DNA from: Liolophura sinensis
Taxonomy: Eukaryota; Mollusca; Polyplacophora; Chitonida; Chitonidae
Assembly (NCBI RefSeq): GCF_032854445.1
Contig: NC_088305.1
Location: 27,058,628 to 27,122,627 of the forward strand
Length of the DNA stretch: 64,000 nt
Direction: 5' to 3'
In this document: positions 1-64,000 of the stretch, piece after piece
Numbering within the stretch: position 1 is the first letter of the stretch
Layout: the number at the start of each line of letters is the position of its first letter
Program-made: the position numbers and the translations under genes
Notes under the pieces: generated by a model
Database searches by the model: none
Told to the model about the DNA's origin: nothing
The model's input: the letters and a program-made list of their open reading frames with translations, nothing else

Positions 1-86
1 TATCACAGACACAACCCGCTTCAGAAACAAGCTGTTTTTCTACAGAAAGGCCGTATGGAATCGTCTGAAGAACCAGGCTCAGGGAG
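1..86 (+). CDS. TERT: TERT exon w1 (partial)
   Basis: Reads ITDTTRFRNKLFFYRKAVW, the conserved stretch just before RT motif 1. One leading base belongs to the previous codon. The exon ends in phase 1 at GAG|GTGGGT, and a 126-bp tandem array starts at this donor. Reading on into the intron meets TAA within six codons. Confidence 0.93.
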
Positions 87-3000
87 GTGGGTGTTGTTAA
101 GCAATGTTCACTCTCCTGTTGTACACTGCCCTCTTTGTGTCCAGTTTTGCTGTCTGTCTTTGTCTTTTCACTGTCCAGGTTACTTCAGTTTTTCAGATTG
201 ACTTCGAGGTGAGTTGGTGTCGTTAAGCAATGTTCACTCTCCTGTTGTACACTGCCCTCTTGCGTGTCCAGTTTTGCTGTCTGTCTTTGTCTTTTCACGG
301 TCCAGATTACTTCAGTTTTTCAGATTGACCTCGAGGTGAGTGGGTGTCGTTAAGCAATGTTCACTCTCCCGCTGTACACTGCCCTCTTTGTGTCCAGTGT
401 TGCTGTCTGTCTTTGTCTTTTCACGGTCCAGGTTACTTCAGTTTTTCAGATTGACCTCGAGGTGAGTGGGTGTCGTTAAGCAATTTTCACTCTCCCGTTG
501 TACACTGCCCGTTTTGTGTCCAGTTTTGCTGTCTGTCTTTGTCTCTTCACTGTCCAGGTTACTTCAGTTTTTCAGATTGATCTCGAGGTGGGTGGGTGTC
601 GTTAAGCAATTTTCACTCTCCCATTGTACACTGCCCGTTTTGTGTCCAGTTTTGCTGTCTGTCTTTGTCTTTTCACTGTCCAGGTTACTTCAGTTTTTCA
701 GATTGACTTCGAGGTGAGTGGGTGTCGTTAAGCAATGTTCACTCTCCCGTTGTACACTGCCCTCTTTGTGTCCAGTTTTGCTGTCTGTCTTTGTGTTTTC
801 ACGGTCCAGATTACTTCAGTTTTTCAGATTGATCTCGAGGTGAGTGGGTGTCGTTAAGCAATTTTTACTCTCCCATTGTACACTGCCCGTTTTGTGTCCA
901 GTTTTCCTGTCTGTCTTTGTCTTTTCACTGTCCAGGTTACTTCAGTTTTTTAGATTGACTTCAACACTGCTCACAGTGCAGGTTTTAATGACTGCACTTT
1001 TCCTACACTTTCGTATTCCTCACATGACGTTTTTTTATTGGTGGCGCACTTTAAGTTTTCTGATTTTATTTCAGCCCTGGACAGTGAATTTCTTCATTCA
1101 CTTTTCTCACTGGTTGTGGGACCTTGGTAATGAATACATGTAAGTGGTGGATGGCACACGTGTGTCCATTTACTCTGCCTAATGTTCATTGAAGATCACT
1201 TGTCTTCCACCAGTATTCTATGAGAAAGGTTGTAAAAATCAAACTTCCCAAAGGTTGTTGGATTACACCAGGCACTCTGATTTCTTCCACCTACTGACCA
1301 CCAGGTGGATTACACCGGACACTCTGATTTTCTCCACCCACTGGCCACCAGGTGGATTACACCGCGCACTCTGATTTTCTCCACCCACTGGCCACCAGGT
1401 GGATTACACCGCACACTCTGATTATCTCCACCCATTGACCACAAGGAGGATTACACCAGAGACTCTGATTTCCTCCACCCACTGACCACCAGGAGGATTA
1501 CACCTCACACTCTGATTTCCTCCACCCACTGACCACCAGGAGGATTACTTTGGACAGTCTGATTTCCTCCACCCACTGACCACCAGGAGGAATACACCTC
1601 ACACTCTGATTTTCTCCACCCATTGACCACCAGGAGGAATACACCGGACACTCTGATTTCCTCCTCCCACTGACCACCAGGAGGAATACACCGGACACTC
1701 TGATTTCCTCCACCCACTGACCACCAGGAGGAATACACTGGACAGGCTGACAACATATAAATGCTGATACAAATGAATACCCGCTCTGTTTGTCTACCCA
1801 TTTTGCACAGCAGCCTACATGGTGCGTTTTATGTATATAACAGATCTGTTTAAAGCAAACAATCTTCTACAAGTTTCAAGCAATACTGCGTATTGTAGCC
1901 AAGGTTATAGAACAGTGCAGCTAGGGAAATATCAGTTTCAGAGGTTGGGATTAATTTATTTGATTATTTATTTGCATGTTGTGAATGCCATATATGTACT
2001 CAGGAATTTTTCAGCTATACAAGTACAATTCTGGTGGTCAGTGGGTGGAGGAAATCAGAGTGTCCAGTGTAATCCTCCTGATGGTCAGAGCATGGAGGAA
2101 ATCAGAGCGTCCGGTGTAATCCTCCTGATGGTCAGTGGGTGGAGGAAATCAGAGTGTCTGGTGTAATCCTCCTGGTGGTCAATGGGTGGAGGAAATCAGA
2201 CTGTCCAAAGTAATCCTCCTGGTGGTCAGTGGGTGGAGGAAATCCGTGTGTCCAGTGTAATCCTCCTGATGGTCAGTGGGTGGAGGAAATCAGAGTGTCC
2301 AAAGTAATCCTCCTGGTGGTCAGTGGGTGGAGGAAATAAGTGTGTCCAGTGTAATCCTCCTGATGGTCAGTAGGTGGAGGAAATCAGACTGTCCAAAGTA
2401 ATCCTCCTGGTGGTCAATGGGTGGAGGAAATCAGACTGTCCAAAGTAATCCTCCTGGTGGTCAGTGGGTGGAGGAAATCAGTGTGTCCAGTGTAATCCTC
2501 CTGATGGTCAGTGGGTGGAGGAAATCAGAGTGTCCAAAGTAATCCTCCTGGTGGTCAGTGGGTGGAGGAAATCGGACTGTCCAAAGTAATCCTCCTGGTG
2601 GTCAGTGGGTGGAGGAAATCAGAGTGTCCAGTGTATTCCTCCTGGTGGTGAGTGGGTGGAGGAAATCAGAGTGCCTGGTGTAATCCTCCTGGTGGTCAGT
2701 GGGTGGAGGAAATCAGAGTCTCTGGTGTAATCCTCCTGGTGGTCAGTGGGTGGAGGAAATCAGACTGTCCAAAGTAATCCTCCTGGTGGTCAGTGGGTGG
2801 AGGAAATCAGAGTGTCCAGTGTATTCCTCCTGGTGGTCAGTGGGTGGAGGGAAATCAGAGTGTCCAGTGTATTCCTCCTGGTGGTCAGTGGGAGGAGGAA
2901 ATCAGAGTCTCCGGTGTAATCCTCCTGTTGGTGAATGGGTGGAGAAAATCAGAGTGTGCGGTGTATTCCTCCTGGTGGTCAGTGGGTGGAGGAAATCACA

Positions 3001-6000
3001 CTGTCCAAAATAATCCTCCTGGTGGTCAGTGGGTGGAGGAAATCAGATAAAATGTATACACATGCGTAAAAATTAATGTCTACATTGTATTTGTTTTACA
3101 GCCTACCTGAAAACCGGGATGTTCTCTTACGTGTCCGGGGTAAAGTATGTCCATTACGTGAATGTAACTTTACGCCATGAAATTTAAACACAAGTTACCA
3201 AAAAAACGAAGAACAAAAATCAACCAATGACATATATTGCTGAATAGATACATGTATTTACACCAATTATTCACTGGCATGTAATCAATTAGTCATCTGA
3301 TTAGTGGCCAATTTTTTTTTTTTTTTTTTGTGGGAGGGGCAGCATTCTCGTATGCCAACTGCATCATTACATGAAAAATTAGAATAAGTGATAACTGTTT
3401 GTATGTTCAAGTGGTTAAGGTGCTTGTCTTTCATGCGCTGGGAGGGGCAGAGCTGATTTAAGCGTCTTATCCATGCAATCATGCAGTCATGCAGTCAGTA
3501 ATCAGCTGTTCCGGTTGTGGCCTGAAGTCAGGAGGTGTGTCAGGTACTTGGAAATAATCTGGCGCTTTGTTTACCTTTACCCATAAACCTGCTCCATTTC
3601 ATATAACTGAAAAATTATTGATCACAACATTAAACACCAATCAATCTGTCAATCAATTCATCCACTATAGTGTAGGAAATACGAGGTCGTATTTCATTCC
3701 CGGTCATGGATGGGGAAATCTCCCAGAATCCATCACCGCTTCATTGCTGCCCTGTCATGAGGGGTATTGAAAGTGTGTGTCAGTTACTTGCCAAAGGTTG
3801 GTGGTTTTAATAATACTCCAGTTTTTCCACCTACTTGTGTAAAATGAACTGTCATCATGGAAGTGTAATATTTTTGAGTACCACATTAATCGACAATGAA
3901 ACAAGTGAATAGAAAAGTCTACCCTATAAGTGATAACACTGCTTTGGTGGTCTATGGTTAGAGCGTCCACCTCAAAGTCAGGACTCCCCTCAAACTCGGT
4001 CAGGTCATAACAAATACTTTAGAAATGGTACTTGCTGCTGCCTTGCTTGGTGCTCAGCACTGAGAGTTTAGCGCAAGGAAACAGGACTGGTTGGCCTGGT
4101 GTCAGTAGTGGTATAATACTTCAGCATGGCCCTACCACAAGAAAACACAGTACATGTATATGAACTTGTACTCACACCTAATGACTTCTCATCATAATAT
4201 GACTGGAAAATTGCTATTAAGTACGACGTTAAATCCAAAGCATACATACACATATATAATCATACGGTTGTTCTTGCGTTTAGAAAGCAGCGAGGCGTCT
4301 AGTGAGTGAGGGGCAGAGTTTGGGCGTGTCATCACTGAGGTTCCTGCCCAAGAACGCCTCCTTAAGACTGATCGTCAACATGGGCAGGAGTACAGGCCTC
4401 TCACTCAACAAATCACAAAAGGTACTTGTACATGTGACTACAGGTGAAAGATTTTTGGCTTCCTGGTAGACCAAAGATGGAAGTTTCTGTAGGTGTTTAT
4501 TTGGGTGTCTGTTTGTCGGCAGCTTTACAGAAAACTTTATTCTTGGATGTGGATGAAATTTCTTGTTCTAATCTATTAAATGTTGATGGTGGTCTGAGGA
4601 CAGAAAGTTTTTATTTATTTATTTGATTGGTGTATTTCACTTATATTTCACTTATACGACAGCGGCCAGCATTATGGTGGGAGGAAACCGGGGAAAGGTC
4701 AGGGGAAACCCACGACTATCCATAGGTTGCTGGCAGGCCTTCCCACTTACGGCCAGAGAGGAAGCCAGCCTGAGCTGGACTTAAACTCACAGAAACCGCA
4801 TTGGTGAAAGGCTTCTGGGCTAGAGCGCTAACCAACTGAGCCAAGGAGGCCCCCAGAAAGTTTTTGTGCTCTCCTAGTTCCGATTAGCTCTACTTATTTC
4901 TTCATTTGAATGGTGTTTCACAACATACTCATACATGTATGCAAGTGGTTGGAGGGAAACCAGCATGGTAGACTGGTAAAACCTGGAGGAAACCACTGCC
5001 CCATGGCCAGGTATCTGTCAAAGCTACTGATGTGAAACTGATTTATTGACAGTTTGTTCTCTGTTAGAACTAAAATGATGTCTCGTGCTGTAAAGTGAGG
5101 GCTTGTTATGATTAATTATTATTGAAAAAAAAAAAAAAATGAAAAAAAGACACTGAGTGAATGCCAAACATTTGATTACTTGCATGTACATCTTCGTTTT
5201 CCATTAATCAGCAGATGACTTTGTCTGGCTAATTAACATCACTGTACATTTTACCAATTTTTGCCATTTTGTTTGGTTTCTAGGATCTGTCAGTCAATGC
5301 ACAGCTGGCTGATGTATTTCAAGTTTTGAAGTTCGAAAAGGTGGGATTTTTTTGTCCAGGTTCTGTACCGCATTCAAAATTTGTCATAGCTCATCTAAAG
5401 AGGATGGATGGGTGGGGAATAATAAAAAAGCAGTTTGACAAATAGTTTGTCGCTGAAACTTGTAAAAACATCTAATTGTAAAAGTTTTTTTTTATGTGAC
5501 ACAACTGTTGTCATTACTCTTAATAATTAGAGACCACCAGAGGGTGCTCACTGCCTGATGTGGCTAAAGCCTTGTTCCTGCAGCAGCTCATCAGTTCCCT
5601 GAGCCAGTGAGGTTTATACAGAATCCATTGTTCGGTTGTTCAAAACTGGTTCAAGACTGAATAACAGATTTAACTTGAAGCCAAGTCTTCAGTATTACAC
5701 AACAGGACAAGAAATGCCCTGTAGAACTTTCTCTCAAACTTCCTAGCTGTGTTTTTTCTTTTAAACTTTGAAAGTAAAATATGAAGTCTGAAATTCTAAG
5801 CATGGAAGCCAATAAATATTTTTGCTGACACTACTATTTTTATCCCACCCTACTACATTTACTTATTTTGTTACATATTTATTCACTGAATTCTGTATAT
5901 TAAAGTACAGGCAGAAATTTGAATTCTGTTGTTTTCTCTTCAGTTGCGAAAGCCGTCCATCGTGGGTATGTCTGTGTTTGGTGTGGATGATATTTATGCA

Positions 6001-9000
6001 AGATGGAAATATTTCATATTAAGCAGAAAAAACAAGAATGATGGGAGGTGAGGCTTCTTTTTTGCCTCTAGGTAATCAGTGTTACAAATAATTGCTTTCT
6101 GTTACAGAGAGAAGCTCTAATTCCTTAACCTTATTGCATATATGAAAGAGCAACTTATGTGCAATTTAAGCACATTTTGAATTTGATTTTGAAGACAAAA
6201 CTGGGTTGTTTGGATGGTTGGGTTGGCCAATTTCAGGGCTTCACGAAAAGGATAATTTTATCAGCCTACACAGAATAATGCCTTCAGAATATTGTTGAAA
6301 ATAAACACCTTGCCAACATGCGAAAAGGTTGAAGAATTACACTAATCCACAGGCCATTTTCCATGTCCTGTTTAAAAACTGTGGCCTTGCCAAGGACTTT
6401 CTGGATTCTTCTGCTTTTGCTCGTTGTTGAGTCCTTAATCATGTTAATGATGATATATAAAACAAACGACAGCCCTTGTAATGTGATCTATACAGTCTTT
6501 ATATGTATGTTTGTTGAAGGTCATTTGTTTGTCTCCAGTATAATGTGCAAGTCTGTCACATGTGTGAAAGTAACAGGCAGTGTCTCTCCGTATCTGTATA
6601 CTTCTGGCAGCATGTGTACTGTATGCATTAAGGTGAAATTTGGCCTGAAACTCCCCTTAAGGACAGAAAGTGCTGTTACAAATTACACCCCCCCCCCCTC
6701 TTCTTTATTGGGGTGAAGAATAGATATGTTGAATACAATTATACTTATTTATTTATTTGATTGGTGTTTTAAGCTGTATTCAAGAATATTTCACTTATAC
6801 AACGGTGGCCAGCAATATGGTTGGAGGAAACCAGGCAGAGCCTGGAGGAAACCCACGACCAACCACAGGTTGCTAGCAGACCTTCCCACGTACGGTCAGA
6901 GAGGAAGCCAGCATGAGCTGGACTTGAACTCACAACGTCAACATTGGCCAGAACCTCTGGGTCATTACGCTGCGTTAGTGCGCTAACCAACTGAGCCATG
7001 GAAGCCCCGAATACAATTATAACTAGCCATATTTATGATTAAAATCAGAGGGATATCAAGACTATCCATTGCTTGAACAGTGATTGGCAAAGTATACTGT
7101 CTGTATTCATACGTTTTTCATATTTTGGATTACTTGTTACAGTTACATTGGCCTGCTTACTCACTGTAACATTTATATCTCCACTGCGAGATTTTGTATC
7201 ACATTAGGTTAGCTTGAAGTACATGCATACAACATCTTGTATCTTGTACCGATTCTCCCCGGAGACAACCTGTTATATCCTGTATTTGCTTTTCACTATT
7301 TTATCTGTGTATTTGAATTGGTGGCTATGCATGTAAGGTTAATTGATACACATGTTCAGAAAACTTGTACTGAATGTCTTCTTTTGGGGTATGTCATTTG
7401 GAAATGATTCAGATTACAGTAAAGTACTAAAACTGTTAACCCCCAGATAAAGCAAAGGTGGTTTCTACATGTACATTTGTTTTAATCTGCTTACTGACTT
7501 CAGACCATTGTACTTTGTGTCAGTTGACGTCAAAGATTGTTACGATTCCATCAACCAGCAGAAGCTGTTCTCCATCATCACTGGTATTATTAGACAGGTA
7601 CATGTAGTTGAACAGCTTTTTTAAAATGATTTTAACTTTGCCATTGTTGGGAAGCACAGGAAGTATATGAAGGAAAAGTGTTATCTGGTTTGAGAACTCT
7701 CCTTTACTTCGAAACTCGACTGTCATACGGTGATCAATTCTGGGTCGGGTCATACCAAAAACTAAAAGCAATACTTGGTGCTGCCTCGCTTGGCACTCAG
7801 CACTCAGAGGTTCAAGCAAATCAACATGACTTGTTGACCCAGTGTCAGTGTACTGTGACTGGGTGAGGTGTCAAGTCTGGTGTCTTCAGCATGATACTTC
7901 AGTGGCGGCAGCAATTTGGCAGCATGGACTCGTCATCATTTGACTGAAAAATTGCTAATACAGTGTAAAACTCGAAGCATTCATTCATTCATACAAGCCA
8001 GGTGAAAGCCTCCACCACCTCTGCTATCCAAGATACAAGACATACAAAAATCTCAATGATAGACAACTGCTCTACATGTGATTCATTCCAAAGAGTTATA
8101 TCTGGCTTCTAAGATACCCAGAGCTTGGAATATGAGTTGGCTTGTATTCTTTTTAAATGTACTGGTCATTCCTGAAATTAGAGCATTATACAAATAACTG
8201 GTAAAGTATTTTTTACTCAGACATTACCAACTTTTTAATGCACAACAAAGCGTCCAATATTAGTCCTTGGAATTGGCATGGAAAGTTGGTCGTTAAGTCG
8301 AGGGAGAACGTGTGTATGTCTGTAGCGGTTTACTCCCCTCTCCTTTCAGAGTGATGAGGAAGAATACATCATCCGGAGATATGTAAAAGTAGTTTCAACC
8401 AGTGGGAAACTTAAACGACTGTTTTGTCGTGATGTCACAGGCCTACACGACTTCCAACCAGACTTCCTCCAATACGTGAGAGGGATATCCAAGGGAGAGA
8501 ACTGTCATAGGGCAGTCATTGTGGATCAGGTAACAAATGTTAAATGAGTGTTTTGGAGTTAAAGAAAGCTTAAAGAAAGCATTTGTCAATTGAAATCGCA
8601 AGCATCAGGAAACTTGTGTACATGGTCCATATTTGTATCTCTTTATCCATATTAAAAATTTTAAGCTTAATGCAGTTCATTTTGATGTGGTATAAAGGGA
8701 GATAACTTTGTGCAGTTTACAGTGTTCCATCCATGCCTGACAAAATAGTCCAAGTTTGACCAGATAAATAATGAGATAAATAAACCTTTCTCACCATTTC
8801 AGATACTTCATCGCCACATTACACCGGATGAGTTTCTGCAAAAGTTAGCGGCTCATCTGTTTAACAACATTATTCAGGTGATTTAAATTTAATTATGATA
8901 TTAAAACCTCCTAAAATTTCACACAAAAATATGCATTTTTTTAGGCAAATCATTAATATTATGTAATATGAATGATGTTGTTGAAAATGTCTTCCTGTCT

Positions 9001-12000
9001 TCCAGTGAAACTTCTAAAACCCTTCCAAAGTCAGTAAAATCGTCAGAATCAGGTAAAATGTGCAACTGTGTCACAGACAACACTTCATGTCATTCACAGT
9101 GCTCCTTGTTTTAATGTCCTGTGCCGTCCATTTTTTAGTTTTACATTGAGGTGTCCTGGCCAGCTCATTCGTCTAAAGTGTTGGCTACACTGCAGCTGAT
9201 TGGCCATTGATCAATGAGGTAACAGGACCAGTTTAACCTCTTACTGGTTGTGAGTTCAGGTCCAGCTCATGCTGGCTTTCTCTCTGGTTGTACATTTGAA
9301 GGTCTGGTATCAATCTGTGGATGATTTCCCTTGGGCTCTGATCGGTTTCCTCCCGACTTAATGTCTTCTGCCGTCGTATAAATGAAATATCCTACAGTAC
9401 AGCATAAAACAGCAATCAAATAAATAAAAAAATGAATCTCTCACTAGTTTAAAGCGTTGGCTTTAAGTCAGGAGCGTTGTCTTACAACTGGCGAAGGACG
9501 ATGGCTTCATCTTGGCACTCAGCTTTACTCCAGCCTTCAACCGCACTGGAATGACATATCAACATCACTTTACAAAATTAATTAGAGCAATTATTATACA
9601 GGGACCATTCAGTGCACAAGGCGTGTCAAAATAAATTCCTTATGGAAAACCTACATTTACATTTACTCGGTTTCAGATGGGTCCAAGCTATTTCCACCAG
9701 AAGACTGGCATCAGTCAGGGGTCTGTTATCTCCTCCCTTCTCTGTAGCATGTATTTTGGCAGTATGGAGGGCCGAGTGATCTCCCCTGATCGTGATGGCG
9801 AGGTCATGATGAGGATGGTTGATGATTGGCTGTTTGTGACCCCTGTGAAGGGGAGGGCTTTATCTTTCCTGAAGACAATGAATCAAGGTATTGAAAGGAT
9901 GTGTAGAAAACACTGTGTTCTTTTGCTTGATGTTGATATTCCAGACTTTTGTGAAAATTTGGACAAGTGCTTCTGTTGGTCACACCTTTGTTTCTGTGTA
10001 ACTACTCCATATGTGATCAGATTATAATTGCATTTTGTGTGCAGGATTTAATTTGTGAAACCTCAGATCCAGTTTGATAGCTAGCCAGATTTCCTGCGGA
10101 AGTTTTGCCTATTTGATGAAATCAAATGATGATCGATGATTCGTGTGTTGTCTGATGGTAGTAGAAAAAAATGTTGACTTCTGTAATCTTTAAAGCTGAA
10201 TTTTGAAAACCATGCATTGCATATGGAGAGTTGCACATAAAATTCTCAGAATTAGCTTGTGATTACATTGACAGTGCAATTTAAGTTGCATGTACCGGCA
10301 ATAAATCCTTTTTGAAGGTTTAAACGGGTACAGAATCGACGCTGATTGACTGACAGTGGAGACAGGGTTTCGTGGTTTGTTTTTTTCTTTTTTTTTCTGG
10401 GTTAAATAGTGCAGCTTAAATAAATGTACCATACCTAAAATTCAGCTGCTGTGTTTTTTTTACAGGAATTCCAGAGTATAACTGCTACATTAACACAGAA
10501 AAAACACTGACAAACTTTGGTGTAGAAGAAGCCGACTGTGTAGCATCATGTATTGCCAAAAATGGTGAGAAAATATTGTAATTAAAATTTGGGAAGTGTC
10601 TGTCCATGGAACAATGGGTGGGCGGGTATGTATGTTGATGTGTTGGTTTGTGTGTGTGTCCTTCTCTCTTTGAGGCGATATCTCAAAAACTTGTGACTGT
10701 ATTTCACCTGGGGTCTGTTCCACAAAACTGTCGCAATGCTGTGTCAAGTACATTCACCATGGCACTGTATCGCTTGTGTTGCCATGGGAATTATGTCAGG
10801 CACAGTTTGCACCTACTTTGTAGAACAGGCCAAAGAATCTTTCAGATGACGCATTGTAGTTGATTTGTCCACCTTATAAAGCCACATTGGTGTTCCTTGT
10901 TAAGTTTGATTAATGTAATTTTATATCAGAAAAAACTATAGTGGTTAATTGGCACCAAAAATATCATTTCAAGGTCTTTATGTACTTTTAAAATTGCATT
11001 TTACATACTGAACTGAAATATAGTAAGTAATTAAGACTTCAAATCAGTTAACTTTCTTACCACTAACATTAATTATTAATACCTGTATTAATTTTTATTG
11101 CGTTTTACAGGTTATATGTTGTTATAAGGTGGGCAGCACTAATCATGTAGTATATATGGGTGTATTTCACCATATTCCACATAACTACAAACTATGCGTC
11201 ACATTTATTCAGTTTTCTCTAATATACAAAACCAGTGTAAATCTTGGTGACCAAATTATGGATTGAATGAAAGCCCAATTTTGTGTAAATGAGACAACTT
11301 GCAGAAGTGCACTACAGTCTACAGACCCCAGCATAATTTGGTTAGGGACCCGTAATACACGCGTACATCCACTGCATTTGTTGTGTCAAACCTTTATCTT
11401 TTCTCGTCTTTCCCTGTAGAACTGTTTCCGTGGTGTGGCTTGTTGTTTGACACAGACAACCTGAGTGTGACAGTTGACTACAGCAGATACCCAGGCTTAT
11501 GTAAGTTGTGCTGTAGAATGCATGCTACAACGTCGACCCAGCCTGCGCCTGGCAGCTGGATTCTTGTCACTGTCGTACTGATGTTAAATGTTCCTTTCCC
11601 AGCTCATTATGATGCTACCATATAAAGACAGTAGGGGCCTCCGTGGCTCAGTCGATTAGCGCGCTAGCGCAGCGTAATGACCCAGGAGCCTCTCACCAAT
11701 GTGGTCGCTGTGAGTTCAAGTCCAGCTCATGCTGGCTTCCTCTCCGGCCGTACGTGGGAAGGTCTGCCAGCAACCTGCGGATGGTCGTGGGTTTCCCCCG
11801 GGCTCTGCCCAGTTTCCACCCACCATAATGCTGGCCGCCGTCATATAAGTGAAATATTCTTGAGTACGGCGTAAAACACCAATCAAATAAATAAATAAAT
11901 ATAAAGACAGTACTTTATTAGAGTAGAGACTGATTCATTCTGACATTGTAGATATTTTACTCCAATCTATTTTTGACACAACAATGGTTCAAGATCACAA

Positions 12001-15000
12001 GAAAAAAAATTTAATGTTGCAGATTTTTTTAACCTGCAATATTTTCTTTGTTTATGCACGTGTGGAGATTATTTCTATGTTGGTTTATGACTAATGTTAA
12101 TGAGGGAATTATGTTTTTGATACAGCTATTGCAGACACTTTGACCTTTGACCTGACCCAGAGTCCAGGTTTAACCTTGAAGCGGAAAATGTTTGAGTGAG
12201 TACGAAGCCTATATTATGTGTGATGTACACTGTGTTATAACTGAGCAGTTGGGTGGTGGGGATTGGTGGTGAGGTGGGGTGGGGGATTGGTGATGAGAGG
12301 GTGGTAAAGATGGGGATGGGTGGTGAGTTTGGTGATGAGTGGTGGCGATTGGTGGCGAGTTTGGGGATGAGTGGTGAGGACTTTTGGTGAGGGTGCATCT
12401 GGTGGGATTGTGAAGGGTGATGAAGAGATTGGGATGATGGAGTGGTTGGGAGTTGGTGAGGTGGTGGAGTGGTTTCGGCGTGGGGGACTGTTTCTACATT
12501 CATGAGGCTTTTCTCTAGGATTGTGTTAATGACAATGTCTCTTTGTTTTTATCTTAACTCTGTTTGGCCTTTATGGCCCTGATGGGAAGATGCAGCAACT
12601 ACTCAAGACTGTGGATGTTTTTCCCGTTCAAACATGGAGGTGAAAACATTGCCTAAATAACATGGAAGTAAATACAAAACATGAGAGTTCATACAAATTC
12701 TTGACGGCCTCATAAGTGCAAAACCACGTTTTGTTGACATTCACAAGTTATATATGCTTACATACTATTATTTCTGGTTATTACCAGCCGTACTTCTCTG
12801 AATATCACCCAATGTTGTTCATTGCCCTATACCCTCCCATGTTATCTTTCACTGTGTCGGGATGTCCACAGTCTGGAATCAGACCTTCAACAAGCATGAT
12901 CACATGTCATGGTCACATGTTTGAATCCAGCTGCCCTGTGTCAGTTCTGGTCTTATGTCAGGAGGCTTTCCAGTTACCTGGACAAAAGTTAGTGGTTTAC
13001 ACCAAGCACTGCAGTCTGATCTTCCCATAAATCCGACGACTGTCCTATGAGCGAAAAATTTTTGCCTGGTCTTAAGAGTTCGTACATAAATGAAAACATA
13101 CATGTATTCTTGATGATTTGGAGGCTCTTTTATCATGGACCAAGGGGATCTGCTTGGCTGTTGATGACGGACCTGAAGTTTTATGGGGGATGATTTGCTG
13201 ATGATTTAAATTTGATGATCTTACGTGTATCTGAGATTGTATATTTTTTTCCAGCTCATTGAGAACCAGATGTCAAGGGTTGTTTGTGGATCAACAGGTA
13301 TGTGGCTTGTTCATTCGTGTATTTGATTTATGATTTATGCTGATCTCCATAATATTTCGTTTATTACAACCGATATATTCAAGTTTGGAGGAAACTAAGC
13401 GTATGCAGGTAGAACCCTGAAGATAGAACCCTCAAAGAGCAATCAAACAATGAAGCATTGAGAACGTCCTGACTGAAAGTAACAACTGAACCTGACCAAG
13501 GGCTGGATTTGAACCCTTACCTTTGAAATGTTATGAACACATGTTTACCTCTCAGTTATGAAGATCTGAATGCCAGTTTACATTGATAGACTTTAATCAA
13601 CCTTCAACAGCGGAGAGCTCTGCGTGATTGTAGAGTGTAATTACTGGGTAACGATTGGATAACAGTAGATCAGTCCAGGACAACACTGTGATACTTCCTC
13701 TCACCACCAAATAAAGAAGTCAAAGTTGTACAGGTGTGTTGATGATTGGTCCAGTCCAGTCAACAGACATGGCGACAGAATACTACAAGCTTATTGATCC
13801 AGGGCTTACATCAGATCACTTCTGTATGCTATTTCCAACAGAACGTTTGTAAATTGCTGTATCAGGCTCTATACAGATTCTAGCCTCATAGGTTCGTGTC
13901 TAAAAGTTGCATACAACACAATTATGTGTCTTAAATGGCTTAAAGGTTTTGCCCACAAAAGTCCATTAAAGTGGGTAAATAAATGTCACGAAATGTTATT
14001 TTTGGTGCTGAAACTTACAATTTTCAAGTAGAATGTCATGCCATGTTTCAAGCAAACTTCAAAACACCTTTCTGAAATCAACAGAACTTTCACAGTCAGA
14101 AACAATGGACAAATTAGTCATGGACAATTCATGGTTATTTAGAGTAAACCTGCAGGTATGACATAGTGACCTTTCCATGGAGGAGAAGGAAATTGGTTGT
14201 GATTGTCTGGTATAGCGGAATGTAAAGACATAATGCACATGTTACAACAGTCAAATAAAAACCAAATATACAGGGTGACTACATTTTGTTTTCAGATAAA
14301 TTCCCTAGATGTGGTTGTCTCCAATGTCTACAAAATCTTTCTACTGTTGGCGTTCAAGTTCCATGCCATGGTGAAGAAACTTCCCAGCAGGCATCGAGCC
14401 AATGATAATCCTGCATTCTTCCATGGTGGGAATATGTTTTTGTGACACATTAACATTATCAGTAACATTTAACATTAATAGTTCCCTTCTACTTTCGATA
14501 AACATTTAAATGAGATTTAAATGGATGACTTCAGCTGTTCCTTGTGTTTAATGGGTCAAACATTTCATTGTCTTCTAATTACACAGTTAAAATGTGGATG
14601 GTCGTGGTTTCTCCAGGATATGCCTGGTTTCCACCGTAATGCTAACCACTGTACTATAAGTGAAATATTCTTGAGTAGGTCGTAAAACACCAGTCAAATA
14701 GATGACAAGTATAGTACATTTATCCTGAGATACTGATGGTTGAACTGTGTCACTTCTTGGAACGATCTCTTTGCCAAGCTAAATGATTCCACCTGTAGCC
14801 TTTCATTACATGAAGCAGACTGTTCTGCAGCAGCTCTTCCTGCCCCATTTTCAGATTAAACTGAGAAAAATTTGTGTGCTTGTTGTCCGTGAGTCTATTG
14901 TTGAGTAGAAAAGCTGAAGACAAATAAATGAAAGATGTAAAATTGTGTAAAGATGTTAAGCAGTGGTATTATGTGCATAGAGTGGAAATTATAATATCGT

Positions 15001-18000
15001 AATTTTAGCTGTGACATAATTTTGGCCTTTACAATGGAGTTAGCCATCAATACTTCAGAAATGTCACTCCCCCTGTTCAGTGAGCCCTCAGTTAATCCTG
15101 AGTATCATTTGTTCCAGAGATTATTGTGGACTTGTCACCATATTTCTACTACCAGACAGGGCAGAAGATGAAACGGGTAAAGTAAACAGTGTTTCTCATG
15201 TATGTGGGAAGGTCTTCCAGCAACCTGCGGATGGTCGTGGGTTTCCCCCAGGCTTTGCCCGGTTTTCTCCCACCATAATGCTGGCCGCCGTCGTATAAGT
15301 GAAATATTCTTGAGTACGGAACAAAACACAAAACAAATAATTAAACAAACATGTATTCTTGGTATTTGTGTTGATCCAAAATCCAAACTTTATTATAACT
15401 TAATCCATCAAAGAGTACAATCTGTTAAAATGGTGGCTCTGGATATAGTTCTTAATGATCTTACCATTATAAACATTGGATTTTTTTACTTTCTGATGTT
15501 TGGCTTAGAAACCAGAAGAAGAAATAACTGTGTAAATAAGGAAGGGAAAAAAAAGGTTGATGGTGTGGTGACCATTTCTGTGACAGTTATCTTGATAAGC
15601 ATTGCATCATTCAAGTTGGTGTGATGTGGAGGCTTGTATGGTTTTCATGATCGCTTTTTAAAGGCTACTGTAATAAAATCTTTGGTTATGTTTTTCCATT
15701 TATAGCTGGATACAGATTCATCCTGGTGCCTCACCCTGAACTCTCTGAAATGGTAAGGGTAAAAAGCAAAGGAGTCACAGAAATCGTGCTTACTTTTGAA
15801 AAGTAAAACGTGCTGAATAAACAATTTCATATCCGTCAATGAACAATCCTGTTTTTAATGATAAGCTTGCTATCGCAGCACAATGCATTGGAGCACTGGA
15901 GCCTCTCGGCAACGCGGGTTGAAGTGCAGGTCGTGCTCTTTTCCGCTTTGGTAATACGTGGAATGTTAATGTAAGGTTGTGCGTCTGGCAGCAAGCTGTG
16001 CGGCGTCGTGGGTTGTTCTGGGTTCCCCGGCCCCTGGGCTGCCACTTTATTTTTGGTTACAGTTTTATAAAATATATAAGTGAAGCACATGTATTCTTGA
16101 GTACAGAGTGAAACGTCAATAAGTTCAGTAGGTTGCTGAAAACTAAAAGTCGATGCCTATCCACTTTGGGACGTCTTCATAAGCCTTATTAAGCAGTCTA
16201 CACATGTACAGTCATCGTTAAATATGGAAAACTCTGTCTTGAAACCGTGTATGAAAAAACGAAAGGCCCAAAAAGTGTCACAATCTTCATGTCCGAATAA
16301 GCATGGTTTATTTTTTGTAATAGTCAGATGCGTGAAGTAAAAACTAGTAATTCGAGAACTTTAACAAGCTGCAAGATATGCAGATACTTTATACAACAAA
16401 CACAGCATTAAAACAAGACTTTTTCATTTAGGTTGTGCTGTGAGGCTTTCCGTAACAAGTTGATCAATCACCAATCAGAATATTATCTTCTGCTGAAAAC
16501 CTTAAGAAAGGAACAGAAGACGTTGAAGATGGGCTTGGTAAGTTCTGTCTCTCTGGCGATGAGTATCAATCTCTTCTGCTTTTCTTTCAGCTTGCAGAAA
16601 TATTTATTTATTTATTTATTTATTTGATTGGTTTATTTATTTGATTACTCAAGAATATTTCACTTATACGACGCGGCCAGCATTATGGTGGGTGGGAAAT
16701 CGGGCAGAGCTCGGATAAAACCCACGACCATCCGCAGGTTGCTGTGAGACCTTCCAAAGTACTGCTGGAGAGGAAGCCAGTATGAGCTCACAGCATCCGC
16801 ATTGGTGAGAGGCTCCTGGGTCATCACGCTGCGCTAGCGCGCTAACCAACTGAGCCAGGGAAGTCCGGTTCCAGAAATAGATTGTTACAGTAAAATAAGA
16901 ACCTGAAGAGAGGGGAGCTGGTTTTGAAAAGATTATACATGTATTTTCATTTCTTCTCTGTGGACAAAGAGGTTATTTTGATTTTTTTGATCTAGCACAA
17001 AAGGTAGATACACCCTGAACACACCCAAATGACCATGACATCCATGCATCCAGGTGATCACCTTTTGACAGGTTATTATATTATTTGTCCGAACAAAATA
17101 TACATGCATCATGGCATTTATGAGCTTTCGGCCACAACTTCTGCCATTATTGCAAGTCATTATCTCGAGTAGTTCCAATTCGTTTTCGTCCATTATTTGA
17201 TATTTAACCTCCTAGCCTTTGTACGAACACACCACTTTGTTTGCATATGTATAGTCATTGTTTCCTTCATGCGAAACCTGTTTGTATATATTGTGCATAA
17301 CACTGTTCTCCCGCCCAAGCTCATAAATATGTCACCACCACGTACAAAGTTGTCAGAATAGTCCTATGTGTTTTGGTTTGAGTTAAACCTCTCCATAGTA
17401 GTGTGTAATAATTATATACGCTAGTAATCCCAGTATTAGCCCGTACGCTGTAAATATAAGCGTTGACATGTTTCGCGTTCAATCCCTACCAAGGGCACGT
17501 GAAGTATCTGGAATGAACCAGTGCCCGCCCAGCGTTTGGTAATCACTGCCTTATACCATTGAATCCTGATTCTGAGTCTTGTATGTGCAGCTGGCCGTGT
17601 GGTCTAGATTGTTTTTGACTAGATTGACTAGATTTGGCTTTGGATGTCTTGTGTTCTAATCTGTCTGTCCTGTCCCTAATTGGAGGGCAGCTGTAGGTCA
17701 AATGGTTCTTCAGATACGTGGCAAAATGTTCAGATTTCCCCCACCCCACCCCACCCCACCCCCACCCTCACAGGCTTTGTGAAATTTTCTCGCGTTAGAA
17801 CCTCTCTAAGAGATCGTATATGGTACATGTTCTTACCTACAATGTGAAAACGCCAAACAGAGTTCGATAAATTTTCACATCTCAAACGACTTATTTAAGT
17901 TGACCAATGAAAACATTTTGTTCACACGTCGAGCGCTATTCCAGCCATTATGGATTTGGGTGGTATCACATAAGGCGATTTTAATTATGGGGTACATTTG

Positions 18001-18249
18001 CCCTTATTTTACTTCCTGGGCGTTTGATTGAGTTAACAACCTAAAACATGTTGTAAGTCTTTCTAGGACAAATTCAAGACGCGAATGGGAACCAAAAAAT
18101 GTCAAATTATGGAGAAGGTTATGATCGTATGACTTGCCGTTGCTAATAGAATTGTTTTTTTTCTTTTCCAGAGCCAAGATGAAAAAACGGCGGTTTTTGA
18201 CAGCCTTGTCAGCAGATTTCCACCCGAGTTCTTAGACATTCAAAATTAA
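1..18249 (+). CDS. TERT: Telomerase reverse transcriptase, 3' portion (18 exons; 5' end outside window)
   Basis: TERT is the catalytic subunit of telomerase; it copies the RNA template onto chromosome ends in the nucleus. Exons: 1-86, 3102-3139, 4284-4421, 5284-5340, 5944-6047, 7504-7597, 8350-8529, 8803-8877, 9677-9887, 10466-10564, 11420-11500, 12126-12195, 13255-13297, 14296-14425, 15118-15176, 15706-15752, 16432-16537, 18172-18249. All junctions are GT-AG and the phases join into one 564-residue frame ending in TAA. Seen in order: FFYRKAVW, the entry to the RT domain; motif 1/2 LRFLPKNASLRLIVNM; motif A VDVKDCYDSI; an IFD-like insert (exons 7-8); motif B' GISQGSVISSLLC; motif C MVDDWLFVTP, whose VDD is typical of TERT; motif D; motif E PWCGLL; and the C-terminal extension, including WLCCEAF. 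The upstream exons (TEN, TRBD) are not in the window. Identification is firm; individual exon edges are inferred from splice consensus and phase. Confidence 0.96.
84..963 (+). repeat. 126-bp tandem array starting at the TERT exon w1 donor (~7 copies)
   Basis: Copies begin near 87, 209, 336, 462, 588, 714 and 840. Each starts with a donor-like GAG|GTGAGTGG and ends with CAGTTTTTCAGATTGACYTC, so each also has an acceptor-like CAG just before the next donor. The period is a multiple of 3, which makes long but meaningless open frames. The first unit starts exactly where exon w1 ends. Confidence 0.95.
964..1258. other. TERT intron spacer with no recognised feature
   Basis: Unique-looking intronic sequence between the 126-bp and 47-bp arrays. 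No exon, SINE or ORF of note is visible. Confidence 0.6.
1259..1748 (-). repeat. 47-bp tandem array, left arm of an inverted pair (~10 copies)
   Basis: Unit core CCACCAGGAGGAATACACC plus CACTCTGATTTCCTCCACCC, the reverse complement of the unit at 2032-3046. Copies differ by a few substitutions. Confidence 0.95.
1749..2031. other. Spacer between inverted 47-bp arrays
   Basis: About 285 bases of AT-rich sequence with no convincing ORF. It would form the loop if the flanking arrays pair. Confidence 0.6.
2032..3046 (+). repeat. 47-bp tandem array, right arm of an inverted pair (~21 copies)
   Basis: Unit core GGTGGTCAGTGGGTGGAGGA then AATCAGAGTGTCCAGTGTAA. Two main variants alternate (AGAGTGTCCAGTGTAA and AGACTGTCCAAAGTAA). 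It ends about 55 bases before TERT exon w2. Confidence 0.95.
3102..3139 (+). CDS. TERT: TERT exon w2 (38 nt)
   Basis: A short exon between TTTTACAG and GTAAAG. It enters in phase 1 and leaves in phase 0, coding AYLKTGMFSYVSG. It was chosen because it restores the frame between w1 and w3 and supplies the spacer found before motif 1 in TERT proteins. Similarity is weak; the call rests on splice sites, phase and position. Confidence 0.75.
3482..3660 (+). repeat. SINE-like fragment (family D)
   Basis: Contains GAAGTCAGGAGG, GTCAGGTACTTGG and a tail GAAAAATTATTGATCACAAC, similar to stretches near 12.9-13.1 kb and 37.6 kb. The ends are not defined. Confidence 0.4.
3945..4252 (+). mobile_element. 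tRNA-derived SINE, family B
   Basis: Head GGTTAGAGCGTCCACC resembles a tRNA D-arm. The body has CTTGGTGCTCAGCACTGAG and AACAGGACTGGTTGGCC. The tail is GACTGGAAAATTGCTATTAA then GTACGACGTTAAATCC. Related copies lie at 7725, 45752 (-), 50250 and 63705. Confidence 0.7.
4284..4421 (+). CDS. TERT: TERT exon w3, motifs 1 and 2
   Basis: 46 codons between GCGTTTAG and GTACTT. Contains LRFLPKNASLRLIVNM, matching the TERT motif 1/2 block (FIPK...LRPIVNM). The Lys of motif 1 and Arg of motif 2 are kept; the usual Pro after that Arg reads Leu. Confidence 0.93.
4613..4853 (-). mobile_element. tRNA-derived SINE, family A, with target-site duplication
   Basis: On the - strand it reads GGCCTCC...GCTCAGTTGGTTAGCGC (box A-like), GTGAGTTTAAGTCCAGCTC (box B-like), a conserved body and a TTGATT/AAATAAATAA tail. 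It is flanked by 12-base direct repeats CAGAAAGTTTTT at 4601-4612 and 4854-4865. Confidence 0.88.
5284..5340 (+). CDS. TERT: TERT exon w4
   Basis: 19 codons in phase 0 between TTTCTAG and GTGGGA, reading DLSVNAQLADVFQVLKFEK. This matches the helix containing LFSVLNYE in vertebrate TERT, just after motif 2. Confidence 0.9.
5944..6047 (+). CDS. TERT: TERT exon w5
   Basis: Codes LRKPSIVGMSVFGVDDIYAR and on to KYFILSR, matching the G-x-SV-x-G-x-DD-I segment that precedes motif A in TERT. Acceptor CTTCAG, donor GTGAGG, leaving in phase 2. Confidence 0.94.
6744..7008 (-). mobile_element. SINE family A with 13-bp target-site duplication
   Basis: Full-length copy in the TERT w5-w6 intron, flanked by GAATACAATTATA at 6731-6743 and 7009-7021. 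The duplication shows insertion by target-primed reverse transcription. Confidence 0.9.
7504..7597 (+). CDS. TERT: TERT exon w6, motif A
   Basis: Codes PLYFVSVDVKDCYDSINQQK. The VD is the first catalytic Asp of the polymerase site, and Y-D-S-I matches Y-D-T-I of other TERTs. Acceptor CTTCAG, donor GTACAT. Confidence 0.95.
7725..8000 (+). mobile_element. SINE family B (5' diverged)
   Basis: Body CTTGGCACTCAGCACTCAGA, GGTGTCTTCAGCATGATACTTCAG-type segment, and tail GACTGAAAAATTGCTAATAC ending in CATTCATTCATTCATA. Confidence 0.7.
8350..8529 (+). CDS. TERT: TERT exon w7, insertion in fingers domain
   Basis: 60 codons in phase 0 starting SDEEEYIIRRYVKVV, which matches the YCVRRYAVV block after motif A. 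The rest is the variable IFD region, ending AVIVDQ (compare AVVIEQ). Acceptor TTTCAG, donor GTAACA. Confidence 0.92.
8803..8877 (+). CDS. TERT: TERT exon w8
   Basis: 25 codons in phase 0, ILHRHITPDEFLQKLAAHLF and NNIIQ. It fills the segment between the IFD and motif B' (compare LRFMCHHAVRI). Acceptor TTTCAG, donor GTGATT. Confidence 0.88.
9150..9428 (+). mobile_element. Degenerate SINE family A
   Basis: Recognisable GTTCAGGTCCAGCTCATGCT, GCCGTCGTATAAATGAAATA and AATCAAATAAATAAA tail. The head is strongly diverged. Confidence 0.65.
9677..9887 (+). CDS. TERT: TERT exon w9, motifs B' and C
   Basis: Carries motif B' (KTGISQGSVISSLLCS) and motif C (RMVDDWLFVTP) at window residues 266-311. VDD at 305-307 supplies the second and third catalytic Asp. 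The usual IPQGS reads ISQGS. Acceptor TTTCAG, donor GTATTG, leaving in phase 1. Confidence 0.97.
10466..10564 (+). CDS. TERT: TERT exon w10, motif D
   Basis: Codes GIPEYNCYINTEKTLTNF, equal to the VPEYGC...NLRKTVVNF motif D block. Acceptor TTTACAG, donor GTGAGA, leaving in phase 1. Confidence 0.95.
11420..11500 (+). CDS. TERT: TERT exon w11, motif E
   Basis: Codes ELFPWCGLLFDTDNLSVTV and DYSRYPGL. The WCG of motif E (primer grip) and the D-Y-S-x-Y that follows are typical of TERT. Acceptor CTGTAG, donor GTAAGT, leaving in phase 1. Confidence 0.96.
11634..11898 (+). mobile_element. SINE family A, best-preserved copy, with 14-bp target-site duplication
   Basis: Starts GGGGCCTCCGTGGCTCAGTC, with GATTAGCGCGCTAGCGCAGC, GAGTTCAAGTCCAGCTCATG (box B-like) and a tail AATCAAATAAATAAATAAAT. 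It is flanked by ATATAAAGACAGTA at 11620-11633 and 11899-11912. Use this copy as the family reference. Confidence 0.92.
12126..12195 (+). CDS. TERT: TERT exon w12, start of C-terminal extension
   Basis: Codes SIADTLTFDLTQSPGLTLKR and KMF, matching the SLTFNRGF...RRKLF block. Acceptor GATACAG, donor GTGAGT, leaving in phase 2. A G-rich tract starts about 50 bases into the following intron. Confidence 0.93.
12240..12485 (+). repeat. G-rich GGTGG/GATGAG low-complexity tract
   Basis: Irregular runs of GGTGGTGGGGATTGG, GGTGAGGTGGGGTGGGGG and GATGAGTGGTGG in the intron after TERT exon w12. The opposite strand looks like a Pro/His/Ser-rich ORF, which is an artefact of composition. Confidence 0.85.
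12890..13110 (+). repeat. SINE-like fragment (family D)
   Basis: Contains CACATGTTTGAATCCAGCTG (box B-like), TTATGTCAGGAGG, CAGTTACCTGG and a GAGCGAAAAATTTTTGCC tail, resembling the element at 3482. Boundaries are uncertain. Confidence 0.45.
13255..13297 (+). CDS. TERT: TERT exon w13 (43 nt)
   Basis: Codes SLRTRCQGLFVDQQ, matching LRLKCHSLFLDLQ of the C-terminal extension. Acceptor TTTTCCAG, donor GTATGT. Confidence 0.92.
14296..14425 (+). CDS. TERT: TERT exon w14
   Basis: Codes INSLDVVVSNVYKIFLLLAF and on through KFHAMVKKLP and NPAFFH. This matches [24 protein letters not shown], one of the best-conserved C-terminal blocks. Acceptor TTTTCAG, donor GTGGGA, leaving in phase 1. Confidence 0.96.
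14596..14702 (+). mobile_element. SINE family A 3' fragment
   Basis: Diverged 3' half: TGGATGGTCGTGG, AAGTGAAATATTCTTGAGTA, CGTAAAACACCAGTCAAATA. Confidence 0.65.
15118..15176 (+). CDS. TERT: TERT exon w15
   Basis: Codes EIIVDLSPYFYYQTGQKMKR. It takes the place of the ISDTASLCYSILKAKN helix. A SINE 3' half begins about 20 bases downstream of the donor GTAAAG. Confidence 0.87.
15197..15350 (+). mobile_element. SINE family A 3' half
   Basis: Begins at TATGTGGGAAGGTCTTCCAG and runs through GTATAAGTGAAATATTCTTG to an A/T-rich tail. It lies about 20 bases beyond the donor of TERT exon w15. Confidence 0.8.
15706..15752 (+). CDS. TERT: TERT exon w16 (47 nt)
   Basis: Codes LDTDSSWCLTLNSLK plus two bases of the W that opens WLCCEAF. 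It was chosen because splicing to w17 recreates the conserved W-L-C block. Acceptor TTTATAG, donor GTAAGG. Confidence 0.85.
15895..16125 (+). mobile_element. Highly degenerate SINE family A
   Basis: Only scattered matches remain (GCAGCAAGCTGTGCGG, GTCGTGGGTTGTTC, ATTCTTGAGTACAGAGTG). Confidence 0.45.
16432..16537 (+). CDS. TERT: TERT exon w17
   Basis: Codes LCCEAFRNKLINHQSEYYLL and KTLRKEQKTLKMGL, matching the LCHQAFLLKLTRHR...LLGSLRTAQ helix pair. Acceptor CATTTAG, donor GTAAGT. Confidence 0.93.
16601..16866 (-). mobile_element. SINE family A
   Basis: Inverted copy with a TTATTTATTTATTTATTTGA start (tail on the - strand) and GCGCTAACCAACTGAGCCAG head, in the last TERT intron. CAGAAATA occurs at both edges and may be a short target duplication. 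Confidence 0.85.
17730..17770 (+). repeat. (CCCCA)n tract
   Basis: Runs of CCCCACCCCACCCCACCCC in the last TERT intron, giving four or more G-runs on the - strand. Confidence 0.9.
18172..18249 (+). CDS. TERT: TERT terminal coding exon
   Basis: Codes SQDEKTAVFDSLVSRFPPEF and LDIQN, then TAA. It corresponds to the LPSDFKTILD end of vertebrate TERT. Acceptor TTTTCCAG. No canonical AATAAA lies close behind; an ATTAAA overlaps the stop and is too close to be a convincing signal. Confidence 0.93.
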   Translation, partial: SQDEKTAVFDSLVSRFPPEFLDIQN

Positions 18250-18312
18250 AAGTGGTAGTAGAAAATCGAACACCGACAGAGCAAGCCAGTCATTAAATGA
18301 CTGGTTTGTGAA

Positions 18313-18540
18313 TAGTTCACTTATTCATTTGATGGCCGTCAGCTTTATTGTGAGAGGAAACCGGTCAGAGCCCGGGGAAACCCACAACCATCCGCAGGTT
18401 GCCGACAGACCCTCCCACGTACAGCCAGATAGGAAGCCAGCATGAGCTAGAATTGAACTCACAGCGACCGCATTGGTGAGAGGCTCCTGGGTCATTATGC
18501 TGCGCGTAGCGCTCTAACCAACAGAACCACAGAGGCCCCC
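18313..18540 (-). mobile_element. SINE family A (3' end lost)
   Basis: Inverted copy with a body GGCCGTCAGCTTTATTGTGA and head ACCACAGAGGCCCC, lying just past the TERT stop. Confidence 0.75.
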
Positions 18541-18727
18541 AAAAGAATTTAGAAATGGATTGAAATACGTTTACGAAATGTGACACTTTATCAAAAAAAA
18601 AAAAGCCTACTACAAGTCATCGTTATCCATCAGTGTTTCCCTAATTCATCTTTGATGGTATATTTCGTCTTTTTTAAGCTCTTGTAAAAGCAATATTGCA
18701 TCTTAAACGTGGGTTAGTTTTCACCCC
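18541..18727. other. TERT downstream spacer
   Basis: Short unremarkable sequence with an A-run at 18594. No poly(A) signal could be assigned to TERT with confidence. Confidence 0.4.
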
Positions 18728-18943
18728 AAACCTCACTCCAATGTGGTCGCTGTGACTTCACGTTCAGTTGAAGCAGATTTCCTCTTCGGCTGTACGTGGG
18801 AAGGTCTGTCAGCAGCCTGTGGATGGCCATGGGTTTCCCCCGGGCTCTGCCTGGATTCCTCTCACCATAAATGTTGACTGCCGTCGTATCAGTGAAATAT
18901 TTTGAGTACGGCGTAAAACACCAGTCAGATAAATAAATAAATT
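18728..18943 (+). mobile_element. SINE family A (5' truncated)
   Basis: Starts near CCAATGTGGTCGCTGTGAC and ends AGTCAGATAAATAAATAAAT. Confidence 0.75.
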
Positions 18944-19983
18944 TGGGCTCTTGCAACTGACCGTTTTGCCAAGATGAAGGTTCTTGTTCCATTATTTGTT
19001 GTCACTATCTTATCCATGGTAAATCCATGATTCGTGACCCTTTTTTGTAACGAAGACTTCCAGATAGAGTATAAACATCAAACGTCTTCAAATAGGGAAA
19101 CTAAGGTCAAGTATAGGATAGCATTTCAAAGTAACCTATGGTTCAGTTCGAGGAAAGAACAAAAACATTAGAAATGAACGACTTATTTTTCCTATTTTGG
19201 GGTACACATGCACATTCCAAGGGAAAAGCCTCGTGTCTTATTAAAGTTGTTTTATAGCGCTTACCTTAGTAACATGTATTTTATGAGCGAAAGATAAACG
19301 ATATTGCAGTGCCTTATGGCGAAAATGTTTCTTGGGAGTATGGCGACATGTGATATTTGTAGGACATACCGCAAATGACAGATTTAGTAATCCGAGAAAC
19401 TCAAATGATTTGATGTCGTGACATTTTTGTGTCAGGTTGTTTGTAAATAATTATTGTTATTAGAGAGTAAAGAAGAGTCTGTTGTTGGAGATAACATTGT
19501 ATTGGCCTGGGCCAGATTGATGCTCTTAAGTTTGCGCAGTTATCATGGCCACCTTACTAGCCTTTTGTAGGTTGACACCAATAAACTTACTCAAGTCCAG
19601 AAATGCAGGGGGAAAGAACATTGTTCTGCACCTTTGTTGTTTTTTAATTTCTCTATGAGGCTGGCTTTTCACAACAAGTACCGTAGAATACTAGATAATT
19701 TAGTACATTCCTTATAATTAGTCGGAGATTTGTCTAGCGTTAGGTTTGGAAAAATTTTGTTCGGTTAAGGATGGCCTCAAACCAACGCCAGGGCGCGCTT
19801 TATTTAAAAACCCGATGCCGTTAGCCGCATGTCACGGTTCGCTATAAGAATCACCAAGGAATCTCGGGACCATGCAACCCTAGGATATTACCTGTCGACT
19901 TTATCTTTGCAATAAATCGACAGACGAAAAGTTGAGGAACATAAGTTTCTACACACTTAAGGGTGTGGAGACGTATTTGATGG
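18944..19983. other. TERT-DHRS11 intergenic sequence, no gene seen
   Basis: AT-rich unique sequence. Six-frame reading gives no long ORF and I recognise no repeat. Confidence 0.6.
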
Positions 19984-20120
19984 TAAGTGGGAAGGTCTGT
20001 CAGCAACCTGCGGATGGTCGTGGGTTTCCCCCGGGCTCCGCCAGGTTTTCTCCCACCATAATGCTGGCCGCCGTCGTATAAGTGAAATATTCTTGAGTAC
20101 GGCGTAAAACCCTAATCAAA
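19984..20120 (+). mobile_element. SINE family A 3' half
   Basis: AAGTGGGAAGGTCTGTCAGC through GGCCGCCGTCGTATAAGTGA to ACGGCGTAAAACCC. The 5' half is missing. Confidence 0.8.
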
Positions 20121-20744
20121 ACAAAAAACCGTATTTGATGGTTTTGTTTCAAAAGTCGTGACCATCTACCATGGCAACCACACTAGGGTTTTAAAATTAA
20201 TTTAATTCCAGAGCAATCCCGGTTTCCTTGTTTATAAATGTCTGTTGTGGTTGACGATTTGTACACAAATGCGTGATAAGACATCTGGTTTCACCGCTCT
20301 TCCTGCAAGCTTTAGAGTAAACATAATACTGATCAGAGCTAAGCCAACAGTTATACCAGCGACAAAGTCCTCAGTTATATCAGCGTGTGACGTGGGTATA
20401 TACGACCTGATATTTGGTCGAGAAGAATTTCTTTCTCGTGAAACTGTGAAAACTGATCTTATCGACGATTACCCGCAACAGATATTTCCTCCCAGGAATG
20501 ATTGGATTAATTCGTGTATCTGGCTCCATGCCTTCGTCACTGGCCCAGTTTAATGTGACTCTATGACGGGCATGGCATAGCGCCTCAAGGATTTTGCACA
20601 TATGCAGGTGTAGTTATCTTAATTTATTTATTGATGGATTCATTCGTTAATTGATTGATTTATTTAGTTAGTTATTTCATTGATGTTTTACACCGCATTT
20701 GAGAAAATTTCGCTGACAGTCTTACTTCTGTAGGGAGGGCGGGG

Positions 20745-21005
20745 GGGCTCCGCGGTTCAGTTGGTTAGCGCGCTAGCGTAGCGTAATGACCCAGGAACCG
20801 CTCACCAATGCGGTTTCTGTGACTTCAAGTCCAGCTCATGCTGGCATCCTCTCCGGCCGTACATGGGAAGGTCTTGCAGCAACCTGCGGATGGTCGTGGA
20901 TTTCCCAAGGCTCTACCCGGTTTCCTCCAACCATAATGCTGGCCGCCGTCGTATAAGTGAAATATTCTTGAGTACGGCGTAAAACACCAATCAAATAGAT
21001 AAATA
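20745..21005 (+). mobile_element. SINE family A, near full length
   Basis: Head GGCTCCGCGGTTCAGTTGGT then TAGCGCGCTAGCG; tail AATCAAATAGATAAATA. Well preserved. Confidence 0.85.
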
Positions 21006-21592
21006 CTCCCTCTAGGCCAGCTTCACATAGCACACGACATAGCGTTATAACAAAATACGACTGATTTACTACCCTCGTTTTAACTATACCTTGATCTGCA
21101 CGACCCACTTGGGACAGTAGTCACGATGACCAAAGTTACACATTAAGCAATTGGGCCAAATATTTGCATCCAAACTGAAGAGTGAAGGAACACTGATTGG
21201 GTAATACTGACATTTTAGGTTGTTGATGAACAATAAATTCTTTTTTCCAGTGTTACTTTCTACACCCCCTCCCCCTCCCCGGAAGTTACCAAGGTACCAG
21301 TAACAAAATGCTCCGACTTCACTTTCAGAAACCACAGCTCAAAAAATGGTCATGATAGGCTGATTTTTTGATATATTCTAGAGAAAAGTGCAAGTTGCAT
21401 GTGGTGGTATGGCATTGTACCAGGCGAAAGTTACGGCGTATGTATTTTTTGAGGTTGAATTTAACAAATTTACTACATAACCAATGCGCTCGTGTAACCC
21501 AATGGGGGTGTGGGGGAATGTCCTTTCACGGTTATCTCCCTTGGCTGGTGAAGCCTTTAGTATGAAAACACCCCAAGTAGCTGCTGTGAACA

Positions 21593-21724
21593 ATGGAGCG
21601 TTGGGCGGGAAGAGTGGCATTAGTTACTGGTGCATCGGCGGGTATAGGAGCTGCTCTGACTCGTAAACTAGTGAAAGATGGCATGAAGGTAGCAGTATGC
21701 GCCCGGAGACTGGACCGTCTTGAG
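21593..21724 (+). CDS. DHRS11: DHRS11-like exon 1
   Basis: 44 codons from the ATG through RRLDRLE, with the TGxxxGxG dinucleotide-binding loop at residues 12-19. The reading frame upstream is closed by TGA at 21587-21589, which fixes the start. An earlier ATG at 21562 is in another frame. Donor GTATAA. Confidence 0.93.
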
Positions 21725-24700
21725 GTATAAACAAACCAACATGCCTGCATGTACATGGATGCTTCTGCCGCATGTTTGGGAGGACTAAGGCAATCATATT
21801 TGATTCCTTGTTTTCACGTAACCGCTCACTCGTATTTTACTACCGCATCATGAAACACATTTCGTAAATTTTGAGTCGGAAATTATCACCAAAGGTGAGA
21901 TTATCATAAAATCTAGCTGAAACAATGACAATGAAAAAATGTTAAAGGGAAAAAAAATGCTGCGCATTCAGCGTTTTTCTAAAAATGCTTTCAAACAAAA
22001 AAAATGGGAAATGAGGAATCAAATTTCATTGGCCTTAGTTATATTGCCTGATCACAGTTGGAGCCGTTGATTTCACTCGGTGGTCTCAATTTCACAGGAG
22101 CTACTGTATTAGGTCACATGGTGTGTGCCGAAATTAAGACTTAGTTGGAGTAGGCCTTCGCGAGCACGCTAGATATGAGAGCTCGATTTCACTGTGGAAA
22201 ATGGATCAAACTTGTTAAACAGTTATTCCATGTGTGAATTCTTGAATCAGTATTGTGACGCCGTCGTATAAGTGAAATAGTACGGCGTAAAACGCCAAAC
22301 AAATAAATACATCAAATAAATAAATTTAGAGTCTACTTGCCCGTAAAACACAACATAAAATTGGTGTCGCCTAAAGCAAGCTTATAAAACTGGGTCATCA
22401 TATGTATGTAGGTATACTTGGCCCAGTATCTGTACAGGCATATGATGTGAGTGACTGAACAGTCCTTCTACATTCCTGGATCACCCGACTAGCTAGCCTA
22501 GCTCGTCTGCAGGAGTAATGTGTATCTATAGACTGGCTGCAGAGGCCTGTAAAGTACAGACTGAAACCAAAACAAAACTGTTCAATTTAGCATAAAGTCT
22601 GTTGCCTGAGTGATGCTATTGCAGCAGATTATACTGTTAAATACAACACACATATTCTGTAATGTAACATAAAGATTCTATTAGACTAACAGATTATTGT
22701 GTTGAATGCGACCGAGTATTGTGTTATATTAACAGAATTCATTGTAGCATCACTCAGACAATAGACTTTCTGTTAAAATCAACACATTCTTTTTTTTAGT
22801 GTACGGCGAACATTTGATCTATATATACATTTTTTATCTATTGTAAACTAATGGTGCACTAAATCCTTGTGGTAGATATTGGTAAGGAACTGGTGCACAT
22901 ATAGAAACTCTCTCTTAGGTTACTGTTAAATGCCTACATCATGTCGATACATCAGTATTTATATTTGTATGAGTAGTTTTATTTATTTTGATTTATTTGA
23001 TTTGTGTTTTACGCCCACGCCATACTGAAGAATATTTCACTTATACGACGGCGGCCAGCATTATGGTGGGAGGAAACCGGGCAGAGCCCAGGGGAAACCC
23101 ACGGCCATCAGCAGGTTGCTGGTAAACTTTCCCACGCACTGCCGGAGATGAAGCCAGCATGAGCTGGACGAACCCACAGCGACTGCATGGGTGAGAAAGG
23201 CTCCTTGGTCATTACGCTGCACTAGCGCGCTACCCAACTGAGCCACGGAGGCCCCGACTAGTTTTACACCCTACTCCAGAATATGTCACTTGTACAACGG
23301 CGGCATCCACTAATAAGCTCACATATGAGGCATAATGCAAAAACATGGAGAGACTTCATGGATACATGAGACTAAGTTTTGTCGTGTAGGCTATCAATAT
23401 TTTCTTTGTACCGGGACCGATACTGTCTACAAGATGAGGCCTAATCGCCAAGTTAAGGCCCAGGCCTACTTAAGAATTAATTAGTGTGAGGGGCTTTGTT
23501 TTAGTGCATTTGTCGTGGAGTATTTTCAGCGCTACATGAAGTTAATCTTAAGGCCAAGCCCATGCCTCAGTTAACCTTCAAACCATGTATACATACACAA
23601 GTTGATAAGAAGGGATTAAGGCACAGTGTACCTGAACGTGTTCAAAGGTGTCCGTCTAACAACACATGTCTGTAGTATATCTGACACCTCGCTGGCTCAG
23701 ATGACAAAGGCCATGCTATATCGCCCATGTTTCATGCGAATTACCACACGTTCTGTAAAGCTCATTAACCGATTTCCGCGAAACTTGGCGGAATCTTAAG
23801 CCGTGGCTAAAAGATGACGCGGTCAAATTTTAGACTTCCTGAAAGGCAGTTCCTGACAGCTCAAAATTTAGACAAAGAGAGGTAATTTGATGATATTTCA
23901 GACCTTAAGTTGATTTATGTTCATTGAACGCGTCCTGTCTCCTAGGTGCGCCTTTTATCTTGACGCCAATGATGACAGGTTAAAGAAATGATTGAAGTTG
24001 CACCATAATTTAGCTGAGAAACAAAAGCATTTATCCTGCAGTGCGACATGTGAAGGGTATGAGGAAAAACAGATGTGAATGCAATTTTCCGATATCCATA
24101 TTGCTCTTTAATTCGTTACCCTTTTCTTTTGTGGGTGGTACTATATAGTGGTACTTGGATTTTTATCAAAGCTTTACTGAAACAAGAGACTTAATTATCC
24201 CAATGTGTAGGTTTAGTGTTGACAGCCGTCCATTGTATTCTTGATGTGTCTTTCGTTTGGCCCTGCTAAAACTGGTTGGCCAATCAAATTGCGTTTTTAG
24301 ACACATTTCTGGCCAACAAATCAGATTGTGTTTTATGATATTACGTTATTACTTACACTCAAAAAATTAATCGGCTAATTTTAACAGAAAGTCGGTTTTT
24401 TGAGTGATGCTAGAATATATCTAGTTATTATAACACATATAATAACATATTCAACATAATATCCTGTTATGTTCAACATTATTTATCCTGTTAATCTAAC
24501 AGAATCATGCTGACGTAATAGAATATGTGTGTTATGCTAAACAGAGCAATCTGCCGCAATAACAGAATACATTCAAGTCTCACTCAAACATACTTTTCTG
24601 TTTAAATTAACAGAATAATTTCTTGAGTGTATACAGTGCTGCCTCACTGGAACTTGGAATGCCATGAGGGAACATGTTACAAAAAGACGCCCTACTTTGT

Positions 24701-27700
24701 CGCAGTGTTCTGGCGCTGGGACGAACCGCTATTAGCATATCCTTTTATGATTGATTGTCAATCAAGAACATGCATTTGACCAATCATAAGCAGTATTGTT
24801 GCAAATAGGTCAACCAGATGTCCAACACATTGGTTTCAATCGATCTGTGACGTCATGACGTCACAATTGCTTTCACTGGGAATGGGATGAAAAGTAACAT
24901 CACGAGAAGAGGTGATGGGACTTCGGATGTACTGGATCCGTCCATAAGGTGTTTCCACAGAGAGTCACCATAGGCTCCATGATTCCTAATTTAAATCGCA
25001 CAACTCATTGGCCAGATCTAGTGTACACCGATAGTTTACCCGGTATCCTATGAAATGAAAGGTCTATATTCTCTGTTGTCATTTTTTCTGTTCTCTCTTT
25101 TCACATCATGTTGAAACAATTTTACTTTATTACTTTTTCCCTACAAATCCAAATCTACCTGTTGTTTGAGTGTATGCACTTCAATGTTAATGTACCACAA
25201 AAACGTCTTGTCAAGACAGCCCCGCTGTGTCCACCAACAGATCGTCATAAATGAATGCAGAGAAATAGGGGCTACCAAGTTGGTTATCGTTATAAAGTCT
25301 TGAGCCAAATCTATCCCCGGACTGAACACTAATCTTTCTCTCACGAGGCTAACCCTCTAACATCGAATTTCGAAAGCCATTTTGTAGCAAGCTTAGATTG
25401 TCTAAATGTGAACATTGAAATTGAACCCCTACATCCGTTTGCAGGCGCTACGTGATGAACTGAAGGGCGAGCCAGGGGCTGTTCTACCGATACAGTGTGA
25501 CTTGCGCAAAGAGGACGAGATTCTCGCCATGTTCGAGAAGATCAAAGTGACGTGGGGTGGAGTGGATGTTTGCGTCAACAACGCGGGGATGAACCGGAAC
25601 GCTCCGTTATTGTCTGGGAGCACAGATGACTGGAGACATATCATCGATGTAAGGAACTCCAGCTAAATTCACGGTCCCCACTTCAAACCTTGAAGAACTC
25701 ATGAAAAATGTCTCTAAATTTCTATGCATGGAATATCCTTTTTGTACCAAAATTACCTGTATTGTTTGTAGATTTTCCATCATCAGTTTTCCGAAATAAC
25801 GTCAATTTTGAACTTACGCCAGACAGCAGAAAAAATTAGCACTCTCATTTTTACTCTTTCCTCTCACAAAGTTGTTTTACAGCTGTTTTACGTCACCATT
25901 GACGCCTCGACTGCAGACTGCTTAATTTTTTCGGGCAGGAGTTTAGACTGTAGTTTAAAACCATTTCTATCCCCAATAGCATGAATGCGGATTGTTTGTG
26001 CTCTTATACGTTATGTCACATCCTTATCTGCAAATTAAGGTACAAACATTATTTTTGAAAAAACTGTGCTATCTGACCCTAATCATAAATACATATTTAT
26101 CTCTTGCTGGCACGAGGGGGAGCGGAAAAAACAGCTTTCAGACATCCGTCACACAGTTTCCAGATTTTTTCATGGCACTGCATTGAATTTTCCACATGGC
26201 GTGAGAATAACAATTTATAGATCCAGTTTCAGTTTTTAGAATTAAGGATCGTCTATTTTCCGCACTATTATGACCGTTTTTGCTTTGCTGGCCTGTTTTG
26301 AGGCTATGGCAATGTTCTGGGTATTGTTTTGAAAAATCAGCCATCTTCTTGGATTTGAAGTTTGGCGCATGGCTTCACCATGGCAAGGCACATATCAAGT
26401 TGAAGTTTCGGGTCATTTCATCCATTTCCAGCAACATTGCAGAATCATCGTATTTAACATCTTATAATTGGTAAGGGACATGAATGATAAATTGTTTGAA
26501 GTGAGATACGTCACAGGGAGTGACGTAGGTCAAATTTAAAACAAACGACAAATCTAGACCAAATTTAACTAAAAGTTTAATAGGCATAAGGTTTTATTTT
26601 TGTGATGTCGCATAATCGAGATGTCGCAGTTCAAAGAATGCAAAATTGCGCACATTGAGAAATTGTCGCCATGTTATCAATTTTGACCAATCAAGCGCGA
26701 GTTATGTTTTTAACTTTAGAACGCACCTGTTTCTGCTGACGTAACGCGAATGCTGCTTTGCCTTGTCGTGACATCGTATTTACGCTTTTTCTGACATGGG
26801 TCAGCCGATGATTCTGTAAGATTTCCTAATTAATGTTCATAAGAAGAGTTACCAAGCACGTGAGAAGAAAATGGCTGTCTCCGACCGTACGTAGGAAGAT
26901 CTGGCAGGAACCTGCGGATGGCCGTGGGTTTCCCCCGGGCTGTGTGCCCGGTTTCCTCCCACCATAATGCTGGCCGCCGTCGCATAAGTGAAATATTCCT
27001 GCGTACGGCGTAAAACACCAATCAAATAAATAATTAAACAAGACGGCTGTGACTGTTTAGGTCTGTTTTCATCTCTCTTCCTAAATCATTCAGGTTATAA
27101 CATTTGTTGTCTTTTCTCTTAAAGTGCTGCCGTAATCACGCCACACAGGCACCACCTTCAATGACAGACAAACGGCGTGGGGATATGTGTATCATTTACG
27201 ATGAATTTGTACTTCAGGTGAATGTCCTAGCCCTTTGTATATGTACACGAGAGGCAGTTAAGTCCATGCAAGAACGAGGCGTAGATGACGGCCACATCAT
27301 TAATATCAATAGGTAATGTTTCTTTGTATCTTGGAAATTGGTGGTGGTAGGGAGAGGGTTGTTTTGTGTGTGTGTGGGGGGGGGGTCTTTTTGTTTTGTG
27401 TTCTTTTTTTTTGGGGGGGGGGGTGAGATTTTACCCGGTGAAGTGTTGCAAGTTAACTCGTCAAGTTAAAAAGTGAAAAACTAAATAAAACTTAATTCCT
27501 ATACACTTATTAATAGATCTCTGTTGGAATTTACACAGAAAGCTGGTATCCTGAAAAACGAATAAGTCAACAGTTTTCAGGGATTTCTTTAATAGATTTG
27601 GTATCGCGATATTCCATTGGCATAACAGATTTCTGAATGTCCAAGTTTCTATTTGAGAATCATGGAAATAAGTGAACGTTGTCATGGTGTTCAAATTAAG

Positions 27701-30700
27701 TGTAAGACTTAACAGTAATACTTAACATTCTCTCTACATTTCCTAATAAGAGTGTTACACCGTCATCGGCAAGAAAGTCAGCACAACTGCGCAGTTGTGG
27801 CTCTTGTCCTTGAATTTTGAAAGGGTTTGCTTTAGACGTAGGCTGAACACGAAATTTTGGAGATTCTTCCTGTCCTATGAACCGTAGTGACATTGACCGG
27901 ACGACGACAGCACTGGTGTATAAAAGAGTAAAATTTATAACTTGTCAAGAACAACGTCCAAATGTAATTAAGGACATACACCATAGAGATTAAAATCGGA
28001 GCACCTACGTCAGTGTGTGATAGTTGGCAAATGGTTAAACGTAACCGGTGAAATACGACCTCATGTCAATTTACCTCGTTTGGGGTTTTATTCAAACTAA
28101 TCATGTAATTGCCTAAATAGCAGCAAATTACACGCCGCTGGCACCATGGTGGCTAAAATGATACATCAAAAGATAACATGAAACGAAGAGTATGGTTTTA
28201 AGAAAATGAAGAAGGAGAAGTCAATGAAAATTTCATTTGTGAGGCATGTTTTATATTTCCTAATAACCTCTCTGTTTTACGTCATTGATCGGAAATATTC
28301 GGAAAGGACGTCATCCATGAATATACTGGGAACGCGGGACCATCTTAGCGCACACAACTTGGGCTCTCTAGCCCACAAAGTTGTTTTGACAGCTACTACC
28401 ATTGACGTCACTACATCAGATTACTCAATATCTGAACTAATCGGTATACTTCACATGTTATGCGTGTAGTTTAGTCATTTTTACGTCTCAAGAAGAAAGC
28501 TGAAAAGCTCTTTTGTAATTCTGTATGTTACTTCACATCATACACTCCTTATTAAGAAATGAAGCCAAGCTTTTCATACATTCTTTAAAAAGGATTAGAT
28601 TTAAAAAAGGCAGTGATGTTGAATGCAATATGTTAAATGATACTGGTGGATGATTACATGTATGACAGTTCATGTGGTCTGACATGAAGGTGGATGGAGA
28701 TTATTTGGGTTGGCATCCATTGGCCTTCACAGTGTCAGTTATTCTCATTTGCTCGTTATAGTGGGACCCTTGGCTGATTGGAACACTACAACTTCTTCGA
28801 TTCAGTTATAGGTTCATCTTAAAGGAAAAGACCCCAAAAATCGAAGTGGGCATCACTAAACAGACCACTTCAAACTATGCATAAATATACTTTCATTTTT
28901 TCGTTTATTTTTTAGATTTTTGTGAAAAGAGTTAAAGGCGTTGAAACATTTGGATTCTATGGTGGGCTTTATTGACCATACTATCGGAGTTTAGGAATTC
29001 TGACGTCACATGAAGTTTTTCAAACTCTAATCAAGACACTGAATGTTTGAATAACTCTTTTTACTCATGAGTAAAACATTACCAAAATAATTTTCCAAAA
29101 AATTCCTTCCTTCTGGCGAACATCAGGAAAAAAAGGTGTGACGTCAAGATTCCGTCAATATTGCTAGTACTGAAATATTTGAATGCCTTTCAACACTCTT
29201 TAAAAAATCTGAGAAACATAAATGAAAGTTGAAAAATAAGTTGTCTATTTGATGAGCCTTACTTCATATTTAACTTTCTTTTACTTTAACGACGTCCTGC
29301 ATTGAAATCGTTATGCGGATATCTGCAGTCACAAGTTGTTCCTAAGAATCAGTATACCGACAACATTCCGTCCTCTTCTTCAAGAATATGTTTTTGCGTT
29401 CGTCATTCGAGCTTTTCCTCCATCTCTTCCAAGCTTTCTGAAACCAGGTTTCTTCCGGAAGACTTTCTGCCAATTCCAAATGTTGCAAATCAAGTCGGCC
29501 TAAAATGCTTATAAAAATATAATCTTTGAAAGTTATAAGCTACATGTAGAAGAAAAATGAAATAGATCTCAGATCAGTGCGAATAAAAACAGTTCAACAA
29601 GCGCATAAATATTGGTTCTCGGTTTCATCCACAGCACTCTTGGCCATAAGGTTGGCAACTTCCCAGCATTTCATTTCCTGATGGGGTCAAAGTTCAGCGT
29701 GACGGCCTTGACCCAAGGAACCCGCAATGAACTCAAGGGATTGAAGTCTCATATCCGAGCAAGCGTAAGTCACTATATAACCATATTCACAAGAAATACT
29801 CTCCACATTATCGTAAAAGCGAATGACGTTCGATAGATCATTTCTGTGCAATCGAATATCATCATATACCCTTGCTCTCAAGTCGTTTAACGTAAGTAGT
29901 TCAAGATTTCGCGTCACACGTTTATGACTACAGGTTGCTTGTAAATGACGCTGGTAAAAAAAACTGAAACGGGAATCATTTATCCTGTACTCTTAACTCA
30001 ATATATCTGCTTATACAGGTTTTGTTGTCAAAGGCACCGCGTTCCATGAAGACTGGGGTTCTCCTACTCTGTGTATAGGGAAGCAAATCTTGCCGCTCAT
30101 TAATAAGCAGTGGCATCTACCTGCTTAAATAACAGTGCCAAAGTTCAGCGTGACGGCCTTGGCCCAAGGAACCCTCAATGAACTCAAGGGGTTGAGGGCG
30201 GTGGAGAGAGGGGCATAGTGCTTAACGTGATACGCGGCGTTCAAAGGCCCAAAAGCATCTCACTAATGCGGTCGTTGTGAGTTCCAGTCGTACGTGATGC
30301 ACATGGAAAGATTCGGAGCAACCTTCGGATGGTCGTGGGTTTCGCCCTTGCTCTGCCCGGTTTCCTCCCACCATAATACTGACCGCCGTCGTATGACTGA
30401 CATATTCTTGAGTGTGGAGCAAAACACCAATCAAATAAATACAATGAAAGTGTAATGCTGTGAATCTTTGTAGTTAATCTGTCGTTCAGTTGAATGTTCG
30501 TTCTTGCTCTATGTGACACTCTCTCCCTTAGTCTATAAGCCCGGGCAGTGTGATAACGGGATCACTGGCCTTTGTTCTTACTCTATGTCAGACTCTCTGC
30601 CTCAGTCTATCAGCCCGGGCATTGTGATAAATGAAGCATTGGGCTTCGTTCTTGCTCTATGTGACACTCTCTCCCTTAATCTATAAGCCCGGGCAGTGTG

Positions 30701-33700
30701 ATAACGGAATCACTGGCCTTTGTTCTTCCTCTATATCAGATTCTCTCCCTCAGTCCATCAGCCCGGGCATTGTGATCAATGAAGCATTGGGCTTCGTTCT
30801 TGCTCTATGCGACACTCTCTCCCTTAGTCTATAAGCCCGGGCAGTGTGATAACGGAATCACTGGCCTTTGTTCTTACTCTTTGTCAGACTCTCTCCCTCA
30901 GTCCATCAGGCCTGGCGTTGTGATAAATGAAGCATTGGGCTTCGTTCTTGCTCTATATGACACTCTCTCCCTTAGTCTATAAACCCGGGCAGTGTGATAA
31001 CGGGATCACTGGCCTTTATACTTACTCTTTGTCAGACTCTCTCCCTCAGTCCATCAGCCCGAGCATTGTGATAACTAAAGCATTGGGCTTCGTTCTTGCT
31101 CTATACGACACTCTCTCCCTTAGTCTATAAGCCCGGGCAGTGTGATAACGGAATCACTGGCCTTTGTTCTTACTCTTTGTCAGACTCTCTCCCTCAGTCC
31201 ATCAGGCCGGGCGTTGTGATAAATGAAGCATTGGGCTTCGTTCTTGGTCTATATGACACTCTCTCCCTTAGTCTATAAACCCGGGCAGTGTGATAACGGG
31301 ATCACTGGCCTTTATTCTTACTCTTTGTCAGACTCTCTCCCTCAGTCCATCAGCCCGAGCATTGTGATAACTAAAGCATTGGTCTTCGTTCTTTCTCTAT
31401 GTGACACTCTCTCCCTTAGTCTGTCATCCGGGGCAATGTGATAACGGATTTGTTTGCTTTCGTTCTTACTCTTATGTCACACTCTGTCCCTCAGTCCATC
31501 AGCCCGAGCATTGTGATAAATGAAGCATTGGGCTTCGTTCTTGCTCTATGTGACACTCTCTCCCTTAGTCTATAAGCCCGGGCATTGTGATAACAGGATC
31601 ACTGGCCTTTGTTCTTACTCTATATCAGACTCTCTCCCTCAGTCCATCAGGCCGGGCGTTGTGATAAATGAAGCATTGGGCTTCGTTTTTGCTCTATGTG
31701 ACACTCTCTCCCTTAGTCTATAAACCCGGGCAGTGTGATAACGGGATCACTGGCCTTTGTTCTTACTCTATATCAGACTCTCTCCCTCAGTCCATCAGGC
31801 CGGGCGTTGTGATAAATGAAGCATTGGGCTTCGTTCTTGCTCTATGTGACACTCTCTCCCTTAGTCTATAAGCCCGGGCAGTGTGATAACGGAATCACTG
31901 GCCTTTGTTCTTACTTAATGTCAGACTCTCTCCCTCAGTCCATCAGCCCGAGCATTGTGATAACTAAAGCATTGGGCTTCGTTCTTGCTCTATGTGACAC
32001 TCTCTCCCTTAGTGTATAAGCCCGGGCAGTGTGATAACGGGATCGCTGGCCTTCTATGCCAGACTCTCTCCCTCAGTCCTTCAGCCCGAGCATTGTGATA
32101 ACTAAATCATTGGGCTTCGTTCTTGCTCTGTGTGACACTCTCTCCTTCAGTTTATCATGCGGGGCAATGTGATAACGGAATCACTGGCCTTTGTTCTTAC
32201 TCTTTGTCAGACTCTCTCCCTCAGTCCATCAGCCCGAGCATTGTGATAACTAAAGCATTGGACTTCGTTCTTGCTCTATGTGACACTCTCTCCCTTAGTC
32301 TATAAGCCTAAGTGTGATAACGGGATCACTGGCCTTTGCTCTTACTCTATGTCAGACTCTCTCCCTTAGTCTATAAGCCCGGGCATTGTGATAAATGAAG
32401 CATTGGGCTTCGTTCCTGGTCTGTGTGACACTCTCTCCCTTAGTCTATAAGCCCGGGCAGTGTTATAACGGGATCACTGGCCTTTGTTCTTACTCTATGT
32501 CCGACTCTCTCCCTCAGTCCATCAGCCCGAGCATTGTGATAAGTGAAGCATTGGTCTTCGTTCTTTCTCTATGTGACACTCTCTCCCTTAGTCTGTCATC
32601 CGGGGCAATGTGATAACGGATTTGTTTGCTTTCGTTCTTACTCTTATGTCACACTCTGTCCCTCAGTCCATCAGCCCGAGCATTGTGATAAATGAAGCAT
32701 TGGGCTTCGTTCTTGGTCTATATGACACTCTCTCCCTTAGTCTATAAACCCGGGCAGTGTGATAACGGGATCACTGGCCTTTATTCTTACTCTTTGTCAG
32801 ACTCTCTCCCTCAGTCCATCAGCCCGAGCATTGTGATAACTAAAGCATTGGGCTTCGTTCTTGCTCTATGTGACACTCTCTCCCTTAGTCTATAAGCCTA
32901 AGTGTGATAACGGGATCACTGGCCTTTGCTCTTACTCTATGTCAGACTCTCTCCCTTAATCTATAAGCCCGGGCATTGTGATAAATGAAGCATTGGGCTT
33001 CGTTCCTGGTCTGTGTGACACTCTCTCCCTTAGTCTATAAGCCCGGGCAGTGTTATAACGGGATCACAGGCCTTTGTTTTTACTTTATGTCCGACTCTCT
33101 CCCTCAGTCCATCAGCCCGAGCATTGTGATAAATGAAGCATTGGTCTTCGTTCTTTCTCTATGTGACACTCTCTCCCTTAGTCTGTCATCCGGGGCAATG
33201 TGATAACGGATTTGTTTGCTTTCGTTCTTACTCTTATGTCACACTCTGTCCCTCAGTCCTTCAGCCCGAGAATTGTGATAAATGAAGCATTGGGCTTCGT
33301 TCTTGCTCTATGTGACACTCTCTCCCTTAGTCTATAAGCCCGGGCATTGTGATAACAGGATCACTGGCCTTTGTTCTTACTCTATATCAGACTCTCTCCC
33401 TCAGTCCATCAGCCCGGGCGTTGTGATAAATGAAGCATTGGGCTTCGTTCTTGCTCTATGTGACACTCTCTCCCTTAGTCTATAAACCCGGGCAGTGTGA
33501 TAACGGGATCACTGGCCTTTGTTCTTACTCTATATCAGACTCTCTCCCTCAGTCCATCAGGCCGGGCGTTGTGATAAATGAAGCATTGGGCTTCGTTTTT
33601 GCTCTATGTGACACTCTCTCCCTTAGTCTATAAACCCGGGCAGTGTGATAACGGGATCACTGGCCTTTGTTCTTACTCTATATCAGACTCTCTCCCTCAG

Positions 33701-36700
33701 TCCATCAGGCCGGGCGTTGTGATAAATGAAGCATTGGGCTTCGTTCTTGCTCTATGTGACACTCTCTCCCTTAGTCTATAAACCCGGGCAGTGTGATAAC
33801 GGAATCACTGGCCTTTGTTCTTACTTAATGTCAGACTCTCTCCCTCAGTCCATCAGCCCGAGCATTGTGATAACTAAAGCATTGGGCTTCGTTCTTGCTC
33901 TATGTGACACTCTCTCCCTTAGTCTATAAACCCGGGCAGTGTGATAACGGGATCGCTGGCCTTCTATGCCAGACTCTCTCCCTCAGTCCTTCAGCCCGAG
34001 CATTGTGATAAATGAATCATTGGGCTTCGTTCTTGCTCTGTGTGACACTCTCTCCTTCAGTTTATCATGCGGGGCAATGTGATAACGGAATCACTGGCCT
34101 TTGTTCTTACTCTTATGTCATACTCTCTCCCTCAGTCCATCAGCCCGGGCATTGTGAAAACGGAAGCATTGGCCTTGTCTTTCCCGGATCAGCCAGAGCT
34201 CGTGAAGCACATCCATTATTCCACCAAGGTGAGAACATGTTCTGCCGGTAAGCTAAAGGGTTGCTTGTTAGGTAAACTGGGTAGAGCTGAGGAATCTTTT
34301 TAGTTATAGCTCAGTACAGACACAGCCAGTAAGCTAAATGGTTGATTCATGGGTAGACTGATGCAACTGAAGGATCTTCTTTAGCTAAAGCTCAGTACAG
34401 ACATAGCCAGTGAGCTAAATGGTTGCGTGATAGTTAGACTGATGCGACTGAAGAGTCATTTGAGATAAAGCTCATTACAGACTCAGCGGGTAAGCTAAAT
34501 GGCTTACTAGGTACTTCTGCTTGACGACGTGTAGTCTCACGAAGGGGCAGTTCTGCACAGAAAGTGAATTGGCTGGGAGTTTCTTTTCAGCCAATCAAGA
34601 CGTCATGTCGCTGTGTTCTTCTGTTCACGATTTCTCCCACATGTATATGCCGGGGAATGTATACCTAGTAACTAGCATTTTTAACGTGCTATTTGAAGAT
34701 AGTATCTGGACTTACGTGAAGGAAATATCAGGTTCTAACAGAACTAACGTAAGTGTTATGGTGACTATCTATTGATACTGGTATGGTTTGTGGGTTGCAG
34801 CGCATCGGTTGATCTTCATTTCATGTTCTGGTTCCATGGAGCCTTCACTCTCTTTCATTCCATAGAAGCGGTAATACTAAGATCGTGTAATTTAACACTG
34901 GCCACACTAAGGCTTCTCATAGGTATATTACAAAGTTCGATGAATCCATAACGGATCGAAATTTACATGTGAAAAGCGCGAAAAGGCTTCATTGATTACT
35001 GTACATGTATATTATATCCGAATGGTCGCAAGGCCATTTGAATGAGAATTATGTGTTGCCAAGGAAACGTTCAGTTTTTCGATCAGTTATTGTTATTTTC
35101 CAGCGTATGGAAGCTGATGACGTTGCGGATGCCGTAATCTATGCCCTGTCAGCACCCCCGCATGTACAGGTAGGTGTATGTCAGTCCCGCAGTGTTCCGA
35201 CCTCATTGTCAAGTCGTAATTTTTTTATAAATATACCCACAAGTACCCGGATGATGAACATGTACTTCGAGTGGTCGTATAATGCCATAGCCCGTGCAGC
35301 GAACTTAGTCATTTGTTGTAGTATTCATAGCATAGTCGTGTCCTTCGAATATCTCGCGAGATTTGACTACGTCGAGAACTTATTTACCGCCCATGCATAC
35401 CGCACTCGTTAAATCTCTGCCTCCGCTTGATATGATTAGGTTTTCGATCTTCTGTGATCTTCTGGGATGTTTTGATCATGTTTAGCAATCTTTCTTGGTC
35501 AGAAACTCTTACACGTTCCTAGTAGCAACAGTTCATTTCCACTGCCATGGGTTGCTTGGCTGCTAGGGGGCGTTTACTGAGATATTTGCTGATTTTATAC
35601 CTCGGTTTGATAGGCTACAGATCATTTGAAGGAGTGACTCCAAATTCTGCCAGTTTCCAAATGTTTAGGTGTTCAAAATGTAATGTAAATGTAATGTCAT
35701 TATTAATTGATTACACAAAGCCCACCTGATATATATTTAAATGCATTTTGACTGTGAAGAAAGTTTGCCATTGAAAACTAAACATTTTATTATTTCCGTT
35801 CAAAGGACAAATATATAATACCTGTACTGATACTTCTAGGTAAAAACTGACAACCGGCAGATGACCGTTATTAAAGATAAAATCTCCTGTACATCGCGAA
35901 CTGACCTGTCACACATTTCCTAGTCGTTGCTTTGTCACGAGCAGAAACATCATTGTAATAAATCCAGTGCCTATTATGTATATATTTCATTGGAGCTAAA
36001 TTGAGTGCTGAGCTTTAACCGAAACGAGTGTGGTCTCTTCAATGAATAAGGCATGTGCTTGGAATAAAGCAGCCCTCCCGGCCTTTTCGCCTGAATTCAA
36101 GCCACATCTGGCCTTGCGACAGATGGATTCGAACCTCAGACCTCATTAAAATCCTTTGTGTCCGCATTGAATTCAGAATCATAGATCCGCTGTCGCAAAT
36201 GAAAGCTACATGATAAGTTTCATTATATCACAAGTTTTCTATGATACGTGCACAAACAGCGTATTACCACGCGTTTTCTGATGTCACATATCAAAGCAAA
36301 GTGTGTTTAATAATGAAAATTCAAAACCGTGTATATAGATGCTCTATACAAACTTTCGTTATGATGTTTTTCAAAATTAATGTCGGGGATTTGGTGTTAT
36401 GTCTTCAAAGGCGGATCTCTGATTGCCTTATGAAATGGGAAATGAAGGTAATATTTAGTCCCTTTAGGGAAGACATCCGTGTTTACAAGGTTCGGGAGTT
36501 TTTACGTAACAGATCGTTTCATCATTGAATAGCACGTCAGACAAGAGTTAATGAATTTCTGATCAAAGATTGACATAAATCCCAAGTGGCATTTCATAAA
36601 CAGAACTCATTTGCAGCGCCGCTATCGTCACCGCTGTGATTCAGTGGAAAGTAGGAGAATACTGTTGTTGTTGTTGTTAAATCAGAATTAAAGTTCAGAG

Positions 36701-37429
36701 AGCCGTACGTGGGAAAGTCTGTCAGAAACCTGCAGATGGTCGTGGGTTTCCCCCGGGCTCTGCCCGGTGTCCTCCCACCATGATGCTGGCCGCCGGTTTA
36801 TAAGTGAAATATTCTTCAGTACGGCGTAAAACACCAATCAAGTAAGTAAAATAAATCCTTTACAGCGCCGCTATCGTCACCGCTGTGATTCACTGGAAAA
36901 TAGGAGAATACTGTTGTTGTTGTTGTTAAATCAGAATCAAATTTCAGAGAGCCCTACATGGGAAGGTCCTGCAGCAACCCGCGGATGGTCGCGGATTTTC
37001 CTTAGGCTCTATCCAGTTTCCTCCCAGCATGATGCTGGCCGCGGTCGTATAAGTGAAATATTCTTGAGTACGGCGTAAAACACCAATGAAGTAAACAAAT
37101 AAATCAGAGTTCAAAGAGATAGGCCCAACCACAATTCGACAACTTCAGCCATATATCTGCACGCATGTCAGTTATAGTTCCATGATGTGGTGTATTTCTT
37201 TTATAAGTTTAGATTTAGCTTAAGGCTGATTCTTCAAAGCAATTTTTGATTTAAGTCAAGAGCTGCAACACGAGTTGATTTGTAGGTCCTATAAATTAAA
37301 GCTTTGGCCAAATTAACAATGTTATCTCAGACAAATCATACGGTATCTCAAACTTGTTTTTCTAGATATGTTTTTGTTGATATCTTGCAGGTGGAAGAAG
37401 TCACAGTTGCAGGAACTGAAGACGAGTGA
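21593..37429 (+). CDS. DHRS11: DHRS11-like short-chain dehydrogenase/reductase (7 exons, 252 aa)
   Basis: A classical NADP(H)-type SDR closest to DHRS11, which reduces carbonyls such as ketosteroids in the cytoplasm. Exons: 21593-21724, 25445-25648, 27218-27312, 29635-29764, 34136-34228, 35104-35169, 37391-37429. All junctions are GT-AG and phases agree. The start MERWAGRVALVTGAS matches the family, with an in-frame TGA two codons upstream. Seen: cofactor loop TGASAGIG (12-19), NNAG (89-92), LLSGSTDDW, GHIININS with the likely catalytic Ser at 144, SPGIVKTEA, DDVADAVIYALS. The usual Y-x3-K reads L159-M-G-S-K163, so the proton-relay Tyr is missing while the Lys is kept. It could be a pseudoenzyme, a changed active site, or a non-functional allele; the frame is otherwise intact. 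Introns are large and repeat-rich, and intron 4 holds an array copied from exon 5. Confidence 0.93.
22258..22322 (+). mobile_element. SINE family A 3' tail fragment
   Basis: GACGCCGTCGTATAAGTGAA then GTACGGCGTAAAACGCC and AAATAAATA repeats. Confidence 0.7.
22558..22802. mobile_element. Palindromic MITE-like element, copy 1
   Basis: The end near 22598-22620 (AGTCTGTTGCCTGAGTGATG) is mirrored by its reverse complement near 22745-22770. Outer ends resemble ACACT...AGTGT, and TA occurs at both flanks. There is no coding capacity. It is related to the element at 24355. Confidence 0.65.
22985..23257 (-). mobile_element. SINE family A
   Basis: Inverted full-length copy in DHRS11 intron 1, ending CAACTGAGCCACGGAGGCCC. 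GTAGTTTTA/CTAGTTTTA at the edges may be the target duplication. Confidence 0.85.
24355..24630. mobile_element. MITE-like element with ~50-bp terminal inverted repeats, copy 2
   Basis: The left end ACACTCAAAAAATTAATCGG...TTTTTTGAGTGA matches the reverse complement of the right end TCACTCAAACATAC...AATTTCTTGAGTGT over about 50 bases. The flanks suggest a TA target duplication. Non-autonomous: no ORF. Confidence 0.75.
24631..25444. other. DHRS11 intron 1, distal part
   Basis: No exon or recognised repeat. The small ORFs here have no visible family features. Confidence 0.5.
25445..25648 (+). CDS. DHRS11: DHRS11-like exon 2
   Basis: 68 codons in phase 0. Contains IQCDLRKEDEI, GGVDVCVNNAGMNRNAPLLS and GSTDDWRHIID, all DHRS11-like. 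The Asn of NNAG is kept. Acceptor TTTGCAG, donor GTAAGG. Confidence 0.95.
25649..26875. other. DHRS11 intron 2, main part
   Basis: No exon seen. A short stretch near 25865-25905 (CACAAAGTTGTTTTACAGCT) resembles 28374-28415, so part may be an old dispersed repeat. Confidence 0.45.
26876..27035 (+). mobile_element. SINE family A 3' half
   Basis: GACCGTACGTAGGAAGATCT through GGCCGCCGTCGCATAAGTGA to AATCAAATAAATAATTAAAC. Confidence 0.8.
27218..27312 (+). CDS. DHRS11: DHRS11-like exon 3
   Basis: Codes VNVLALCICTREAVKSMQER and GVDDGHIININ, close to the vertebrate VNVLALSICTREA...DDGHIININS block. It ends in phase 2, so the Ser codon of ININS is completed by exon 4. Acceptor CTTCAG, donor GTAATG. 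Confidence 0.95.
27925..28160 (+). repeat. Dispersed repeat related to the seed of the 68-bp array
   Basis: Contains GGCAAATGG, CGTAACCGGTGAAATACG and CAATTTACCTCG, also found at 60705-60850. On the - strand it has one copy-like stretch, TTTTAATCTCTATGGTGTAT then GTCCTTAATTACATTT, matching the 68-bp unit. Confidence 0.7.
28200..29634. other. DHRS11 intron 3, distal part
   Basis: No exon recognised. An 87-codon ORF at 28206 shows no family features and I treat it as chance. Confidence 0.45.
29635..29764 (+). CDS. DHRS11: DHRS11-like exon 4 (active-site exon, Tyr replaced by Leu)
   Basis: Codes STLGHKVGNFPAFHFLMGSK then FSVTALTQGTRNELKGLK. In DHRS11-type proteins the block reads HFY-x3-K-x-AVTALTEGLR-x-EL. 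Here the Tyr position is a CTG Leu, and the next three residues are M-G-S. Acceptor CCACAG, donor GTAAGT. A partial copy of this exon lies about 450 bases downstream. Confidence 0.92.
30139..30195 (+). pseudogene. Partial duplicate of DHRS11-like exon 4
   Basis: About 57 bases match exon 4 positions 29688-29744 almost exactly (CAAAGTTCAGCGTGACGGCC, CCCAAGGAACC, AATGAACTCAAGGG) with about four differences. It lacks both ends of the exon and a donor, so it is a relic. Confidence 0.9.
30205..30447 (+). mobile_element. SINE family A (diverged)
   Basis: CACTAATGCGGTCGTTGTGA, TCGTGGGTTTCGCCC, ATATTCTTGAGTGTGGAGCA, AATCAAATAAATA. It lies between the exon-4 relic and the 74-bp array. Confidence 0.75.
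30504..34135 (+). repeat. 74-bp array of exon-5 splice acceptors (~49 copies, 148-bp dimers)
   Basis: Each unit has ~28 bases of intron end (CTATGTGACACTCTCTCCCT then TAG or CAG) followed by ~46 bases like the start of DHRS11 exon 5 (TCCATCAGCCCGGGCATTGT). Type A (TCCATCAGCC) and type B (TCTATAAGCC) alternate, giving a 148-bp period. Larger duplications are visible at about 590, 1172 and 1762 bp spacing. The array runs directly into the true exon 5. Every unit keeps a pyrimidine tract and AG. ORFs inside it (about 67 codons) are by-products. Confidence 0.97.
34136..34228 (+). CDS. DHRS11: DHRS11-like exon 5 (parent of the upstream 74-bp array)
   Basis: 31 codons in phase 0: SISPGIVKTEALALSFPDQP and ELVKHIHYSTK, matching CISPGVVETQFA. 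The acceptor is CTCTCCCTCAG. The same acceptor and exon start recur about 49 times upstream; this is the only copy that continues past the ~46-base shared segment into an SDR sequence and a donor (AAG|GTGAGA). Confidence 0.92.
34241..34510 (+). repeat. 81-bp tandem repeat after exon 5 (~3.3 copies)
   Basis: Units carry AGCC(A/G)GTAAGCTAAATGG at 34248, 34329, 34410 and 34490 and GCTCAGTACAGAC. GGTAAGC/CAGTGAGC resemble 5' splice sites. It starts about 13 bases after the exon 5 donor. Confidence 0.85.
35104..35169 (+). CDS. DHRS11: DHRS11-like exon 6
   Basis: 22 codons in phase 0: RMEADDVADAVIYALSAPPH and VQ, equal to the KPEDVAEAVIYVLSTPAHIQ block. Acceptor TTCCAG, donor GTAGGT. Confidence 0.94.
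35170..36613. other. DHRS11 intron 6, proximal part
   Basis: No exon or recognised mobile element. ORFs at 35547 and 36241 have no family features. Confidence 0.5.
36614..37110 (+). repeat. 250-bp tandem duplication including a SINE A 3' half (2 copies)
   Basis: GCGCCGCTATCGTCACCGCT, a (GTT)n run and a SINE 3' half (AAGTGAAATATTCT, ACGGCGTAAAACACCAAT) occur at 36614-36863 and again at 36864-37110, with about 8% difference by eye. A trace of a third start follows at 37103. Confidence 0.88.
37391..37429 (+). CDS. DHRS11: DHRS11-like terminal coding exon
   Basis: 12 codons plus TGA: VEEVTVAGTEDE, in the place of IGDIQMRPTEQVT. Acceptor CTTGCAG. AATAAA motifs lie 350 bases downstream. Confidence 0.87.
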   Translation: MEEVTVAGTEDE

Positions 37430-37776
37430 TGGACTGGTTGGCTCTGCTGGACTGGTACCTTTTACAGGCAGCAGGACGCACATGTGACAAAAATATAAAA
37501 AAGATAGCACTGCAGCGCGGCACAATGACACAGTATGGTCAATCCCTTAAGTGTTTTACGCACCGCAGACATTCTACCCCACACCAATACAGTCTCAGGT
37601 TCGAATCCAGAACTCAATAGTGTGCTGCATCGAAAAATCCGTCAGGATGTCAGGTACCTGACGAATGATAGTGTACTATTTCGCGTACTTCTGTTTTCAC
37701 AACCCACAACACGATATCGGACCAACATACAGCATGTGAAACATTCTGAAACATTGTAGAACTTTACTCTCCAGAA

Positions 37777-37786
37777 AATAAATAAA
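37777..37786 (+). promoter_or_regulatory. Possible poly(A) signal for the DHRS11-like gene
   Basis: Two overlapping AATAAA hexamers about 350 bases after the stop codon. The position suits a 3' UTR end. AT-rich background makes chance occurrence likely. Confidence 0.3.
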
Positions 37787-38149
37787 TACTACAATCAGTG
37801 AACTAAATGGTTTCATTGATGTCAAAGGTAGGCTAGTATAAAGTCAATAGGCGTCCGGCATTGTTCTGCATGATTATAACTCGTGTTGATCATGTGAATC
37901 GTTTGTTTACCAGAGAAATATTTTATATTACGTAATCTTATTTTCTCTTTTAAAAAATCTGAAAAGTTAGTTGAATATAGTTTCCAGGCAGAATATTTGT
38001 AAGTGTGCGTTGTGGAATGGAAGTTGTGTGAAGATGGCCGGGGGTATTTCGGGAGTGGGGGTAGGGTACGATGAGAGTACCGCCATTTCCCCATTGCTTG
38101 CATGATGAATTAATATTTAACGCAGTACTTAAGAATGTTTCACACGACG

Positions 38150-38275
38150 GCTGTGAAGCTCATCCTGGCTGCCTCTCCGGACGTACGTCGGAAGGTCTGC
38201 CAGCAACCTGCAGATGGTTGTGAGTTTCCCTCGGCCTCGGCGCGGTTTCCTCCCAACGTAATGCTTTAAATAATG
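38150..38275 (+). mobile_element. Degenerate SINE family A fragment
   Basis: GTACGTCGGAAGGTCTGCCA, GCAACCTGCAGATGGTTGTG and GGTTTCCTCCCAACGTAATG, cut off at the LINE 3' side. Confidence 0.65.
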
Positions 38276-38293
38276 CTTTAAATGATATTTTCT

Positions 38294-39740
38294 TTACAGG
38301 AATTGAACAGTGCCTAAATTTTCGCAAAATAACATTCGCTGCTCCTCTATGTCATCGACATCTGTACAAAATCTGTTAATTACATGACCTTGGTAAACAT
38401 ATTTTTGCACATACAATAGTTTAGTTCCACAGAGTTGTACTGATGGTGGTAAAAAATGTTTGTACTCCTTTGAAGTAACCACCATACATACGGTTTTCTT
38501 ACACTCATAAATCATATCATGTGAGACTGAATAATCAGAACAAATATGAAGTAATTGTTAAAGAGATTTAGCAGATGGACACAGTAAACATAAGACATCA
38601 GGCATAAAGCAATAAATAGGCAGGCTACGTTACATCCCACACTGGCCTCACTCAGAGGTACATCAAGATCATGTAAGTTAAAACAATGAAAACAATATAG
38701 ATGATAGAATCCCCCCTTGCCGCACATCGTTAGAAACAGTAAGAGGACTGGATATAGATGATCCCCATTAGACCGCAAAGGACTGAATATGAAACCAAAC
38801 ACACAGCAGGTACACGATACACAGAGGGATACCTCTATCAATCAGTTTCTTAAGTAGTGTCCAAAAATTGACCCTATCGAAGGCCTTGCTGGCATGCATA
38901 AAGCAAACAAAAACTGGACTACCGCCATTTTTGTACATATTAATTACTTCCTTTAAAACATAGATACACTGATCTGTTGAATGTCTCTCTTTAAATCAAA
39001 ACTGTAAATCGGAACTATGTAACGACAATTCACATTGTTTCAAAATAAGACTTTCAGCAATTTTAGAGAAGACTGTGGCAACAGCAATAGGTCGACAATT
39101 GTCAGAACTATTTATGTTGCCAGACTTATTCTTAACTACAGGCGTTAGGAGTGCTTGGGTCATTCCTTCAGGCACATGGCCGTGTAACAACATAGCATTT
39201 ATATACAGAGAGAGATGTACAAACAAAACGGGTGTAGCATGCTGTAGGTGTTCTACCGTCAGACTATCCACACCTGCTGATTTACAAGTTTTCATGCCAC
39301 CAACAATGCTACAAATATCTTGCGGGAAACAAAATATGAACAGGAAGTACGGTTTTCATTTGGAAAAGAAGAAAGCGTGTTAAGAACGCTACTTTTGTGG
39401 TTTTGCGACGAAACCTATTCAGGATTGTTTGAAATTTATCTTTCCAAAAGTTCACAATGTCAGATTCTCCCTCAGCGTCATCAATGTGATTAGGGAGAGC
39501 AGTACGCTTGCATTTGTTGATTTTAATTTCTCTCCAAAACTCATCTGGAGACTTGTGGTAAAGTGCCTCGGCCATTTTATCAGCGCGAATAGTTTGTTCT
39601 GATTGACAGAAACAGAAACGCAGAGTATATTTGCACCTTAATATGTCGCATGTTATCTGCAATGGGACCATTGCGAGGTCTTCCATGCTCTTTCCATAGT
39701 GTAAAAGCAGATTTAGATGGAGCCTATAGGTCAGCTACAT
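38294..39740 (-). pseudogene. LINE reverse transcriptase domain (frame-broken)
   Basis: Segments: SPDEFWREIK, CKSAGVDSLTVEHLQHATP, VPEGMTQALLTPVVKNKSGN, SSDNCRPIAVATVFSKIAES, then a decayed palm (KAFDRVNFWTLLKKLIDRGI) and thumb (TKLLYVQKYVYQGHVINRFC). The catalytic Asp of motif A is His. Confidence 0.8.
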
Positions 39741-39936
39741 AATCCGACCACCTCGGTACAACACATTCGTTTCGTGTACGTCCTTTAGCTACGGTTTCTG
39801 AAGCAGCAGATACCAGAGCATTCACAATACCGTCATAAAATTTATCTATAATACATTTGTGATTAGAGCGACAGTCACTACCATTGCATAAAAGAATATC
39901 TACTGATGGTGATAATTGAGTTAGTTTCTTGCTAGC

Positions 39937-40640
39937 TCACTCATAATAAAGATGCCGTTCATGATCATTAAGTAAACTCCACTCAGTATAAACATGACTG
40001 TGTGAGACGTGAAACTTAGGAGGATCTGTCAAACTAGGTAATGGGTCCCAAGGTAGAGAGACACACACAGGCCGATGATTAGATGATATTACACCGTACA
40101 AGACTTTGATGCACTGAGTGGATATATTAACATTGAATGACGTAATGCAGTGAAACAGCCAAGACGTCGACAGGTGAGCGCCACTGACGTAAGGAAATGT
40201 TTCTTGTGGTAGATTCACTATGTCAGAAATTATCAAGTTTGTTTCACTACGAAAGGAAATAAGCTCTTCACCAATTTTTTTCCCTGGATCAGAATTAAAG
40301 TCACCAAAAATCATACAATTAGGAGTAACTTTCCTCTATGATGGCATGTATCTCGCCCAGATAGTCACAAAACAGTTCACGATTTTCTGGACAATCAGTT
40401 GGAAGATATACACTAAGGACAAGCAGAGTAGATGTATAAGTTACAATGTTAATTCCTATTAGCCTGCTGTCACCATAGTGAACAAAATGTACATCCTCAG
40501 CTAATGATTTACGCCAGAGTATATCAAGGCAGCCAAATGGCCTGCCTTTGGCAGGCGAGGTTTAATCTACTGCTGATAAGCCGCGACCGAGAAAATCATT
40601 ATAGAATTCATGATATGCAGTTCAGAGTTAAGGAACCATG
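39937..40640 (-). pseudogene. LINE endonuclease domain (frame-broken)
   Basis: Exonuclease-endonuclease-phosphatase fold motifs in order: HYGDSRLIGINIVTYTSTLL, VYLPTDCPENREL, then FGDFNSD and SSNHRPVCVSLPWD. The Asp of the final SDH is replaced by Asn. Confidence 0.75.
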
Positions 40641-41519
40641 TCTCTTGTAAAAGACATAGACCGCATATCACAAAGATGCTTAATTTCAGAGAAACAACCC
40701 TTTAACGATCGACAGTTGTATGATGAAATGCGTAAGTTATTGAATGTGATAATGTGTCAGATTTATCTATCTGTCTAATTAAGATCATAGGTGTCATCGT
40801 GGTACCAGGTACGTTGTGTCTATTCCTTAGATCGATGTGAGTACCTTGTGAATCACTAGACTCACGGGCCACGTAAGAATCTCTGGAACGTTGTTTAAAA
40901 TACTTTCTCACAAGTACATCCTGAGGTCAGTATTATGAACTGAGCAGCGGTTTTGCCACATTGCCACATTGCCACTTTGCCACTCACAAGTATCCAGAAT
41001 GAGGCATATGAATCAAACTTTGTTTGTAGTTGTTCACATTCTCTGTCAATATTAGACTGTTCGCGCACATACATCTTAATATCATTGGGCGTTGTATTGG
41101 GATCCAGTCGGGTGACAAATAACTCCAGGGGCGGGTCACTCCTCACCCCACCCAGTACAGATAGTTGTCTAGCGACTACAGTAAATCCAACATCATCTCG
41201 AGACTTCGAGGTTTTCGATGTCACAACTGTCGCACAGAGAGCTGTTTGTGTTTCGTTCTTCGCTGTTGAAGAGGAATGATCAGTCCCTCGAGGAGCTGCT
41301 CGATCCTGCGTTATCTGTCGTCATAGCGCGGCTGGGTGTTGTCTGAGGTCTACCACTGGTTGACTCAGTGGGGCCTTACGTTATAACGCCTGCTTTTGCC
41401 TGATCTGCATCGCTTATATTGCTAACCTATCGCATCAGCAGTTACATCGATTGACTAATTAGGTGACTGTGATACGTGTGTAGCTGTCGTTGGATCGGCC
41501 ACATTTCGTGTTTGAATCG

Positions 41520-41993
41520 TTAAATTCGTTTGGCACTTTTGCGAGATTTTATCTTTTTGTTCACTGTTACTTGCGACAGGTTCAAGGAGTCGATTTTACT
41601 ACTGACGTCAATCTTCAGAAACTTTCGGCTATTGAGCTCACGAAATAGTGTGGCTACATTGATATGGTTGGTAGCTACATGTGGCAAACGACCTTGTATT
41701 TTCCTCAATTCCTTTACGTTAGGGCCAGTTCGTTTTCGGTATTTTCCGGCTATGAGACATTTCAGTAGAATACCTTTAGCTTGTTGAGCCTCATATTCCG
41801 AATAAACATCTACACATAATTTTACCACAGTGTTCAATGGCAAAAAGTCAATTTCATCCACCATGTAGCAGAGAAGTTCACAGATTATTGGTTCAGAATT
41901 CTTGCAGGTAATGGAGGTATCGCTTTTCTTTAGGTTACAGGGATTGGGCTCAGTCGTAGTCTCAATAGCTGCAGGTGAGCCACTCTCAGCCAT
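41520..41993 (-). pseudogene. LINE ORF1 N-terminal part (157 aa open)
   Basis: Longest open frame of the LINE. Starts MAESGSPAA, has LLCYMVDEIDFLPLNTVVKL, a basic RKRTGPN stretch and a Lys/Arg-rich end. ORF1 proteins of this type bind element RNA. The following frame is broken. Confidence 0.7.
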
Positions 41994-42000
41994 GCTAACT

Positions 42001-44370
42001 CATGTCAATCGCAGTTCATCATGTAGAGCCTGTTTGTGTATGGAGAGACACGTTGCTGGACACAGACCCCTATTACAACTTTCGTTTTTCGGTACGATTG
42101 TAAGTTAGGGTGTAAAGTCTTTTTTTGCTGCCAGCCTGCCGTTTTTTTATGTGTACAGGTGCATGCTTGGTATCAAAATGATGGAAACTGTCTAAGCTTT
42201 GGGCAGGTAGGAGTTTTAATGATGAAAGTTTGAAATTCTGGGCGAGAGGACACAAGACGACAGGCGGTGATGAGGCTGCGAGTGACATCCCCTTGGCGTT
42301 GCTAGGCACCCCTCCCAGCTGCCGACATAGAAAGGTCCAGATTTTGACGGTCAACCTATGTCAAGATTTTTATGGCTTCTTTCTCACAGGCTGGGCCAGG
42401 TATGCACCAAAGCTTATTGGCCACGGAATGTTTGGGACTGAGCTACAGTGCTAAACGTTAACAGTGTCGCTTAAGGAAAACTAATGGGGGTCTGTGGCCT
42501 GCTATGCTTGTTGTTGTTGTTTTACACATGGACAAGTCATGTTCACTGGTTGTTATCTGCTCTCCCGACGGTTAGAATGCAATACTTTTTCAAAGCAACC
42601 ATGAACTATGCCTTCGTGATCACATCTGTACATTAACATCATCAACAGAGCTTTCTATACTGACATCAATTCGCATCTTTGTCGGAACGATGTTAATCCG
42701 TGTACAAATCCTAATCATAAAGGGAGGTTAACACACAAAGAACTCTGCACAGCTTTTGCTAAAAAATGTGCTTCTATCTGCATGATTCCGTACTATTTTT
42801 GTATTTTATATAAGTCTTTAGTTCTCTGTAAGTTTGTGTTAAATGTGAAACGTCAAACGCAAGCTTGCAATTAGGCCTATTTATATACTTCCGTATTTAT
42901 CAAGAAAACTTAAGAAGTTTTAAGACGTTTGATAAATTCAGGCCCTGTAGTGTTGACGGCTGTTTTACAAATGTTTTTTACGGACATTCCCTTTTATTTG
43001 CTGACTGACAAATGAAATGAGTCTGAACTGGTGCCGTCTTTCACAAACAGTAGCCGAATTAAACAAACTACCACACAACGGTCCATCATTTCGCCCTCGA
43101 GGTATTTCCACGTTAAAATTAACCGGCAAGTGACGAGGCACGTCAGTGGCAAGTGTAAATAATTGTTGTCAAATACCCCTTGTGAAAACACTTTCTCAAT
43201 TCGACAAAAGGTCTTCGCAGAATCGAGTATACTGCGAGGCTGGCCAAGGACATGTCGTCGTTGTTGAGAGCAGTAGACGTGGATTTTCCATTAGTCTTGT
43301 CAAGATGGTGTGTGGTTGTCGTAAATGCTTCTGATCGATTGTTCTAAATTAAGGAAAATTAGAATGAGATGGCGTTTGAGGACACTCGATCAACTATTGT
43401 GATCTGTCTGATCTGATCGGATTTTAGCTACAGGCACTGGAACACAAATTCAGTCTCTTTCACTGAAATAATAACACCTAGGAGCTCGGAGCCCTGACGT
43501 CTTCTGTTTGTCATAAGATAATCTGATTAAATCCATCGCTTATTTACAGACTGGTTGCGCCTGTCATTGATCTAGATTCAGCAGACAATTAATTTACCAT
43601 GGGGAGTAATTAAATTTCGGACTTGGTCAGCGACGGCAACTTCAGGAGTCAGTTTAGTGCGGCATGGTCCTCCTTCTTTTAGGGACTGCGAGCACTTTAA
43701 AAGAAAGTCCCATTAAGGTTCTACCTAATATCACCTAATCCAAACTTGACCAAACAGTGTTTTAATAGAGGACGACTTTATTCCACGGCATTTAGTCAAA
43801 TTTCGCTATGGTTATACAACATTAGCAGAGATACACAAAACTTTTAACCGTCGATGGAAAAAATCCTGGTCTTAGTGTAAATATATAGAAAAAAGAATAA
43901 TCAATATTTTATTTGGATTCCTCTTTACTGTGAGACAAGAGAGAGTTTCTCCAAAAAATCATGCAAGCTGTTTTAAATGAAAGTAACTTCGCCGTCAGTG
44001 ATGCCTGCATTATAAATATCATGACGACAAACCGTCTAGCTTGTACTGCAGTGGGATCCGTACATTTCACCGCTTACAGATGGAGGTTGGTAAAAAGGTC
44101 TATAGTGTTACTAAAAGTGCGGGTGAAATACATGTTTTAATGTATGGGCAACTTATGAATGAGCAATGTCCACCATCCGGATCATGATTTAACTCTCCTG
44201 GAATATTCTTAGCGTCTTTTCTTGTTGACTGTTTCCATCTACATGAATCCATCCTCATTACAATTTAAAATGGCCTACTTTCTTAGCTTTGTGGTGTTTT
44301 GTGTTGTACGTAGTTTTGAAAATTGACGCGCGTTTTTTTTTTGTCCTAAATGTCCATTTTGGTTAGATAA
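42001..44370. other. Intergenic sequence, no gene seen
   Basis: No family recognised in any frame; short ORFs only. No clear repeat apart from scattered homopolymers. Confidence 0.5.

Positions 44371-44435
<65 letters not shown>
44371..44435. repeat. (TA)n microsatellite
   Basis: About 32 TA dinucleotides in an uninterrupted run. Confidence 0.97.
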
Positions 44436-44438
<3 letters not shown>

Positions 44439-45751
44439 AAGAAATAGAGAAAGATCCCCTAGTGAGGAGAATTTACATAGGAAAAAAATAATAAAACGCC
44501 TTCTTAACTTTCTACATTCTGTTATATGCCAACTGCAGCTTCAAATTTCATGTTATTTTCAAGGAATATGAATATGAATGTCCACATAGGTCTTTATATA
44601 GGATATGTGTTACCAGTAACTAAGGAACATGTTATGTACATGTCAATACAGACAGTGGTTTGGTTACATCGCATAATACATGGATAAATTGTTGCTGGGA
44701 ACAAGGTCGTACATGTATAAAGCTGTTAAGTAGCGAACAATAGATTAATAAGTACCTAAGAGTGTCTATCCGCAGGGCGACTAGTGGCGATGCGTCTTTA
44801 TTAGCATCGAGCGGATGACCCTGCGGATAATCTGTGACATAATATTTGTACATATACAATGAGTAATATATATACATACAATGAGTAATAAAAGTATATA
44901 TATATATATAAACATGAACCACCATCATCGAAATGAGGACATCTCTTATTAAACTTTGCAACATCTCTTATTAAACTTTTACGGCAGAACGGCGAGGGAC
45001 ATACCACAACCCTAACTCTTCCAGTAAGCTGATTTATGGAATGTGCGTACATGAAAGGGTTGCCTTGAACTTTTCAGACTCACATGTGTTTCTTTCCAGC
45101 TTCCTATGACGGTAGGACTGTTCTGTAATGTGATGACGACTATGGAACACTGAAGTGAAAAAAATCCCCAAATCCACATGAAAATAAAACAGAAAATAAA
45201 ACAGAAAATAAAAACAGAGAATACGACGACCTGTTCAACACAGAATACATGTATATACCGGGCTGACAAGTGTCGATGGCGATAACAAAGCGATAATAAT
45301 TTTGGGTTACTTTACATAAAAATCACAAATTTTGTCCATGACCTTTCCTATCCACATATGATTCAAGCAGTAAGCGTCAGAACCACTGTTTTGTTCTGTA
45401 TTGTGGCATGCCATCTCTTCCGCCAAGAGTCTAACGGTCGAGGCGAACGCAACGCTTTAGCTCGGTTTACCAAGACTATTGTAAGAATCGAACTCAGAGC
45501 AATGGCAGGGAAATTGTACGCTGTAGATTATCTCATGCAAAAATTTGCCAAATATGCAGGCAGTAAGAAGATAATTCCTATATAGGTTAAGGTAAAGGTC
45601 ATGTGAATTGACACCTGGGTGAACCGACTACAGTAGGCCTGTTAATTATCAGGCATAGAAAGTCACAGGTAAGTTGCACATTTTACTTAGAAAATGCCAA
45701 AATATAGTCCGTTTTAAAACTGTAAACACTTGCGCAATTTTGATTGAAGCT
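44436..45751. other. Intergenic sequence, no gene seen
   Basis: Contains smaller TA-rich runs near 44866-44910 and a short direct repeat (CATCTCTTATTAAACTTT at about 44940 and 44962). A 75-codon ORF at 45358 has no recognised features. Confidence 0.5.
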
Positions 45752-46086
45752 TCGTGAGTGAGTGAGTGCTTGGGGTTTAACGTCGTACTCATTAAATTTT
45801 CAGTTATATGACGACGAAGGAGCCTTTAGAGTGCGTGTAATGTACCTCCTTGCAGCAGGGCGGATTTTCACCGCTCTTTTAGGCAAGTAAGCCGCCTCGC
45901 CCGATCCATTATACTGAAACTGGTCAATCAGTTGTTGCACTATTCCATTAATGCTGAACTCCAAGCGAGGAGTTACAAGTTACAACTTCCTCTTTTACGG
46001 CCTTAGGTGTGACCCGACCCAGGATTGATCCTGGATCTACCGCCCCTTAAGCGGAAGCTCTACCAACTGAGCTATCGTAGCTCCAT
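45752..46086 (-). mobile_element. Full-length SINE family B with tRNA-like head
   Basis: On the - strand: GGAGCTACGATAGCTCAGTT then GGTAGAGCTTCCGC form a D-arm and anticodon arm; GATCCAGGATCAATCCTGG is T-arm-like. The tail has ACGTTAAACCCCAAGCACTC then ACTCACTCACG. It ends in a short CACTCA repeat. The acceptor stem does not pair, so it is not a tRNA gene. Confidence 0.85.
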
Positions 46087-46738
46087 TCAAAATAGAGTAA
46101 CACCATTCAAAATAAAAGGTGTTATCTTTCATCGTGATATTGCATTTAATGAAGGAATCGTTTGTCGTCACTCCGCGTACAATGCGGGCATTTCATGGAC
46201 TCATATCTTATACTTCAATATAGAAATCTACTCTGTAGGGTGTAACACTGTCCTTAATTCTGCCGGAAACCTGTACAATCTCTGCTTGTAAAATAATAAT
46301 AAAATTGAAGGTATCAATTAAGAAATACATTTTAGCCCCTGCTGTCCGATGAGGACATCCAAGAGTTTAAATCCAGTCCCTGCTCTTTGACCATAAAGGG
46401 TTTAGTAAGGTTACCATGCTCATGTCTGTACATTTGCAATACAGATGTTTATTTTTGATTTTTTAAGCTGGGGCTTATGATTGTAGTTAATAAAGTCCGA
46501 AGTTATAATCAATCAGAGGAGTAGGCATTTCAGGGGTCTCGTGAGTTCACGCAGGAAGAACCAATGAAGCAGCTACAGGTACAATAATGCTACGACGTTT
46601 AGCCGCCTTAGTTTAAGAGAGCCGACGTTTTTCTGACCCAAACCTGCATGGAGACTGAAATGTCATTTGGCACATACAAGGCTTTTATAATCCAGTTAGT
46701 AAGTCCACCCACAAATTTTTGTTCACAGGCATACAATA

Positions 46739-46790
46739 ATGATGTTGTTGTTACTAGGAGTTACGTCGTGCCTACTTATCTTTGTTGGAG
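46739..46790 (+). CDS. Cys-rich protein exon 1 (signal peptide)
   Basis: ATG ATG start, then a run of Leu and other hydrophobic residues ending FVG, donor GTACGT in phase 1. The exact start among the two adjacent ATGs is not decided. Confidence 0.7.
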
Positions 46791-49700
46791 GTACGTTTTT
46801 TATCATCTGAATAATGTTTTAGTTTACATAAGAAAATTAAGACATACAATTTTAGCAATCATTGTTTTTTTTTAAATTTATCTGATAGGTGTTTTACGCA
46901 GGACTCAAGAGTAATTCAGTTATACGACAGCTGCCAGCATTATGATGGGAGGAAACGGCGCTGAACCCGGGGGAAACCAACGACCATCCGCAGGTTGCTA
47001 GTTAATCTCCCCTCGTATGACAGAAGGGGAAGTCAGTATAGGCTGGACTAAATTCACAGCGACGTAATTGTCACTTTAACCACAAATCGAGAGGACTTGA
47101 TCAGCTAATGCTATGATGCTAGTAATATATTTCAGATAAATTCGTTAATGAAAAATTTTCAGGTAATACTTGTGAAAATAGAGTAGGGACATATTTTTGT
47201 TTCCGGTCTTTATTTGCACTTTGTTCACGTTAAAAAAATATGTGGAAAAAATCACGAAAACTACATTTAAAATGAGAAATGGCACCGCTCCGTACAGAGC
47301 GCGGTCACAAATCACACAAATCACACCTACAGATGTTACAACTTCCGACACACAACGGCAAAGGCTGAGCCCAGCTGAACTTATGATTTTAATACGAATG
47401 CTCACGTATTATTTACGCTTGCAGGTAATCTTAGCGTGGAAAAAAGTAAGTAAATTTCTGCTGCTCTCTATTTAAAAACCATAAATCGTTGTTCGAAGTT
47501 AAGTCAATAATTCAATTTCAGTTTGAAGTTTAATTTCAGTTTTTCCTTTTACGTTGTGTCTTAAAGTTTACACAGTCATCATGTCTTCTTTTACGGGGGG
47601 GGGGCGTGTTTTAAGGCGCTCACCTTTCAATCGCTCACATACAAACAAGGTGCAGTTAGGGTTCAAATCCGGCATTGGACAGTTAAGTTGTGGATACCTT
47701 CCTTCTTCGTTTTGAGTGGCCTTGGTGACAGTAAGCGGTCGGCGACGCTAGTGCGGGCTATTGGTGCAGTCTAAAGTTATAAAGAGCTGGGGCGGCTGAG
47801 CTGAAAAACTCGATCCAGGAAGAGGACAAACCAGTGAAGCATCTGTCGTAAATTCACGTCATTTAGCCCCCGTGGACGAAAATACACATGTGTCTTTCAC
47901 CACTATGGTGTGCACATCTGTACGTCACATGCAAGAAAAGCTGGTCAGTGTCTTGCCTAATGTGGGTGGTTTTTCCCGCCTCTACGGTTTCCTCTACCCA
48001 TAAACTGGTTGCCACTGTATACGTGAAAAGTTCTTCAGAGTGACGTTAAGCAAGAATCAAATGATTATAAAACTATTTTCAAACTGTATCTGATACATGT
48101 ATTTTGTCTTAAGTTTGAAAATCTTTGTCTTTAGACACTAACGCTATATTACCTTTATGAACGCTAATTTATAACAAAATAACTTCACGCATGTACGTGT
48201 AAATGGAGAACTGCGCCGACAATTGGCTTAGTTTTATATCCGAAGTTCACCCCATTGCGTTGTACGTATTGTTTAATTTATTTCTTTGATTGGTGGTTCA
48301 CGCCGTACTCATATATGGCATAACTTGAATTTAATGCCCATCCCCATGTCCTCAGCAGAAGGCTTTTCTGTTTTTCTTACAGGGTGCCCCGTCAACGCCC
48401 CGAGGGTGGAATGTAAGGCGGATCCATGCCGCATGAGCACGGGGTGTCGAGCGTACCCTCTGGCAGAATGTAGGTATGGCAGTTTTCCAATCGATCAATG
48501 AATGAATGAATCAATCAGTCAATCATCAGTCAATCGATCAGTCAATCGATCAGTCTAGCTTTTTACCCTACCCTCTAAATCGGCTTCTCCTACACAGCAA
48601 AAACTGATGCTAACCAGCTGGGGACTTGAGTCAGCGATCTCTGAGTTACGAGTGCAAGCTTCTACCAGTAGACTAAAAGGAAATTTTTTTCTCCAGTTGG
48701 AGGTAAGTAGCGCTCCCTGATAAACTTAGTAAAGCTCTACTGGTCCCCAAGTATACATAAAGCTCTACTGGAGAGCTTTATCTATATAAATTATTGAACG
48801 AAGCTGTTTAAAACCGTTTGTAAGCGCTTGTATTCAATTCTGTCGTGTCAGATCTAATTACTGTGGCGGATGTAACGCGGAGTACTTCGTCCAGAACAAG
48901 AAAGTCAACTGTTCCGGTAAGTAGTTCGAGTTGTTTTCTTTCAGCATTAATTGAAACAATTATTCCTGTTCACACAAATGAAGATTAATTTCATGCGGTT
49001 TGTTGGAAAATGATTTCAACTCATGACATACACAGAGATAGGAAACTGTTGGCATTTAATTAATTAGAATGGGTGAGAACGCTATATATAAAACAGTTGA
49101 CAGATATATATATACGTATAAGAGGTAAACAGATGCTAACTCAGGCAGCCTAGCAAAACATCAAGAGGAGAAAAATCTTCAAGTTTTAAAAAAGAGATAA
49201 CCGAGAAACATGCAAGGAATGGTTAAAGTCATACAAAGCAAAACACAAAAAAAAACTCTAACAAATTCATGCCAAAAAAAAAATTCAGCCTTAAAGATTT
49301 GAAAAATACAGGCAATGCTCCCATTACCGACAAATTCATGTATAAGGACTACAGATAAGATTCCTGAAAGGACAAACAATTGAATGACTAAAGCCCTCCT
49401 CCATGTTGGCAAAATAATATTCCCGTCGTCATGGCGATATCATTTGCTTGAAACATTTTCGCAATCTAACTGAGATACAAGAAGGTTGTTTTATCTGTGT
49501 CAACAAAGTGTTGACGGAGTTTCACGGACACAGTTTGAGTGAGCTTTCCCCATCTTGGTGTTTCAGTCTGTCCCAGTAAGAAGCCAGTGTTACAGTGTAT
49601 GAGCGCCTGTATGTACGCCAAACCTGCCCCAGGTTTCACCTGTGTGTGAGTATATAACTGTAGAAAACTTAAATACCCATATCAAGAATTGTGTCTGTAA

Positions 49701-52700
49701 TGATCAGTAAACCAACCTCTTAATCACTCGGTCGACGAACTAATCAGCCCATGCACCGTGCTGCCCATCCTACAGTTGAACAGTTACACATCCAAACTGT
49801 TACTCAATCAGCCAACGAACTAATCTGCCCATGCATCGTGCTGTCCATCCTACAGTTAAACAGTTACCCAACCAACATGTTAACCACTCAGCCAACGAAG
49901 TAATCAGCCAATGCATCGTGCCGTCCATCCTTCAGTTAAACAGTTACACAATCAAACAATCATTCACTCAAACAAACGTGTCAGTCACTCACTTATTTGA
50001 ACTAGTCAGTCACTAACAAACCTGTTGATCGCTTAGTTAGGCAAGTTAGTTAGCTAGACATATCAATCTGCTTGTCAGCTGGTTAGCGCGCTAGCGCAGT
50101 GTAATAAACCAGGAGCCTCTCACCAATGCGGTCACTGTGAGTTCAAGTCAAGCTCTTGGTGGCTTCCTCGCCGGCCGTACGTGGGAAAGTCTTGCAGCAG
50201 CCTGCGGATGGTCGCGGGTTCCCCCCGGGTTCTGCCCGGTTTCCCCCCACCATATATACCGGCCCGGATAGCACAGTCGGTAGAGCGTCCGCTTCGGGAC
50301 CGGTAGATCCAGGATCAATCCTTGATCGAGTCACACCTAAGACTTTAAAAGAGGAAGTTGTAACTTCCTCGCTTGGCGTTCAGCTTGAAGAGGATAGTGC
50401 AACGACTGGTTGACCCGTATCAGTATAATGGCTCGGGCGGGGCGGCTTGCTTGCCTTCGGTAAGTCGTCTCAGTGAGGCAGCACTAAATAAAAGAGCGGT
50501 GGAAATCCGTCCTGCAACAAGGAGGCACATTACACATACATGCACCCTAGTGATTCCTTCGTCGTCATATGACTGAAAAATTGTTGAGAACGACGTTAAA
50601 CCCCAAGCACTCACTCACTCCCCCCACCATAATGCTGGCCGCCGTCGTATATGTGAAATATTTTTGAGTACGGCGTAAAACACCAATTACATAAATAAGT
50701 AAATTAATCTGTTAGTTAGTGAAATAAAACTGTCAATATTATAAAACCAAACGAGTCAGTCAAACCAGTTATTCATTGAAACAAAACCATTTTTTCTACT
50801 GATTAACGATTTATTTAATTAATTATCCAGCAATGAATTAAATGGTATTGTTAAAATTCAAATGTTTACAACTCTACCATGGCGATATGACCACCTACAT
50901 TTGCGTTTTCAGACCAGATTTCTGTGGATCCACCTGCTCCATGAAGTTTGTGAAGCGTGAGTATGCCAAACCTGACCAAAATTATAGTAATAGTTGTGAG
51001 TAATTTTCTTTTTGTGAAGGCCTTGTCCTTTATACGGCCGTATCAATCTCCAAAAACGTCCTTTTTCATCCCAAGCTATTTCAACTTTCTATAAATCTGA
51101 AATACTTGAACGGTGAAATTCCTGGGATTTTTCTCCGCTTAAATTTACCTTGTTGAATGTTTTAGGAATGCACTGGAAAGGAAAGATGTATAGCGTACAA
51201 TCTTTCAACTACAATCTGTTATATAGATGCCTGACTATTTTTTGCACCGAACTCTCTGGTGACCATATATATCACATAAAAAATCTAATTGCCCTTGTAG
51301 TTTGTAAAGACGGAAGTCGTCCGGTCCAGTGTTTTTACGAGCCGTGCGCACTCGCGCTCTGCCCAGCCGGTCACACTTGCGTGTAAGTACAACAGCTTCA
51401 ATTTCCGGCCCTTCAGCTTCAAAAAGAACTGAGGCAGAGTTGTGTGTAAGATAAACAAGTCTAGGCTAAGCTGTATATCCGATATATTTCAAAGAAGCTA
51501 CATGTGGTGTGTTCACATATTTTGTAAATCCAGCGACTCATCCCATCTAAAATTTCTTTATTTTAATCCCGATTCTCCAATCATTATGATAAATCACATG
51601 ACTGATCTCCTTTAGAGTTTTTTGTCTTGCCGATGCCGAAAGAGATAGATAAAATAGCGCTATACTAAATTAAATCCCTAGGTTGCCCCAGTGGGGTTTT
51701 TTAATGTCTCCATATCAAACTGTGTGAATTTTAGATGATACAAATTCTGAGAAAAATGGAAAAAGCTTAACAAGGGCTTAATTGAACTAATTAACTATAT
51801 CATTTTATTGTTTTTAAATGCTGTAGCTTTCATCTTGACCTTTTATACACAATTTCAATTCTCTACTGTAGACAGTGCCAAGTAAAAATTCACCCTTCCA
51901 GACTGGGCTACACTGACAGGCTTGTTTCCCACAGGCTGCTTTATCAGAATTGTTATACTGGTGGGGTGTCTACCCGATTTTAATCACAAACTTAAATAAT
52001 CTCCCAAAAAGGGCAACACACACACGGTGGTGATAGGAGATGCTGAGATATAGACCCGCTTCTCACCTGGTGTCGTCGCTGATTGAGCTGCCGTTGATTA
52101 TTTTTTGATTCCTGACAATTTGTCTTTCGTAGTGTTCAGCTTGGCTGAAAAGCGTATAGACCCATTTCTGACCTGGTGTCGTCGCTGATTGAGCTTCCGT
52201 TGATTATTTTATGATTCCTGACAATTTGTCTTTCCTAGTCTTCAGCTTGGCTGAAAAGCGTATAGAACCACTTCTGACCTGGTGTCGTCGCTGATTGAGC
52301 TTCCGTTGATTATTTTATGATTCCTGACAATTTGTCTTTCCTAGTGTTCAGCTTGGCTGAAAAGCGTATAGACCCATTTCTGACCTGGTGTCGTCGCTGA
52401 TTGAGCTTCTGTTGACTATTTTATGATTCCTGACAGTTTGTGTTTCCTAGTGTTTAGCCTGGCTGAAAAGCGTATAGACGCATTTCTGACCTGGTGTCGT
52501 CGCTGATTGAGCTTCTGTTGATTATTTTATGATTCCTGACAGTTTGTCTTTCCTAGTGTTCAGCTTGGCTGAAAAGCGTATAGACCCATTTCTGACCTGG
52601 TGTCCTCGCTGATTGAGCTTCTGTTGATTATTTTATGATTCCTGACAGTTTGTCTTTCCTAGTGTTCAGCTTGGCTGAAAAGCGTATAGACCCACTTCTG

Positions 52701-53094
52701 ACCTGGTGTCCTCGCTGATTGAGCTTCCGTTGATTATGTTTTGAATCCTGACAGTTTGTCTTTCCTAGTGTTCAGCTTGGCTGAAAAGCGTATAGACCCA
52801 TTTCTGACCTGTTGTCGTCGCTGATTGAGGTTCTGTTGATTATTTTATGATTCCTGACAATTTGTCTTTCCTAGTGTTCAGCTTGGCTGAAAAGCGTATA
52901 GACCCATTTCTGACCTGGTGTCATTATTATAAAGCGTATTTATGTAAGTGTAATTATCTTACATGGAAGTAAAGCAGTCTATCAGTGAAAACGCCTCTAA
53001 GCGTTTGATTTCTGGCACCCAATATCATTTATTTTACAGATCAAATTATTGCCGGGGATGTAATGCCGAATGTGTGCCCAGTCCAATTGGATAA
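46739..53094 (+). CDS. Secreted cysteine-rich three-module protein (7 exons, 155 aa)
   Basis: I do not recognise the family. Exons: 46739-46790, 48383-48473, 48852-48916, 49567-49645, 50913-50956, 51301-51382, 53040-53094; all GT-AG, phases agree, TAA stop. Residues 1-17 (MMLLLLGVTSCLLIFVG) are a signal peptide. The mature part holds three modules of the form C-x8-C-x3/4-C...C-x4-C-x2/3-C. Module 1 (19-69) has 8 Cys, module 2 (71-110) has 6, and module 3 (112-155) has 8. Modules 1 and 3 share SNYCxGCNAE. Each module is coded by two exons: introns between modules are phase 1 and introns inside modules are phase 2. That pattern points to exon-pair duplication. Inferred: an extracellular disulfide-rich protein, perhaps matrix, inhibitor or defence related. 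Nothing shows its target. Confidence 0.8.
46870..47090 (-). mobile_element. SINE family A (diverged)
   Basis: Inverted copy in intron 1 of the Cys-rich gene: TTATACGACAGCTGCCAGCA, GGAGGAAACGG and ACCATCCGCAGGTTGCTAG. The head is lost. Confidence 0.7.
47600..48070 (+). repeat. Possible SINE-like relic
   Basis: GTTAGGGTTCAAATCCGGCA is box B-like, and the 3' side has GTATACGTGAAAAGTTCTTC and a GTTAAGCAAGAATCAAATGA tail. Too diverged to assign to family A or B. Confidence 0.4.
48383..48473 (+). CDS. Cys-rich protein exon 2 (module 1, first half)
   Basis: Codes GCPVNAPRVECKADPCRMST and GCRAYPLAEC. Strong acceptor TTTTTCTTACAG, donor GTATGG in phase 2. Confidence 0.82.
48500..48556. repeat. (CAATCAGT/GAAT)n short repeat
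   Basis: AATGAATGAATGAATCAATC followed by AGTCAATCGATC repeats, just downstream of Cys-rich exon 2. Confidence 0.85.
48852..48916 (+). CDS. Cys-rich protein exon 3 (module 1, second half)
   Basis: Codes RSNYCGGCNAEYFVQNKKVN then CS. Acceptor GTGTCAG, donor GTAAGT in phase 1. Its NYCGGCNAE recurs in exon 7. Confidence 0.82.
49567..49645 (+). CDS. Cys-rich protein exon 4 (module 2, first half)
   Basis: Codes VCPSKKPVLQCMSACMYAKP and APGFTC. Acceptor GTTTCAG, donor GTGAGT in phase 2. One Cys present in modules 1 and 3 is absent here. Confidence 0.82.
49725..49960 (+). repeat. 80-bp tandem repeat (~3 copies)
   Basis: ATGCAYCGTGCTGTCCATCC recurs at 49751, 49831 and 49911, each followed by CTACAGTTAAACAGTTAC. 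Confidence 0.85.
50080..50700 (+). mobile_element. SINE family A interrupted by a nested SINE B
   Basis: SINE A runs 50080-50246 (GGTTAGCGCGCTAGCGCAGT to CCCCCCACCAT) and resumes at about 50617 (CCCCCACCATAATGCTGGCC) to the ACATAAATAAGTAA tail. The repeated CCCCCACCAT marks the target duplication of the inserted SINE B. Confidence 0.9.
50250..50616 (+). mobile_element. SINE family B inserted in SINE A
   Basis: Head CCGGCCCGGATAGCACAGTC then GGTAGAGCGTCCGC is tRNA-Lys-like; GATCCAGGATCAATCC is box B-like. The tail has GACTGAAAAATTGTTGAGAA then CGACGTTAAACCCC and CACTCACTCACTC. Confidence 0.9.
50913..50956 (+). CDS. Cys-rich protein exon 5 (module 2, second half)
   Basis: Codes VPDFCGSTCSMKFVK. 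Acceptor GTTTTCAG, donor GTGAGT in phase 1. Shorter than its counterparts, and it lacks the final Cys. Confidence 0.8.
51301..51382 (+). CDS. Cys-rich protein exon 6 (module 3, first half)
   Basis: Codes LCKDGSRPVQCFYEPCALAL and CPAGHTC. Acceptor CCTTGTAG, donor GTAAGT in phase 2. Confidence 0.83.
51383..52046. other. Cys-rich gene intron 6, proximal part
   Basis: AT-rich sequence without exon or recognised repeat. Confidence 0.5.
52047..52925 (+). repeat. 106-bp tandem array in Cys-rich gene intron 6 (~8 copies)
   Basis: Unit includes TTCTGACCTGGTGTCGTCGC, TGATTGAGCTTC, TTTGTCTTTCCTAG and TTCAGCTTGGCTGAAAAGCG; spacing 106 is exact between copies checked. Copies are over 90% alike by eye. 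TTTGTCTTTCCTAG is acceptor-like, but the unit is unrelated to exon 7. Confidence 0.93.
53040..53094 (+). CDS. Cys-rich protein exon 7 (module 3, second half, stop)
   Basis: Codes VSNYCRGCNAECVPSPIG and TAA. Acceptor ATTTTACAG. The preceding intron carries the 106-bp array. Confidence 0.82.
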
Positions 53095-53394
53095 TTACAG
53101 CCTAAGTATGTATTAATCCCGGTATAGGTCATATTAAAGGCCTTAAAAGGATACCTATGTTTTCATTGTGCTTTATATTCCACAAATTTTACGGTTATTC
53201 AGCTAGTTACCTCTTGTTCTAAGACTGTTTTTGCTTTATCTAGACACGACGCACAGATCGTCCTTTTATTTTGTATACAGCACACATATAGTAATATGAC
53301 CAGGCCTGTTGAGCCGATGGGAATTAAGGCCTTTGGTGTAACACATCCTCAATGACGTGTGTATCAGTTGTACACGGAGAGTTTTTGATTTGAT

Positions 53395-53655
53395 GTATTG
53401 ATTTATTTGATTAGTGTTTACACCATACTAAAAAATATTTCACTTATACGACGGCGGTCGGTATCATGGTTGGAGGAGACCAGGCAGAGCCCGAGAGAAA
53501 CACACGACCATCCGTAGGTTGCTGAAGGCCATCTCACTTAAGATAGGAGAGAAAGCGGCCATGAGCTGGACTTGAACTCACAACGACATCATTGGCATGA
53601 AGCTCTTGGGTCATATCGCCGTACTGGCGTGTCCCCCTCGGCCATGGAGGCCCCA
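53395..53655 (-). mobile_element. SINE family A
   Basis: Inverted near-full-length copy downstream of the Cys-rich gene, from TTGATTTATTTGATTAGTGT to GGCCATGGAGGCCCC. Confidence 0.82.
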
Positions 53656-55631
53656 GTTTCCCATTAAAGGGCGGTTACCTTTTTGGTGTTTTGTTCAGGG
53701 AACAAAAGAAGCCAGGCGCTTGTGGATCTAATTATAGTGCAGTGCGTTTCAACATGGCCTTCTCTTGTTCGCCTGTTCCTCCTTGATGACAGACAGAAAA
53801 TTAAGGACATACATTCCAAGAGAATTCTAATGTGGTTTGTCCATGGGCTCCTGCGTGCCTGCCGACTTCGCGTTTCCTGCTGTCCAGAAGAATACTCTGC
53901 CTTGGATTCCAAGAGAATCTAATTACGTGGTATAAGATACATGAGCGCCAGAATGGCGCCCATTTCTGGAACTTACTTGTAACGTGTCTACAACTGGATA
54001 TTAGGTTCCTAATTGATTTCCAAATATAGCCATTTTATAACTTTCCTAAATGCACATTTAATGTCCGCCATCTTCTATCTGATTAAGACTGACTCTACGA
54101 AATCCACATGTGACGTAACGATAAAGCTACTGTAGAATAAGAAACCGTAAAGGGATTTTATGATCCTGTCATCGATATTCTGAGGTAGTTATTAGATTTG
54201 TCTTGGATAAAATGACCTTTACCGCTTAAAAGATAAATCTGTGAAAAAACTGTGTTATGTAAAGACAGTGATTGCTCTGTCATGTTTCTTCGCGTTTTTA
54301 CAGAGATCAAACATAGTGTCTAGACAAGAGGAAAGATAAGCAACTGAAAGCTAAAAGGATGTTGATTTCAAAAATACTTTCAAAACTTATCTAACTTTCG
54401 TATTAGTTAAAACTGTAAAAAAAAAAAAAACTGCAAGGCTCGTAAAATCCCTTTACAATTTTTTTCGACAAGTTAAAATGTGTAGGACCATGTCTTAACT
54501 TAAGTATTCCAAATACTTCTTTGCCAGTTTTCATAGCATTGTGTCGAGAAATAAAGTACTTATCACACAACTCACACAAAAACAGAAAAAAAGAAAATTC
54601 TTTGGAGGAGTGTGGTGTGGCAAAGTTCGTCATTAATTTGCTTGCAAGTTAATTAACGGCCTCCAGTCAAAATGAAAATAGAACAAAATTCTAATGTTCC
54701 ATCGAAACGTAAGTTGGTGTTCTATCTGAACAGCTTTGAGCAAAACCTACTGGAATGTGTTTTTATACCCCTCTCCCAAGGCCCCCCCCCCCCCAACCTG
54801 GTGGTGTGATTTACGATGTTGTTGTTAACATGAACTTGTCTGTAAGGCCCAGAATGTCTCCTCGTGCAGAGGCTCGCCGCACAAGCAGTCCGATGCACAG
54901 TTGATTGACACATGGTTTGCAGGAGATAGTCTGAAGACAGAACTTTTACCAGAGGCATGTACGTCATGCATATTCACTCAGGTATTTTTTAGGTGAAAAA
55001 CTTCTATAAAGGAAGAACTATGACGAAATAAATTCCCATGCAACCTTGGAAATATCGATCAGGTAACATAAAATGTAATGTAGTTAGTAATAACATTAGA
55101 TTTGTCAGGTCGTTTATCTTACGCCTTTGACATACCGATACGGTGCTTTTCTTGTTGGGAAAGTAAAGGAAAGGCTAAAGACGAACTCTGAGAAGGATCA
55201 CACAACCAAAGAGAATTAAAAAAATACCAAAAAAGAAGCCTGCAGGAGATTAATGAACACTTTTCAGTGATCTTGTTTCTTCTACATGACGAGTTTTTTA
55301 ATTACTTTCACAAAGTAGCGAATTGTACTGAAAGCATTTGTCCAATCTCTGTTTCTTTTTGCTTAATAGAAAACAGAAATTACGGGAAAACGTGACAGAC
55401 AGATTTCATTATCTCAAAAACAGAAGCAATTGTATGACCTTTGTCAGGCTTGATTGATATTTCACCCCCAGGATTAACATTCAGTCGCCAGATATGTGTC
55501 TTTGTGATTTGCCAGGTGATTGCGTATTAAACGTGGGGACAACACAGCATTTTTTAACAATCATTAACCAGTGACATATCCGACGTATTGACAATAGATA
55601 TGAATCTGGATTTCACCGGTTACGTGTGACC
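53656..55631. other. Intergenic sequence, no gene assigned
   Basis: Overlapping ORFs on both strands at 53664-53922 have no recognised family. 54029-54115 (TAGCCATTTTATAACTTT, GATTAAGACTGACTCTACG) resembles 61399-61460, so an old dispersed repeat is present. Nothing else was identified. Confidence 0.5.
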
Positions 55632-58600
55632 ATTTGCCAGGTATCACTGCTCTGATTTTACTATATTTTAAGACTTATTGTATTTACCATTACAGCGTGA
55701 TCGCTGTTCTGGTTTTACTCTCTGTGCCGTAGGTTTCTAATTATAATGCATTTACCATTACACTGTCATCGCTGCTCTGGTTTTACTCTCTGTGCTGTAA
55801 GTCTTTAATTATATTGCATTTACCATTACATTGTCATCGCTGCTCTGGTTTTACTGTCTGTGCTGTAAGTCTTTAATTATATTGCATTTACCATTACACA
55901 GTCATCGCTGCTCTGGTTTTACTCTCTATGTTGTACGTCTTTAATTATGATACATTTACCATCACACTGTCATCGCTGCTCTGGTTTTACTCTCTGTGCC
56001 GTAGGTTTCTAATTATAATGCATTTACCACTACACTGTCATCGCTGCTCTGGTTTTACTCTCCACGCTGTACGTCTTTAATCATGATGCATTTATCACCA
56101 CACTGTCATCGCTGCTCTGGTTTTACTGTCTGTGCTGTAAGTCTTTAATTATATTGCATTTACCATTACACTGTCATCGCTGCTCTGGTTTTACTCTCTA
56201 TGTTGTACGTCTTTAATTATGATACATTTACCATCACACTGTCATCGCTGCTCTGGTTTTACTCTCCACGCTGTACGTCTTTAATCATGATGCATTTACC
56301 ACTACACTGTCATCGCTGCTCTGGTTTTACTCTCCACGCTGTACGCCTTTAATCATGATGCATTTATCACCACATTGTCATGGCTGCTCTGGTTTTACTG
56401 TCTGTGCTGTAAGTCTTTAATTATATTGCATTTACCATTACACTGTCATCGCTGCTCTGGTTTTACTCTCTATGTTGTACGTCTTTAATTATGATACATT
56501 TACCATCACACTGTCATCGCTGCTCTGGTTTTACTCTCCACGCTGTACGTCTTTAATCATGATGCATTTACCACTACACTGTCATCGCTGCTCTGGTTTT
56601 ACTCTCCACGCTGTACGCCTTTAATCATGATGCATTTATCACCACATTGTCATGGCTGCTCTGGTTTTACTGTCTGTGCTGTAAGTCTTTAATTATATTG
56701 CATTTACCATTACACTGTCATCGCTGCTCTGGTTTTATTCTCTATGCTGTAAGTCTTTAATTATGATACAATTACCATCACACTGTCATCGCTGCTCTGG
56801 TTTTACTCTCCACGCTGTACGTCTTTAATCATGATGCATTTACCACTACACTGTCATCGCTGCTCTGGTTTTACTCTCTATGTTGTACGTCTTTAATTAT
56901 GAAACATTTACCATCACACTGTCATCGCTGCTCTGGTTTTACTCTCCACGCTGTACGTCTTTAATTATGATACATTTACCACTACAGTGTCATCGCTGCT
57001 CTGGTTTTACTCTCTATGTTGTACGTCTTTAATTATGATACATTTACCACTACACTGTCATCGCTGCTCTGGTTTTACTCTCCAAGCTGTATGTCTTTAA
57101 TCATGATGCATTTATCACCACATTGTCATGGCTGCTCTGGTTTTACTGTCTGTGCTGTAAGTCTTTAATTATATTGCATTTACCATTACACTGTCATCGC
57201 TGCTCTGGTTTTATTCTCTTTGCTGTAAGTCTTTAATTATGATACATTTACCATCACACTGTCATCGCTGCTCTGGTTTTACTCTCCACGCTGTACGTCT
57301 TTAATCATGATGCATTTACCACTACACTGTCATCGCTGCTCTGGTTTTACTCTCTATGTTGTACGTCTTTAATTATGAAACATTTACCATCACACTGTCA
57401 TCGCTGCTCTGGTTTTACTCTCCACGCTGTACGTCTTTAATTATGATACATTTACCACTACAGTGTCATCGCTACTCTGGTTTTACTCTCTATGTTGTAC
57501 GTCTTTAATTATGATACATTTACCATCACACTGTCATCGCTGCTCTGGTTTTACTCTCTATGTTGTACGTCTTTAATTATGAAACATTTACCATTACACA
57601 GTCATCTCTGCTCTGGTTTTACTCTCTATGTTGTACGTCTTTAATTATGATACATTTACCATCACACTGTCATCGCTGCTCTGGTTTTACTGTCTGTGCT
57701 GTAAGTCTTTAATTTTATTGCATTTACCATTACACAGTCATCACTGCTCTGGTTTTACTCTCTATGTTGTACGTCTTTAATTATGATACATTTACCATCA
57801 CACTGTCATCGCTGCTCTGGTTTTACTGTCTGTGCTGTAAGTCTTTAATTACATTGCATTTACCATTACACAGTCATCACTGCTATGGTTTTACTCTCTA
57901 TGTTGTACGTCTTTAATTATGATACATTTATCATCACACTGTCATCGCTGCTCTGGTTTTACTCTCTATGTTGTACGTCTTTAATTATGATACATTTACC
58001 ACTACAGTGTCATCGCTGCTCTGGTTTTACTCTCTATGTTGTACGTCTTTAATTATAATACATTTACCATCACACTGTCATCGCTGCTCTGGTTTTACTC
58101 TCTATGCTGTACGTCTTTAATTATGAAACATTTACCATCACACTGTCATCGCTGCTCTGGTTTTACTCTCTATGTTGTACGTCTTTAATTATGATACATT
58201 TATCATCACACTGTCATCGCTGCTCTGGTTTTACTCTCTATGTTGTACGTCTTTAATTATGATACATTTACCACTACAGTGTCATCGCTGCTCTGGTTTT
58301 ACTCTCTATGTTGTACGTCTTTAATTATGATACATTTACCACTACAGTGTCATCGCTGCTCTGGTTTTACTCTCTATGTTGTACGTCTTTAATTATGATA
58401 CATTTATCATCACACTGTCATCGCTGCTCTGGTTTTATTCTCTATGCTGTACGTCTTTAATTATGAAACATTTACCACTACAGTGTCATCGCTGCTCTGG
58501 TTTTACTCTCTATGTTGTACGTCTTTAATTATGAAACATTTACCACCACACTGTCATCACTGCTCTGGTTTTACTCTCTATGTTGTACGTCTTTAATTAT

Positions 58601-60320
58601 GATACATTTATCATCACACTGTCATCGCTGCTCTGGTTTTATTCTCTATGCTGTACGTCTTTAATTATGATACATTTACCATCACACTGTCATCGCTGCT
58701 CTGGTTTTACTCTCTATGTTGTACGTCTTTAATTATGATACATTTACCACTACAGTGTCATCGCTGCTCTGGTTTTACTCTCTATGTTGTACGTCTTTAA
58801 TTATGATACATTTACCATCACACTGTCATCACTGCTCTGGTTTTACTCTCTATGTTGTACGTCTTTAATTATGATACATTTATCATCACACTGTCATCGC
58901 TGCTCTGGTTTTATTCTCTATGCTGTACGTCTTTAATTATGAAACATTTACCACTACAGTGTCATCGCTGCTCTGGTTTTATTCTCTATGCTGTACGTCT
59001 TTAATTATGATACATTTATCATCACACTGTCATCGCTGCTCTGGTTTTACTCTCTATGTTGTACGTCTTTAATTATGATACATTTACCACTACAGTGTCA
59101 TCGCTGCTCTGGTTTTACTCTCTATGTTGTACGTCTTTAATTATGATACATTTACCATCACACTGTCATCGCTTCTCTGGTTTTACTGTCTCTGCTGTAA
59201 GTCTTTAATTATATTGCATTTACCATCACACTGTCATCGCTGTTCTGGTTTTACCCTCTCTGCTGTACGTCTTTATTTTTATCGCATTTACCATTACACT
59301 GTCATCGCTGCTCTGGTTTTACTGTCTGTGCTGTACGGCTTTGATTTTTGTGCATTTACCACTACAGTGTCATCGCTGCTCTGGTTTTACTCTCTCTGCT
59401 GTACGTCTTTATTTATGATGCATTTATCATCACATTGTCATAGCTGCTTTGGTTTTACTCTCTATGCTGTAAGTCTTTAATTATATTGCATTTACCATCA
59501 CACTGTCATCGCTGCTCTGGTTTTACTGTCTGTGCTGTACGTCTTTATTTTTATCGCATTTACCATCACACTGTCATCGCTGCTCTGGTTTTACTCTCTA
59601 TGTTGTACGTCTTTAATTTTATTGCATTTGCCATTACACTGTCATTTTTGCTCTGGTTTCACTCTCTATGTTGTACGTCTTTAATTATGATGCATTTATC
59701 ATCACATTGTCATCCCCGCTCTGGTTTTACTGTCTGTGTTGTAAGTCTTTAATTTTATTGCATTCGCCATTACACTGTCATTGTTGCTCTGGTTTTACTC
59801 TCTATGTTGTACGTCTTTAATTATGATGCATTTATCATCACATTGTCATCCCCGCTCTGGTTTTACTGTCTGTGTTGTAAGTCTTTAATTTTATTGCATT
59901 CGCCATTACACTGTCATCGCTGCTCTGGTTTTACTCTCTATGTTTTACGTCTTTAATTATGATGCATTTATCATCACACTGTCATCGCTGCTCTGGTTTT
60001 GCTGTCTGTGTTGTAAGTCTTTAATCATGATGCATTTACCACTACACTGTCATCGCTGCTCTGGTTTTACTCTCCACGCTGTACGCCTTTAATCATGATG
60101 CATTTATCATCACACTGTCATCGCTGCTCTGGTTTTACTGTCTGTGCTGTAAGTCTTTAATTTTATTGCATTGGCCATTACACTGTCATCGCTGCTCTGG
60201 TTTTATTCTCTATGCTGTAAGTCTTTAATTATATCGCATTTACCATTGCACTGTCATCGCTGCTCTGGTTTTACTCTCTACGCTGTAAGTCTTTAATTAT
60301 ATAACATTAACCATCACGAT
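55632..60320 (+). repeat. 68-bp minisatellite array (~69 copies)
   Basis: Unit core CACTGTCATCGCTGCTCTGG then TTTTACTCTCTATGTTGTAC and GTCTTTAATTATGATACATT. Spacing of 68 was checked across several copies. Variants (Tgttgtacg/Ctgtaagt/CcacgctgT) are grouped in local blocks, as expected from unequal exchange. Divergence is highest at both edges. 68 is not a multiple of 3, so ORFs inside (up to 118 codons) are not genes. Confidence 0.96.
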
Positions 60321-60654
60321 GTCATCGCTCCCCTCGTTTTTAAAGTTAGTTTACCAAATGTCTTTCGCACAGTTTCTTTTGTCTTCTAACTGATATTATT
60401 TACAATAAAAAGAGCCTGAATCGGTGTCGTCTACTAGATATGCTAAGCCATGAATTACGTATATCTTTTGATATGTTGACAAAGACCATTTTCTGATAAG
60501 AGGCGACCTTATTTAGTTAAACCAGTCGAGGACCACACGAATTTAGCTAGCCACGTTTCTGTTCTAGCATTAGGCTCACAATGAAATGAAAAGATGCACT
60601 CAACATATCTGATCGATTGAAACTTACTGTGGTTTTGACACCACTAAGAAGACA

Positions 60655-60850
60655 ATATAACTGAAGACGTACGGCATAGAGAGTAAAACCAGGGTAGTGA
60701 CTACAGTGTGATAGCCGCCAAATGGTAATACGTGACTGGTGAAATACGGTCTCTTGTTAATTTACCTCAGTCAGAGTCTTATTCTAACTGTTCATGTGAA
60801 TGCATAAATAGTAGCAATTTACAAACCCATACAGCATGGCTTAAGCAGAA
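60655..60850 (+). repeat. Dispersed repeat copy holding one inverted 68-bp-unit core
   Basis: GACGTACGGCATAGAGAGTA then AAACCAG is the reverse complement of the array unit. It is followed by CCAAATGG, GACTGGTGAAATACGG and TTAATTTACCTC, as at 28 kb. Confidence 0.75.
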
Positions 60851-61019
60851 TTAGGTAAAAAAAAAAGTGCTGTGATGTTAATTGCAATATATTAGAAGTC
60901 ACTAGTCTAGAATTACTCAAATGCTGTGTTGTCATCACATTTAACATACAATCACATTCAAGCCATTTCTTGTATGTCCCTATAATCTGCAGAGTCTTTA
61001 AATAAATAATCAGAAGTGA

Positions 61020-61230
61020 TTGATTACGTTTTAGATGTAATTGGAATGGAATTTAGAACGTAAATCAATAGAGAAAATCAAAAGACGAATAATGAGGAAT
61101 AATTCCTTAAATTAAGATTCAGAACATAAATCAATGGAGAAGTCCGAAGACAGGTAATGGGAAATGATTGATTACATTTTATGTGGGATTTAAATCATAA
61201 ATTAATAGCGAAAATCAGAAGACGAAGGCT
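61020..61230 (+). repeat. Degenerate ~65-85-bp direct repeats (3 copies)
   Basis: CATAAATCAATGGAGAA, GTAAATCAATAGAGAA and CATAAATTAATAGCGAA, each followed by an AGAAGACGAA-type block. Confidence 0.6.
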
Positions 61231-62032
61231 TTTAATCAAAACAGTCAGGACTGTGGTATAACTGTAATTTGTACTAAGGCATTGTGACGAACTTTGCCTA
61301 ATATTCACGCAACAATCATACGTGCAATTAGTTAGCGGGCTATATGGTTTCATGATTTGGATTCATTTTGATATCATTTTTCTGATCGCTATCCATTGTT
61401 AGCCATTTCATAACTTTTAATATCAGCCTTTGGCAAGTTGATTAAGACTGATTCTACGTAACTCATATCTGACGTGATGACACTTTTCTCCTCAGAGGGA
61501 CTATAACGACGTTTTAGAAGTCTTTTGACGTTGCTCTTGACAAGTTATTAATCTTAGGCTGTGCATGATGACCCAAACTGTTTACTATTGGGAAAGAATA
61601 TGAGTTTTAAAGCTAGAAGAATACTCTTTCACATTATTTATGAGCCAATATGTAGAAAAAGCTACCTTCTATAAATGACGGATTTTTATAAACGACTTTT
61701 ATTAATGTTTTCATTATTTAATTAATAATCAACTGATTGTTTACTACAGAATCCAGCGAGTTATTTTATTACCATAAAAGCTGTTTATAAGCACAGTGGT
61801 GTACTAGGGCCATTTTAACTAGGGCCCAAGTGTGTCCGGGCTATATATTTCACTTATTGAATTAGATGGCCACGTTGGATACATGTACAGCTGCAATCAA
61901 AGTGCTTTTGATCTACATATTGTGGTAATTTACAACAAATAAACTAGCATGGTACTCGATTTGGATACTGATTCACATGCCTAGAACATTCTTTATGTCT
62001 CTTCATCAACATTGAAAACTGTTGTTTGTTTC
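61231..62032. other. Intergenic sequence
   Basis: No gene. 61399-61470 resembles 54029-54115. 61530-61558 (GACGTTGCTCTTGACAAGTT) is the reverse complement of 27930-27958, so fragments of the same dispersed family lie here. Confidence 0.5.
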
Positions 62033-62044
62033 TCTTTGCATGAG

Positions 62045-62104
62045 CTCGCCACGATATGGCTGAGACATTGCCGATGTGACGTTAGGTCACAATCATTCAT
62101 TCAT
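62045..62104 (+). mobile_element. 5'-truncated SINE tail with 12-bp target-site duplication
   Basis: CTCGCCACGATATGGCTGAG then GTTAGGTCACAATCATTCAT, flanked by TCTTTGCATGAG at 62033-62044 and 62105-62116. Confidence 0.8.
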
Positions 62105-62116
62105 TCTTTGCATGAG

Positions 62117-62860
62117 TCCGTCTTAATTTCATACCTCATATATCTTTTTGGTTGTTTAGTGGGAGTGTTGAACGTTTTGGCGGGAATTGGAATTGTGATT
62201 ATTGTCCTAGGAACGTCCAGTTTGGATGACGGCTAGAATGGGAATGTCTGTTTTGACGCCTACATTCATCCAGCAACATGCGGTTCCCAGCGTCCACTGT
62301 ACCTCCATTTACCATGGCGATGCTTTTGCACTTTGAGTTAGGCCAGGGCGAACAGTAAACCGGACCTACAACAGTTTTCATCGGACAGCCCGCACCGTGT
62401 GCGATTTTCTTTTGCGATTCTTTCTTAAAATAATTTTATGAATGCGCACGGAGAACTGGCTAATGAGGTTTCTTACTAACATTTTTCTCGATCATACATG
62501 TATAATTTTGACAGGATCAGAGATACAAAGTGCGCGAACTAGAATATAATTTCACACACGTAGTTCCAAAAATTCAAAACAAATTAATCAACACAGGGAG
62601 AACAGTTCAAAAGTATTCAAATAAATTTGAATATGCCTTTGAGATGCATCTGTTCCTTATTTAGAACATTATTATTCAAAGACGATCTATGCCAAATTAT
62701 GCTCGCAAATACCCACCATAAAACTGTTTTCAAATACCCTCTTCTCCTGGAAGGAAAAAATGGAAAAACATGTTAAATACTGTTAATATGTGCAAATAAC
62801 ATTTCTGGCTCTTTCGTCTGATTTTGGCATCATTTTTATGTTTTCTTCCCATTTAAGTAG
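62117..62860. other. Intergenic sequence, no gene seen
   Basis: AT-rich; no exon, repeat or family recognised. Confidence 0.5.
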
Positions 62861-62998
62861 TTATTTATTTACTTGCTTGGTGTTTTACGCCGTACTGAAG
62901 ACTATTTCACTCATGCGTCGGCGGCCAGCATTATGGTGGGAGGAAACCCACGATCATCCGCAGGTTGCTGGATGACCTTGCCACGTACGACCGGAGAG
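62861..62998 (-). mobile_element. SINE family A 3' half
   Basis: TTATTTATTTACTTGCTTGG to GGCCAGCATTATGGTGGGAG and CATCCGCAGGTTGCTGG, truncated before the head. Confidence 0.78.
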
Positions 62999-63704
62999 TC
63001 TCATTTAAGTAAAATGAATTCTTAAATGTGGAGTTAACTTCGAATCAATCAAGACAAATCAATTTCTATCATTTCTTTGTGGAGATTTTCGTTTTCTTCA
63101 TATTCAGTGTATCTCTAGTTTAATCAGTCCACATTAACTTATGAAACTTTATTCACGAATACACGATAACATTGGTTAAAACCGTTTCTAATGGATATTG
63201 TCTCGGATCTTCTAAACCGTTTGTTAACAAATGAAAAATTCCTGAACTGGAACAGTTATTTCTAAATGATTTTTAAATCAAACCTTGACGCTCCATAGTA
63301 GGTCTAAGTCTTCCTCCTAATGCCTCTGGCTTCTGTCATGCTAAATTTGATAAGGGTTGCGAGCGTGTAGGAAGTGGCAAGTCTGACTGCAATGGCTTGC
63401 TCAGCTCAAAGCCGCTCTTGGCCGTCTTAGGATTATAGCCCGCCTTTATCAGTACACATTACCCGCGCCTTTCTTTTACAGTTACAGAAAGTTTTTCATG
63501 TATAGTCTAACCAGCATGTTAACAAATCAAAAAAAAATGTGTGAACTGGAACAATCTTTTCAAGATTAGAAACTTTAAGGCAAATTATGTTCTGGGGCAC
63601 GACTTCCTTCATCCCTAAACTAGGTCTTGAAAGGGTTCAAAACTGCATTAAACTGACAAAAGTTATGACATTTTCAAATTCATTCAAAGAGTTTAAAAAT
63701 CGTA
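62999..63704. other. Intergenic sequence, no gene seen
   Basis: No ORF or repeat that I can support. Confidence 0.5.
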
Positions 63705-63975
63705 TATGTTGCGGCCTCGCTTGACGCTCAGCACTGATAGATTAGAGCAAAGAAACAGGACTGGTTAGCCAAGTGTCAGTATAATGTGACTGGGAGGGGT
63801 GTCAAGTCGGGTGTCTTCGGCATGACACTTCAGAGGCGGCAGTACATTGGCGGCATGGACTCTCCCTGCCACAACAAGACACGGTATACAAACACACCAC
63901 ATGACTCCTCGTCGTCATATGACTGACTCCCAGTAATAATGTACTAACCTTAAGCACACACAAATACATATAATT
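63705..63975 (+). mobile_element. SINE family B (5' truncated)
   Basis: GCGGCCTCGCTTGACGCTCA, AACAGGACTGGTTAGCC, GTGTCTTCGGCATGACACTT and CGTCGTCATATGACTGAC. The 3' tail is diverged. Confidence 0.72.
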
Positions 63976-64000
63976 CATCTTTTATCACAAACACATATGT

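Follow-up and report, generated by a model that had tools for sequence, protein, structure and literature searches.

A minisatellite of 49 intron-exon border copies in a DHRS11-like gene of the chiton Liolophura sinensis

Results

Organization of the DHRS11-like host gene

The window, meaning the whole 64,000-nucleotide stretch of Liolophura sinensis DNA analysed here, carries a DHRS11-like SDR gene on its + strand. Exon 1 (21593-21724) begins with the ATG start and is defined by an open frame, a GTATAA donor and a tblastn match. Exon 2 (25445-25648), exon 3 (27218-27312), exon 4 (29635-29764, encoding HFLMGSKFSV) and exon 6 (35104-35169) are placed by a six-exon join, and exon 5 (34136-34228) by the join together with homology. 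The joined exons yield 240 open codons with GT/AG borders, intron 4 being in phase 0. The peptide of exons 5 and 6 matches 1xg5 (ARPG836), which we take to be human DHRS11, with an E-value of 1.8e-6. Exon 5 is judged to be real on account of the open six-exon frame, its GT/AG borders and this match. A search for the last exon of the gene did not find it.

SDR proteins share a YxxxK motif that contains the catalytic tyrosine. Where the paralogs L005 and L006 read HFYSATK, the window gene reads a leucine at the catalytic Tyr position (HFLMGSKFSV). By descent the gene is DHRS11-like; its enzyme activity is doubtful.

Intron 4 holds a degenerate partial copy of exon 4 (30139-30195, + strand; 95% identity over 57 bp), followed by a dispersed SINE-like element (30310-30440, + strand; limits approximate and set by eye); its 27-base core can be found 18 times across the window when up to 6 mismatches are allowed. 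On the other side of exon 5, a second tandem array of 3.2 copies of 81 bp (34244-34502, + strand; TRF) begins 15 bp inside intron 5, leaving the exon 5 donor unspanned.

Anatomy of the 74-bp array

Downstream of the SINE-like element lies a minisatellite consisting of 49 copies of the intron 4/exon 5 border in units of ~74 bp (30497-34135, + strand). TRF reports it at 30497-34176 with a period of 74 and 50.0 copies, limits that include the true border, and also as a 148-bp A/B dimer with 25.0 copies and 88% matches. Cutting the sequence at the acceptor gives 50 borders, of which the last, between 34135 and 34136, is the true border and the other 49 lie upstream, in agreement with the initial annotation, which had described about 49 tandem copies directly before exon 5. 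The 49 border spacings comprise 41 of 74 bp, four of 75 bp, two of 71 bp and two of 64 bp. The proposed unit length of 74 bp is thus retained; its division into ~28 intronic and ~46 exonic bases shifts to ~30 and ~44 when units are cut at the acceptor. The array continues into exon 5, whose first ~44 bases are the counterpart of the unit's exonic half.

The AG is kept in 47 of the 49 upstream copies, bearing out the claim that nearly every unit retains it; units 3 and 34 read TAA instead. The copies that keep the AG have pyrimidine tracts close to that of the true acceptor. Among the matches listed, the dimer has at least 25 matches in the genome, all of them inside the array itself. The array lies far beyond what chance would give.

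Origin and growth of the array

ISPG(I/V)V, a conserved segment of SDR proteins, is encoded by the exonic half of the unit. The matching phase-0 border of the C10 paralog carries no array. A search for exon 5 in the C7 paralog L006, which bears a 23-bp array at L006 4-189, did not find it, so this paralog carries no weight for the question of origin. Given the homology to 1xg5 and the array-free border in C10, the array derives from the exon and not the reverse. Together with the run-in to the exon, the conserved segment and the C10 border uphold the earlier proposal that the array grew out of a live 3' splice border.

All 49 copies contain GT(G/T)AT(A/C)A in place of the GTGAAAA of the true exon, a shared pattern that fits descent from a single founder rather than a series of copies taken from the exon. 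Between units, mean identity alternates with lag: it is ~0.75 at odd lags and 0.89-0.93 at even ones. Stretches of at least four units with identities of at least 0.96 occur at lags 2, 4, 8, 24 and 26. Both features point to block duplication of units. With an identity of 0.74-0.87 to the 49 units, the true border has been left out of this block-wise homogenisation. We postulate that a tandem duplication across the intron 4/exon 5 border would have been amplified to 49 copies, with growth proceeding from 74-bp units to the 148-bp A/B dimer and then by block duplications. The sequence itself shows the anatomy of the array, its origin from the exon, the derived bases common to all copies, the block structure and the further border arrays of the genome; the amplification steps, like the splicing outcome discussed below, are what we infer from it.

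Relation to known border arrays

As a kind, such border arrays are already known from lancelets (amphioxus), where they have been named "mirages". In the part of the amphioxus literature consulted, they are described in the globin genes BflGb6 and BflGb9 and in Adh3, with troponin C also cited and PGBD5 compared, and are thought to be possibly general in cephalochordates. That description resembles the chiton array in several respects: the repeated unit straddles a genuine intron-exon border, the splice signals (AG/GT) survive in many units though not in all, and units evolve in blocks. Amphioxus mirages lie on the 3' or 5' side of the border, and a further trait of mirages is that their length varies between alleles or individuals. 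The present array differs, as far as that account goes, in its mollusc host, its dimer structure and its size, with 49 copies compared with 6 and 3 in two BflGb6 haplotypes.

Two further systems are related more loosely, according to the excerpts considered. In the potato RdRp gene, an intron arose from a tandem duplication spanning an intron-exon border, in which the acceptor was copied with its tract as in the chiton array; a single duplication produced that intron, whereas here many copies are present (PMC4974935). The C. elegans minisatellite CeRep25B is intronic and linked to multiple alternative splicing, so that both repeats lie close to splicing decisions. In contrast to the chiton unit, which is the gene's own border and has matches at one locus among the matches listed, CeRep25B is not described as border copies in the excerpted account (PMC4039745).

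Splice signals and predicted products

When all 50 acceptors were scored with an approximate matrix, the true site ranked highest at 7.4 and all 49 copies fell below it, unit 49 reaching 6.1. With a similarly approximate donor matrix, none of the 222 GT dinucleotides within the array attained a score of 5, compared with about four donors per kb scoring at least 5 at window positions 35200-64000. Since one motif is repeated, the missing good donors amount to a single observation, not 222.

With no good donor in the array and the best score at the true acceptor, the array should be silent for the most part, and we consider it likely that it is a mirage-type minisatellite that is spliced out with intron 4. 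An acceptor-only array of this kind would leave the mRNA together with the intron, and exon definition would choose the true site as the last acceptor, nearest to the exon 5 donor.

The initial annotation had instead suggested a field of decoy acceptors, in which transcripts splice into units and run into stops, leading to decay or truncated SDR proteins, so that array length would tune the output. Computed translations show that 48 of the 49 units would read into a stop after 17-51 residues (after 31 residues in 20 units, after 26 in 19, and after 17-51 in the rest). The claim that any unit adds residues and then a stop accordingly holds for these 48; it fails for unit 49, which would add 25 residues without a stop. 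The AG retained in 47 of 49 units also favors decoys, as does a mild conservation of the acceptor columns. The tract and AG average 0.69 inferred changes per column, compared with 2.36 in the preceding intron part, 1.23 in the exon part and 1.32 overall; a shuffle gives p = 0.011 for these columns, yet they rank only 6th of 74 contiguous windows. Retention of the AG and tract, and the fewer changes there, could signal some use of the units. Against decoys stand the superiority of the true site among the 50 acceptors and the missing good donors (on approximate matrices), and the exons of up to 3.7 kb that distant units would require. Furthermore, unrelated genes carry border arrays too, and array coverage is not raised beside exon hits (see below). 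RT-PCR in amphioxus, according to the consulted part of the report, suggests that splicing is normal and undisturbed at mirages (PMC3087553). Overall, we regard a decoy field as unlikely.

Alternatively, unit 49 might serve as an in-frame exon start in part of the mRNA, placing 25 additional residues before the ISPG motif. It lies 75 bp upstream of exon 5 and in frame with it, its acceptor score of 6.1 compares with 7.4 for the true site, and the resulting exon would measure 168 nt. Units 48 and 47 would give exons of 242 and 306 nt, and all three sizes fall within the normal exon range. The insertion would, however, adjoin a conserved SDR segment. Loss of enzyme function is unusable as a counterargument, because a leucine already occupies the catalytic Tyr position. 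We assign this alternative start a low probability, and a mostly silent array remains our preferred reading.

Border arrays elsewhere in the genome

Eighty exon hits were surveyed, and 4 of their 160 ends are spanned by arrays. L055 was left out of this count since its array covers the stop codon rather than a splice border, as were L037, L038, L102 and L105, where arrays lie near, not over, the hit end. At L072, ACAG is kept in eight upstream copies and at the true site, and one SDR paralog bears a donor-type array. In the neighbouring gene, encoding telomerase reverse transcriptase (TERT), a 126-bp array of 6.9 copies (87-959, + strand; TRF) lies beside an exon and begins with the base directly following the exon's inferred donor. 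It contains GAGGTGAGT in five copies and GAGGTGGGT in two, and its unit includes little exon sequence. Contrary to what the initial annotation had supposed, the structure is not unusual in kind: it has further cases in the chiton genome and, in the amphioxus accounts consulted, close likenesses.

This recurrence, at 4 of 160 hit ends, in an SDR paralog and at TERT, would be expected if duplication were favored at splice borders, for instance by R-loops or pyrimidine tracts. We compared a donor-motif pattern with its reversal across the genome. The tandem donor motif gave 1.3 times the matches of the reversed motif (626 vs 468). When arrays rather than matches are counted, by eye among the matches listed for C1 as far as 72.1 Mb, the two are nearly equal (~16 vs 15), and we see no clear enrichment. 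Coverage speaks against targeting as well. Minisatellites make up 7.1% of the randomly sampled genome, with a cut-off of 3 copies in this sample rather than 2.5. Within 50 bp of exon hits, array coverage is 2.9% upstream and 4.6% downstream, not above the random sample and lower than at 200-400 bp from the hits (9.5-10.9% upstream, 6.2-7.3% downstream). Active targeting is thus quite improbable. With ~7% of the sampled genome being minisatellite and no raised coverage near exons, chance seeding of border arrays suffices.

An assembly artefact, with wrong copy number or order or with collapsed or expanded reads, is very improbable: long tandem arrays are error-prone and the assembly rests on a read depth of only 14x, but the mean HiFi read of 8,347 bp exceeds the array length, the units differ among themselves, and other loci also bear border arrays.

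Implications

As far as the literature searched shows, the mollusc host and the signs of generality are new. Cases at several genes, some on the acceptor side and some on the donor side, suggest that a minisatellite-rich genome yields mirages without a special mechanism. The chiton arrays offer a test bed for how the spliceosome ignores dozens of near-identical acceptors, and for how often duplicated borders become new introns or exon extensions. Such loci also invite false exon starts, a warning for gene annotators. More speculatively, mirages at a few percent of chiton splice borders might form a large, length-variable reserve of spare sites, with unit 49 as one working example. We think this improbable; if true, such a reserve would change isoforms, shift exon ends and seed new introns.

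A Pfam search of two of the three + frames at 48-63 kb of the window found no family. The same part of the window also holds 68-, 80- and 106-bp arrays. The Liolophura sinensis assembly was first named L. japonica.

Structure of the array and its host gene

The 74-bp repeats that precede exon 5 of the DHRS11-like gene constitute a large molluscan mirage, a tandem array spanning an intron-exon border. TRF resolves a single array at 30497-34176 of the window, consisting of 50.0 copies at period 74 or 25.0 copies at period 148. Divided at its acceptors, the array comprises 50 borders, namely the true border (34135|34136) and 49 upstream copies, each with some 30 bases of intron and 44 of exon. 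This agrees with the roughly 49 tandem border copies described in the initial annotation, as does its statement that nearly every unit keeps its AG: the dinucleotide is retained in 47 of 49 copies, and units 3 and 34, numbered toward exon 5, read TAA. The 148-bp dimer has 25 matches in the genome, every one of them within this array, and no second locus was found, the counts of this genome search being lower bounds. According to the assembly report, the HiFi reads (14x) have a mean length of 8,347 bp (PMC11068029), which exceeds the length of the array. The species name has been corrected from L. japonica to Liolophura sinensis (PMC12441733).

The host gene shows 240 open codons across six joined exons with GT/AG borders; the last exon was looked for and not found. 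The peptide of exons 5 and 6 matches 1xg5_A (ARPG836, E 1.8e-6), which we take to be human DHRS11. A leucine (HFLMGSKFSV, exon 4, 29635-29764) occupies the SDR catalytic tyrosine position, at which two paralogs, C10 and C7, carry HFYSATK. The gene has an open frame, and its product may be inactive or catalytically altered. Intron 4 also holds, upstream of the array, a 57-bp stretch that duplicates part of exon 4 (95%, 30139-30195).

Origin of the repeats

The exonic half of the unit codes for a conserved SDR segment, and the corresponding phase-0 border of the C10 paralog carries no array. The exon is therefore read as the source of the array, and the origin first proposed, from the gene's own intron-exon border, proves right. 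Exon 5 of the C7 paralog was searched for and not located, so this paralog is uninformative on direction. GT(G/T)AT(A/C)A is present in 49/49 copies, as opposed to GTGAAAA in the true exon, which points to a single founder. The units share 0.74-0.87 identity with the true border. Among the units, mean identity alternates between about 0.75 at odd lags and 0.89-0.93 at even lags, with near-identical runs at lags 2, 4, 8, 24, and 26. From this pattern we infer that an A/B dimer would have formed first and that blocks would later have been duplicated or exchanged unequally.

The initial annotation regarded such a structure as unusual, a view that does not stand given the precedent in amphioxus. 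There, the globin genes BflGb6 and BflGb9 carry tandem intron-exon border copies on the 3' and 5' side; the term mirages is taken from earlier Adh3 work, AG/GT is kept in many, not all, units, RT-PCR suggests normal splicing, and mirage length is unstable (PMC3087553). A second paper adds PGBD5 and cites Adh and troponin C as further cases (PMC3902484). A limited literature search found no earlier report of mollusc border arrays.

Predicted effect on splicing

The array is predicted to be most likely silent in splicing; the decoy-acceptor role suggested in the initial annotation is a less probable alternative. Under approximate scoring matrices, the true acceptor scores highest of all 50 (7.4), while the 47 AG-bearing copies range from 3.7 to 6.6. 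With equally approximate donor matrices, none of the 222 GT in the array scores >=5, compared with about 4 per kb in window 35200-64000; these 222 sites count as one observation, because the array repeats one motif. Exons starting at units 49, 48, and 47 would measure 168, 242, and 306 nt, and those from more distant units up to 3.7 kb. By the established principle of exon definition, the splicing machinery is expected to prefer the true acceptor over the array units.

Splicing to any type A or type B unit was said to add about 25 residues and then a stop. Read on from exon 4, 48 of 49 copies do reach a stop, after 17-51 residues (most commonly 31, in 20 copies, or 26, in 19), whereas unit 49 remains in frame and adds 25 residues. 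The tract plus AG shows 0.69 changes per column, compared with an overall value of 1.32; the exonic part shows 1.23 and the intronic bases ahead of the tract 2.36. The column shuffle gives p 0.011 for the tract plus AG, yet this stretch ranks only 6 of 74 contiguous windows, which gives no clear sign of constraint.

Border arrays elsewhere in the genome

Border arrays recur in this genome. On the minus strand of L005, the genome piece carrying the C10 paralog, TRF resolves a 34-bp array of 36.9 copies (4015-5244) that starts 28 bases past the exon 2 donor (5272). From the true donor onward (GAG|GTAACC...), the sequence agrees with a unit at 28/34 bases, and the donor is therefore read as the initial unit in diverged form; donor and array together contain AGGTAA 16 times. 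The array seems to have originated at the exon 2 donor of this DHRS11-like paralog.

Exon ends were further surveyed using the first 40 of 99 p450 and the first 40 of 138 kinase exon matches, in list order (<=330 bp). Arrays span 4/160 hit ends (95% interval 0.7-6.3%), these being domain ends rather than mapped borders, and some hits contain stops. Two lie at acceptors (L074, 80 bp, at least 5.6 copies; L072, 37 bp x 8.8) and two at donors (L084, 67 bp, at least 6.5 copies; L093, 65 bp x 5.3), those of L074 and L084 reaching the edge of the fetched piece. Counting the true site, the splice signal is found at 6 places in each of L074, L093, and L084, with GT lost at one in L084, and at 9 in L072.

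Minisatellites (period >=20, >=3 copies) cover 7.1% of a random 100 kb (20 x 5-kb pieces, six contigs) versus 18.9% of the window. With a 2.5-copy cut-off, the 50 bp adjoining exon hits are covered to 2.9% on the upstream and 4.6% on the downstream side, less than at 200-400 bp (9.5-10.9% and 6.2-7.3%, respectively). Borders are thus not preferred by arrays and look mildly avoided, though the first bin is partly exon. Tandem donor motifs gave 626 matches versus 468 for the reversed motif.

A 126-bp x 6.9 array (window 87-959) directly follows the inferred donor of a telomerase reverse transcriptase exon (E 7.5e-4; Telomerase_RBD upstream, E 1.9e-12). As the donor is repeated but little exon is included, this array adjoins the border and does not span it. 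It is followed by two 47-bp arrays in opposite orientation (1260-1744 and 2031-3047). At 55682-60340, a 68-bp x 68.5 array extends over 4.7 kb and is pyrimidine-rich on the + strand; a scan of two + frames detected no family in its surroundings. In L055, another fetched piece, a 31-bp x 3.2 array (691-791) covers the point where a p450 reading frame ends, and its units repeat the region of the stop codon. L007 harbours a DHRS11-like fragment interrupted by in-frame stops; minisatellites make up 65% of this stretch, with 22-bp units containing GGTGAGA.
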